Assembly (NCBI GenBank): GCA_001692895.1 | Contig: KV748207.1 | Coordinates: 682,001-746,000 of the forward strand | DNA from: Cenococcum geophilum 1.58 | Lineage: Eukaryota > Ascomycota > Dothideomycetes > Gloniales > Gloniaceae | Direction: 5' to 3' | Length of the DNA: 64,000 bases | Part shown: piece after piece, positions 1-64,000 of the stretch | How positions within the stretch are numbered: position 1 is the stretch's first letter | Layout: every line of letters begins with the position of its first letter | Program-made: the position numbers and the translations under genes | Notes under the pieces: generated by a model | Seen by the model: the letters and a program-made list of their open reading frames with translations, nothing else | Database searches by the model: none | What the model was told of the DNA's origin: nothing

Positions 1-126
1 TTCGATAACCATCAGTTCATGAATCTGTTCGGGGAGGCGGGGAAGGAGAAGGGAGAGGGTGCGCTGCGGTTGAACGTTAATCTGTTTCTGCATCTGGTGT
101 TTAAGAAATTCTATCGGGACGAGTAG
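1..126 (+). CDS. 3' end of an unidentified protein-coding gene
   Basis: One frame is open from the first base to the TAG at 124-126 and gives the last 41 residues of a protein, ending in LFLHLVFKKFYRDE. Codon use is GC-rich and unlike the repeats, so this looks like a real terminal exon rather than a chance frame. I do not recognise the family. The gene begins left of the window, so its domains and function cannot be judged. Confidence 0.5.
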   Translation, partial: FDNHQFMNLFGEAGKEKGEGALRLNVNLFLHLVFKKFYRDE

Positions 127-890
127 GTGTAGGGACTCGGAAGAAGGCGCGCTTGTATCCGGGAGACAGGACAGGGCAGGGTGGATAAGGGGCGCGTTGG
201 GTCTGCTTGGGTTCGTTGCGCATTGATTGGGTTGCGTCGTGCATTTTCTGGGTCTCTTGGGTTGGCGTTGGCACTGTGTTGGACTCTCCCGTTACTTTCT
301 TTCTCTCGCCTTTTGTGGATCTGGATCTGGACTTGCACGGCCTTGCTGTGCGCTACTATATTCTTCTTGTGTGTTTGATGAGAGGATTGCATGGTTAGAA
401 GATTGTATCTACAGAGAGCATAGCTTCTTTCTTCACGACTTAATGGATTTAAGATAGGAGGAGCATTGGGTGGTGTGGGTGGTGTAGGTGTAGCAATGGA
501 GATGAGAATATGAGCAGCAGTTGTTATATCTTATATTGAAGTGCGATACTCTCCTAACGGGGTACATCTGAGGTGATGTCACTTGGTTGCCTCCAACCCG
601 TCAACATACACTCTTTCCCCACTTGATGAACTTACCTGCCCTAGACATGCATTAACTACATGTTGGAACACACCTCATTAGCCATTAAAGTCTATCTCCA
701 TCTTGTTTGGGCGTTGCACCGTTGGCGACGTTATGGAAACCTCGCTAGCCTCTGCATTGCCACTCAACTCGCAACGTGCATCGTCTAGATCAATAGGTTG
801 GTAGCCCCAAAGCGAGCAGTAGATAAAAACTCCCCACCCTAGTACGAAGCTACCCAAGTAAATAACCGCAATCTAGCAAAAACTGTTAGT
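127..890. other. Intergenic, no gene seen
   Basis: This is the downstream region of the left-edge gene and the 3' flank of the minus-strand membrane-protein gene. The short frames at 181-457 overlap one another in different frames, are Leu/Cys/Trp-rich and have no partner exon, so they look like chance frames in a 3' UTR. No RNA gene or repeat was recognised. Confidence 0.5.
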
Positions 891-1831
891 TCATCTAGCG
901 AAATGATATCTTTGGTCTTGAGTGGAAGGAATGGAGAGACTTGCATTTGATTGAGGTCCCCATGTTTCTCTTCGGAGCAAAGGCGTGCCCACAAGAACCG
1001 TCAATCCAATTAGATAACATAAGAACGAATATGCAGTAAACATCATAGGGCACTGCCAGGTGAATACCATCTTCCACCGCACCGTCCAATTTCCTAAGAA
1101 TTGTTCATCGCGCGGTCTTTCGGAGTCAAAGGACTGAGACGGAGCCGGCAAAAGGAGTTGTGGGAGGTAGCGCTGAACCGCCTTGAGCGCCTGGGGTGAT
1201 CTCGGGTCTTCTGGGAGTTCGTCGAGGAGGATGAGGACCTGGATTTGTTGTGCCGAAAGAAAGATCCCGCAGATGGAGAGTGTGAGCGAGGCGAACCACA
1301 GAGCGGAGGCAATCCAATGCCCGTCTGGGACTATGCTCCAGGAGAATGATGCGGTGATAATAGCAGTAATGGCGACGCACTACACATGATATCAGCTACT
1401 TGGGTCCGAATATTCTTGTTCTGAGATTTACTGCGATGGTAATAAACTCTAGTTCGTTCCTTTTTCGAGTCCGCCATCGGTTAATCAACGTGAGAACAAC
1501 AGGAAGGCTATTTTGCTGCGATACATGCTTTGCTATCTCCTCAATGGGCTTGAGCGTGTTGAAATTGAAGAAGCGGTAGTAAAGAAGTGTGACAAGCCCG
1601 ACGAGGAGACGCAGGGCACCTTGTGGGAGTGTCTATCAAGTTTTAGTGTCCACTAATGATAAGAAGAAACGGATCAAGATGGCCCTGAAATATACACAAT
1701 AACCTGGAAATAGTAGGAAATCGTGTAAAATCTGTCAAAACCAGGTAATTGTTTCCAATCAAAACCGAAATGCTACTAACTATAGTAAACCACGCGGCGC
1801 GATTCCCAGCTTTGAAATTCGTTTGCGACAT
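891..1831 (-). CDS. Fungal four-helix integral membrane protein, three exons
   Basis: Two exons are well supported: 1432-1632 and 891-1379, separated by a 52-nt intron (1380-1431, GTAAAT donor, TAG acceptor) that keeps phase. A first exon at 1781-1831 (MSQTNFKAGNRAAWFTI, GTTAGT donor) joins in phase and gives 246 residues, but it is less certain. Four hydrophobic helices are visible: ALRLLVGLVTLLYYRFF (about 23-39), FITIACVAITAIITASFSW (about 82-100), WIASALWFASLTLSICGIFL (about 107-126) and MVFTWQCPMMFTAYSFLCYL (about 189-208, running on to Val-217). A basic, charged loop lies between helices 1 and 2, and LDELPEDP follows helix 3. I do not know the family name or its function. The gene sits beside ankyrin and NLR debris, but no functional link can be shown. 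Confidence 0.6.
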
Positions 1832-2865
1832 CGTATAATCGTCCAGGGCTTGTAAGCAATGTGTAGGAGCTAATTGGATTGTCTAGACTCTAAGAATGCC
1901 CCATGCATCGTTCGACAGCCTGCCGCTGTCTTCAGGATCTGCGTGCTTCTACCAAAATCTTTTACACCCAGAGGGAGAACTGGTAGAATATTTATTCGGT
2001 TTTAGGGCGTTCGCCTTCCCCTGGTAGCGTTCTACCATCTGGTGATCCGTGCACTGGCAAAATGATGATTGGACATCTCAATTTGATCCGATTGGTTCTA
2101 TTGGCTTCGTTCTTATCGATAACCATGGGATGAATTTTACCGGCGAAGGGATATGACATCCGAATTGAGGCAGGCTGAAAGGGCCTGTCGTGGTTATCCC
2201 GAACGGGCTAGATGTAGTAAAATGACTCGTCTGATCAACATAAGGCCAGGGATCAAAGCCAATCAGCTCGACATACCCTGGCACAGTAGCTAGAGATCTT
2301 TCTTTTCGGCGCAAGCTGAAGAGCTGAAGTCCGTAGGCCAGAGACGGTTGCACATGACACGATCTCTTTAGGTGCTGTGGTTAGCGAAGCCACCTCCGCA
2401 CTTTAGAATTTTGGTGTTTTAGGAGTAGTCGACAAAATACCTACCAGTATTTTAATGCGGCCGCCGCATTCCCTAAAGAGCGATTGCAGCTGGCATTTTG
2501 CATAGAGATCCAAAATTAATTGAATCATATACGCTTCAATTGCTGTGCGGCGCCTAGTGATGTACGCGTCGTTTCGTAGTCAGTATTTTGTAGAAGCACC
2601 GCCTGTCAAATTTCCCCGACTTTAGGCCAAAATCCGGCCAGGTCAGTATTGAACGAGTGAACATGAAATTGCAATTGCAGAAGCGTATACACGGAGTAAA
2701 GAATGTTGTAACGTTAGCAAAAGCAGTGGTCTTCATTTGGAGCTCGTGGGGTACCTTCTGAATAAAAGGGTGGCCCTACCATGAGTCAACGAATAGGCGG
2801 GATATGGCACATTAGATTATCGGTTGAGTGTAAGAGGACGATCTAAGGTTTTCGTCTCTGCTGAA
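1832..2865. other. Intergenic, no supported gene
   Basis: A 91-codon minus frame (2078-2353) and a 60-codon minus frame (2554-2736) are present but show no domain, no splice partner and no coding-like codon pattern. I see no RNA gene, repeat or clear promoter. The stretch leads into the ankyrin remnant. Confidence 0.4.
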
Positions 2866-2866
2866 A

Positions 2867-3110
2867 GAGGAAGGATTGGATCTCTCAGCAGATGACAAAG
2901 ATGGAAAGGCGATTCTGCACTACGGTGCATTACACAGCTCACTTGACGAAAATATATTCAATACATCTCGAGCCTTGGAATGTTGAATGTTGAACTAGGA
3001 TACGGCTGGAATAACGCCTCTGAAATATGCGGAAGAAGAATTGGATGCATTCCGAAAAGGTTATCTCATAAATCCGACGCTCCGCAGAAGATTCGGGCGA
3101 CATAGAGTAA
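2867..3110 (+). pseudogene. Ankyrin-repeat gene remnant
   Basis: Two short frames carry ankyrin-like signatures. DKDGKAILHYGALHSSLD (from about 2897) matches the D-x-x-G-x-x-x-L-H-x-A-x-x core of an ankyrin repeat. DTAGITPLKYAEEELDAF (from 2999) matches the start of a second one in another frame after a TGA. There is no start codon, no upstream domain and no continuation beyond about 3110, so this is the tail of a decayed ankyrin gene, perhaps a member of the same NLR group found elsewhere in the window (inference). Confidence 0.5.
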
Positions 3111-3420
3111 TGCACAGACGCTGAAAAACTCCTGCAAACTCCTGCTAAGTCCTACGAACTCCTAACTTTAGCCCCCTATATACCCCTATTACCTATAAAT
3201 CTTCTATAGAGCGTTTAAGAGCTAATAGGCGTCGCTTTAGTAGTAACTAAATATTTTAAATTACGTATCTTAACTTTAAATGGCTCTATAGAGGCCCTGC
3301 TGATAGTTATTAACGCTTTAATTAATATATTTTAATCTCTAGGTAAATGGAGTTGTGGTGTCGCTGTATCAGGAAATGGAGGCTTCCTTTCTGGGCAAGG
3401 TGCCCTAATTTTTAACCGTA
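3111..3420. repeat. AT-rich, TpA-rich debris
   Basis: It opens with short direct repeats of the type actcctgcaaactcctg (3128-3170). It then becomes TpA-rich with no frames, with the same texture as the RIP-damaged elements in the centre of the window. It is probably an old transposon fragment, but no end, TIR or coding motif identifies the family. Confidence 0.35.
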
Positions 3421-4985
3421 GCTCCGCAAGACTGCCCTTGACCTCAACCATAAAAAGCCCTTTCCCTCGCTACTTTTCCTCTCATCCTCCATCTTTCTTC
3501 CCTCATGACGCTACGCCGCCCCTATTCTTACTGCTAGTCCCTGGCACGGTCGCATTGAGGCATTTCTGCCGTCCTGTTAGCGCTCATGCGTACGCAAGTA
3601 CAGCCCGCTCATTCCTCTTCATTCCTCGTGTCTTAGACTAACAATAAATGCATTTCGGCCTTTCCGATGGGCGACTCTTCTTTCTACGACGATGCATGGA
3701 CGGCCATAGCCTCCTATCCCAATTCCCTTCTCTGGTGCTGATGGCTTCAGTTGTTGTCAAGCTCTTTCAGCGCTGCTTCTGCCTGCTGAGCGCGTGCACG
3801 TCCTCACAATCCTGTTTTCTCTCTCTCTCACGCCCCTTCTTCTCTCGCACCTTAGATGACGCTCATTCGCAGCCGTCCCATGGAAGGGGGTTGGGGGAAG
3901 TCACCACTCACCGGCCGCGTCAGCACCGTCGTCTCATTCGATTCTGCCTGTATCCCTTACCAAGCTAGGGAGGGACAAGCGTGCCGCATCGCCCCCCTCA
4001 GGAGCTTGAGCCAGCTTACATTACACTCATTTTAGCTGGCCCACTTAGTTCAATCACGCGCTCTTTTCTTGCCTGGGATGCGTTATTAGTTGGACCACCC
4101 GCTCCAGCGTTTGCCAATAGCTGAAGCCGCCTGCATTACAACTGGCATACCTGCCAGGCTACTCAGCGGAAAACCAGCTGGAGATCACTGATCCGAGCGA
4201 CCACGCCGTGCGGGGCTATGTTAGGCATCATTCATTTGAACGGAATTCGAACGGACATCGCACGGAGCTTCGCCTGGGTGGCCACGAATGCCTGGCGGTA
4301 TGGTTGCATTGCCATGNATGTTTCGGGGATGCCGTTCGGTCTGCTGGTTCAGGGCTAAGGGGCCATCAGCTCCGGCTGCCTCACTATTTCCGGGGCGTTT
4401 GAACTCAGCGACAGAGCGGTGAAGGATCAACGATCCAGCCTTCCAAGCCATAGGGCTATGGTGGGAACCACATGGACCAAAACTGGAAAGTTGCAGCTTT
4501 TGGGCGCATGGTGGACCAGCGGCAGTGGCACGACTGCGAATGATCTCTGACACTAGCCAGCCAGCCACGTTAGGAGGGCAAGCATCACGCGGCGTCCCAT
4601 GCAGTTTTTTGCCCAGCACATTCATGCACATGCACACGATCACGCGAGCGACAGGCGTATCTGTCACTGGGCGGTTAGCATTGGAGAGCCCCGCCCGCCA
4701 CCAGCAAGGACACTGCCTCCTTCCGTCATAGATAGCTCGCAACGCGCGCGTATGAGAGGCTTCACATCCTGCTGATACAAGCGGCGCAGAAGATCAGCTG
4801 GATCGGCATTGTTGGGTAGTGAATGGACACGTCAGCGCTGCCCTTTACCAAGGAACGGGGGTGGAGAATCAACGCCACCAACCTCCTGATAAGGGGCTAG
4901 ATGTGACGGCTGTGTCGGAGCTGAACATGCCAGCTCGGGCGAGCGAGAGCTAGCTGGGAAGGGAGGGTTGACATGCACTTAAAAA
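3421..4985. other. GC-balanced region with broken short frames
   Basis: Several overlapping frames of 60-170 codons occur on both strands (for example 3648-3968 and 4221-4742), none with a recognisable domain. One plus-frame piece near 3670 reads MGDSSFYDDAWTAIASYP, which looks protein-like. A single ambiguous base lies at 4317. This may be the decayed 5' half of the gene whose Myb/SANT end lies at 6.7 kb, but I cannot join the two with confidence. Confidence 0.3.
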
Positions 4986-4989
4986 ACCT

Positions 4990-6780
4990 GTGATTCTCCA
5001 TCAAACCATGAAGCAATTGCAACTCTTACAGCAACAACAATGGCGACAGCAACGTTGGCACCATCTCAATTTTCGTTTCGTATCCCTCCCGAAATTTCAC
5101 TTTAGAATAACAATTTCTACACTGGTCCGCCCAGAGAATCGACAGCTTCGTCTCAGCATTATACAATTACAGCCCCTGAGAAAAGCGCGAGCAGCAAACC
5201 CGAAAGAAGGAGCAGGGGAGTCCCTATCTTTCCCCCCAGAAACAATCCCGCGGCCTATCAAGCATGGATAGCCTTAGGCATGTTATTCTACATAGAACCT
5301 TAGCTTTGAGATTTCACCTAACAAACCGCCTGCAGACTCTGAATATGGCTACGAGAATGGCGATGATAATAGGGATGATGATGAGGACGAGGATGAAAAT
5401 ATCCACGGTGATGCAAATAGCAGTCAAGTCGCTGGAGGAAGCAGCCAAGGTAATTATCCCCAACAATCACCCGCCACTCTCCATCTTTCCCCAGCAGTTG
5501 TAAATATGGAGGTCTAACGACTAGCAGCGAATCCAATAGTTATCGGAGATGATACAGTTGATCTGGACTTAGAAGCTGAGGGCGACAAAGCCGATGATCA
5601 ATGGACACCTCGCGAATTGGGTATGCGCTTCCCCTTTAATTTACAATGGTCTTGCTAACAATTAGTAGGTGACGGGAATAACGGCAGTGATGACGATGAA
5701 GACTGAGGAGCTGCCTTCGTTGGAGGCGCTGGAAGAGCACCTGTGCACACCTGCGCACAATCGTACCATACCCTCGGCGCTAGACGGCAATCAAACGGAT
5801 AATTCAGCTGAGGAGCGTCGCATCGGAGCCGTCCCGCAGTTCAGGAGGGAGCTCAGGACGCCGGTAACCGCCAGTCAAGAGTCTTTAGGAGCCGAGAAGT
5901 CAAAAGCGGAGGTTTGATCAGCTCAAGCAACTAGACAACGCTGATTATATCTCCAATACTTCCGTTGGCGAGGGCGGCGAGAGCCTACGACCCGGGAAGC
6001 AGCGAAGATCGCCAGCTTCCCGGAGGACCTCGCCTCCCGGCCCTCCTACCCCTGACCCCAGTGGTGGCGATGACCGTATCAAGGAGCGAGCGGCCTCTGC
6101 TACACGGCCTACTAGTCCTTTACTTCAGCAATCTTCGTCTTCCTGTGATATTGGACCACCGTAAGACAAGGTTAACGGTTCAGGTGAAGAATGCGATCAC
6201 AGCGATAACAACGAGGACGGCGAGAACGTTATGGACGAAGGCAAGGCCGGGAACTACAATGACGGAAGTGGTGACAGCGACGATACGGATGATGACGACG
6301 CTGGGGACGGCGACAGCAGCGATAGCAACGAGGTTAACGCAGGGCGACGAGGATCGCCAACTCCCATTAGCGGTCAATCAAAGACAAAGCGTTCTGCAAA
6401 GCGTCATCTCCAGCGATCTCGCCATTCCCCTTCAGTTTCATCCACGCACGCGTCCGGCCGTAAGCGGGTTGTATCCCACATACATAAATTATCACCTCTA
6501 AACCCGAAAACCGTTGCCTAGCTCCGCCTCTAGCTCCGACTCTAACAAAGCAATCCCGGGAGCCGCATCAAATGTTGATTCGGGAGAAATTCTGATCCGA
6601 GCAGTTTTCAGGCGCCAGGAAGACGGGTCGTATGCACTGGACACCCTCAACGATTCCGCTTACTGGACAACCTGGTTAAGCAGCCTTAAAAGCCAAAGTT
6701 TAGAGTAAAATTCACGGAAGAGGAAGACGCGCTGCTTATTAAGTTAGAGGAGGAACAGAATCTTTCAACAGCACCGAATA
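4990..6780 (+). pseudogene. Decayed gene with acidic linker and C-terminal Myb/SANT-like segment
   Basis: Protein-like pieces in shifting frames run left to right: an Asp/Glu-rich tract after 5340, a possible intron (GTATGC donor at 5621, GCTAAC branch, TTAG acceptor), an acidic and serine-rich stretch at 6231-6521, the frame 6514-6708 (GEILIRAVFRRQEDGSYALD), and at 6702-6770 VKFTEEEDALLIKLEEEQNL, which resembles helix 1 of a fungal Myb/SANT-like DNA-binding domain. The domain is cut off at about 6770, just before AT-rich sequence and a MITE. In-frame stops and frame changes show it is not functional as read. It could be a host regulator or a transposon-associated gene; I cannot tell. Confidence 0.45.
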
Positions 6781-6862
6781 TGGGTTCTTGTTTTAAATAA
6801 TACGTTAATAATAAGGTTAATTTAAGCGACATAATTAAGTACTTAACACTTTACTAGATTAG

Positions 6863-7095
6863 TTAGGTGGGGTAAGGACCCCAGTTAAGAAGCAAGATAG
6901 GACTTCTAGCAGCTCAGACAGGAGGGAAGCCGGTTTCGCTAATGATTATACTTCGGGTTATGCTCCTGGGCTAGGTTACTCCCAGGCGCTGCAGCCGCAC
7001 ACTTTCTGCAGGCAGCATATTTCTGTACAGTCGCTAGCGAAACCGGCTTCCCCTCGAGTGTAGCTGCTGCAAACTTTTAACTCTACCCCACCTTA
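6863..7095. mobile_element. Harbinger-type MITE with 3-bp TSD
   Basis: A 227-bp element (6866-7092) begins GGTGGGGTA and ends TACCCCACC as a perfect 9-bp terminal inverted repeat, flanked on both sides by TTA (6863-6865 and 7093-7095). A perfect 17-bp inner inverted repeat (6924-6940 against 7036-7052, core AAGCCGGTTTCGCT) shows it is a long foldback. No coding capacity. TTA/TWA duplications and G-rich short TIRs are typical of PIF/Harbinger, so this is best read as a non-autonomous Harbinger MITE. Confidence 0.75.
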
Positions 7096-7334
7096 TATAT
7101 TCGGTAAATTGACCCTTCATTATCTACTAGGGCGCTGGGTTGAACCTGTACGAAATAGTGCACATCTGCGCGCATCCAGGATGCTGGACGAATACTTCAT
7201 GTTCATTATACATGGAACTGCCGATTTGTAATAGCCCTGATACACTACTTCGCAATCAGACAGCTATACATTGTTATGCATTGTGATTTATATCTCTGTA
7301 TAAGTCGGTATGATTTATAAACTAAGATAGCAAT
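7096..7334. other. 3' flank of the TPR NLR gene
   Basis: AT-leaning sequence between the MITE and the stop codon of the minus-strand NLR gene. It contains the gene's presumed 3' UTR and no recognised feature. Confidence 0.4.
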
Positions 7335-10300
7335 TTACGAGCTAGAAGGCGTCCGCTTAACTTGCCATTCATCCAACGTTTTAAGTGAAGAAACTGTATA
7401 CGGATGATCTACTCCTAGTATCTTCTTCCGTAACTGGACGCACGCACGCATTAACTCCATAGCCTCATCATGACGGTCTTCATTTTTGAAAATCAAAGCA
7501 AGATTCTCCATGTTTATCAGTGTGTCAGGATGCTCTTGACCTAATACTCTAGAACATGCTTCCAACTCTTGCTTCTGTAGGTCTTCGGCCTCCTTCCACC
7601 GCCCTTGATTACTGTACGTCGACGCCAGGTTGGCCATGCTAGTCAGCGTGGAAGGATGCTCGTCCCCAAGCACCCTCTTTCTCGTCTCTATCACTTGCAC
7701 AAATAGCTCTTCGGCCTCCTTCCACCGCCCTTGATTACTGTACGTCGACGCCAGGTTGTCCATGCTAATCAGCGTGGAAGGATGCTTCCGTCCAAGCACC
7801 CTCGAGCTCGCCTCCATTACTTGCCACCCCAGCTCTTCGGCCTCCTTCCACCGCCCTTGATTCCTATACGTCGACGCCAGGTTGGCCATGCTAGTCAGCG
7901 TGGAAGGATGCTCTTTGACCTAATACTCTAGAACATGCTTCCAACTCTTGCTTCTGTAGGTCTTCGGCCTCCTTCCACCGCCCTTGATTACTGTACGTCG
8001 ACGCCAGGTTGTCCATGCTAATCAGCGTGGAAGGATGCTCGTCCCCAAGCACCCTCGAGCTCGTCTCCATCACTTGCACCCTCGCTCTTCGCCTCCTTCC
8101 ACCCCGCCCTTGATTCCTATACGTCGACGCCAGGTTGGCCATGTCAGTCAGCGTGTCTGGATGCTCGTCCCCAAGTACCCTTAAGGCTTCGTCTCTATTA
8201 CTTGCACCTCTAGCTCTTCGGGCCTCCTTCCACCGCCCTTGATTCCTGGTAACGTTGACGCCAGGTTGGCCATGCTAGTCAGCGTGTCTGGATGCTTCCA
8301 CCGCCCTTGATCCATGTACGTCGACGCCAGGTTAGCCATGCTAGTCAGCGTGTCTGGATGCTCGTCCCCAAGCATCCTCTTTCTCGTCTCCATCACGTGC
8401 ACCCCCAGCTCTTCGGCCTCATTCCACCGCCCTTGATTCCAAAACGTTCAACGCTAGATTGGCTATGCTGCTTAGCGTGTCTGGATGCTCTAGCCCCAAC
8501 GCTTTTTCGTACCCCTCTAGCGCTCGCCGGTTCATCTCCTCTGCCGTGCTGTAGTTTCCTCTGTCATTAGCGTACCATGCAGCATTAAACAGGATCGAAG
8601 ACCACTTTTCTAGGTGGGCCTCATTTGTCGGTCGATATGCAAGAACATTTTCTGCGTGTGGAAACAAATCTAGACACGTTTTCCAGTTCTCGTATCGCCC
8701 CACCGGGAAAGCCTCATCTATCACGTTAATATACTGCTCTTTCCATTTCTCTAGCTCGCTGTTTATCTCTAGCCATGCCCTCGTTGAGAACTGAACCAAC
8801 CGATGCATCTCAAACACGTTCCCGTCTACGTTCATCCCGATTAACGAATAACTGCTTAGTATGTGTATGTCGTCTTCGAAGTCATCCTCCACGTCGTCTT
8901 CCTGGTAGCAATGATTAAGTAGTGATTCGGGAATCCCTTGACGGTCGAAGAGACTCATAAGCGATAGTAGCCGAGCAGCTGAAGGCTTATTTTGTCGGAT
9001 ATGTTCGAACGAGATCTGCCAGGTGGCGATGATAGAGTTCGATGCTCTACCGTCTCTGCGGGAATCTCCGACATCCATCTTAAGTAGACTTGCTCTTTCT
9101 TTGTCGCCCCTAAGATCTTGTAGATATCTAGAGACTGTGGTACGCGGTGCTCTTTGGCTGATGTATGCCGCGGCTTGGGTAATGGCAAGAGGCATGTAGT
9201 CGAGCGTCTGTAGCAGTTCCACCTCATCGTCCCTTTCCAAATCAGTGCCGAGTTTCTTTTGAAGGAGAGCTAGAGCATGGCCTTGGTCCATTGGGTTGAC
9301 CTTTATAATGTCTGAGGTGCTTTCCGTCAATTTGTAAGCTAGCTCTCGGTTCCGAGAGGTGATGAGGATAGATCCACTTGGCGATTGAGGAAGGAAGTCC
9401 GACAAAGAGTTTGCTTGTGGGGCTGAACTGCTACTCCCGTCCTTACTTGCACTTCCATCTCCTTGATGGGAAAAGACGCTAGGATCGTCGGCATTGTCAA
9501 CTATCATGACCCAGTGGCCATTCGCCTCGTCGCAAAGCCAGTTGCTAACGAGACGGAGTATATCGGCCTCCGGCTTATCCCAGCCAGGGATCTTTACTCG
9601 TTCGGCAACTTTCCTGTAGCCTTCTTCGAATCTGGCCGCGCTACTTGCGTGGACCCAAAAAACCCAGGTTTCCGGTGATCTCTCCCGTACTTGGTAGGAG
9701 TACTCAATAGCAAGTTGAGACTTCCTGCTTGCATCGTTAGTTTGGTCTATCTTCGAGTTCTTCTAGCTAGCAACGTACCCAACGCCTCCAAGGCCTACTA
9801 GCGCCGTTCGGGATGCTGGCTGGGAACATCTCTGATGTAATTCGGAGAGGATATCGCGATCCACAAAGTCTCGATCACGCCGAAAAGGGACTGTTGAGGA
9901 TGGAGTTGGTCGTGGTGACGGGTTTTCTAATTAAGGAGTATTAGCTCGACTACCTACATCCTATATCTATAGTATATCGTTACAAAGACGTACGTATTGG
10001 AGGTTGTAATGTCGATGAGGTAGCGGCATGGTAGTATGTCAATGTCTGGATATAACCCTGCAGGTCCGTCCGTATCTTCCTGACTTTTCCATCCTGGCGA
10101 AGGCTCGAAACCGCCTTTCTACTTTTCTCTCTCCAAGAGTCACCTGATAGCGGCAATACTTTCCCAATCACAATATTAAGTAATCCTATCTGTGTTCGGC
10201 ACCCATCGATGGCGGGGAGGAGAGCCTCTTTAGTTTCGTCCCGTACAGAGCCAGTCTGAATGGCAGTTTTGGTCTGTTCAAGGGTGTCGAGTAGCACCGG

Positions 10301-10447
10301 CAATTCGGCTTTGATATGTTGAAAAGTTTTTGGTATCTCGCCTACACTGGATTGGAACTCGTTGAGACGAAGCAAGACTCTGGAGCCAAAGTCGACGAGC
10401 TGGACGATACTGGCCACAACGCCAACGACGGCGAGGGCTTCTGCCAT
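7335..10447 (-). pseudogene. SesA / NB-ARC / TPR NLR-like gene with frame-broken TPR array
   Basis: Exon 1 (9994-10447) encodes a SesA-type N-terminal domain starting MAEALAVVGVVASIVQLVDF. A 67-nt intron (9927-9993) and a 54-nt intron (9725-9778, GTACGT donor, CTAAC branch) both keep phase. The second splits the P-loop, which reads GLGGVGKSQLAIEY after splicing (about residues 195-208). Walker B is HWVMIVDNADD (about 271-281), followed by GSILITSRNRELA and a winged-helix-like region. From about 8.6 kb down to 7.34 kb lies an array of roughly nine 42-residue kinesin-light-chain-type TPR units (NLASTYRNQGRWKEAEEL). The frame changes at least four times inside the array, near 8445, 8290, 8200, 8100 and 7913, and one unit is internally shortened. 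Such proteins are fungal STAND receptors that oligomerise on ligand binding by the repeats. Either the gene is decaying or the assembly is wrong within near-identical repeats. Confidence 0.8.
7360..8600 (-). repeat. 126-bp tandem repeats encoding TPR units
   Basis: About nine copies of a 126-bp unit, recognisable by the plus-strand core acgtcgacgccaggttggcc at about 7618, 7744, 7869, 7997, 8124, 8249, 8317 and 8450. Adjacent copies are nearly identical in places (for example 7590-7660 and 7715-7785). This is the high internal identity known for fungal NLR repeat domains, where units are exchanged and homogenised. Confidence 0.85.
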
Positions 10448-12173
10448 AGCGTTTTCGCCGTAGTAGATAAGAGTGCGAGAGATAAAGGTTTGTCTAAGCG
10501 AAAGGGTACCTCGTGGAGAAACACCAGGATTGTGAAGTTGTAATGGAAGCTAGGCAGACATAGCGGGGTGGGCAGTGCTGGCAGGGTGGGTAGTGCTGGC
10601 GGGGTTTGGCAGTGCAACATAGGTAGTGCAGTGTAGCAACGCAGGTTTGTCCAATCAGGCTAAAAGACGAAAGCTGTGACCTGGCCAAACAACCACGTGC
10701 TTTAAAAAGCACTTTCGTAAATGTAGGCTATAGTAGAAAACAGCTTAAAAAAGCAGGGATGGAGGACTGCGTCGATACACCTCCACCAAGCGATCCTTTG
10801 AAGTCCGCATCGCCGGGTGAGCTCCTGACAGTGTCGCTATCTAGTTGTGCCGAACTCCATTGCATACATAATCAAAAAAGGGAACTAACTACGTAACAAA
10901 CCACGCGCTTCCAAAGACTACCTAGTCGGTGCTAGCCTGGATGAGAACCACGATGGGAAGGCAGTTAGGGACGGAGTGTTAGCAGCCGGCTGTGAGTTGC
11001 GGCCAAAACTTCCCAAAGTGTATTATGACTGAAGTCCTGTCAGCAACGCGTTATTTCTCACCAATATCCAATTGAATATATCCACGACAAAATTGCGAGC
11101 TATACACTCGGATGTTATTCGGTAACGAGGCGTGGGAGCTAAGGTGATGACAATGTTATAGTCCTCATTGGCTGGTTGGAAGTGAGATTGCCACCTTGCG
11201 TGTCATTCCGAATAGTTCCGCTACAGCTAACATAATAGGGCTCGCAGACGCTGACTGATCTGGTTCGAGACAATCTTGATGCCGAAGACGGAAGCGATGA
11301 CTTCTATGGCCAGACCTGGCTGAATATAAATGCGCTGATCAATCTTAACGCTTGCCGATGCGAACCGATTCACGATCGGATGATGAGCTAGCAATTACGC
11401 GTGGAGGATTTCCAAGCGGGTGGCGTGTGTGCACGTCATCCTTAGAGGCTCGCGTAGCGAATGTCCCACTATAAGCTCTAAACTCAATTTTAACGTTGTC
11501 TCTGCTTCTGGATAACAACCCCTTAGTACGGCGGCGAAGATCTCTATACTTGCTGAAGTTAGTAAATAACCGCCTACTAAGCACTAGCAAAGTTACCACC
11601 CTTAGTTTTAGCAAGCAATATGCAAGTAGGGGCATGCTAAACGACTACATTGGTGAAAAGACCTTATTTTTCTATTGGCTCACTAGAGAGTGTGCAACCC
11701 CCTCCTAAAAGGAATACTATTCTTCTCGCGTGGTGAAAACCAGAAGTCTAGAAAGCTATCTAAACAGTCACCCTGCGGCTCCTAGAACCTCAAACCTTGA
11801 CAATGTTTTTCCAAAAAATAGGATAGGAATGCGCATATCAGCATATGTTGTTAGCCCCTGCACCACATACGAGCAAAAGAGCCGCAGTGCAGTCAAGCAA
11901 TTGAGACCGGCTAACAGACTTCCCGGGAAATGGCTATATTTAGGGCCCACTATTGGAATCCACACTAAGCTGACGGTATACTAAAAGACGCGCAGCAGGT
12001 TTGTGGGTCACCTCGACGTACGCCGCTTGACGACCGGTGAAGAGGTAGATCCATCCCGATTTATGCGAGCGGGTGAAAGTTGAAGATATATAAACGCTCA
12101 GGAAGTTCCTCTTGGAGAGGAGTATTCTAACACTATCCTGCATCTCCTCACAACATTTTACTAAACTTTCAGC
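10448..12173. other. Intergenic between NLR and catalase genes
   Basis: It holds the divergent upstream regions of the two genes. A G-rich minisatellite of about 20-bp units (core gggtgggcagtgctggc) lies at 10565-10640. Short frames at 10758 and at about 11250-11340 (a stretch reading LVRDNLDAEDGSDDFYGQTW) look protein-like but have no domain or splice partner. AT-rich sequence runs from 11500 to 11980. No RNA gene seen. Confidence 0.4.
12086..12095 (+). promoter_or_regulatory. TATA-like box upstream of the catalase gene
   Basis: The sequence atatataaac lies 79-88 bases upstream of the catalase ATG at 12174, a spacing usual for a TATA element with a short 5' UTR in filamentous fungi. The call rests on sequence and position only. 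Confidence 0.4.
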
Positions 12174-14687
12174 ATGTATTCTGTCCTGTATTTCCTAACC
12201 TTCGTTGGCACAGCTATAGCTGGTTGCCCGTACATGTCCGGTGAACTTCCGCAGGGCCATGAAAATTTCCGTCGAAGTGAACGTCCTGACAAGCGCCAAA
12301 CCCTGGGTTCGATCGCAGGAACCACCATGGCCACCCAAGACTTCCTCGCTCAGTTTGAACTCAACGACACTAGTGCCTACATAACTACCGACTCTGGTAC
12401 TCCAATTGACGATGCCGTAAGCCTGAAGGCCGGGACCCGTGGACCCACTCTATTAGAGGATTTCATCTTTCGGCAGAAGCTTCAGCGTTTCGATCATGAA
12501 CGCGTAAGTTATTTGCCTCCTTGAGCTCTTATAATTATCTTATAGATAAATCTATCCGCTTTCGGTTTTATTATTACTAACTATTCTGTGCTAGATTCCT
12601 GAACGTCCAGTCCATGCCAGAGGTGCTGGTTAGTCAATCGGAATCTACTTCATCACTACTATTGTTTAACAAAATCTAGGGGCTTACGGAGTCTTTACGA
12701 GTTATGGCAATTTCACAAACATCACAGCGGCTTCATTCCTCTCTCAGGCAGGCAAACAAACACCGATGTTCGTTCGGACGTCCACTGTTATTGGCGAAAG
12801 GGGTAGCGTAGATTCCGCTAGAGACGTGCACGGACTAGCCACTCGGTTCTACACCGACGAGGGAAACTTTGGTAAGTAGTGCTCCCCACGATACTATACA
12901 GAACAAACGACTGACTAGATGAGGAAGACATTGTTGGCATCAACACTCCAGTATTCTTCATTAACGATGCCATCCTCTTCCCCGATCTCATTCATGCTCT
13001 CAAGTCAAGCCCAGACAGCCAAATCCCACAGGCTGCGACCGCGCATGACTCCGCCTACGACTTCTTCAGCCAAGAACCTAGCGTACTGAACTTGTTGATG
13101 ATGGTCATGGCTGGTTACGGGATTCCGCGATCTTATCGCCACATGGATGGGTGGGGAGTACACACTTACCGGCTTGTCACCAACGAGGGTAATACAAAGT
13201 TGGTCAGATGGAACTGGAAGTCGTTGCAAGGCAAAGCAAGTTTCCTGTGGGAAGAGGCTCAAATCGTGGGTGGCAAGAATTCCGATTTTCATCGCCAGGA
13301 CATGTGGAACGCAATTGAGGCTGGCATGTACCCAGAGTGGGAGGTATGTTCTCTATGGCTCATATCCTTTTCATTTTGCATTGCTGACAATCTTCAGCTC
13401 GGTGTCCAAATCATGAATGAAGAGGACCAGCTGGCCTTTGGCTTTGATCTTCTGGACCCAACCAAATTCGTCCCAGAGGAACTTGTGCCAATTACCCCAC
13501 TCGGGAAGATGACTTTGAACATGAACCCAAAGAATTACTTCGCAGAGACAGAGCAGATTGGGGTAAGGAGGGGGAATCCAAGATAAACACTATGATTTTC
13601 ATACTAAGATGTCTGACAGTTCCAACCGGGGCATATCGTTCGTGGTATCGACTTCACAGATGACCCAGTTCTACAAGGCCGTCTCTACTCCTACTTGGAT
13701 GCTCAACTAAATCGGTATGGAGGACCAAATTTTGAGCAGGCCCCAGTAAACCGACCAAGAGTTCCAATTCATAACAATAATCGTGACGGAAAGGCTCAGG
13801 CCTATATCCCGACCAACATTGCCGCCTACTCACCCAACACTCTCAACTTTGGCTCCCCAATGGAGGCAAATCAATCTGTTGGAAATGGTTTCTTCACTGC
13901 TCCGAACCGTTACGTAACAGGAAGCCTCACTCGTGAACTTTCTCCTACCTTCGCAGACCACTGGAGTCAGCCACGCATGGTTTGGAATTCTCTTTCGCTT
14001 GCAGAACAGCAAATCGCCGTCAACGCACTCCGGTTTGAAGCATCGAAGGTTGTTTCCGTGACAGTCAAGCAGAACTTCATCAACCAGCTTAATCGCATTG
14101 ACCACAGCTTGGCAGCGCGCGTAGCCCAGGTCCTTGTTGATGTGACCGTGCCAACGCCACAGAATACATACTACAACAACAACAAGACGGCTTACATCTC
14201 TATCTTTAACAATTCGTTGCCAACCATCCAGGGTCTCAACTTCGGAATCCTAGCATCTGTCTACTCCAATCAATCTATGGCCCAAGCAGCGAGCCTTAGC
14301 AAGCAATTCGCAAGCCTTGGCCTCTTCGTCAGCGTCGTAGGTGAGGACGTTGCTCCAGGTGTTAACCTCACTTACTCTACTGCCGACGCTATCAACTTTG
14401 ACGGCATCCTTATTACCTCCGGTTCGGAAGGCATCTTCATCAACGGAACGTCTCCCTTGTACCCTCTTAACCGTCCGCTTCAAATTCTGCAAAATGCATA
14501 CTACTTTGGTAAACCAGTGGGTTCAATGGGTAGTGGCAGCAACGCATTGCAGTTCGCCAGAATCGGAGCGACGCCTGGAGTCTACATGACCAACAATTCT
14601 GCTACTCTTTTGTCCAATTTCGAATCTGGCCTGAAACAGTTCAAATTCCTAGACCGATTCCCGCTGGACCCGACCATTAATAACTAA
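12174..14687 (+). CDS. Secreted large-subunit catalase, six exons
   Basis: Exons 12174-12503, 12595-12628, 12680-12871, 12919-13343, 13398-13562 and 13620-14687 join in phase to 737 residues, the usual size of fungal large-subunit catalases. It converts hydrogen peroxide to water and oxygen at a haem. A signal peptide is clear ([16 protein letters not shown], then [11 protein letters not shown]), so it should act outside the cell or in the wall. Distal His-117 lies in PVHARGAG and distal Asn-194 in GINTPVFF. The haem-ligand region is [15 protein letters not shown] with Tyr-407 expected to bind iron. The C-terminal 150 residues form the flavodoxin/DJ-1-like domain of this clade ([19 protein letters not shown]). 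All five introns are 47-91 nt with good branch sites, and no disruption is seen. It resembles catB/cat-3-type enzymes, but the exact orthologue cannot be fixed by eye. Confidence 0.95.
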
Positions 14688-14983
14688 AAAGGGGCTCTAA
14701 TTTGCCTACCCGGACGAAGCGTCTATTTCTGGTGAGAAGGGAACAAAAGTGGGTTGGAACGGCATTGTGGTTTACTAGTAAGGGCAAACAAAATAGGAGG
14801 TAGGAATAGTGGTTGGAATGGTATATACAGATTGAATAGTAGAATACGTGTATTAGCTTACTTAGAGGTTGAAATTAATATTACAGAGTCTTGCATCTCA
14901 GTAATCCTAAAATATCTAACTAATATTAAAATTTAAAAAGGGGCGAGGGATAGGAAATGTCACCGGGCCCGCTCGCGAGCTAA
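14688..14983. other. 3' flank of catalase up to the transposon nest
   Basis: AT-rich sequence with the presumed catalase 3' UTR. A 60-codon plus frame (14754-14936) shows no domain. The last bases, ctcccgac at 14984-14991, are the left target-site duplication of the nest. Confidence 0.5.
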
Positions 14984-17900
14984 CTCCCGACCAGGGTTGT
15001 AAATCAGTCAATCAATTCGATTCAATTGAGGCCTCGAATTAATTGAATTGAAAGCTTTGTAAGCAGAAGGCTCAGTTGATTGAATTAATTGATTCAATAT
15101 TAAAACGATTGCAACTAATTGCAACTACGTAGTAGTTAGTAATTATCACGAGTCTTGGCGTGGTGTTAATGCAGGAGGACCTATCTGGCGACACCTAGAT
15201 CGTTTTCTACAGTCGTTTCTGTCGCTCCTGCCGTCGATATAGGCCTATTGCGGGTCTTGGCATGGTGAAGTTACCGTCCTGCCGTGTACTTTCTGTTCCT
15301 TCCTTCTGCGGCCGCCTTAACTACCTATCTACTATCTTAATTACGCCTTCCTTGTCCCACGATCCTACCGCCATTAAAGCTCCGATTATATTAGATTATA
15401 GTCGTGCGCGATTGGGAGTGATCAGTGGTAGACGCGTCGGTATTGCCATCTAAGCTGTAATCGGAGGCGTGCTGGAGGTCGGTAGGGCCGGTAGGATTAG
15501 AAGGAGCTGTAGAGAGTGTTGAGGTATTTGTTTGGTCATCATCTGACGTGTTAGAAGCCATGGTGGTAATATAATTAATATTGTCAGTGGGCAAATCTAG
15601 TAGTAAAACTCTTCTTACCTACCAAGACTCTGGCGATAATGTAACAGTATAAGCATTGTTATTTATGTTTAGCATATTTCTATATAATATCAAAAGTTTC
15701 AATATTTGTCAATCAATTCAGTTTAACTAGAACCCAGTGTGGCCAACAGGCAGCGTCGCTGGCAGCGTCGCTGGTAGCTCGCTGCTAATGTAAGCAGTTA
15801 GTCAGCGTACATAGTTACAACAGTTAGTTAGCGTATATTTATGCAGCGCGCTAACAGCTCGCTGCTTAAGTGGTAAGGAAGGATCAATTTAGTAGTGTTT
15901 TAAAGCTTTTTATAGAAGTTAAGGATCTTCGGATCTCCGGTTAAAATTCGGGTAGGAAACCCTAGGATATCTATACTAAATTATATGGTTTTCTCCAAAT
16001 TCCCCGTCGCGTTTATATACGCGTTTTGTCTACCAAATATTAACCCTTATTATAATAGGAAAATGTAACGAACTTTATATTTTACCTACTAGTAATATAG
16101 TAGAGCTTCTTCCTCTACTCCTTCTTTATCTAATTCTCGGTTTACGCGTTTATTAAGCTCTTTAGTAGCTTATAGACCTTGCGGATCTACTACTTCTACT
16201 CCCCTTACAATTAATAACACGTCTAAACCAAATAAGTAGAATAACTCTATATCGCGAGAACCTCTACTAGCTGGCTAAAACTACGGCTATATATTCCTAA
16301 TTAACTAAAAGAACCTTTTCCTAGGTAAGTACAATAGGATTACTAGTTATTATAGATACTGAGTAATTAATAAGCGGTCGCTTTTAAAGACGGCCTTTAT
16401 ATCGCCTATATAAAAGTATAGAGTAGATCTATTTTAGGACGGACCAGAGGGAAGAAAAAAACTCTAGCTATGCAAGATCTGCCATCTAGCTTAAAAACCA
16501 GCTGTATTACTTATAATTAACGGTATAGATTATATTATTAGCCATTTAAAATTAAAGTATAGTATTATATTAAACCTAAAAAGCTATAGTGGTACTGTTA
16601 GCGACTTAGTCAATTAAGACATAAGCACGGCATGGGGGTCGCGCAAGCCTATACGATTGGATTGTTTATAAACGAGAATCTAAAGCTAGAGAAAGGAAAG
16701 GAGAAGAAAAGCAGCGCCGGTCGAAGTAGGGTTCTTTTATATAGTCCTTTAGTCACGTGACCGTAAAGTTCTGCCAAGTTCTGCCACCAAGTTCTGCCGT
16801 TTTCTGCCAATGCCGTAATATTACCCCCCCCCCTCCACAAAAGCCTGCCCTTAGGCTTTATATATCCGTATTATACCCATAAGGCGTTTTTATCTTTATA
16901 TTCTTCCGGTAGCCTATTATCTTCACTATACTAGCACTCTATCTACTCGTCTAGGTACTTTAGGGGTCCTAGTTTACTAGGGTAACGGCTATAGAATTCT
17001 TAAAGCTTATAGGGACTACTAATAAAGTTCTATATAGGGTACTAAGTAGGATCTAAGTCATAGCCTTTCCAACTAACGCGGTACTTTAATGTTTTCCGTA
17101 CTAGTTTACAGGCTAGTATTTCTTTAATTTCCCATTCGTTATTACTACTAACTTAAATTAGTAGGGGAGGTTCGTTCTTTTATCCAGGCAATAGGTTATT
17201 TATGGCCTTCCGTAGCTTATCCGGTAAAAAGATAGGGTAAACCTTAATTAAATCTAGGAGCTTTACTTTATACAAGTTACCTATTTTCTTAAAGACCGTA
17301 TATAGCCCTACCATCTAATAGTCTAGCTTACGGCTAGGCCGTTCCGTCTTCTAGTTCTTTATTATAACCCAAACTATATTACCTACGGTAAAGTCAGGCT
17401 CTCGCCTATACTTATTTACCTACTATTATATAGATTTCTAGGCCTTTTCTAGGTTTGTACGGGCTACCGTCTAGGCTTCTTCTAAGCGCTTAGCGTACTA
17501 CTAGGCTTCCTTATAAGACAGTTTCTCGCATACAGTCTATAGTCCTTCTAGCCTATCCCAGTCAAAGCTTATTTAGGGTAGATACCCCATTTCTAGTTAG
17601 ATAGGTGCAAATCCCGTAAAGTTATAGGGTAAGGTCGCCTAGGCGTAGTCTATTAGAAGTAGCAGTTCGCCCTAATTATCTTAGAAATAGTTAATAAAGG
17701 GCCGGAGTCTCTAGTCCAAGTATTAATTTACAATCTCCATCTAACCATTTATTTAGGGGTAGTACGCCATAAAAAGCTTTAGCTTAATGCCTAGAATCTA
17801 GGTAAACTTATTCCAAAAGGCTAATATAAACTACGGCCCGTAATCGGATATAATAGTGTTTAGTAGTCCATAAATTCGGTAGATGTAGTAGATATACAGT

Positions 17901-20116
17901 TAGGCCGCCTCTTTAGTATTAATATTCTTATAACAGGAAATTAAAAACGGGCGCTTGCTAAAGTAGTTAACTAGGATTATAACCATATTATATCTATTAC
18001 GGACTAGAGGTAGCTTATAAAAGTCTATAGAGATATATTACTAGGGGCGGTTAAGTATTAGGAGGGGTTTTAATAGTCCTAGGGTCTTATCTCGTAGAAT
18101 TATAGACCTATAGCAGTTATTGTAGTTCCGTATATAGCGGTCAATATCTATAATTATTCCGGGCTAGTAGTAGCGGTCGCTAATAATCCTACGGGTCTTA
18201 TTTTTTCTAGGGTAGGCCATAGAGACCTAGGCATATACTTCGGCAATAAGCTAAGTCCGTAAGTTCTGTTCCTCTGCTACCACTAGCCGTTTATAGTACT
18301 TAAGCAGTCCACTTTCAAGGGACTATAGGCTAGAAACATTCTTTGCCTTTTTACGGTACTCCTATAGAGAAGGAGCCGTACGGTTTATCTATAGTAATTT
18401 ATTAATTAAGTTAAGTCCTAAAGGGTTAATAGGATACATCTCGGCGCCTAAGAAGTCTATACTTAGTTCTGCCTATATCCGGGGGTTAAGGTACTCTAGT
18501 TATAGTAGCGTCTAGGTCTATAATAAGATCTTTATAGCTATATAGTTACCTAGGTCTTGTTCGCGCCTAGTAAGAGCATTTATATAGTTTGTAGCGCCTA
18601 GTCTATATATAATTAAGAAGTTAAACTAAGATAGGATATCCGCCTAGCGTACCTGCCGGGCTATAAGGGCCTTAGTTATTATAAAGTATTCTAGGGCCTT
18701 ATAATCTAATACTACCTTAATAGGTTTAGGGGTCCCTTTAGCTATATACGCCAGTGCTAAAAGCTAGAGATAATAGCCAGCATTTCTTTATTATGGATAT
18801 AGTAGTTTAGTTCAGCATCTATTATAGTCTTTAAATAGTATATAATAGGGTGCCATTCTCTGTCTAGTTACTTCTAGGAAAAAATACTAGCTATTACGCT
18901 GTCTAAGGCATTAGTTTTTAGCATTAAGGGCCGTTCTGGGTCAAAGTGGGTAAGTAGGGGGGCTAACACTAGCCGTTTTTTAAGCTTATTAAAGGCCTGC
19001 ATATACATAGCGTTAAAGTGAAAGGGCTAGTCTTTCCTAGTAAGGCGGTTAAGAGGCCGGGCGATCCTACTATAGTTCTTAATAAAGCGTTAGTAGAAGT
19101 TATAAAAACCTAAAAATAATTACACCCCCTTTACGGTCCGTGGGGGCGTCCACTAGTTAATTACGGCTATTTTCTCTAGGTTGGCCTTAATTCCGTCTAT
19201 ACTAATAATAAAACCTAGGTACTTTATACGCTTAATACTAAATTCTAACTTCTTAATATCGGCCTAAAGGCCAGCTTCGCGGAGCCGTTATAAAACTTTA
19301 TAGACGTGCTCCTTATATTCCAGTTCGTTCTCCAAGTAGATTATAATATTATCTAAATAAGCCGTATAGAAGTCGTTAAGGTAGTTAAAGAGTATATTAT
19401 TTATATACCGCTAAAACGTAGCTAGTCCATTAGTTAGTCTAAAAGGAAGTACCTTATATTTATACGTTTTATAACGGGTCTAAAATATAGTAAGATCCTT
19501 AAACCTAGGGTCTATCCTAATTTAGTAAAAGGCCTAGCGGATATTAAGCTTTATAAAAACCTTAGCTCTACTTATTTAGGTAAAAGTCTCATTAAGTAAG
19601 GGTAGTAGGTAGCGGTTCTTACGGGTTATATTATTTAGCTTATAGTAGTCAATACAGAAGCGCAGTCCTCTATTTAGCTTTTTAACAAAGAGAATAGGTA
19701 AGTTAAAAGGGGCTTAGCTAGGCTCAATAAAGCCCTTATTTAGATTATTAATAAGGTACTACTTTATAGCCTATAATTTGGCAATAGACTATAGGTAGAG
19801 AGGGCTAGAGCTAAGGGTACTTCCCTTATCTTACTTAATCTTAATCTTATAGTTGTATAGTTAGTAGGGTAGAAGTATATTAGACACTACCTTAAAGAAT
19901 ACGTCCTTAAATTTCCGGTATTAATTAGGCAGTTTTTATTCCACTAGTTCTTTATCTATAAGCCCACTTTCCTATCTACTAAGCTCACTTTCCTTTTCCT
20001 TAATTATTTGGTTAATTTCGTATAGGCTAGTTATAAAGGCAACGGTATTAGGCTAAACTAGGTTCCGATAGAATCCTATAGCACTAATACAGCAGATATT
20101 AACTAGTAGGAGGTCC

Positions 20117-23100
20117 GTAGGTGTTACGGGACGGGGCAGTGGCTACAAGACGTATATATTCAAGGAGTCTACAAGACGTTACGCGATCGATCGTAAGGGT
20201 CGAGGGCATAAGGAGGTGATATACCTACGCGTAGCTGACATAAGCTGTACGTAAGGTGTACGTGAGAGCACGGGGCTCTCCTATGGAGGCCCCTGCGGTA
20301 GGGTTCCGTAACACTACCCCCCCTCCTATAGAGGCGGAGCTCCGGCGACGCTGTGGTTACTATATATATATAGAAGGGACACTTAAGGTATAGAAAAGAA
20401 GAAAGGGGGGTATTACTAAAGGCTTAAAATAACGTTATATAATAAGGCTTGGCATCTAAGAATCCAACCAATTAGACAACTTTAACTACCGGTTAAAGTT
20501 CCTAGACATCTCAACGATATTCCGGTCACGTAATCGCACTTTACTGTAATCTAACGGCAATCTAACGGCAATTTGCCCCTATATGGTAATATATAACGGT
20601 TTAACTCTATAAGGGCTCCTATAGAGGATTAGGTATAAAATCTCTGCTTAGGCCTAGTTTCTATAGGTTCGCGTAGTAAAAGTCGCTAATTAGATCCTTT
20701 ATATTTTTGAAGTCTTCCTATAATTGCCATTCTGGCTAATCTATATCGAATCCTATATATATAGCTCTGTAGTAGAGCCGTCGTCCTCTGCCTTTGCTAA
20801 AGTATTTAGAGTTAATAATTCGTTTAACGGTCCACTCCTTGTAGTTCTTATCTTCGTTCTCGTCTCGGATTAGTACTAGTAGGGGTTTAGGCTGTATCTG
20901 CCCTAATAAGGGGTTAGGCTAGTAAAGGTATAGTAGCTATAGGTAAAATATAGGCTATATCCCGCGGGTAGCTAAGGTAGACGGGAGCTCTAGCTTATAT
21001 ACGGCTCCCCTATTAATAACTTATTTAATTAGGTAGGGGCCAAGGTTCTTATAATTGAGTGACTTTATAGGCCTCTACGTAGAGATATTACGTATATCTA
21101 GCTATACCCAGTCGCCAACACATATCTCTGGTAGTAGCGTTCTATAACAGTTAGCAAAGTAAGCCTACTTTACTTAAGCCTAGGCCATTTCTCCCTTGTA
21201 GTAGTCAAGTAGATTTTTCATACGGTCTGTATATTGGTCGGCAAGTAGCATCTTAAGGCGTTTTCTATATAGCAGTTTCTTATTAATAGGTTCTGGTGGT
21301 TCTATGCCAGATTAGGGGTAATATCCCTTATTTGCGAAGAACGGGGTAAGTCCTATAGTAGTTAAGACATAATTATTCGCTATAAATTTACCTAGTAAGA
21401 GGTAATCCACCCAGTCATCTTAATTATAGGCGACTACCTATTATAGGTACGCTTTTATACTAGCATTAGCGTTTTCCAGTTACCTAGTAGTTTTATAATA
21501 GAAGGATATAGATATCTTAACAGAGATGCCAAGGCGTTAGCAGATTCGTCTCTATACATCAGAGCCAAACTATATACCTTAGTCGGATATAATCAAGTTA
21601 GGTAACCTATATAATCGGTAGATTTCGCGAAAAAAGGCGTTAGTAACGTCATTAACGGCTACGCCTTTAGTTAGAACGTAATGGCGCTCTTTTATAAGTC
21701 GGCATATTATCATAAGGATATTCTTATAGGTACGGCCATGTCGCTTATAGGGTAGTAGGTTAACAACGAAATCTATGGCGATATCTGCCCATTATTATAT
21801 AGGTACTGGTAAAGGGTACAGTAGTCCTTAGTACTTTATATTAAAGGCCTTAGCGCGCTTATAACTATAGCAGGCGCCTATAAAGCATTCAACTAAGTCT
21901 ATTATTTTAGGCCAGAAGTAGTATCGGCTAAGAAGCTTATAGGTTCCTCCTTTACCTAAGTAGCCGCTTAATCGGAGGTCATAGGCCATTTAAATTAGTT
22001 GCCGTTATAGATTTTCTAAGTTAGGGACAAATAGACGGCCTCTATAATAGAGCCTATTCTCTTTTATTTTTAAGGCTACTATATTAATCTAGCCTAAGCT
22101 TTAGAGTTTAGTCGGTAGCGTATAAGCGCTAGCGGTCTTTACGGCAATAAGTTAATACAGTAATAGGTTAACAGAGGTATTATATACCGTGGTAATAAGC
22201 TTATTAATTTTAGGAGGTAATTCTAGTTCTATAGTATAGAGCTAAAGTATAGTTAGCTCTATTGTAGGTAGTATACCTAGGGCCAAATTCCGTGCTTTTA
22301 GGATCGTTTATTATTAGAACTAGTTATAAGGGTTATTTTTAGACTAAGGAAGGTCTTATAAGCGGCGTGTTAGGCTATTAGGCTTAGTACCTTATACTCC
22401 TAGCCTATATATAATTTTAAAGTTAAAACTAGAGAGAAACTCGTTCCAGTATACTTAGTATTAGTTTAGCTATTTTATAGTCATAAAGTACTCAAGGTTA
22501 TAATAATCCGTAAGGACTTCAGTTGGCTAGTTAGGTTCTGCTAAGGAGAGTTCTAGTTAGAATTCCTTAAACGCTTATACAATCGCAAGAAGTTCCTTAT
22601 TATAGATCTTGTAGTTATATTCTTATAGTATAAGCTTAGATAAATAGAATGCAACTAGGTAGAGAAGACCGTTATTACCCATCTAAAAAAGGACGCCTGC
22701 GTTAACGTGGTCTAAGGAGTTAGTCTTAAGATAAAGTTATCATCCTGGTATAAAGTAAGCTAGGATAAGTGCTTTAGTAAAAGCATCTTTAAGGTCTTAG
22801 AACGCCTTCTCGCATTTAGGCGTTTAGATAAAACATAGATATATTTTTCTTCCTTTTACAAAAAGGCCCTTTATTCGTATCATTACTATAAGTGGTGCTA
22901 TAACACCCAAGAAGTTATATATAAATTTTTAATAGAAGTTGGCAAAACTAAGAAAAGCTTATATATCTTTAATGCAGTTAGGGGTTTGCCATTTAGTAAT
23001 TATACGTACCTTCTTGGGGTCCATACGGACACCCTTAGTAGTAATAATTAGTCTAAGGTATTTTACTTCTATAACTAAGAATTCGCACTTCTTTAAATTA

Positions 23101-26100
23101 ATATAAAGTCCTACGTCCCTAAAGCGCTATAGGACCTTTTAAACGTGCTTGGTATGCTTAAAAGGGTTATTATTATAAATAAGTATATCGTCCAGGTACG
23201 CAGAGCAGAAGTCGTCAAGGTAGTCCCGTAAGGCGTTATTAATATAGCTTTAGAAGCTGCCTAGGCCGTTATATACGCCAAAGGGCATAACGGTATATTT
23301 AAATTGGCCAAAGCGTAATACAAATGCGGTTTTTTATTTATCACCTTCTCATATTCAAAGGCAGTTAAAGGCGGCAATAATATCAAGCTTAGTATAGATT
23401 TTGGCTTAGCTAAGCCGCTTAAAAGTCTCACGTATAAGCGGTACGGGGTATTAATTCTTAATTATAATAGCGTTAAGTCCTCTATAGTCAACGCAGAATT
23501 AAATACCTCCTCCTAGCTTCTTAGCAAGGAGGATAAAGGCAGCTGCTAGGGATATACTAAGGCGAATAAACCCTTTATCAAGGTGTTCGTTAATATACTT
23601 TTTAACAACTAGAAGTTCGTCTTTTAATATTAGGTAGGGTCTCTTATAGGGTAGCGTTTTTCCTTATTTAATATTAATGGTATAGTTATTAGGTCGATAT
23701 AGGGGAAGTATATCTACGCTCTTTTATAAGCACACGTTAATAAAGTTATAGTACCTCTTAGAGAGGAGCTTACGGAGTTCCTTATTAGTAAGTCCTTTTT
23801 TAAGCTTTATAAACTTCTTAAAGTCTAAAGGTAAAAGTCCGTAGAGTTCTACGGGGGCATCGTTTTCTAGGAGGTCGACTATATCTATCCTATTACTATA
23901 GAGGATATAGTCCTATTCTTTATTAAGCTTATATAGTTATAATCAAAAGGCTATAGTAATAGTTTAGCCTTTCCTACATACTATACGGTAGAAGGCCGCG
24001 GCACTTACATAGTGGCAGTTAGTTATAGGTAGGGTAATAAGGGGTTCCTTAGGTTGGTATCCTAGGGAGTAAATAGAGGCGGCTAGGCCATATCCTAGGC
24101 AGGTCTCTTTACAGTATTTAGAGTTAAAGNTTACTTCTCTCTTTTTCCAGTTAATGGCGGGGTTATATTATTCGAGCCAGTTCATTCTAAGGATAATAGG
24201 GTAGTTAGTAAGTAGTATAATATAAGCCCAGAGTTCTTCCTAGTGCCTATTTATATCTAGGTAGAGTTATATCATATAGGTAATCTTCTATACGGTATAA
24301 CTACCGTCGGCGAGTTATAGAGCGCAGGCTTTAGTAAGGGGTAAGGTAGGTAGGTTATAAGTACGCACGAATTAGATATTTACAAATTTATTAATAGCTC
24401 CGCAATCAATCATAGAACGGCTTTTATATTATTTTTTAGCAGTAGTTCCTATTACGGGTAAAACTATCTATTTCCGTCTATTTATTTTTACTAAGTTATC
24501 TATTAAGCAGGCCGATATATAGATCCCCTTATCGTTAAAGCGTCCTAACCTACAACTTAGGGCTAGGACTTAGCGTTTTCCGTTTCCGTATCTAACTCTA
24601 CCGCTATTACTACGTCTTCGTCTTATACAGTAGTAGCATATAGCAACATATTTAGTATTCAAGGTACTAGGTTAGATATTAGGCGGTAGCTACTAAACCT
24701 AGCCATTAGGCAGTTTAGGCTATAGCTATAATAGCCTTCTTAATAATATCTATAGCAACGCTTTAGCTTCTAAAGTAGCTCGCGTTCTCCGTCTAGTAGC
24801 TTCTACGGGAAGATTAATATAGAAAGGTCAATATTAGGACCAGTAGTGTTACTTAGGGTAGTAGGCGTTAGTAGTTTAGTAGGTCCGGAGGGCTTCTATA
24901 AGGAGATCTTTAGATAGGGGTTTATAGTAGCGATCTAATTCAGTCGTCATTCAATCTTCCATATAGCTGCTACTATATCATAAACATTATTATAGTTATA
25001 GCTAGCGGCTGCGTAACTAAGGCGATAAATGACTTTTTTAAAGAGATCTTTCTAGTCTTCAGTATCGTCTCGGGCGAGGGCTCCGGTATATTCCTAGAAT
25101 TTAACATAAAACTTATCAAATGATTTGGTAGGGCTCATCTTTAGGGCACATAGTTTAGCTTAATTGGTGGCCAGTAGGTTATAGTCACGGTATATTAAGT
25201 CAAGATCGTCAAGGACTTCTTAGTAGAACTGCTACTTTTAGGGGCCATTAGTCTCCCATTAGGCGAAGAGTCTATTAAATAGTATACCCTTTATTCGCCC
25301 AATAATATAGCCAATCTTAGTATCTTCCATAGGAAAAAGGCAGGCGCTCTAAGTTAGTTTCTTGCGGATTTACATCTTCTAGTAGCTGTATTCTTTACGG
25401 TCTCCCTAAAAAACTAGGGGATTAGGGTAACATACATTAGACCCTATAGTAGCAGCTTAGGTTCAGTCGTTATAGCTTTTATTATTACTTTAATAGGGGT
25501 TCCCGTTAGGTAAGGCTACTCGGCGCTAACCCTCCGTTAAGCGTTAAGTAGGTAAAGTTGCCAGGGGTATAAAAACTTAAGTGGCGTTATATGCAGTAGA
25601 GAGGTATCTAGTATTATTACAAATGTGCTCGTTAAGCTAAGATTATAGGTATTTAATTATGCCTTCTCTTTTAGTAACCGTAGCAATAAGTGCAATCTTA
25701 GCCTTCTTTAACTATTAGACGTCGCGTTCAGACACGCGGAGGTTATCTTTAGTTTCTTAACACGTGTTATTAGCGAGCGCCTTATAAGCTTATAGGTCTT
25801 AGATAATATCGCGATCTTAGGCAGTACGCATCTCAGCTTATATAAGCTTTAGGTAGTAGTTCTATAAAAGGCGGTAGTATTTATTAGGTTCTTATGCTAC
25901 CATTTTTACAAATATCTCGGCGTCTCGTATTTCGATTTTAATAGGTAGTAGCCCTTCCGCTTACTTATCCATAGTTATATAGTTAATAAAAGATAAGATA
26001 TTATCAGTGTCCATCTCCTTAGGGGTTAAGGCTAAAGCTAATAAATCAAATTCTCCTGGGATTGATTAGCGTCGTAGGTTAAGTATAGGTATTAGATTAT

Positions 26101-26471
26101 TCTTTAGGTTTAATATAGTGGCTAGTAAGGAATATCGTCTTACTATTATAGATTCCTTAGAAGTATAAAGTGAGGTAACTCATAGGCACGCTACTTCTAG
26201 CAGCGCCTATAGTATTATAGAGACGTAGAATTAGTCATAGGCTAGGTATCAGTAGTAAAAAAGGCACAACGTAATGTCACGGGACGGGGCAGTAGCTATA
26301 AGACGTATGTATTCAAGGAGTCTACAAGACGTTACGCGATCAATCGTAAGGGTTAAGGGCATAAGGAGGTAATATACCTACGCGTAGCTGACATAAGCTG
26401 TACGCGAGGTGTACGCGAGAGCACGGGGCTCTCCTATGGAGGCCCCTACGGTGGGGTTCCGTAACAGTAGG
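20117..26471 (-). mobile_element. Gypsy-type LTR element B, fossil, inside A
   Basis: Two 192-bp LTRs (20122-20313 and 26275-26466) starting TGTYACGGGACGGGGCAGT and ending TTCCGTAACA, with the 5-bp duplication gtagg on each side (20117-20121 and 26467-26471). The C-rich tract after the left LTR (ctaccccccc) places the polypurine tract there, so it is minus-strand oriented. Reverse transcriptase with a Y-L-D-D palm motif is readable near 23.1-23.3 kb, integrase to its left and gag to its right. One ambiguous base lies at 24130. Heavily RIP-mutated with many breaks. Confidence 0.88.
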
Positions 26472-26701
26472 TTTCTTTAGCGTCTGTTAGGCCGTAGTTT
26501 ACAGTATAGGGTTTATAGTCTTCCTTAGCTTACGTTCTATTTTCCATAAGTTATCCTTCCTATTTATTAGTTTAGTATAGCGTCTAATATCCCTAGCTTT
26601 TCTTTATAGCTTTGTAGGGTTCTCTATAGGGGACTTAGCTAGGTCACTATTAACTTCCTAGGTCTTTAGTGCGGGTGGCGTAATATAGGTAGTTTAAGGG
26701 C

Positions 26702-29700
26702 GGCGTTGTCACGGCTTAAACAAATGCCTCTAAACCAAAGCTTAAACGAATACTGTATTACGAAGATACTAAGCTAAAGAGAAGGAAAAAGGGGTCGCTA
26801 GAACTAATGTAAACAAATATATAGGGTAAGCTGCTAAGGCGCTAGCTTTAGGCGGGCTAATTACAGGTCGGCAGAATATAGCAGAATTTGGCAGGTAACG
26901 TACAATAGCGCCATTACATCACCCCCCTCTTTAAAAGAAAGCCTGCCCTTAGGCTTAGTTAGAAAAAATAGGGTAGCACTAGGCTTATAAATATAGGATT
27001 ATAAAAATATAAGATAAGGAGGTAAAGGGGATACAAGTCCATCCTAACTAAGTATAAAGGGCAATTATAGGCTAAGTAGAAGCACTAGGCCAGAAAAAGT
27101 AGCCGCTAAAAGTCTTAGCACGGATCTAACTAATTAGACAACTTTAACCGGTGGTTAAAGTTCCTAGATATCTAAAATTTTATAGTACTAGCAGAAAACG
27201 GCAGAATATAGCAGAATTTAGCAGATAGCTGTATTAGGGCTTTGGGGCGTTTTTATCCCTATATTCTTTTAGTAACTTATTATTTTTATTATACCAGCAT
27301 TCTATCTATTTATCTAGGTACTTTAGGGGTCCAGGCGTATTAGGGTATTAGTTATAAAATTCTTTAAGCTTCTAGGGGCAGCCTATAAAGTTTTACGTAG
27401 AATACCAGGTTAAGTTAAAATTATAGCCCTTCTATTAAATACGGTATTTTAGCGCTCCCTATACTATCTTATAGGCCAGTATTTCGTTAACCTCCTATTT
27501 ATTATTACCGTTTACTTAAACTAGTAGAGGAGGCTTATTCTTTTATCCAGGTAATAGGTTATTTATAGCTTTCCGTAACTTATCTAGTAAGAAAATAGGG
27601 TAAACCCTAATTAAGTCTGGGAGCTTTATCTTATATAAGTTACCTATCTTTTTAAAAACCTTATACGGTCCTACTATCTAGTAGTCCAGCTTATAGCTAG
27701 GTTATTTAGTCCTCTAATTCCTTATTATAACCTAGACTATATCGCTAGGGGTAAAATCGGGCTCTTAACAGTATTTATTCGCCTACTATTCTATTAACCT
27801 CTAAGCTTTTTCTAGGTTCTTACGGGCTACCATCTAGGCCTCCTCTAATCGTTTAGCGTACTATTAGGCCTTAGTATAAGATAGCTTCTCTTATATAGTC
27901 TGGGGTTCTTCTAGCCTTTTCCAGTTAAAGCTTATATAGGGTAAGTATCCTATTTTTAGCTAAATTGGGGCAAACCCTGTAGAGTCATAGGGTAAGGTTA
28001 CTTGCGCGTAGTCTATTAAGGGTAGTAGTTTAGACTAGTTGTTCTAGAAATAGTTAATAAAGGGCCTAAGCCTCTAGTCCAGGTACTAATTTATAATCTC
28101 TATCTAACCGTCTATCTAGGGGTAATAAGCCGTAGAAAGCTTTAGCTTAATACCTAGAATCCGGGTAAACTTATTCTAAAAGGCTAATATAAACTATAGC
28201 CTATAATCGGATATAATAGTATCTAGTAGTCCGTAGATTTGGTAGACGTAATAGACATATAGCCAGGCTACCTCTTTAGCATTAATATTCTTATAATATA
28301 GAATTAAAAACGGGCGTTTACCAAAGTGGTTAACTATAACTATAACTATATTATATCTATTACGGTCCCTAGGTAGTTTATAAAAGTCTATAAAGATATA
28401 CTGCTAAGGGCGCTCTAGTATTAGGAGTGGCTTAAGTAGTCCTAGGGTCTTATCCTATGGGATTATAGCTTTCTAGTAGTCTTCGCAGTTCCATATATAT
28501 TAATTAATATCTATAACCATTCTCGGCTAGTAGTAGCGGTAGTTAATAATTTTACGGGTCTTATTCTTACCAGGGTATGCTATAAAGACTTAGCAATAAG
28601 CTTCGCGGATTAATTCGGTCCATAAATTATTAACATTAGGGACTATAAGCCGCTCCTAGTATAGGAGCAATCCTTCCTCTATCTTAAAATTAGGGTTTCC
28701 TTTTACGGCTTATTTATAGAGGGCCCTTAGGGCGTTAGCCGTGCGGTTTACAGTTAAGAGGCGGTTAATTAGCCCTATTAGCTTATCTAAGGACTCCTCT
28801 ATTAGTACTAGCTCGTTTTACTAGGAGTCTAACTCCTTAAGAATCCGCGGGTTAAGCTATTCTGGATAAAGAAGGGCACGCGTCTAATATTAGGTCTTTA
28901 GCTTATCCTAGGGTCCTATATCTTATTCTCTTCGGGTTAGGATATTAGCCTTAGAGTTTTACTTACTAGAATAATATATAATCGTAAAGAAGAATTAAGA
29001 GAGTATTTTAGCCTACTAGGCTTATCACCCTATAAGCTGCTTTATAGTTATAAAGTACTTTAGGGCTTTATAATCTATATATATCTTAATCTAGGAGTTT
29101 ATACCTTTAAGCTCTGCGCGCCATTAAAAGAGTAATTAAATAATAGCTAGCATTTCTTTATTGTGTACTTTATAGTTACACTTAGCCGGGTCTATTATCT
29201 TTAAAAAGAAAGCTATAGGGTACTATTTACCGTCTAGATATAACTGTAATAGGATTCCCGCTATAACCCTATTAGAGGCGTCTATTTCTAGTATTAATTT
29301 AAGGTCTAGGTTATAGTAATAAAGGATTAAGGAAGAGATAAGCCAATTCTTTACCTCTTTAAAGGCCTCTATATAGCTATTATTAAAAACAAAAGGCGTA
29401 TCCTTCCTAGTTAGTTATATAAGAGGTTTTACCATAATTCCGTAGTTATAGATAAACTAGTAATAGAAATTACAAAAACTAAGGAAGAACTAAATTCCTT
29501 TTACTGTATAAGGGGGCTTCTAGTTATAGATTACCTCTACCTTCTTAGGGTTAACCTTAATTCCTTCTATAGTTACAATAAACCTAAAGTATTTTATACG
29601 TTTTACCCTAAACTCGCATTTATTAATATTAACTTATAAGCCCGTATTCCGTAACCTCTCCAAAACCTTCTTAATATAAACTTAATACTTAAGTTTATCG

Positions 29701-32700
29701 TCTAAGTATATAAGAATATCGTCTAGGTATACTATGTAGAATTTATTAAAGTAATTAAAAAGAACGTTATTTATATACCTTTAGTACGTAGCCAGTCCGT
29801 TTATTAGTCTAAAAGGAAGAACTTTATATTTATAGGAACTATAGCAAGTACGGAACGTTATTAAATCTTCGGATATAGGGTTTATCCTAATTTAGTAGAA
29901 AGCTTAACGGATATTAAGTTTAGTAAAGATCTTTACCTAGCTTAAATATGCAAGGGTTTTGTTAATTAAAGGAATAGAATACCGGTCCTTTTAAGTAATA
30001 GCATTTAGCTTCTAATAGTCAATACAAAAATAAAGGCCTCTATTAGGCTTTTTTACGAATAGGATAGGGGAAGTAAAAGGGGCTTAACTTAGCTTAATAA
30101 ACCCTTTATCTAGGTTGTCAATTAAGTACTACTTTATTACTTTTAGCTTATCCATTAATTAATAGTAGAGGGGGCTATAGCTTAGCAAGTTATTGGCCTC
30201 TAATTAAATCTTATAATTATATGTCTGGTAGGGGGGTAACTTATCTAAAGCCGCCTTTAAGAATACATTTTTATAGCCTATATAAATGGTAGAAAGAAGG
30301 CGTTTAACTAGTTCCTTATCGGTTTCCTTATCTAGCCTTTCCTCTCTATTATTAATAATTTAGTTAATCTTATATAGGCTTATTATAAAGACCTTATTAT
30401 CCTTCTAGTATATATTAAAGTAGAATACTATAGCGCTAATTACGGCGATATCTATAATAGGGGGATTAACTAATAATAGGGGCGTATATAACTTTAGGGA
30501 CTTCTAGGGTACTAGCGTTATTATTACTCTTTTTAGCTCCTATTACATCTTTTAGAGGTTATCCCTTATATCCTATTAATACGTTCTTTTCTATAACGGT
30601 TAAATCTATACAATTTAGACGTTATCTATATTATTATCTATCCCGCTTCTATACGTAGAGTCCTCTTTAAATATAGCGCTTTAGAAGAGTATCTTTATTA
30701 ATATAGAGTTTTTTCTAGCTTTATAGCGGGCGTCCTCTTAGGCAAAGGCTAGGTCACGGGCCCAGACATCCTACTAGTAGGTAGGGTTACCCCTTATAGC
30801 TAGTGTCTTACGGTTAGTTTAGATCTCCCTAATAAAGGAGGGTAACCTTAGTCTATCCTCCGGCTAGACGAACCGTCTTTTTTATATATTTAACTAAATA
30901 TTAAAATAGGACATCTATTTTTATCTAAGGATTATATTATAGGACCCTAGGTCTAGGATGCAAAAGGGGATACCGTATTAGCGTTATTTGTTAAAAGCGA
31001 TATATAACTTTAAAACGTAGGTAACAGGCCGACTGGCTTAGCCGTTATAGCCCTTTACCTAGATAGGCTTCTCTAGTTAAATAGCTTCTATATTTAGAAA
31101 CTTGGCAACATTATTTATATAGGCAGTATTTATGTCACGGAACCCCACCGCAGGGGCCTCCATAGGAGAGCCCCGTGCTCTCACGTACACCTCGCGTACA
31201 GCTTATGTCAGCTACGCGTAGGTATATCACCTCCTTACGCCCTCGACCCTTACGATCGATCGCGCAACGTCTTGTAGACTCCTCGAATACATACGTCTTG
31301 TAGCCACTGCCCCGTCCCGTGACAATTTATAAAGGCGAAGCCATTTGCTCTAGTGTTAATAAGGGCGGTTATATTAACTCTATATCCATTTTAAGATACT
31401 ATATATAGAACCGTGAAATACTTTCTACCTATTAACTAACTAAGATTAATCTCTTTAAGATCAATAGGGTACCTTAGGGGGAAGTCTTTTCCTAGGGTTC
31501 TTCTTTTCCCAACTTATTAGACATTTCTCCTTCCTCTATCTCCTTAATATCGCCTATATCCTTTAGCTCTAGGCAGGATAAGGTAAAGTAACCTTACTTA
31601 TCACAGTTAAAGTATATAGCCGAGGTAGGGTTAATTGGAGTATTACGGCAAATACTAGTTAATAGCGTAGTATATAGCTAGTCGGGTAAGGCTTGCCGGT
31701 ACGTAGTTGTAACCGCCTTTAGTATAAGAGCAGTTATAACTTATCTTTCTACTCTAGCTCCTATAGGTATAGCTAGCGAGTTCCAATTATTACGGAGTTA
31801 CTTCTGCTAATTAGGGCGGGCGTTAATCCGCTTTAGTTCTGAGTTTAATAATAGGTAATAAGCTATAAGTCTTTTATAGGTTAGTAGGTTATCTAAGGTT
31901 ATAGCGATCTTTTCTTATAGCCGGATTATTAGCTTATTATATAGGTCTAATTGGTAGTTCTTAAGGGGAACCTAGCCTTCTCCTATAAGGTGTAGGAATT
32001 AAGTCTAGAATTTAGTAAAGGGTTAGTTTGGTTTTATTATTAGGTAATTATAGTTATAACAGGCATCCCGTACTTTGTTCGGGTTAACGTAAATAGCCGC
32101 TAGGTGCCGTATTATCTTATTAATAGATATAAATTGGATAGGGGAGTCGTCCTTAAACTTGGCTTAAAGGTGCCGTTAGGCGTCCCTAGTAGTTTAACCA
32201 AAGAGGTAAAGTATTTTAGCTTCTTTAGAAAGGAAATAGTTATAGTTAATATAGAGCTTTCCTTGTACTTAAATCCTCCAATTCTTAAAGGTAGGGTTTA
32301 TCCCGTTAAATAGTAGTAGGGGGTTAGGAAGCTTAACGGACTTTAATTACTTTATTATTATATCCGTACTCCCTAGTATATTATATTTAGTAGAGTGAAT
32401 AGGTTAGCTAGGGCTTTAAGAAGGGGAAGCCGGGCTATTTTGTAGGGCTGTAAGGCTTTCTAGGATCTCTTATAGGGTCTCTTATATATTTCTTACTTTA
32501 AGACAATCGGCTTCCTAGCTAGCTATAAGGGCGCGAATTTGCTCGCGTATGTCTACGACATTATTATTATCTTTAATTTCTAATCCTAATTAGATCTTAG
32601 GTTCCTCTTAAGTAGAGGTAACTCTCTTAAATAAGCTTACTTTAGGTGCCATTATTAGCTTCCTAAGGTTCGTTAGTATTATACGCTTTAGTTTTAATTC

Positions 32701-33099
32701 CAGGGGTATAGGTCTAGTCCTATCTGGCTTATAAGGTAGGATATTATCTAGGCCTTCCCAGGCAATATAGAGTTGTTTTAGTGTTTAAGTATAGCATGTT
32801 AATACATTATTGCAGACGAAGTTTCTTTAGGGTGGGATATTATTAAGGCCTTCCCAGGTAAGGTAGGGAGAGCTTAGTATAATATCACGGCTTAAACAAA
32901 TGCCTCTAAACCGAAGCTTAAACGAATGCTATATTACAAAGATACTAAGCTAAAGAGAAGGAAAAAGGGGTTGCTAGGACCAATGTAAACAAATATATAG
33001 GGTAAGCCGCCAAGGCGCTAGCTTTAGGCGGGCTAATCGCAGGTCGGCAGAATATGGCAGAATTTGGCAGGTAATGTGCGATAGCGCCGTTATAGGCGT
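26702..33099 (-). mobile_element. Gypsy-type LTR element C, fossil, inside A
   Basis: Two 212-bp LTRs (26707-26918 and 32883-33094) with the duplication ggcgt on each side (26702-26706 and 33095-33099). The tract tcacccccctc after the left LTR marks the polypurine side, so it also points leftward. Reverse transcriptase is recognisable near 29.7-29.9 kb, and the gag side lies at 31.4-32.8 kb. The 5' leader next to the right LTR (32740-32882, gagcttagtataa at its end) is shared with element F. It carries a solo LTR of family B at 31133-31324. RIP-damaged with many breaks. Confidence 0.86.
31128..31329 (+). mobile_element. Solo LTR of family B inside element C
   Basis: 31133-31324 is a 192-bp LTR with the same sequence as the LTRs of element B but in reverse orientation (TGTCACGGAACCCCACCGC at the start, CCCGTCCCGTGACA at the end). 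It is flanked by attta at 31128-31132 and 31325-31329. The intact duplication with no internal domain shows a full element inserted here and was lost by LTR-LTR recombination. It has kept more C and G than the LTRs of B itself. Confidence 0.9.
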
Positions 33100-35214
33100 A
33101 GTATACGGATCCGTTACGGGTTAAGCTATATATCCTTCTTAAAGGCCTAGTCTCTACACATAGTATTAGCCTAATAAATAGTATTAATCTAGGGCCGTAT
33201 AAGGTTTTCTATTATAATGCTAATTTCTTTTATAAAGAAAGGGGTTAAGGGTAGAATTTTGGGCTAGATAAGCCGTCTACTCCGTACTTTAAGCTATAAG
33301 CCTAAATAGGCTAGCTATTTTCTTCCTAAGATTATATTATAGCTTCCTAAGTCCGTAATAAGAAAGGGGATGTTATACTGCCTTTATTTATTAACGCGGA
33401 GGTAAATCCACAAGATAGTCTTAATAGGTGGCCCTATCCGTCCGTTATACCCATAAATAGGAATTAGTTTAGGCAGTTCTTCTATAGGTGTATTAAGAAA
33501 GTCAGCCAGCTTTATAGCATATTAGGTGTTAATTAGGGTAAAGGTATTTACTCTAGAGTTAGCTAAGGCAAAAGTTAAAACTTAATATCTATTGCGGAAT
33601 AAAGTATAAGGGATAGTATAGCTTTTTTTACTAACTAGCTAACCTAGATTAATATATAATATATTAATCCCTTTTAACCCTAGAGAGGAGTCTTTCTCTA
33701 AAGTTCCTCTTTTTCCAACTCTATACTATCCTCCTGGATTAACAGAACCTTATCTACTTTTACCTTTATTAGGCAGTTTCTTATAGGGTGGCCTTTTTAA
33801 CCGCATAAGAAGCAAGCCCCTTAATCGCTAAGGGCCTATATATAGGGGTCGCTATAGGTAGGCTAAGTAAGCGCTTAGCCCGCGGTAGGGCTAGCTATAC
33901 AGCTAGTTGCTAGATTGGCGGCCGGTATAGTAGGCGTTACGGGTTATACTAGGGTATTATAGGCTGTTCTTATATTACTTATAGCTTAATTTAAGGGATT
34001 CCTAGCCTTTATCTAGTTAGCTTATGCCTTAATTTAATAGAGGCCTTAGTTAATAGCTAGGTAATAATCCATAAGTTCTTTTAACGTCTATATAGTAGTA
34101 AAAGCTAGTAGTACGGCCCGCTATAGGTCTAGGGTAAGCTTATTAAAGAGGTCTAGTAATAGGTCTTTTTAGGAAATCTAGGCTTATCTAGCTAGGTATA
34201 AGAAGCGGGTCTAAAAGGCCAAAAAGGTCTCCGTTATTTTTATATTTAGACTTTTATAGCTAAGGCGGGCGTTCTATACCCTAAAAGGGTCCTTATAAAT
34301 AAAGGATAGGTAGTTAGTTATTTCTTCCTTAGAGAGGAAGGGTTCTGCTAAGTCCTAGGCGTATTACAGACGTAGGTGCGTCTATACGTCTCCGCCGGTA
34401 CGGCTAAAGACGTAGGCCATTTTAGCTTAAGTAGTAGGGAAGTAGTCCGCATTAACTTTAAGCTTATCCTATAATTAAAGCTTCTAATTGTTAAATATAG
34501 GGTTAGTCCCATTTATAAGCAACGGGGGGTCTACGACCTTCGCGGACCACGACGATGCTAATGCGGTATATTAGGCTAGGGCCTTAAGGACCATAGCAAG
34601 TCTATTTAATGGGTCAACGCTAGATATAGGGGTGTCTCTAGTTTCGAGCAGTTCTCGCAGCCGTTTAATTTTAGCATTAGCTACAGCAAGCTCCGCCTAA
34701 GGGGTTAAAACGTTAATTATTTCTTCGTCTAAGGCGTTTGCAGGTCCTATAGCTGCTTTACCTGCTACTGTATTTTATGGCATAGTAGTAGGGGTATTAG
34801 GTAATTCCGGGTAAATTTCTTTAGGGGTTCTGGTCTGTGTATATCTTATAGGTCCTTTCCTTAGGGTTCTATCCTTTTCCTTTTAGTTCTGTTCTTATAG
34901 TTCTAGTAATATCCTTAGGGTCCTATTCTATATCCTTGTCCTATTTATAGTCCTATAGATATTTTTTAAGTTCCTTTTTAGGAAGAAAGGGTGGTTAGAG
35001 CTTTAGATAATGTTAGCGACTTAGTTAATTGAGATATAAGCACAGTACGGGGGTCGCGTAAGCCTGTATAATTGGATTGTCTATAAACGAGAATCTAAAG
35101 CTAGAGAAAGGAAAGGAGAAGAAAAGCAGCGCCGGTCGAAGTAGGGTTCTTTTATATGGTCCTTTAGTCACGTGACCGCAAAGTTCTACCAAGTTCTACC
35201 ACCAAGTTCTGCCG

Positions 35215-35411
35215 TTTTTTGTTACGGCACTGACCTGACACGTTGTTATGACTTAGTATTGTTATGACACGAGCATAGACCTGACCCCTAAGCGACGTGT
35301 ATATATACCACCTCACCTCCTACATAGATCCTCACACGACATCGTTTGTTAATCATATACAGTTACCTCGTACATCGTACCTTGACAGTCCGCACGTACT
35401 GTGACATTTTC
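35215..35411 (+). mobile_element. Solo LTR D in the right LTR of element A
   Basis: 35220-35406 (187 bp) begins TGTTACGGCACTGACC and ends GTACTGTGACA. It interrupts the right LTR of A exactly where the left LTR reads gccgttttctgcc. The flanks are ttttt and ttttc, consistent with a 5-bp duplication of ttttc with one transition. It holds no coding sequence, and no full-length relative is present in the window. Confidence 0.75.
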
Positions 35412-36146
35412 TGCCAGTGCCGTAACAGGTACTCTATGTTAATTAGCCACCCTGGGCCTAATTAATACTTAAGCCTCTTCTATACCTAGTAGTAGCGAAT
35501 AGCAGCCGTTCTAGGCAGCTGGCTATATATAAGCCTACGTTAATTAGACGGTCCTATAGGATATTACATTTTAGCAAGCTATAAGTACTTATACTCGCGC
35601 GTTGCTAATATTTAACCATTTTTATATATAGGAATGTCTGGTAAGCTTATATATATTACTAAGCAGCTAAATAAAGTCTACCTTTAAACGCTAAAGCCTT
35701 AATATTAAAGACCTCCTTATTGTTTTATAAAGCAAAATCTACTTTAGCTGCGATATCTAGACGTTAACGAACGGCATATTACTACTTAGCGTAGTAGCTT
35801 ACTTAATTAATAAAGGTAGCAAGCTTTAATTAATCCTTATAGGACTCCCCTAGATATAAGGCTTATATACCGCTAAGAATATAGCAATAGCTTTAGCAGT
35901 AGTTATTTAGAAGTATTAATTTAAATATAAGCTTAGCTGCTTAATGGCTAATAACGCTACTAATAACGATAAGCTCTATAAGCACCTTTTTAAAAGCCTC
36001 TTTATACTAAAAAGGGAACGACTCCAATATATTGGCCATATTCTAAACCTTACCGTTAAGGCCCTAATATACAGTAAAGGCGTTAGCAAGCTTAAACGCT
36101 TATTAATTAGTATAAGCGACAAAGCTAAATTTAACCTTATATGGCA

Positions 36147-38377
36147 GAGAGTGTTACGGAAGTGGGCACGAGCTGGAATACAATGTACTAAACAGGGTAG
36201 TAATTGAAGAAGGCTACGTACGCGTAACTATGCGTGGTTAATACAAAGACATTTGGATGCAGAAACAGAATAGGTCAGGTACGGGTATAAATAGGGGTTG
36301 TAGGGGAACGTGCGTAGGTGTCTTGGGACAAACGTGAGCACGGGTTAAGAACGTCAAAACGCGCAAAGACGTGAGAACGTGTAAGTCCCGTAATAGTACC
36401 CCCCCCTTACTTCCGAGCTCCTGCGAGGCGTATCGTGTATACCAAAAAAAACCCAATACGGGAAAAAAAAATTTCGTCAGCCTTCTCCTCCCTTCTACGT
36501 CCTCCGTTGCACAGGCTCCTCCAGTTCAGTCCTTCCATATTTAATCGTTAGGCTACTGACTTATTAGGCCCAAAGCATAACCCAGCTTCTGTCGCCAGCT
36601 ATACTCCTGTCCTCGCCGCTTAGAGACGCATTACTAAAGCTCGTATAGTCCCTTTCTCGCTTCTAGTAGCTCTACGGCCTCCCTTCCTATACTCCAGGTC
36701 CCCCTAAAAAATTACCCCAATTTTTGGTCCAAAATGGGCGTTTTAGGCAGTATTTATCGGCCTAAACGGCAGTATAGTACGGTGTTCGTGGTNNTGGNAA
36801 GGCATATTCTTAGCAGGTTCTTGTCGATGCGGTGCAGTATTCGTATCGTAGGCAGGTTCTTATCGGTAGCAGTACGGTGCTAGCGTCAGGTTCGGGTTCC
36901 GTAGGCATATCGGCACGGGATCTTATCAGATTCGGGTAGCAGTACGGTGCTAGCGACGTGTTCGGGTTCCGTAGGCGAATCGGCACGGAGCTTATCAGTT
37001 CATATGGTAGCAGTACGGTGCCAGCGACGGGGTCGTCTCGTAGGCATATCGGCACGAGGCTTGTCGGTTCGGGTAGGTAGCAGTACGATGCCAGCGACGG
37101 GCGGCTTAAGACAGTCTGGGTATCGGATGCGAATAGCTTCGGCGGCGGCAGTACGATGCTAGCGACAGGTTCGGGCGGCTTAAGGATAATTCGGGTATCA
37201 GATACAGAGAGCTTCGGCGGCAGGTTCTCGGACGGTAGCAAGTAGCGGTGCCAGCGCACGGTCGTCTCGTAGGCGTATCGGCACGAGGCTTATCGGTTCG
37301 GGTAGGTAGCAGTACGATGCCAGCGACGTGTTCGGGCAGCAGTACGATGCAAGCGACGGGTTCGGGGGTCTAGGGAGCAAGGCTCTACTAGTCGTGTTCG
37401 GGTAGCAGTACGATGCAAGCGACGGGTTCAGGGGTCTAGGGAGGCGAGGCTCTACCTAGTCGTGTTCGGCTCGTAGGCATATCGCGCGCAAGGCTTATCG
37501 GTTCATGGCGGCAGTACGATGCAAGCGACGGTTGGGGGTCCTAGGGAGCGAGGCTTCTACCTAGTCGTGTTCGCGCTCGTAGGCGTATCGCACGAGGCTT
37601 GTCAGGTTCAGGTAGCAGTACGATGCAAGCGACGTGTTCGGGGCAGCAGTACGATGCAAGCGACTCAGGGTCGTAGGCGTATCGGCACGACGGGTTATCG
37701 GGGTCGTTTCGCAGGCGTATCGGCCGCGAGGGTCTTGTCGGTACGTAGGGCAGTGGCGTGCAGGTCGGTAGGACAGTAGTAAAGTATACCAGCTTCCGTG
37801 TTCGTGTTCGTGTTGCTGTACGTAGCCAGTAGGATGCGAGCGATCAGGTCAAACCGAGGGGCCAGTAACGTGCCTGTTCGTAATAGCAGTAGGATGCAAG
37901 CCATCCGAGGTCGCAGGCGTATCGGGCGCGATGTCTTGTCGGCAGGTTGTGATTCCACAGGCGTATCGGCGTGGTGTCTTGTGGTACTAGTTCAGAACCC
38001 CAGCGGTCCTAGTCTACCCGCAGCCAGTAGCTCCTGTATCTACCCTCGTATTAGGCGTAGAAAGGCATGCTCCGCGACCAGTAGCCCACAGGCCGCGCCA
38101 GGTACGTTGAAAAGGGATCTAAATGTAGTGTCACGGAAGTGGGCACGAGCTGGAATACAATGTACTAAACAGGGTAGTAATTGAAGAAGGCTACGTACGC
38201 GTAACTATGCGTGGTTGATACAAAGACATTTGGATGCAGAAACAGAACAGGTCAGGTACGGGTATAAATAGGGGTTGTAGGGGAACGTGCGTAGGTGTCT
38301 CGGGACGAACGTGAGCACGGGTCAAGAACGTCAAAACGCGCAGAGACGTGAGAACGTGTGAGTCCCGTGACAGAGAG
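36147..38377 (-). mobile_element. Non-autonomous LTR element E with GC-rich repeat interior
   Basis: Two 244-bp LTRs (36152-36395 and 38129-38372) with the duplication gagag on each side (36147-36151 and 38373-38377). The tract gtacccccccc after the left LTR marks the polypurine side (minus orientation). The 1.73-kb interior has no gag or pol. Instead it is a GC-rich array of two alternating motifs, a GTAGCAGTACGRTGCNAGCG type and a TAGGCGTATCGGCACGAGGC type. The frames in this array (for example 36810-37259) are by-products of the repeats. Ambiguous bases occur at about 36793-36798. The interior is far less eroded than A, B or C, so this looks comparatively young. Confidence 0.85.
36800..37980. 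repeat. GC-rich tandem array inside element E
   Basis: Imperfect copies of two motifs of about 30 bp alternate: agtacggtgctagcgac (also seen as agtacgatgcaagcgac) and cgtaggcgtatcggcacgag. Spacing varies, with spacers such as gttcgggggtctagggagc. At least a dozen copies of each are visible. The same motifs fill element F. Confidence 0.8.
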
Positions 38378-38565
38378 GCGCCGTTAGTAAGGTTTATAAT
38401 ATCATTAAATATATTATATAATCTACGGCTTACTATAAGGACTTTACTAAGAATTAAACCTAAGCCTATATAGAGGATAAGCTCTTTAATTAAGCTAAAC
38501 TTATACTTATTAAAGATAGAGGCGTTTAATAGAACTCTACCTACTATATACTTTACCAGGCGCTA

Positions 38566-41500
38566 CTTCTTATTACGGCTTATATAAATGCCTCTAAACC
38601 AAAGCTTGTAGAATGCTATATTATAAAGATACTAAGCTAAGGAGCAGAAGAAGGTCGAGAAAAGGATACGTCTATATATATAAGCCAAGTCTCTAAGCGA
38701 GCCCCTACTAGGTTGCATATAGACGTCGTATAGGGCGGTGCCCCAGCGCCGTTATATCACCCCCCTCTTCCAAAAAAGCCTGCCCTTAGGCTTTAGCCCC
38801 TCGTAGAGAAGAAAGAGAAAAGAAAAAAAATCTTATATCTGGCGCTTAATCGCGATACTAGTTAACATAGGACTTATAGCAGTCCTGCAGCTCCTGCTGC
38901 TGCGAGGTATATTACTATACCTAGTTAATATAGGGCAGGTAGCCGTCCTACAGCTCCTGCTGTAGCGAGGGGTCTATTGCTAAGAGCCCTCTGTTAGTTA
39001 TTATTCCTTCTCCCTCCTCCTAGAACTCCAGTACCTCCTAGCTATACTCTCCCCCCTTTTATTATAGCGCGCCCTAAGCCATAAAAAAGCCCCCCTAGTC
39101 CCCCTCTTAGAAAAGTAGGCGTAAAGGTTTAATAAAAGTGGGAGGGTTAGGGAGTTACTCGCATGCATATTAGTACGAGTTCTTATCCGTTTAGTAGCAG
39201 TACAGTGCCAGCAACAGGTCGTTTAGGTAGTAGTATAATACTAGTAATAGGGTTATATTCTAGGGAGTAAAGCTCTACCTAGTTATATTTAGGTCGCAGG
39301 CGTATTAGCGTAATAGGTTGTTAGGGTATAGTTCCGCAAGTATATTAGCACGGTGTTTTATTAATAATGGTTCGCAGGCGTATTAGCGTGGTAACTTATT
39401 AGGATTATAGCAGTACGGTGCTAGTAATAGGCCGTATTTTAGGGAGTAAAGCTCTACCTTATATACAGGTGTTACCATAGGCGGAGTAGTAAAAGTCGGT
39501 TAGCTATAGGCAGAGTAGTAAGGGTTAGCTAGCTACTAATAAAGCAGTAAGGGTTAGTTAGCTGCAAGTAGAGTAGTAAGGGTCTATTATAATAGTAGGC
39601 ATATTAGCGCTATTATTCGGTCGGGTTTATATTTAAATTATATTCGGGTAGCATTTAAATCGCATTTAGGTTGCAGGCGGATTATAGGCGTAACGGCATA
39701 ATTAGTCTGTCGGTTAGACTATAGGCGTAGCAGCATAGTTGTTATTAGGTTGTAATAGCAGGTATATTGGCGCTATTGTTGTCTAGTTAGTTAGCTATAG
39801 GTAGAGTAGTAAGGTATTATCTAGTTAGGTAGTAGTACGGTATTAGCGTTAGGTAGTAATAGTAGGTTAAATATTTGGAGCTTAATCTATCAGTTAGCTA
39901 GTAGATTGCAGGTATATTAGCATAATTAGTCGGTTAGGTATGCATTTAAATTATATTTAGGTTGCATTTAAATCACATTTAGATTATAGGCGTATCGGCG
40001 TAATTATTTAATTAGTTGGCTATAGGTAGAGTAGTAAGGTGTTAGTTCTTATAGCAGTGTAGTGCCAGCGTTAGGTAGTAATAGTAGGTCGAGTATAAAG
40101 CTCGTCTATTAATAGGTTATAGTTCTACAGGCGTATTAGCGCGAAGCTTATTAATTTAAGTAGTAGTACGGTGCTAGCGGCGGGGTCGTATTCTAAGGGG
40201 TAAAGCTCTCTCTTATATATAGTTATTACTATAGGCGGGGTAGTAGAAGTCGGTTGTAGACTATAGGTAGAGCAGTTAAAGTCGGTAGTAGTGCTGTAGG
40301 TAGAGCAGTAATAGTCTATTATAGTACTGCAAGTAAGGTAGTAGAAGATAGTTCGCTATAGGCGGAGCAGCGAAGGTTAAATTAGTATTAGCTGCAGGTA
40401 GAGCAGCTAGAGTTAATCATAGTGCTGCGAGTAAGGCAGTAAGGTATTGGTTAGCTATAGGCGGAGTAGTAGGTATTAATAGTAATGCTATAGGCAGAGT
40501 AGTAGAAGGTTAATTAGGTTACTATAGGTAAAGCAGTAGGTGGTTTATCGTAATAGCAGTATGGTGCAAGCGTTAAGTAATAATAGTCGGTTAAATATTT
40601 GGAGCTCGGTCTATTAGCTAGTTAATAGATCATAGGCGTAGTAGTATAATTGTTGGTTAATGGATTACAGGCGTAACGGCGCAATTATTGTTATAGTAGT
40701 ATACGATAGCAGTTATATCGGCACGATTATCTTATTTATAGATTACGGGCGTATTAGCGCGATCGTTCGGTCGTTAAACTATAGGCGTAGCGGCACAGTC
40801 GTTATTAGGTTGGTATAGGGCATGCAGCCGTCCTACTACTATAAGGGGTATATATCGCTAGGAGCCCTCTATGGTCGTCGTTCCTCTTAGAACTCTAGTA
40901 CCTCCTTAGCTCTACTACCCCCTCCTTTAATATGGCGCGCCCCAAGCCATAGAAAAAAAAATTATAGCTCGTATATGTATTGGCACGAGCTCTTATTAGT
41001 TAGGTATGCATTTAAATCGCATTCGGGTTGTATTCGAATCGCATTTGGATTGCAGGCGTATCGGCACAATTATTATCCAGTTTATCTAAATTGATTTCGT
41101 TGTTAAAGCTTACACAGCTCAGTATTAACCTCGTTGTTGAAGTATACAAATGCTTAAGGTAAAGCTTGTATAACTTAGTATTAACCGTAGTTGTTCCTTA
41201 GTATACGTAGCCTAGTGTTAGTCAAAAAGGATTACCGTAGGCGGAGAAGAAGACGATTAAATTAGTAAGGGAGGTAGTCGATCGTTAACGAACTCATACG
41301 GTCGTTGTTAAAGTCGTAATAGCAGGCGTATCGGTGCTATCATGCGGTCGGTTTCTCGGGGTCTACCGTCAATCGGTAAGTAGTTTGAGACGTTGTTAAT
41401 ATTCGAAGGTATCGAAGAAAGGGTGCGCTTTGATATTTGAGAGTAGTTAACGAATAGCAGGACATGCTTTCGTAATGGCGAGCTGTCTTATTCGTAAAGG

Positions 41501-42717
41501 TCGTACGAATAGCTATTAAGAGGAAAGCGTCGATAGTTCGTATAAGGTCGTAGAGATAAATAGGCTCATCTGCAGAGCTGTTGGAGAGTGCCATAAATCG
41601 GAATAATTCTCCTAATCTGTTCTCCTGATTAAGAGTGCCATAAATCACTCAAATTCTCCCCTAGGTTCCTAGTACCCCTGTACATAGGATGCAGATATAT
41701 TCGGCCGTAAGATCGAGGGACTACCTAGGTCGATAGTAAGGTTCGGGTCGATCGCGTACGGTGGTTATTAATGAGAACTCGACGGGTGTCTATAAGGGCG
41801 TTTATAGACAAGTCGGAGAGTCGTGTCGCAGGCATATCGGCGCGACAGGTTATCGGGTTTGCTTTCGAATCGCGTTCGGGCCGCATTCAAATCACATTCG
41901 GATCGCCTTCAGATCGCAGGCGTATCGCAGGCGTATCGGCGCGATCGTTAGTCAATCAGACTGTAGGCATATCGGCACAGTCGGTAATCGGGTTTGGGGG
42001 TTTGGGGTGGCAGTACGGTGCTAGCAAGTCCTTCCTAGTCGATTTCGTCTCTCCTCGTACAGCTCAGTATCAATCGGGGTGGTTATCGTAGCGTAGTCTG
42101 TGTATCCATCAATGTCGTTCATCGCAGCGTTACGGCTAAGTCTCAATTGATTTCGTTCTCGCAGCCCTAGGGTAAGTCTCAACCGAGGTCGTCTCTAAAG
42201 CTCGTACAACTCCGTATCAGTCGAAAAGGTCGGGGGGGTTCTAGAGAGCCGCGCTCGATCTAGTAGGGTAGCAGTAGGATGCAAGCCATCGTGTCCTTGG
42301 CCATCGATCGTAACCATAGGAGACCTTCTAGCTGCTTGAATACCGGCTCCCGGTTCAATAATAGCGACTCGACGCGTCGACGACGCGCAGCTAGGGGTGT
42401 TCGACGCGTGTTCTCCGCAAGAACACGCGGGACGGGGGTGGGAGATTATCTAGGCCTTCCCAGGCGAGGTAAAGAGGGAGCTCCAAACAAATGAAGTCCC
42501 CCCCGGGTGGGTGAGCTTAGTATAATGTTACGGCTNNTANAAATGCCTCTNAACCNAAGCTTGTAGAATGCTGTATTANNAAGATACTAAGCTAAGGAGC
42601 AGAAGAAGGTNGAGGAAAGGATACGTCTATATACACGAGCCAAGTCTCCAAGCGAGCCCCTAACTAGGCTGCATGTAGACGTCGCATAGGGCGGTGCCCC
42701 AGCGCCGTTACACTTCT
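38566..42717 (-). mobile_element. Non-autonomous LTR element F, related to C, with repeat interior
   Basis: LTRs of 186-187 bp (38571-38756 and 42526-42712) with the duplication cttct on each side (38566-38570 and 42713-42717). The LTR start (ACGGCTTATATAAATGCCTC) and the leader before the right LTR (gccttcccaggcgagg, then gagcttagtataa) match element C. The tract tcacccccctcttcc after the left LTR marks the polypurine side. The 3.77-kb interior has no gag or pol. It is filled with repeats of the kind found in E (gcaggcgtatcggcgcaatt, agcagtacggtgctagcg) plus an extra ataggcagagtagtaag motif. Several ambiguous bases lie at 42536-42612. The left part is more RIP-eroded than the right. Confidence 0.85.
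39170..42290. repeat. Degenerate repeat array inside element F
   Basis: Copies of gcaggcgtatcggcgcaat, agtacggtgctagcgac, taggcagagtagtaag and gttgcatttaaatcgcattc recur throughout at irregular spacing. A non-repetitive island at about 41080-41700 contains a 102-codon minus frame. Confidence 0.75.
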
Positions 42718-43194
42718 TAAGAAAGGAATTAACAAATATTTGCTTTTTTAGAGAAAGCCCGCTAACGACAGCTATAACCTTACGCAGGACTTTCTTATTA
42801 TAGAGGATTAGGCGAAAGTTAAGCAGCTTATTAAGATCTTAAAGCCCTTTATATTAGCTACTAAATGTATAAAAGGTAACACTAATAACCCTAGGCTTAA
42901 GGGCTTATATAGAGCTTTATAGGAGTTATTTATAAATATAGAACTTCTTTACTAGGTCCTTATACAAACTTAGTAGAGCCTTAAGAATAAAAACAATTTC
43001 TTTATTAAATCTGGCGTTAATATAGCTCTACAGAAGCTTAATAAGTATTTTAATAAGATAAGGCTTAAGAGCCCGCACTACTTTATTACAGTTATCCTCT
43101 ATCACTCTCTTAAACGCGCCTACTTTTATAATAAGTGGAAATGGTAGCTATAGTAGTGGAAGCACGCCGAGCGGTGTATAGAAATAGTATTTAA

Positions 43195-44250
43195 TAACTA
43201 TATTAATAATAATAATAATAATAATTCTTCTTTGATTAACGTCTGATATAGATGCTATTTAGCCCTACGTAGACTACTCCGTATATAAGGGAAAAGTAAT
43301 ATTAACGGGAAAAAACCCTTGCTGCTAGGGGGAGGAAAAACCCTATAAGCCACCTTAGTAGGATAAAAAACCCCGATTTGCCATGTCCGTCTGTAGCGGC
43401 GGCCCTACGGGCCTACGGCTACATCCTATCCTCCTTAGATGTTCGAACTCTTTGGGAACTACTACTTCCTTCTCTAGCTTATCCAAGCTAGGGTTTACTA
43501 TGTCCTAGCTAGGCCTTGCTAATTAATTGCTGTATTATTGTTGTTTCCTATATCTTGGCTATCCCCTATATGCTATCTCTTGTTTAACTATTGCCATATA
43601 CGCCATGCCTTCCCCCCTTTAGGGCCTATCGAAGGCGTAAGGGGGATTTATCCGTTCTACTATCCTAATACTAAAAGCCGAAAGCGGGATATGTATACCT
43701 AGGTATCTTTTATGCCTAGGCCCTAGTCACTAGGCCCTCTCTAGGGGCACCACTCCATTAAGAGGAGACAAGGAAAACTATACGGGGTTATATCCGGCTG
43801 TCGCTTTAGTAGTATTACGGCAGTACGGCGAGTGACCGCATGCTCCGCGGGCGATCGCCCTAGGGGTTAGAAGGGGCCGTATATTTGCTCGTTCGTTTAC
43901 TCGTTTACATTCACTCGTTTATTAATATAAGAGGTTGTCGATGCTTTCTGTTAGGGGTCGGGGGATGCTATCGAATACTGTATATCCATGTTGGATCGTA
44001 TAGGTGCCCTAGATAGGAGAACAGTAGTGGTCGTCGTATTGTAGAGGGCCAATAGTAGTGGTTTTTAAGATCTCACCATCCGAAAACTTTTCACCACCGC
44101 CCTTAACGCCCACAACCACCACCAGGTCCTGTCCGCACGCTGTGCGACGTCTCTGCGTTGGCTCTGGATCTGAACTTCGAAGACCAGGTTCGTAGCCGTC
44201 ACCACGTACAGGTGCAGAGTCCGTTTTCGACGGCCTAACTATATTAATAA
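43195..44250 (-). mobile_element. Probable 5'-truncated LINE or SINE-like insert in the hAT
   Basis: The 1026-bp segment 43210-44235 is flanked by the same 15 bases, taactatattaataa (43195-43209 and 44236-44250). A run of taa triplets adjoins the left copy; on the minus strand that is a (TTA)n tail at the 3' end. Long, variable duplications and a simple tail fit target-primed retrotransposition. No long frame or reverse transcriptase motif is seen, so the family is unknown; a non-autonomous SINE-like element is possible. It is GC-richer than its surroundings. Confidence 0.6.
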
Positions 44251-45374
44251 GTAAGTAGATAAGGAAGATAAGGAGGTAGTTAAGTTATAATATAGGAAGG
44301 TTCCTTGCATATCTAGCGGCGACTTAGGTAATAAGTATTTATAGTCTCTACTGGTTAATAAAGACCTTACTTCCTTACGTTTATAGAAGTGAATTAAGCT
44401 TACTACTAAGCTTAATTGCTACTACGACGCAGGCCTTAAACTTATTAAGATCCATAATAAAAACAGCAGTAAGGTAAATAACGTCCTTCAGATCCTCTTA
44501 ACTAGTGGCTTATAACTAGTTAAGTACTCTATCTAATCCTCGCTAAGATTGCCCTAGATCTATTTTCTATACTAGTAATAAGCTCTGCTTATAAATAAGC
44601 TTTTAGTTAAGCTAAGAAGGTTGTTACTAATAAGCGTAATAAGCTTATAGCTAACACAATTAAAGCAGATTAATGTTAAAAGTGGTGGCTTCTTAAAGGC
44701 CTCCTACTAAGTAGCTTAATTAACTGTATTAGCTCTAACGGTGCCTTAACTATACCTTAGCTAATGAATTTAAACACCGACCTAACTGGCTATAAGTTAA
44801 ATATAGCGGTAGAAACACTAGCTAAGATAGGTAGGTTTACTAAAGCTCGTTCCTTAATAGAGTCTAACTTTAAAATAGAGCCCGCTTAACCACCTAACCC
44901 AGATCCTTACCCCTAACGTTACTACCAGTACAAATACCTACTTTAAAGCCCGTACGGCGTGCTAGTTAAATCTAACAATATTTGGATACTATTAAGGTTA
45001 ATTTAGGTAGATCTAAGATCGGATAACGTTAATATTTGTATATACAGAAGTGCTGCCAAAAATCTAAAATCTAACTCTATAACTCTATTAGATCTATATA
45101 AATTACCTAATTAGGATAAGCGCGCTGTCAGCTTTACAGTTAGCATATACATATTACCAGCGAGCGTCTAGCGAGCGACTTGATTGGCCACAGTTAGTCA
45201 GCGGAAGGCGTTATCGCTCGCTGAACGCTGCCTGTTGGCCACACTGCTAGAACCTCTATATTGATTGAGTTGCTAAGCCAGCGAGCTCTCAGTTGATTGA
45301 ATTGATTGAATCTTGGCATTCAATTCAATTCAATATTGAAACCTGGGTGATTGATTAGCAAGCCTGCTCCCGAC

Positions 45375-46699
45375 TCTTCCTTTCCCTCTACTCGCGCAAC
45401 GTCTTAATTTCTTACCTACTAATTATTGTAGATAGCACAGCTACTAGCTGCTTAACTAAGCTTATTACAACTGCTTCTAACGGCTCCGTGACAATATAGA
45501 GGGTATATAGTACTTTAAAATATTTAGGTAGAATTGTAAGGATGTACATTGTGATCCGTGATCTGAGTATCGTGATGTTGTCGCTTACTAAACGTCTCAC
45601 TTCGCCTGATAAAAAGGAAGCAAAGAGGGGAGAGGACCCTCAGGAATTAGTTCTACTCATAGAGAATACCATCCTGTCTTCTGCACGAGCGTGGTTAGTT
45701 GCCTGACGTCTAGATCGTTAAGGTTTTACGGCCAGATTGGCCTCTTAAATTAGAGCCGTCGGATTGGCCTGATTAATAAGGCCCGGTTGCAAACGTCTAT
45801 AGACGGCGGATAGGGCTGTATAGCTTAGCTTTAAGTCTTTTTAGGTATAGTTTAGGGGGAGTTGGGGGGAAATAGTGAATGCATAGACGCAAAACAACGC
45901 GAACGCGTCCTTCTACCCCTCTTTCATGCGTATATAGAGGTACTAAGAGCTCTATCAGTCGGATCCAGTCTGGGTTAAGACGGATAACCTCATGGACTGA
46001 CTGAATTGGGCAGCTAAAATTTGGACGATCAATCGGGCGACGGTTAGTGCACGTACCAACGGTCTACGTATGCAGCACCTGCATAGGTAGCACGGTAACG
46101 GACTCGGATCAAATTTACTCCTTTTAAAGCCTCCTCCTTGTGCGCCCTGCTACTACGTTAGTAAACTTCGCGGATTGCCACAAGTCGAGTTATTTTGTGA
46201 TGACAGCGACGTAAAGCGTTGGTGGGCCTACGGGCGCAGGGTCGAGGGGGTTTCCCCGCTCGCGCCTCACTTTTTCTTGTCTAGAGCTGGGCCTATCTGC
46301 CCAAGTTGCGCAGCGGTAAGGCAGATTTAAAGGTTAGCCACTAACGGGCGCGCGGGAGCGGACATTGCGCAAATGTGCAGTGCGCTGGAACATGTGGGGC
46401 AAAATGAATACAAGAGCTTTATTGTGAGGTTGCTATTGTCTCTCATTGTTCTTGCCTCTTTTTGATCCGTCCTGCGTCTACTACAAGTCTGGAGGTTTCG
46501 ATGCTACTAATCACACTCTCCCAGAACGATTGCGTTGCTCATTAGCCCGCAAATTTCGAGGAATTGTTGAGTCGAGCCGTCTACACTGCCACACTGCAAG
46601 CTCTGGTCGCGGAAACGTCTACAAACGTCTGGACAACGTTCACTCATCACGAATTGTGGAAGTGAGACGAAAACCTCACACTAACTCAAAGAGGCTTCA
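45375..46699. other. Intergenic between the nest and the NACHT gene
   Basis: AT-rich to about 45.6 kb, then ordinary composition. The minus frame 45412-45600 and the plus frame 46446-46712 have no domain. The latter overlaps the presumed 5' UTR of the next gene. No RNA gene recognised. Confidence 0.4.
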
Positions 46700-49600
46700 A
46701 TGTCTGGTATAAAAGGCACGCTGGAAGCTCAATCGTGTCGACCAAGGCAGTTAAAATCTCGAAATGCCCATACCGCAGTGTCTGAACAAGCTTCCAAGGA
46801 AAATAGTGCAGAGCCAGACCGTACGTCGAATTCCGAAGCCCGGATCGTACAAGCATCTCCAATATCTAACCAGACAAACCCATCCATGGATTACGAGCTG
46901 CGTTGGACCAGATCATCGAATTTGGAGACCGTCTATGAGTCACGCGATATCTCCGGCCCGATTTCAGATATCGTCTTTGTGCACGGCTTGAACGGCCACC
47001 CCCGCGCCTCCTGGTCATGGTGTGGCTTTGATGGAGTAGCCACTACTTTTTGGCCGGCTGCTTTTCTTAGTCGCGACGTTCCTCGCAGCCGTATTTTGAC
47101 GTACGGGTATGATACCGAACGAAAGAATACTTGGCGCAACACTATTGTGGCTACTTTACAATTAGCTGCACAGTTCTTGCTCAGCCACCTAGTTGCTCTA
47201 AGAGGGCACTCTAACTCGGTAAGGATTTGTCCGCTTCCTGCCTCGTTATTCTGTCAACGCTTCATTCTAGCTTCGCTGACTTGTTCGGGGATACTAGGAA
47301 AAGAGAAATATCCTTTTTATTGCCCATAATTTTGGTGGTCTCGTCGTAAAGAAAGCTCTTTCCTTGTCTAAAGGAGACTACCATAATCACGGTATTTACA
47401 GCTCCACAGTAGGCATTATATTTCTCGGAGCCACCGTTCTCAGAATTCCTGATGGCGAGACTGGCGCTGGCGGAACTTCTCATGGCGCTGAAGACCACCA
47501 CATTGAAAGCAACATGTTAGTGCAGAAAAAGCGCGATTCATTGCTTCAGCGCATCAACTATCTGCTCGAAGAAGTTCAGAGCGATTTCAGACGCTTGATA
47601 TCTGAGAAAGGGCACGGAATGAACGTCGCATATTTTTATGAAGAACTGCGCCTCCCGGAAATCATGAAGGTAGGACCACCAAGCAAGGATTTCGCAAGGA
47701 TTTTCTAATATAACACAGATTCAGGCTGATTCTTGGATGATTGAGGATGAGTTCCCACGCTTGCCGCTCCGTAAAACCTGCTCAGTATGTCAGGCTAGTA
47801 TTTTTGTGGAGACTCTGGTGCTAAAATAAAACAATTAAGGAACTCGTCAAATTCGCGAGCCCCAACGACGTTGCATACAAGCGCATACTTGGTGAAATTA
47901 AAAAAATGATTCAACCTCTCAGCTTATTAGCCCTGGAATTAAGACGAGAAGATAGAGGTTAGCAGCAAAGATTTGGTAACCCCTATCCGTAATATTAATC
48001 TACTAGGCAGAGTTCCTTGAATCTTTGTCATTTCCAGAAATGGAGGAAGCTGTCAAAGTAGACGATCTGGTAGCCGACGGTACATGTGTCTGGCTTTCTG
48101 AACATCCAAAATATAGACAATGGCTTACTCAATCCGGTTCCACACCTCTCTGGATCAAAGGCAAACCAGGTTCTGGAAAAACCACGCTCAAAACCTATTT
48201 GGTCCGTGAATTCCAACAGAAAACCCCACGGCATTACAAACCGGTCTTAGTAGCTACTTTTCTCTTCCATAGTGGTGGTCACTTCATGCGACGTAGTGCG
48301 TCAGGCCTTTTTCAGTCACTTCTATACCAGGTTTTTCCTCAAGTCCCCGCGTCTCTGGTCAATGTCACGAATACTTTTAACGCAAAATGCGAGGTGGTTG
48401 GTAGGCCAGGTAAAGACTGGCATTGGAATCCTTCTGAGATAGAGGATCTTCTTGAGTACTCACTGGTGCATGCATCCCGACATTTCGAGTTGATTATCCT
48501 CATTGATGCTTTGGATGAATGCGAGGAGCATGCGCGTATTGATGTGGTCGACTATTGGCAACGCTTCCCATCCACGACTATCAAAGTTTGCATTTTCTCT
48601 CGGCAAGTGCGTTTGCCTCCTCAAGCGAAAGAAGTGGAAATTTTCGTGGACTACGAAAATCGTAGGGATATAGCCAATTATGTGCGTCACAAGGTCTATC
48701 ACGATACTTCTGACCAGAAGCTCGCAACTATGATTACTGATGCGGTCATTGAAAAAGCCGAAGGCGGATTTCTCTGGGCAAGTCTCGTGATCTCGCTCAT
48801 CTGCAGCGAGAGAGGCTTCCAGGATCTAGAGGGACTGATCCACGCTATACCTAAAGATCTAGATGATTTATACGACCATATTCTTTGGAAAATCGCAGAA
48901 AATGACCAATCACTCTTGGCTCGTCAAATAATACGATGGGTTGCTTGTGCTGCGAGGCCGCTTTCACTTAACGAACTTCAACACGCGTTGTCTGTTAGAA
49001 CAGGTCTAGTTCGAAACGATCTTTATACTCTCGACAAAACCGAGACAACGCGCCGCACCCTGGAAAGCATGTGCTATGGCCTAGTGGTAGTGAGAAGCAT
49101 TGAGCAAACTGTTTTGGCAGATGGGCGGAAACCCCGCGTGGAACGTCGCAACGTCGTTCGTCTCGTCCATCTTACCGTAAAAGAATTCTTATTCCGAAGT
49201 GGACTGACGGCCCTCGATCCTGATTCCTCCTCGATAAATGATGCTGTTGGGCATTGCCATTCTAATCTCGCATTAACTTGCATCTTATACTTCAGCTCGG
49301 TGGACTCTGTCAGTTCGGAAAAAGAAGCCTCAGTCCTAGCGTTGAGATACCCTTTTTTGCACTATGCTGTTGAATTCTGGATACATCATGCACAATTCTC
49401 AGAGAGCAAAGGTGTTTCCCAATTGAACCTCTTGCATTCTTTTCATTGGCCGTCACACCAATCTTTGCAGCACTGGACCTATTTTCGCCGAAAACTGTAC
49501 GACAACTCTGACAACTCAGTAACACTGAAAACTTCTTTTTTGCACCTAGCCTCCGAGTACGGCCTGCTCAAAATGGCTAATGCTCTTTTTGAGGCCGATG

Positions 49601-51676
49601 CTGCCATTAACCTCCCTAACCTGAGGAATGACCAAGGTCGAACACCATTATCTCTAGCAGCCTCGGAAGGTCACGAAAACTTGGTAAAGCTTTTACTCCG
49701 ACAAGGCGCGAGCGCAAACTCCAAGGATTTCCCGCTAGGAACGTCTCCACTGATGTGGGCAGCCAAGCGTGGTCACAAAGCCGTAGTTAGACTGCTCCTG
49801 GACTCCGGTGCCGACACGAATTATAAAGGGAGTCAGTCAGCACTTTCATTAGCTGCTGCCGGAGGCCATCTATCTATCGCCGAGTTGCTCCTTCACGCAG
49901 GCGCGGAGCCGAACATTAGGGATTCCCTAGGGTATTCGCCTCTGTCTTGGGCTGCGGCGGCAGGAAATAGAACGATGATCGAGTTTCTTATTAGGCACGG
50001 TGCTAATCCTGCATCAATGAATACTCTGCGAGGCCTATCGCCATTACATATCGCTGCTGCTCATGGACACGGAGCTGTGGTATCAGTATTACTAAGAGGC
50101 GGTGTCGATCCTAACATGAAAGACTCTTGTCTTGGCTGGGCGCCTCTGTCTCATGCTATCTGGCACAGGCACATTCCAGTTGTAAAAATCCTCATTGCCC
50201 GGGGAGCTCTTATCTCTATTTCTGACCAAGGTATTACCCCATGGGTTGGTCGAGTTATGAGAGGCTTGACTGCTGTGATTGATTATGACTCGAAGGCTGG
50301 CTATAGGGCCTGCCCAGGCAACAATAGTTCCGCTTCTTCCCCAGACGGTGGTAATATTAATAACGCTTCACCCGAAACTAAACCCTCATCTACGGCTCGA
50401 AGGCGCGCTCGAAAAGAGAAAGAATCATCTGATGAGGAGCAAGAGGACAGACCAAACAAACGTCGGCGCCTTGATCCAAGAAAAGACCCAGATGCGAAGA
50501 AATCTAAGCTCGGACTAGCATGCCCTTTTTACAAATTTGATCCTGCAAAACATGGCATGACAAGGACATGCACTGACCCAAAAGGGTATCCAGGCTGCCA
50601 TCGAATCAAGTAAGTAATTGGTACTTAACGTTATTACTCCCCACTCCCATTTTCTACTCAGCCTGAGGAAAAACTTACGGAAGCTGATTTCGTGTAGAGA
50701 GCACTTGAACCGGAAGCACGCTCTCCCTATACACTGCCCGAGATGTAGGCATGAATTTAAGGATGACGCTGAGTTGAAGGCCCATCACACTGCGATCACT
50801 GCCTGCGATGCGCGACTAGATGTACGAGATTACTCCCTTGGCTATGATGCTGAACAAGAAAAGAAATTAAGAGGGCTTAACCTACGACGATTTCAATCCC
50901 AGGAAGACTTTTGGCGAGAGATTTACCGAACGTGTTTCCCGGAAGTGGAAGAGCCTAATATTCCTTCCCCATGTAAGAGAGAATCATGTATATGAGTGTC
51001 ATTGAGTGCTAACTATTTGGCAGTCGTCGACCAGGAGGGCCAGACCTTTGAGCAGTACGATGAATATACATGCCGCGAACGCGCGCAAAACGAGCAGTTA
51101 AGGTCTGAAATCGAACGTGTGCTCGTTGACAATTCGCTCTCTCGGCCAGACCAAATCACCGAGATACTCAACATCGTAAGCACCCAGCAACCAAGTATAC
51201 GGGAACAATACCTACAGAGCCAAGGACCAAGAGAGCCATTATATCCTGCACCGCTTGGCCGTGCTGCCGAGCCTGAAGCTCCTCGGCCCGAAGGAGGTAG
51301 CCCGATAAATTGTAATATGCCCACGTCCAGGGAACAAGCGCCCTTAATGGAAATGTTTGGGCCTGGTTTTTTCGGTACTGAAACTCATCCATTTCCATAT
51401 GATCGCCAAATGACCGATTCTGGGTTTGATTCCACTTCTCGACATACCCCTACAACTGCTGTGCACGAGCAACACAATCTGGGAATCGGTGAACACCAAC
51501 GTCAAAATTCTGCGCACGGATACGATGCATCTGATATTTCGTATGTAGGACACCAACCTCAAGTACCGGACCACCCCGAACAGATCAATCCACCCCTTTG
51601 GACCAGCCCAGAACCTGCAGAGTCAGACACCCTCCTCGATGAGTATATCAACCCTGCGCTTGATTATCTTGAATAA
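46700..51676 (+). CDS. NLR: degenerate alpha/beta hydrolase, NACHT, ankyrin repeats and C2H2-type domain
   Basis: Exons 46700-47218, 47298-47669, 47725-47784, 47840-47957, 48011-50609, 50698-50972 and 51024-51676 join in phase to 1531 residues; every intron has GT-AG ends and is 51-88 nt. Residues about 85-300 are a SesB-like alpha/beta-hydrolase region (DIVFVHGLNG), but the nucleophile motif reads AHNFGG, with Asn-184 where Ser is expected. NACHT has the P-loop GKPGSGKT (407-414) and Walker B IILIDALDE (about 516-524). Seven or so ankyrin repeats span about 864-1106 (GRTPLSLAASEGHENLVKLL). A basic, acidic, basic stretch (about 1151-1189, KRRRLDP) looks like a bipartite nuclear signal. Residues about 1191-1305 are the fungal C2H2-type module (LACPFYKF, CHRIKEHLNRKHALPIHCPRC), followed by an acidic, Pro-rich tail. 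Fungal NLRs act as intracellular sensors; the zinc-finger extension is unusual. Confidence 0.85.
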
Positions 51677-52477
51677 GGGTGGATCCACTTGTGCGTTACG
51701 GAGATGAGCTATTGCTCGCTCCTGGGTTTTTTTTTGAATACGTACTGGTGGCTAGGTGTGTACAGCACGTGGGCCGACCTAAGTAGAAGCACTCCTATTG
51801 GAGCTAATATACGTCTTAGACGAGCTTTGCGCTCAAGAATCTAAAAGCATTCCGGTTCCATCTAGGCTCAACGGTTGTGCTATCCGAGGCGGCTTGGGCT
51901 TGGGAGGTCTAAAGCTGTTGCATATGAAAAATGAGAGTATGAGAAATTAAGATTAGGGAGCAAGCATCGTTAGCAACAACTCTTCTGGAAGGAGAGTTCT
52001 GTGATTAGGAATGTACGGCGGAGCGTTTCCATTGATGAGTTGAATCCGTGGGGAGCTAAGGAATCATCATAATATATCTAGCAAAGAATTAGATAAACAC
52101 CAGTGGTCAACATGCTCCATGAGTCTGTGTATATTCCCCACTTTTTGCAAATCCATGTCCAAGAGGTGTACACATTACCTCTACCGTTGGGTAGGTACTT
52201 TAGGATAAGGGTGGTATTCCTTTAAATTTTAAGCGCCTACATGTCACCCTTTCTTAATTCTCTAAGAATGGCAGAAATTAAAATCGGGAAAGCTAAGACG
52301 TTCTGCATGCCGGTAGTGCGGAGAAAGATATGATGTGCGGTATTCATAAGCGAGCTGCTGTCAGCGTTGAGGGGTCTTCTTTCGTTGCCTAGTCGCCCAT
52401 CGCGACCGCATTTTCACACGCGCCTTAAAGTCTCTCTCAAGTATCAGATTTTCAGTGTAACATCCTACAACTTAACC
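51677..52477. other. Intergenic, promoter of the small membrane protein gene
   Basis: It holds the NLR 3' UTR (a T-rich run at 51728-51736) and the upstream region of the next gene. No frame, repeat or RNA gene is recognised. The pyrimidine-rich leader before the ATG at 52478 is normal for fungal genes. Confidence 0.5.
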
Positions 52478-53179
52478 ATGCCTTCCGAAGACCCCGCCTA
52501 CCCCCTCCACATCCTCACAATCTTCACCTTTGTCCCCGCCTTCCCCCTGCTACTCGCCCACGGCATCGTTAGCGGGGAAGTCGTCCCCGCCGTAGGTATC
52601 GTGCCACTCGCGGGCTCCGCGGCCTTCAGCGCGTTCCTGTTGTACAAAGAAAAGCGGCGGGAGTCCGACGACGCCCCGGTCCTGCGCCCCAGCATCATTC
52701 TCGCCATCGATGCCTTCCTTGCCGCATGCATCATCACGGTGCTAATATTCACCTGGCTGATCGTGCCGGGCGAGTGGGGACGCGGCAACTGGGTCATGCT
52801 TGCTACCTACGGGACGTTTCCGCTGCTCGCGAATCTGTACGCAGCCTATATTTTCCCTGGCTATCCTCAATTGGGGGGATTTTCGTGTTCAAGCTTGGGA
52901 TTTGCTAGCGTCTGCTGACCCGTGTCCCCGTTTAGCTCCATCCACACTTTCGAGGTCTTCCGTGCCGTTGCGGCCCTCCTGTACCGCCCCACCCTCGACG
53001 TCTGCCCGCATTGCAACCATAGCCTTCGCGACTCGCCGAAGCGCACACGCAGACATGGAAACTCTAAGACGAACTACTCGCTGCTTGTGGCTGAGGGTGG
53101 CGAATATCACGATGACGAGGAGGGCGAGGCGAGTGCTGCGTCGAGGAGCGAGGCCGCTGCTAGAGGGTCAATTGTGTAG
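52478..53179 (+). CDS. Small fungal membrane protein, two exons
   Basis: Exons 52478-52836 and 52936-53179 give 200 residues. The intron (99 nt) has a GTACGC donor, a CTGAC branch site and a TTTAG acceptor, and splicing keeps the frame (PLLANL then SIHTFEVF). Four hydrophobic helices are visible: ILTIFTFVPAFPLLLAHGI, VGIVPLAGSAAFSAFLLY, ILAIDAFLAACIITVLIF and WVMLATYGTFPLLANL. The C-terminal tail is hydrophilic and acidic, with CPHC near its start (LDVCPHCNHSL) and a Ser/Ala-rich end. I do not recognise the family and assign no function. Codon use is strongly GC3-rich, unlike the neighbouring NLR genes, as expected for a conserved, well expressed gene. Confidence 0.8.
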
Positions 53180-53876
53180 GGTCGTCGCCCTCCGACTCCA
53201 CAATACGTGCGCATGCCCTGTGTTGAATTGAAAGGAATCGTGATATAGAAAGATGCTTGGATGACTCGTTTTGCTTGTCTTTTGGTGCTAAATTGAATTT
53301 GGAGTCTGGTGGTTTAGTGATTGCTCGATACCATTGTTTGCAACTCGCTTGAATGTTTCTCTTTTCAGAATGAACGGCTAGGTAACATTGAGATGAGGAA
53401 CGGCGATGTTTACCTTGTTAATGATTGTTTATACCATGGATACCAGGAGTCGAGAACGGAGTTTCCTTATTGGATGTGACGGAGTTCAGCAACACTCATT
53501 CAAACCCACATTGGATACTTGCAATATTGAAAGAGCAATTTAGGGTGCAGCGTCAGTCACTTGTCCGGAGAGTAAATCTTAAATCACCACCCTTTTTGTA
53601 ATCGTGATTCCGCAGGCTTATTTTGTATCATGAACAATACCTGACAGACTAATGTTCATAACGGTGTTGATAGAGGCACTCCGTTAATCAACAAGAGGCA
53701 AGGGAATAATGGAACTTTGGTCATTTCAGCATAATGCTAACAAACTAACACAATCTTCAAGAAAATTGAAGCGAAAGGGTATAGGGCTTAACAGCAACGA
53801 GACCAACAAAACGCCTTGTCAACCGAAACCTAAACTAAGTCCAAAAGGAAACACTCAACAAGAAAATGTACGTCGT
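53180..53876. other. Intergenic between convergent genes
   Basis: It holds the 3' regions of the membrane-protein gene (+) and the ankyrin gene (-). The plus frame 53709-53936 has no domain and overlaps the ankyrin gene end. Nothing else is seen. Confidence 0.5.
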
Positions 53877-56396
53877 TCATCCGCGCCTCCTTCCCGAGAA
53901 AACCCTTCTAGAAAACGAGATCACAGAATTATTTGAATTCGAACTCCCGAGCGACGAGAAACCGCTGTCCGATCTGGCAAGAGAGGGTCCATGGAGCAGA
54001 TGGCCATACCGCCGTCGCTCTTGGGGTGACAATTGTGACATATCCACATAGGTGTGGCGGGAGAGAAGGAACCTGACAAAGGTTATGCGTTGTTCCGTTG
54101 GCGTTTTGCTTACTGCTAGGTGCAAAGGGGTTCTCTTTCGCATCGAGAAATCTCGTGCCTCGATGTCTGCTCCATGGTCGAGGAGAATTTCTGCAGGCTC
54201 AAGCGACGCATTCTCCGCGGCGAAATGGAGAGCTGTCTTTCCGGCCGGACATCTGCTATTCGGGTCTATCCGTGCCCCTTCGTTTTGGAAGAACAACACC
54301 CTCAAGACGTCTACGGCTGAGCTGTGAACCGCATAATGTAGCACACCCCATCCACTGTTATCCTTGACCGATACGTCTGCACCTTTGCGGAGGAGAATGC
54401 TGACCGTGGTTGACTGGTTTGCCTCACTTGCTTTCAGAAGAGGTGTTGCTCCATCCCTATTTCGACATTCGATTGTGGCATCAAGGCTGATTAGCAGCTC
54501 GATCATTTCAGTGCTACCTCGAGAAGCGGCCTGGTGGAGAGCGGTAGATTGGCCTGGTGTTTTTGCGTTCACTTCTGCTCCTCGATCAACAAGCCTTCGG
54601 ACTGCGATCTCGAATTCAACCTCGATGGCATGCATCAAAGGCGTCCGATCTTTAGTACATCTTAGATGGATGTCAGGGTTTAGGTCTAAGACGGCCTGGA
54701 TGCGTGGCTCATCACGAGATCGGATTGCGGATATAAGTGGTGTCCTTCCGTTACTGTCTTTCGCGTTGACATCGATTATTATTTCAGCCTGAGATGGCTG
54801 AGGCGCTTCGATCTGTGGTGGCACCACTGGAGATGTTGGCGAGGGATGGGATCCTGAAGTAGTGAGGCTTTGGAAAAATTCAGCGAGACCGGTACGTCTT
54901 TGAGCTTGATATACGTGTACGAGAAGTTGGCAGGAAACTAGGCTTTGGGGATCACTGGGAGCCGATAAAGTTATCTTATTAAAAGCAGATCGCGCCAATT
55001 TTTCGGCACGCTGCAGATCGGCGGTGTTGTCATTGCTTAGGTACCTCTTGTGATAGATCTCAGCTAGTAGCTGATGTTGTTTGGCTTGGACTAAGAGGAC
55101 TGCCTGATCTTCCTCATTCGTAGGATCCGATCCGCTATTCGCAAGTTCCAGCATAATGGATAGAGCTTGTTCAAGGCTATGTTGTTTAATATATATTTCG
55201 GCCAGGAACTGTTGCATGTGCACTCGATTATCGAAAGGGACACCGTAACTAGCCTCACGCTCCTCAAGATGGGTAATGGCCTCTATCTGGTTCGTTTCAG
55301 CTCGCTGGAAATTTCCCTCCTTGAATTCCTTTTGGGCTTTCATTTGAAATGTTTCGATTAGACTAATGAGCATTGGCAGCGGGGTTTTAAGTGATAAGCC
55401 GCGAACATCAGGGTGGAGCGATTCATTAACTGCTGTTGTAGTAGAAGGACGCCTACCAGCTTCGTCACCTGAAAGCTCCTGATCACTCTCGCTGTCCTCA
55501 TCGCTGCTGCTATCATGCTCGAACATAAGATCGGAGCTGTCCGAGTGTCTAACTCGCCGAATAGACTCCGCGTCAGGTTCCCAGGTGGAATATTCCGAAC
55601 GAACACTCTTCGCTACATGGAGCGTCTGTCGGAGGGTCCGTATGCCCGTTAAATCTAACTCCGGGTCATGGTTGGTGAGAGTTGTATCAACATTAGACTC
55701 TATACTTGTACACCCATTGCTCGGTTGTGCATGAGAGCTGTGGTTCCTTTGAGATAGCAAAGTAAGATGTGAGCCAGCGCGACCCATAGCTCTCTCCAAG
55801 CGGCTAAGGCGAGCCAACAACTCGTCATGATGCATATCCATTTGATTCCGGGTTCGGAAGTGTTCGAAACTATAAACCAAATAGGATCAGCATACCGCTA
55901 GTATTAAGTAATGAGTTAAAACGACTACTTACCATTGAAGGAGTTGTAGAGAGGTGCGTAAAGTTTGCAGGTGAGTATCAAGGCTCTGTCCATTTTCTTG
56001 TATTTTCCGACTGGTGCAAACGGTATATCGTAGGGATTCCCGCGCTCTGGAGGCCAGGCTCAGAGACTCTTCTCCCGTTAATCTCTGGATTTCGCGGCCC
56101 ATGTCAAGCAGAATGCGACGGCAGGCATCTAGTGACACACGAATACTAGCTTCAACCCGCGCTTCGTCCTTCATGGACGGTTGTGAGTTTGCTTCAGTTT
56201 CTCTGCGCCGAAGAACCAGCTCCACGTTCTGGATGACATCGTGCAGCCGCTTGATCTTCTTGTAGGTGCTGCGTGCTTCAATACTCGCTTTGCTGACGCT
56301 TCTGAAGAATCTGTAAACTTCTATGGACAGTTGTACTACCTGCACGGCCGAAGTGAAAGTTTGAAGTTCTGTGGCCATGTTATTGTTCAGTCCCAT
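53877..56396 (-). CDS. Helo-like N-terminal, TPR-like and ankyrin protein without an NTPase
   Basis: Exons 55933-56396 and 53877-55869 join over a 63-nt intron (GTAAGT donor, TATAG acceptor) to 818 residues. Residues 1-155 form an all-helical region (MATELQTFTSAVQVVQLSIEV) like the Helo-like/NACHT-associated N-terminal domains of fungal STAND proteins. An acidic, Ser-rich linker follows (HDSSSDEDSESDQELSGDE). Residues about 320-470 look like divergent TPR helices (AQKEFKEGNFQRAETNQIEA). About seven ankyrin repeats occupy 524-780 (DSNGRTPLISAIRSRDEPRI). The tail is Ser/Asn/Arg-rich. No P-loop or Walker B is present, and no gap in the frame suggests one was lost recently. A role as a truncated NLR, partner or regulator is inference. 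The start at 56396 was chosen; a second Met lies six codons on (56378). Confidence 0.8.
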
Positions 56397-57765
56397 AGTA
56401 GTGAAGGGGTGTGAGGGTGAGGGGAAGAAGGGGGTGGGTCGGGAGGTGTTGAGCTAGGGTAGTTGGCATACATACTCTATAGAAGTCGTCAGAAAATGCA
56501 CCGCTGGCAAGCCGGTCCGTTCTCGTGCTAACCCAGGGTTAACGCGCCCGGAAGCTGAAAAAGGCAGGGCGACCAATGTCCAGGGCAGCTAGGCGACTAA
56601 TTCGATAGGGTAATTGGAAAGCTGCGTCACAAGGCTGGGGGAAATGCAATCTAAGAGGAAATTCACGCGGTTCAAGTGAACTCTTACCCCTACCCCTGGG
56701 GCGTGGGGGGGGCAGCATATTCGCTGAATCTCCTTAACAGCAAGGATGTATAGAATAATTCCCATTTAAAATTTGTGGCTTCAGTTGAGGTTTCGGACCC
56801 CAGAGAAAGGCGCTGTTGAAGTGGCTGTAAAGAGAAGGCGTAGGCAGAAGTCAAGTTAGCAGGCCTTCCGAGGCTGCCTGTCGCGATCCGGCTTCCCCAA
56901 GAGATATGTCAGCTAGATGATTCCGGTAGAGTAGTCATTATGGTCGCAGAGGTGAGCAACTAGGGTACAGTACAGCTCCTTTGCGTGTCTCGTAGTTCAT
57001 GTACAGGAGAATTTCTGGGCAGCAAGCCTTCCTTTTGTGGCTATGAAACTTGTATCCCGATCAGCTCCGACACGGTTTGTTAAGCTGGTTGTCGCTAATG
57101 GCGGGATGCGAGAGGCCTGTCAGGTGTCATTAGCTGCGCAAAAGAAATAACCAGTGTTGCGAAAGGAGAAGCTTGGTGCCCTCAGAATGGTATCAAGTTC
57201 CGAGCTTGCAGCATGGCTTCAAACCTACCAATTTAGATTCAGGTATAGTGATCGTAATGAAAGTTGATGGAAGCGGTAGACGTATCCTTGACTCGGTGGT
57301 TTACGTCCTACGGCTATCGATAAGGAACTAGCCAATTAGAAGGCTAGGTTTGTTTGGTGTTCCAAAGGCTTGCGCACGGGCTGTAAAGGGATAGCGAATG
57401 AGTTAAGACTCACTTCCCCATTTCCGGTTTAATTTATGACAAAAGAAAACAACCTCACTTCAAGTACATGTAGCAGGCAACAAGGCAACGGCCTACGTAT
57501 CAAAGCTAATGTGTGGCGGAGATGGAGTTTGCACGCCACCTCAACGCAGTAAATGCTCAGCCCCAGTCTTCTTGAGGCCAGCCCACCCCTGTGCCGCCGG
57601 GTGAAATGAAATGCAAAGGCGCGGTTATGGGAGCAGAACGAGAGCCTCATATGGCCACTTATTATTGCCATGGTCCCTCCTTGCGGCCTCGCCTGAACAT
57701 TTATCACTGTCCTCTAAAACCTCTCACATACCTACCAAGCTTTATGACGCGAGCGTTGCTAAGAC
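56397..57765. other. Intergenic between divergent genes
   Basis: Shared upstream region of the minus-strand ankyrin gene and the plus-strand transporter. Short frames on both strands (57429-57707 and 57591-57818) carry no domain. No repeat, TIR or RNA gene was recognised. Confidence 0.45.
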
Positions 57766-60528
57766 ATGAACGGACACGCTCAACCAGACCTTCCAGGATC
57801 AGCCCAGAGGAACCTTGAGGTACCATTATCCCAACGCACCTCAACATTGATAACCGTACTTTCTAACAAAATTACTGCTAGACTGCTCCGAACTACTCTG
57901 AGCCTCACTATGTTAGCTTGGAAGACAACCAAAATCAGGAAATCGATAATCCATTAGCACATTTACCACCACCAGAGATACGCAGAGGAGCACGCAGATT
58001 TGCTCGCCGACACTTCGCTGGAGAAGGCTTGGCTGGTTTATTTGAAAAGGCAGCCTTGGTGGCTCGAGATCCGCTCAATTTTAGGAGCGTTCCTGGATTA
58101 ACGAGGAAAGAATGCAATGTCTTAGCACGAGAATCTACCACATCATTCTGGTCTCAGTCTAAAGCACTACGCATTACGATCGTTGCTTTGGGGTTGTCAG
58201 CAGTCGTTCAAGGATGGATCCAAACGAATATGAATGGCTCTAACTTGACATGGCCCGCAGAGTTCGGCCTAGCATACCCAGATGGAACCCTAAAAGGCAC
58301 GCGCGAGACATGGATATTTGCTAGTGTGAACGCTATAACCTATCTCGCTGCTGGAGTATTCGGCTGCTGGCTTTCTGATCCGCTTAATGAATTCGTTTAT
58401 GGAAGGAGAGGCGCAATCTTCCTGAGTGCAATCTTCTGCTTCGCTAGCGTCATCGGAGGAGCTTGCACACATTCATGGAAGCAATTATTCGCCTGCCGGT
58501 TCCTGTTAGGCATAGGAATGGGCGCGAAGGCTAGTGTGACACCGATCTGGGGTGCTGAGGTTTCTCCTGCCCATCTCAGAGGATCGCTTGTTATGAATTG
58601 GCAGTTACTAGATACAGCGGGCATATTTTTCGGCTTCTCGTCAAATCTAGTCGTGAGTCGAATTGGTCCACTTAGCTGGCGATTTCAATTTGCCTCCGCT
58701 TTTCTCCCAACAGTACCTCTGATGGCACTGGTATTCGTGTGCCCTGAAAGTCCTCGTTTTCTATTAAAAAGAGGCCGCTATCGGGAAGCTTACCAAAGTC
58801 TTCTTCAGCTCCGGGAAATTCCTCTGCAAGTACATATGTCTGTCTGCTCTCAGGTTACCCCGTCATGCTAACTATTCGTAGGCAGCAAAAGAGCTTTACT
58901 ACATGAACTGCCAAATTCAAGCCGAAACGGAACTCATCGCATCCCGGACCACAGAAATCGAGATGGGATCAATTAGCGACCCCTCAGACGACGTAAACGA
59001 AGCAGAAGATGACCATGATTCAGCTTCCAGCGTCACTAACAGTAGCGGTAGTGACTCGGTCTGGAGAAGTCTGGTTCAATTCTTCAAAGACTTCCGCATC
59101 CGTGGGGATCAGAACACGTTTGATCCTTTTCAGCGCAAAGTGCAGCAAACAAGCTATTGGACAAGATTCGCGCAGTTATTCTGGAATAAACGCACTCGAC
59201 GAGCTACGGTTGCAGCAGCAGTTGTTATGACTGCACAGCAATTATGTGGAGTGAGTGTTTTGTCTTCCTTAAGTTTATTGTCTAATTGCTGTGTGGAGCA
59301 AAACAGTATTTCTCCTAGAGAGTCGTTTGCCACTACCCGCATTTCTCTCTAAAACCCGATCGATTCACATTTGGGTTAAGACCGGCTAACGGGACATAGG
59401 TTAATGTCCTTGTATTCTACAGCTCCACTTTTTTTAGGGATTACAATAGTGATTCCGGGCGCCCAACCGACAATGAAATAATGCGAGCATTATGGCTCAG
59501 CTGGGGTATAGGGCTTGCGAACTTCCTCTTTACCTTCCCAACTTATTACCTCATTGATAAACGCGGTCGTCGTTTTCTCCTGCTTCTCGGGTTTCCTGCC
59601 ATGGCCATCTCGATGCTAGCCGCCTGCCTTTCTTTCAATATCCATTCTAGTGGCTTGAGAGATGGCTTTATCATCTTCTTTATTTTTGCCTTCATTTTCT
59701 TCTACTCCTGGTCCGAAGGTCCTGTCGCCTTTGCTTATTCATCGGAGGTTTTCCCGCTGCTCAATCGAGAGGTGGGCATGTCATTCGCTGTATTCTGGTA
59801 GGTCCTCTTTCTTTCAACGCAGTGATCTTTTTGGACTGGACCAAAGTTGGAGTGGAGTGGAGTGGAGTGGATTGCCAGCCTTAATAGGCAAGCGCTAGCC
59901 CTGTTTAGGAACGAGCTAAACTACAAGTAATTTGGACTGGAGTGGATTTGAGCTCAAATCCACTCCAGTCCAGTCCAAAAAGATCACTGTTTCAACGTCC
60001 GATACATTAAAGCTAAGTTACACCATTAGCAACCTATTCGGAGCCGGTATTTTAACCCTTTTCGTCCCTTCGCTCACAAAAGCACTCGGAAACAACCACA
60101 ACCAGAACCCAACCGGTCAAAGCCGGACGCTCGCTATCTTTGCGGGTCTCAACATCTTTGCTTTAATCCTCATTTTCTTCTTCGTCCCCGAGACAGCTGG
60201 CGCGACTCTCGGCAAGGAAGAAGGCAGTCTCAACTACATTTCTCTCGAAGAGTTGAACTACATTTTCAGCGTCAGGACGAGGAAACACATGGCGTATCAG
60301 GTTAAGACGGTAGTGCCGTGGGCTTGGAAATACTATATATGGAGGGGGGAAGAGGATAGGAGGCAAGATAGTCCGGAACAACTGTATAACTGGGTTAGGA
60401 GCCAGGAGGAGCAACAACGAAGAGAGCGACCGAGGCAGGCACAGGAGAGGATATCGCAGGAAGAACGAAGGTTGGGTGGAACGCCGATTGGAGGGCCAGG
60501 TGGGTCTCTTGATATCTCGAGGGGTTAA
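57766..60528 (+). CDS. MFS sugar-porter-type transporter, five exons
   Basis: Exons 57766-57819, 57882-58829, 58882-59250, 59400-59797 and 60030-60528 join in phase to 755 residues. The first exon and its 62-nt intron (CTAAC branch, CTAG acceptor) are the least certain part; without them no in-frame ATG precedes helix 1. It should carry a small polar solute across the plasma membrane. Family signatures are visible: a G-R-R loop after helix 2 (FVYGRRGAIF), RFLLGIGMGAKASVTPIWGAE, PESPRFLLKRGR before the central loop, LIDKRGRR, SEGPVAFAYSSEVFPL and PETAGATLGKEE after helix 12. The central loop (about 360-410) is long and acidic. The last intron is 232 nt because a 170-bp MITE sits in it; without it the intron would be 54 nt. 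Substrate unknown. Confidence 0.85.
59812..59997. mobile_element. hAT MITE (170 bp) in the last intron of the transporter gene
   Basis: The element 59820-59989 begins CAGTGATCTTTTTGGACTGG and ends with the reverse complement; the TIR is at least 22 bp perfect. It is flanked by the 8-bp duplication tttcaacg (59812-59819 and 59990-59997). Inside are a GTGGA minisatellite (59850-59872) and a second palindrome around gatttgagctcaaatc. CAGTG termini and an 8-bp TSD are diagnostic of hAT. Confidence 0.9.
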
Positions 60529-61490
60529 TTGCGGAAAAACTGGAGTCTAATAGGTTCTGTATTATTTTCTTGCCTCGAGCAAATACTGGGAATATACCTT
60601 TGGCTTTTTTTTCGGAGCCTTGTTGAAAGGTTTTTTTGCTCCACGGTACACAGCATTGAATACTAGAGAATGCTAAACAAGCCTCTTTTTATATTAGCCC
60701 TGAAGTGCTTCGGATCCTTATACGAATTCTACATAGAGTAGAGAGTACTAACCAACGGCTTTCCACGTAGGCGCCTTTATCAACAGGGAAGATCGGCGAG
60801 TCGGCGAGTCTTGACATAAGAGAAATGTTACAAGTCGACGCTCGCCGTTCTTTCTTGACATTATTTACAAACCGTCGTCTTTTCAAACTGAATTACTTCA
60901 ACCTTGGTTAACAATTTTTTTTTCCCGACTCGTTTTAAAACATATTTAATCGCAGTGGACCCTGGCTTTTCGAGGACCCAGTCACCCAATTCAGACGGTG
61001 GCTGCACAGCTTGAACCAACCAACCAATTAACGAACTGCCCCATATATAATGTTGCGGCACAGCACGACATCCTCGGCATCGTCAGGAAGTACCGAGTTA
61101 CTTCTCCTTAGAGGGGGCTAGAGCGTGGGAACATTACTCCGAAATTTTCAATCAGTTCCAGAAGCCTAAACTCCTCGTTACATATCTGGTTGAGATGACC
61201 GAAAATGCGCTCGATGACGAGCAAAATGAACTACTCAGCAACGACATCGGCGCAATGGGGCCAGAGGTTACTAGACCAATTTATTCCCAAAACTCCTTCC
61301 GGCAGGGTGGGCGAAAATAAAATCTTATCTGATAAGATCGATAAATTATCATGATTTTCGCTTATCGGTATTTATCGCTTTTATTTCAATAATTTCTTAG
61401 CATACCCCACTTAGAAAAAATTCTCTACTTTTAATAAAGTATTATATGAACTATGGCTTCTAAAGCAGACTCAGGCTAGTAATATCCTTT
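60529..61490. other. Intergenic with one orphan protein-like frame
   Basis: It holds the transporter 3' UTR and AT-leaning sequence. The plus frame 61129-61320 gives 63 residues (EHYSEIFNQF, LLVTYLVEMTENALDDEQ) with protein-like composition but no start, domain or partner exon, so it may be a gene remnant. From 61321 the sequence turns TpA-rich with small palindromes (ttatctgataagat), leading into repeat DNA. Confidence 0.4.
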
Positions 61491-62886
61491 GCCTTTTCGC
61501 GGTATTCCTGTAGAGAAGGGTCCATATAGTTTACTTATAGTAGTTTATTAATAAGGTCGAATTCCATAGGGTTAATAGGACATATCTTAGCGCTTAGAGA
61601 TTTAGTACTTAGTTCTTCTTATATTTGGGGGTTAAGGTACTCTGGTTATAGTAGCGTCTGGGTTTATAATAAGATCTTTACGGCTATCTAGTTATTTAGG
61701 TCCTGTTTACGTCTTATAAAAGCGTTTGCATAGTTAGTGGCGCCTAGCCTATATATAATTAGGAAGTTAAACTAAGATAGAATATCTACCTAGCGCGCTT
61801 GCCGGGCCGTAAGGGCCTTAGTTATTATAAAGTATTCTAGGGCCTTATAATCTAAAACTACCTAAATAGGCTTAGGGGTCCCTTCTAGCTATACTTACTA
61901 GTGCTAAAAGCTAGAGATAATAGCTAACATTTCTTTATTATGGATTGGGTAGTTTAGCTTAGCATCTATTATAGTCTTTAAGTAGTAAGCAATAAGGTGC
62001 TATTCTCCGTCTACTTCTAGGAATAAACGCTAGTAATAACACTATCTAAGGTATCCGTTTCTAGTATTAAGGGCCATTCTAGGTTAAAGTGGGCGAGTAA
62101 GGGAGCGGAGACTAGTCGTTTCTTAAGCTTATTAAGGGCCTGCTTATATACGGTGTTAAAGTAAAAGGGCCGGTCCTTTATAGTAAGGCGGCTAAGGGGC
62201 TAAGTAATCCTACTATAGTTTTTAATAAAGCGTTAGTAGAAGTTACAAAAGCCTAAGAATAACTGTATCCCTTTTATAGTCTATAGTAGTTCCTATTAAT
62301 TAATTACGGCCGTCTTTTCTAGGTTAGCCTCGATTTTATCTATACTAATAATAAACCTTAGATACTTTATACGCTTTATACTAAATTCTAACTTCTTAAT
62401 ATCGGCCTGGAGGCTAGCCTTATAGAGTTGTTATAGGACCTTATAGACGTGCTCCTTGTATTTTAACTCGTTCTTAAAGTAAATTATAATATTATCTAGG
62501 TAGGCCGTATAGAAGTTATTAAGGTAGTTAAAGAGTATATTATTTATATATTATTAGTACGTAGCCGGTCCGTTAGTTAGTTTAAAAGGAAGTACTTTAT
62601 ATTTATATAATCTATATTAAGTCTAAAATGTAGTAAGATCTATAAATCTAGGGTTTATTTTAATTTAGTAGAAAGCCTAACGGATATTAAGCTTTATAAA
62701 TACCTTAGCTTTATTTATTTGGGCCAGTGTCTTATTAAGTAGGGGTAGCGGATAACGGTCTTTGCGGGTTATATTATTAAGCTTATAGTAGTTAATATAG
62801 AAATAAAGTCCTCTATTTAGCTTTTTTATAAAGAGAATAGGGGAGGTAAAAGGGACCTAGCTAGGCTTAATAAACCCCTTTACTAG
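61491..62886 (-). mobile_element. Gypsy pol fragment of the A family
   Basis: This stretch aligns by eye, in the same orientation, with the reverse transcriptase/RNase H part of element A at about 18340-19740 (shared blocks such as gggggttaaggtactct and gtattctagggccttataat). It has no LTR of its own in view and stops abruptly where a Copia-like LTR begins at 62887. It is fossil, RIP-affected and broken at many points. It is a second A-type copy outside the nest. Confidence 0.75.
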
Positions 62887-64000
62887 TGTCGGTATCACTT
62901 CCGGTAATACGTAATGCTATTGTAATAGTATAGGGTAGTAACTGATTTTAATTAATGCTTATTAATTCTCCTATTCTATAGGTGGAATTTGGTGGATTTC
63001 CTAAGCTCGCTTAGCTTATATAACTAACCTAATTAGTTACAGACAACCTCGTTTAGACACTAGGAGTATTTAGTTTTTAATAGTGCTTAAGCACGCCTCC
63101 TGCTAAATTCTGTTAAGTTCTGCCATATTCCACTAAATTCCATTAAGTTCTACTAAATTCCGCTATATTCCATTAAATTCCATTAAGTTCTACTAAATTC
63201 TGCTATATTCCACTTAGATTCTACCAAATTCTGCTAAGTAGTTAAAGTAACTAATCACAATTTTCCATCCCCGGGATGGAAAGTCGCTATTAGCTCGCTT
63301 AGTACTAGCGCCTTAGCGGCTAGCTTAATATCTTCGCACACTTTATTCCTACTTTAACGTCTTCTCTCTCTACCCACTTGGTAACCTATAGCTTAATTAT
63401 ATTTATATTAATTAGGTCCTTTAACGCCTGGTAAGGCTTTAATTTTATTATAGCGTCTATAGGGTTACTACCTCCATTAATCTATTTAATCTCTACTATT
63501 TCTCTTCTCTTATACAATTATTGTAAACACATTAGGTTAACTATAAGTTATTTCTCTTATATTATCTTAAGTTTAACTAGGCAGTTATATAGAGATTTTA
63601 AATCGGTATAAAGGGTAAGCGGTAGTTGTTTAAGTTATAGGATCTTCTTAATAGTTGCTTTAATTACAGCTCCGGTGTTAAATCCATAGGCTATATTATA
63701 TAGTTTAGATATTAAGACACTTTATATAACTCGCTTATACTTAATAGATAACTAATAGAGGATATTAGCCCTATTATCCTTATCCGTAAGTATAATAATA
63801 AAGCCAATCTAAGAGGAGAGGTTGTAGTTATTAGCAAAGGATAAGTCCGTAAATATTATTAGTTTAAGAGTGCTTATATTAAGTTATACAAAATAAAGTC
63901 CTTAGGAGGGATTATTAATTTGCTATTACAGCCGCTTATTAAGCTGCTTTATATATTCTTCCTTTAGGTTAATAACTTATGCCGTAAAGGAGAGGTTAAA
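62887..64000 (-). mobile_element. Copia-like LTR element, fossil, running off the window
   Basis: A probable 3' LTR spans 62887-63259 (starts TGTCGGTATC, ends CTAATCACA) and contains ctaaattccattaagttc-type short tandem repeats. A purine-rich tract on the minus strand (63260-63280) follows. From about 63330 to the edge, degraded RNase H/reverse-transcriptase C-terminal sequence of a Ty1/Copia-like pol is recognisable on the minus strand. It is inserted into the Gypsy fragment on its left. The other end and the TSD lie outside the window; it has many breaks. Confidence 0.65.

Follow-up and report, generated by a model that had tools for sequence, protein, structure and literature searches.

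A fungal NACHT–ankyrin receptor gene with a putative in-frame fusion to the C-terminal half of a zinc-finger protein

A gene predicted to encode a fungal NLR continues in one reading frame from its ankyrin repeats into sequence that elsewhere in the same genome belongs to separate zinc-finger genes. It lies in the window (the whole stretch of DNA that was analyzed, 64,000 nucleotides) and, judged from its sequence, very probably arose by a fusion, at the level of the DNA, of a receptor with the C-terminal half of such a gene. The captured half is tentatively regarded as an integrated “bait” or sensor that would act in the nucleus; this reading is favored, at somewhat less than even probability. 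The first-pass annotation had described a NACHT–ankyrin frame running into a C2H2-type module as one gene, and this description held: the 1531-residue frame of the seven-exon model has a single, terminal stop, and its introns are GT-AG throughout. The domain order is a degenerate SesB-like alpha/beta hydrolase, NACHT, winged helix, seven ankyrin repeats, basic stretch, two-site zinc module, and acidic tail. The features, in window coordinates, are:

46700–51676, + strand: whole gene, 7 exons, 1531 aa (model by eye, predicted)
46700–47218, 47298–47669, 47725–47784, 47840–47957, 48011–50609, 50698–50972, and 51024–51676, + strand: exons
50610–50697, + strand: intron 5, 88 nt, phase 2, GT-AG, frame kept
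50973–51023, + strand: intron 6, 51 nt, phase 1, GT-AG, frame kept
46880–47957, + strand: SesB-like alpha/beta hydrolase domain, exons 1–4, about residues 61–356
48011–49530, + strand: NACHT (NPHP3_N), winged helix (GPIID_WHD), and pre-repeat region, from profile matches
49531–50226, + strand: seven ankyrin repeats, residues about 864–1095 (Ank_2, E=1.7e-70)
50227–50245, + strand: fusion boundary, residues 1096–1102; an eighth ankyrin repeat begins (QGITPW) but breaks off and is followed by the helix of the zinc-finger family
50245–50514, + strand: conserved helix, Ser/Gly linker, and PNKRRR basic NLS-like stretch, with homologous sequence in separate zinc-finger proteins
50515–50972, + strand: zinc module, residues 1192–1314, containing the intron at 50610–50697; CCHH and CCHC ligand sets, then the EQEKKLR and W-IYRxxFP region
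51024–51676, + strand: coil-like region, then a C-terminal tail that is acidic and rich in hydrophobic residues; aligns with the nearest separate copy (L019) to about residue 1389

Four further introns lie upstream of introns 5 and 6. For intron 4, an acceptor at 48006 was rejected because it breaks the frame; the acceptor at 48010 restores it.

The receptor portion has the composition of a STAND NACHT NLR. Its central NACHT (NPHP3_N, E=1.7e-30) is accompanied by a winged helix (GPIID_WHD, E=2.2e-8), and the motifs GKPGSGKTT and LIDALDE, which we take to be Walker A and Walker B, are intact. The superstructure-forming C-terminal repeats of such receptors are represented by the ankyrin repeats, which were detected by profile and in an AlphaFold2 model (single sequence, positions 49543–50607) in which the ankyrin solenoid was predicted with confidence up to about residue 1092. 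At least 16 other NLR matches were found (81 of 217 candidates were scored), and the two best-scoring, L032 and L033, were read downstream. Both are less tidy than the gene, with a stop or frame change inside the repeat array, and no match, to the zinc module or otherwise, was found past their ankyrin repeats within the 1.6 to 2.1 kb read. The gene, unlike these two, has about 430 residues of zinc-finger protein past its repeats. Its hydrolase motif is without the Ser. Its repeats have diverged from one another (mean identity between repeats 0.35, vs. 0.69 and 0.77 in L032 and L033), so the array may no longer be a fast sensor.

The degenerate hydrolase at the N-terminus is an addition to the first-pass annotation. 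Its homology to alpha/beta hydrolases was evident from a DUF676 match (E=0.0016; 18.4 bits, under the cut-off of 20.3) and from 33% identity (E=1.9e-23) to the hydrolase domain preceding another NACHT gene (L034). The nucleophile Ser of the HSxGG motif is absent from the gene, which has AHNFGG (Ser to Asn) where L034 has MHSLGG. Forty-six matches, four of them the gene itself, were available for comparison; 12 were fetched, and L034 was read besides. HSLGG was present in 9/12 of the fetched copies and HGLGG in the other 3/12, so the absence of the Ser is not unique to the gene.

The captured part begins at about residue 1096–1102, at the end of the ankyrin solenoid, and reaches the stop codon. 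In the AlphaFold2 model, pLDDT was <50 from residue 1093 onward. A profile of the zinc-finger family was negative for residues 980–1040 and 1040–1101 and scored 7.7 bits for residues 1102–1130; the match to L019 starts at residue 1102 in tblastn and at 1120 in a blastp comparison with L019 alone. A linker profile made from 10 of the 14 separate copies (L020, L021, L028, and L031 were dropped, and the gene was excluded) gave residues 1102–1190 a score of 40.4 bits, whereas the top score among 999 shuffles was 11.0. The helix alone also ranked first of 1000, but its margin was narrow (4.8 vs. 4.1 bits), and the profile of the whole linker is therefore preferred as evidence. The capture also proved more extensive than had been noted earlier: besides the finger, it takes in the whole sequence between the conserved helix, at about residue 1102, and the stop codon. 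The basic stretch is a putative NLS; since such a stretch is common in the zinc-finger family, it arrived with the module.

The zinc module occurs at 14 further places in the same genome (L018–L031), and no NACHT was found upstream of any of these in the ca. 7 kb read. A scan of prokaryote genomes yielded 23 stretches, of which one (L035) was a relative; the contig that carries it is filed under Thalassovita but is probably fungal. The suggestion that the module belongs to separate zinc-finger proteins is thereby borne out. No NACHT was seen by eye with the L035 module, which has no intron and for which AlphaFold2 returned a pLDDT of 48.7. In viral contigs, 42 stretches fit the pattern, and none was a relative. 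When 13 of the 14 separate copies were aligned with the gene (L028, which is degenerate and contains stops, was dropped), all eight Cys/His ligands were invariant in 14/14 rows. The gene also has the W and LFP motif of the family, with C in place of L, and the two introns. Intron 5 is at the same codon and phase in 10/14 separate copies (donor and acceptor pattern) and, by eye, in L031; L018 is without it, and the pattern was not matched in L028 and L030. The donor pattern of intron 6 (donor only) is at the same site in 12/14, with L029 and L030 unmatched. The two in-phase introns reported earlier thus proved to be GT-AG, to keep the frame, and to occupy a homologous site in most of the separate genes. 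Most of the separate genes examined (L018–L031 and L035) share the helix, linker, basic stretch, zinc module, two introns, and acidic tail with the gene. They differ from it in that a NACHT was not found and in that several (at least L018, L022, L026, L029, and L030) have a long open N-terminal region where the gene has receptor domains.

The position of the boundary at the end of the solenoid, the retention of 8/8 ligands, and the presence of both introns at their native site argue for a fusion at the DNA level and not for two genes read as one. The latter arrangement, a NACHT–ankyrin receptor beside a zinc-finger gene that would have an internal start of its own, is very improbable. A Met at residue 1106, inside the gene, could start a zinc-finger protein of about 426 residues, and the other module copies are not joined to a NACHT. 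However, the 2.6-kb exon 5 (48011–50609) has no separating stop or intron and is open from the NACHT through the ankyrin repeats and the KRRR stretch to the first residues of the zinc module; the ankyrin array lacks a stop of its own, with about 127 codons open to intron 5 (random expectation, about 0.2%); and the long N-terminal regions of several separate copies are missing here.

The main rival to the bait concerns the function of the captured half. In a built-in transcriptional output, the activated oligomer would enter the nucleus via the basic stretch, the zinc module would bind DNA, and the acidic tail would activate genes; this is rather unlikely. The family's C-terminal half is retained from helix to stop with all eight ligands, and the family profile matches C2H2 fingers from solved DNA-binding structures, with 2i13 and 1mey at the top (profile positions 39–65) and weaker matches such as CTCF spanning positions 21–65. 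The module of the gene, however, matched no Pfam family above its cut-off (best finger match 12.6 bits vs. a cut-off of 27) and does not qualify as a classical C2H2 DNA-binding factor by that measure; C2H2 models fit some of the separate copies better (best 3.1e-6). DNA binding by the family is itself a prediction, and it could be weakened in the gene by loss of the KKR patch that follows the fingers, where many copies have RSKKR and the gene has RGLNLRR. The tail is acidic and hydrophobic, as in the separate copies: its last 50 residues have a net charge of −11 and 12 of WFYLIM, compared to −4 to −8 and 11 to 14 in the eight of 14 copies examined. Yet a threshold of net ≤ −8 with ≥11 hydrophobics is passed by 16/1000 control 50-mers from residues 1–1190 and by only 3/8 separate tails. 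An N-terminal hydrolase without the usual Ser would, for its part, call for another output. A complete single-polypeptide immune pathway, in which sensing, nuclear entry, and gene activation would be united in a NACHT receptor with a C-terminal transcription regulator and a dead hydrolase N-terminus, is distinctly unlikely.

Sequence change in the module was compared with that in L019, to which it is identical at 59/120 positions. The fused module has more unique changes than L019 against 12/12 outgroup copies (p<0.05 in 7/12, although these comparisons are not independent). Its tree branch is 1.75 and that of L019 is 0.084; their pairing has support of 94/91, and 10 of the 11 inner branches of this tree are open. 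Because L019 is near the consensus (2/38 deviations), the contrast is inflated. The fused copy's deviations (8/41) are matched or exceeded by those of L027 (8/38), L029 (9/38), and L031 (15/41), and quicker change can equally represent relaxed constraint. This bears on an unlikely alternative, a non-adaptive fusion beside a repeat-rich, RIP-mutated island that is tolerated and drifting while the receptor works, if at all, by its standard parts. The start of the gene borders on a 30-kb RIP-like block (16–46 kb, 2-kb resolution), 1/15 module copies is fused, and change in the fused module looks accelerated. The RIP indices of the gene itself are nevertheless normal, and all eight ligands, the frame, and the two introns have survived although identity is down to 59/120, which is much divergence without a lesion.

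For the favored reading, an integrated bait, the following course is envisaged. Through a DNA rearrangement, a SesB-like/NACHT/ankyrin receptor very probably acquired the C-terminal half of what had been a separate zinc-finger gene. The captured bait would lie on the receptor's sensor side, and its own basic stretch would bring the protein to the nucleus. The bait would resemble a family of cellular zinc-finger proteins to which an invader protein or non-self partner would bind. Its binding or modification would relieve auto-inhibition and allow nucleotide exchange by the NACHT and oligomerization. The N-terminal hydrolase fold, probably without catalysis of its own (Ser to Asn), would then signal by recruitment, not hydrolysis. 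The single frame, native introns, family membership of the captured half, and intact P-loop and winged helix may be counted in favor of this explanation, as may the greater change in the module than in L019 while the ligands stayed fixed and, unlike in L032 and L033, the divergence of the ankyrin repeats. On the other side, the internal Met at residue 1106 could yield a separate short zinc-finger product, and the acidic tail also suits an output role.

Little is generally known about the cues that fungal NLRs detect. Because the captured domain has separate relatives in the genome of the gene, it points to a candidate target, an L019-like zinc-finger protein. SesB-like domains are among the most frequent N-terminal domains of fungal NLRs in the available part of one survey (PMC12258605). 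SesB-like/T-NACHT/ankyrin receptors, as far as the available portions of two sources describe them (PMC12258605, PMC9815663), share the tripartite order and ankyrin repeats with the gene, whose NPHP3_N-type NACHT is a candidate T-NACHT. With an extra domain in frame with a complete NLR, and with separate homologues in the host genome, the gene is an NLR with an integrated domain, an already known kind; its ANK-C2H2 order is absent from the part of the Sordariales survey available (PMC12258605). That part covers 57 zinc-finger NLRs, 34 of them with C2H2. The finger is at the C-terminal end in 52/57, as in the gene, and is proposed by the survey's authors to act as a sensor, which may also be counted toward the bait. 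Sixteen fingers adjoin canonical repeats, all of them treble clef, and 0/34 of the C2H2 do; the gene differs in having a C2H2-type module directly after ankyrin repeats (PMC12258605, same part). The first-pass annotation knew of no described NLR class with this order; zinc-finger NLRs and putative decoys have in fact been described, and what stands is the absence of ANK-C2H2 from the survey as available (PMC12258605). In the accessible parts of the open-licence literature covered (PMC12258605, PMC4986451, PMC12881547, PMC9815663, PMC6560777, PMC7761493), no description of NACHT, ankyrin, and C2H2 in this order was found. The gene's module falls under every Pfam cut-off, so a Pfam survey could miss such a copy, and more such fusions may hide in annotated fungal genomes.

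The gene is reminiscent of certain plant immune receptors for which integrated baits or nuclear outputs have been discussed. Plant BED-NLRs differ from it in being of the NB-ARC-LRR type, and no homology is implied; their BED finger lies on the N-terminal side. In Yr7, Yr5, Xa1, and Xo1, as presented in the available part of one source (PMC7761493), an NLS is close to the integrated finger, and a decoy or other role is debated. The combination of an NLR, an integrated zinc finger, and a nearby NLS (NLS-like in the gene) is common to both, and this described parallel may be counted for the bait (PMC7761493, same part). The captured domain suggests that fungi have a counterpart to the integrated zinc-finger domains of plants, with the order ankyrin then C2H2 that the available part of the Sordariales survey lacks (PMC12258605).

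The genome (177 Mb, 162 contigs), fungal judging by its genes and introns, was searched for NACHT domains; scoring of 150 of the 318 first-look candidates gave at least 154 NPHP3_N matches. The receptor gene was modeled on the forward strand from an ATG at 46700 to its end at 51676 as seven exons, every intron being GT-AG, that yield a single frame of 1531 residues; the one frame in which the first-pass annotation had seen a NACHT-ankyrin receptor joined to a zinc module is thereby upheld. Codon usage in the last two exons favored the predicted frame when scored against the remainder of the gene (0.102 vs. -0.127 and -0.344). That two genes were read as one is very improbable. The RIP indices of the gene were normal, although it adjoins the edge of the first of two AT-rich, strongly RIP-like blocks (TpA/ApT 1.6-2.0; (CpA+TpG)/(ApC+GpT) 0.26-0.69):

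16001-46000: block that stops near 46 kb (2-kb resolution), a little short of where the receptor gene starts (46.7 kb)
62001-64000: second block

The zinc module gave 16 matches in the genome, two of them the fused gene itself, leaving 14 further places. Around each of these separate copies 9.9 kb was taken (ca. 7 to 8 kb upstream), and tblastn with the full fused protein (E up to 1) returned no NACHT or hydrolase match near any of the 14; the region of one copy, L026, contained a weak ankyrin match on the opposite strand. The module thus normally belongs to separate genes, as had been supposed. Several of the copies listed have long N-terminal regions, as read from their open frames. In an alignment of 13 separate copies and the fused copy, C3, C19, H34, H39, C45, C48, H61 and C68 were invariant (14/14), a pattern suggestive of two zinc sites, CCHH and CCHC. 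The fused copy is one of 15 and its gene adjoins a repeat island, both of which fit a non-adaptive fusion, an unlikely reading overall. By eye, the zinc-finger gene copies L021 and L028 are nearly alike; L028, the same place as L014, has several stops. A relative outside this genome (L035:243-3599, a 1118-residue frame of the same family) has a second Cys/His-rich stretch by eye; its contig, filed under a Thalassovita (bacterial) MAG, is probably a fungal contaminant.

Pattern matching places intron 5 (phase 2) at the same codon in 10 of the 14 separate copies, and inspection by eye adds L031; it is absent from L018 and was not called in L028 and L030. For intron 6 (phase 1), a donor pattern was present at the same site in 12/14, including the degenerate L028, with L029 and L030 unmatched. 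The two in-phase introns noticed earlier therefore count as real to the extent that other genes retain them. Their homologous sites indicate that the joint was formed at the DNA level rather than by way of a spliced copy. Separately, splicing to another in-frame 3' site at 50661 (50661-50697) would put a basic stretch into the first zinc site and may yield a second isoform.

The joint was placed at about residues 1096-1102 (nt 50227-50245), within a would-be eighth ankyrin repeat, on the following results taken together. A pre-module profile built from 10 separate copies scored 40.4 bits against residues 1102-1190 (top of 999 shuffles, 11.0), 7.7 bits for 1102-1130 alone, and negatively at 980-1040 and 1040-1101. 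The helix part alone was weak (4.8 bits vs. 4.1 for the top of 999 shuffles), and blastp against L019, the nearest separate copy, aligned only from residue 1120. In an AlphaFold2 model of 49543-50607 (one sequence), the ankyrin solenoid was confident to about residue 1092, and confidence was below 50 from 1093.

NACHT and winged-helix domains were clear in the domain search, with both Walker motifs intact. Residues 61-356 form a SesB-like alpha/beta hydrolase (DUF676, E=0.0016, slightly under the cut-off; E=1.9e-23 against that of another NACHT gene, L034). Its nucleophile motif is AHNFGG, compared with MHSLGG in L034 and, in 12 other fetched copies, HSLGG (9/12) or HGLGG (3/12: L037, L045, L047); given established knowledge of alpha/beta hydrolases, the usual hydrolysis mechanism is unlikely. 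Given the three HGLGG copies, this genome may have a recurring class of hydrolase domains that lack Ser. A receptor with a built-in transcriptional output, rather unlikely in our estimate, would accord with the motif lacking Ser, the retained C-terminal half of the zinc-finger family, that family's partial likeness to DNA-binding fingers, and the acidic-hydrophobic tail (weak against its control).

The seven ankyrin repeats have a mean identity among themselves of 0.35, against 0.69 and 0.77 in the two top-scoring NACHT paralogues (L032 and L033), neither of which matched the fused protein past residue 1138. L019 (59/120 identical) paired with the fused module with tree support of 94/91, although 10 of 11 inner branches were open. 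Unique changes were more numerous in the fused module than in L019 against all 12 outgroup copies (p<0.05 in 7/12, the comparisons not being independent), with the caveats that L019 lies near the consensus and that separate copies L027, L029 and L031 deviate from it at least as much as the fused copy. Capture as an integrated bait, transcriptional output and non-adaptive fusion each fit part of the evidence. The bait is tentatively favored, though short of probable, by analogy and on sequence features: the C-terminal position, more change with the ligands fixed, the diverged ankyrin array, and the known zinc-finger parallels in Sordariales and plants (PMC12258605, PMC7761493).

The first-pass annotation knew of no described fungal NLR class of this order. 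In a Sordariales survey (PMC12258605), 57 zinc-finger NLRs are reported, 34 of them C2H2, so C2H2 NLRs as such are known; only 16 zinc fingers adjoin canonical repeats, all treble clef, so that none of the C2H2 fingers does. Term counts gave no mention of zinc fingers in the main text of three other papers on fungal NLRs or cell death. The fused gene is thus an NLR with an integrated domain, of a variant absent from that survey; because its module copy falls under Pfam cut-offs, a comparable gene could have gone unnoticed in Pfam-type surveys.

Three further loci lie in the window, the first of them perhaps, judging by its sequence, a second NLR-like gene:

8419-9762, reverse strand: open frame that matches DUF7779 and TPR and, on inspection by eye, resembles a portion of an NB-ARC/TPR receptor
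12915-14687, forward strand: catalase spread over two open frames and carrying the C-terminal domain typical of long catalases
53877-55886, reverse strand: 669-residue frame downstream of the receptor and opposite to it, a weak TPR-like region followed by ankyrin repeats
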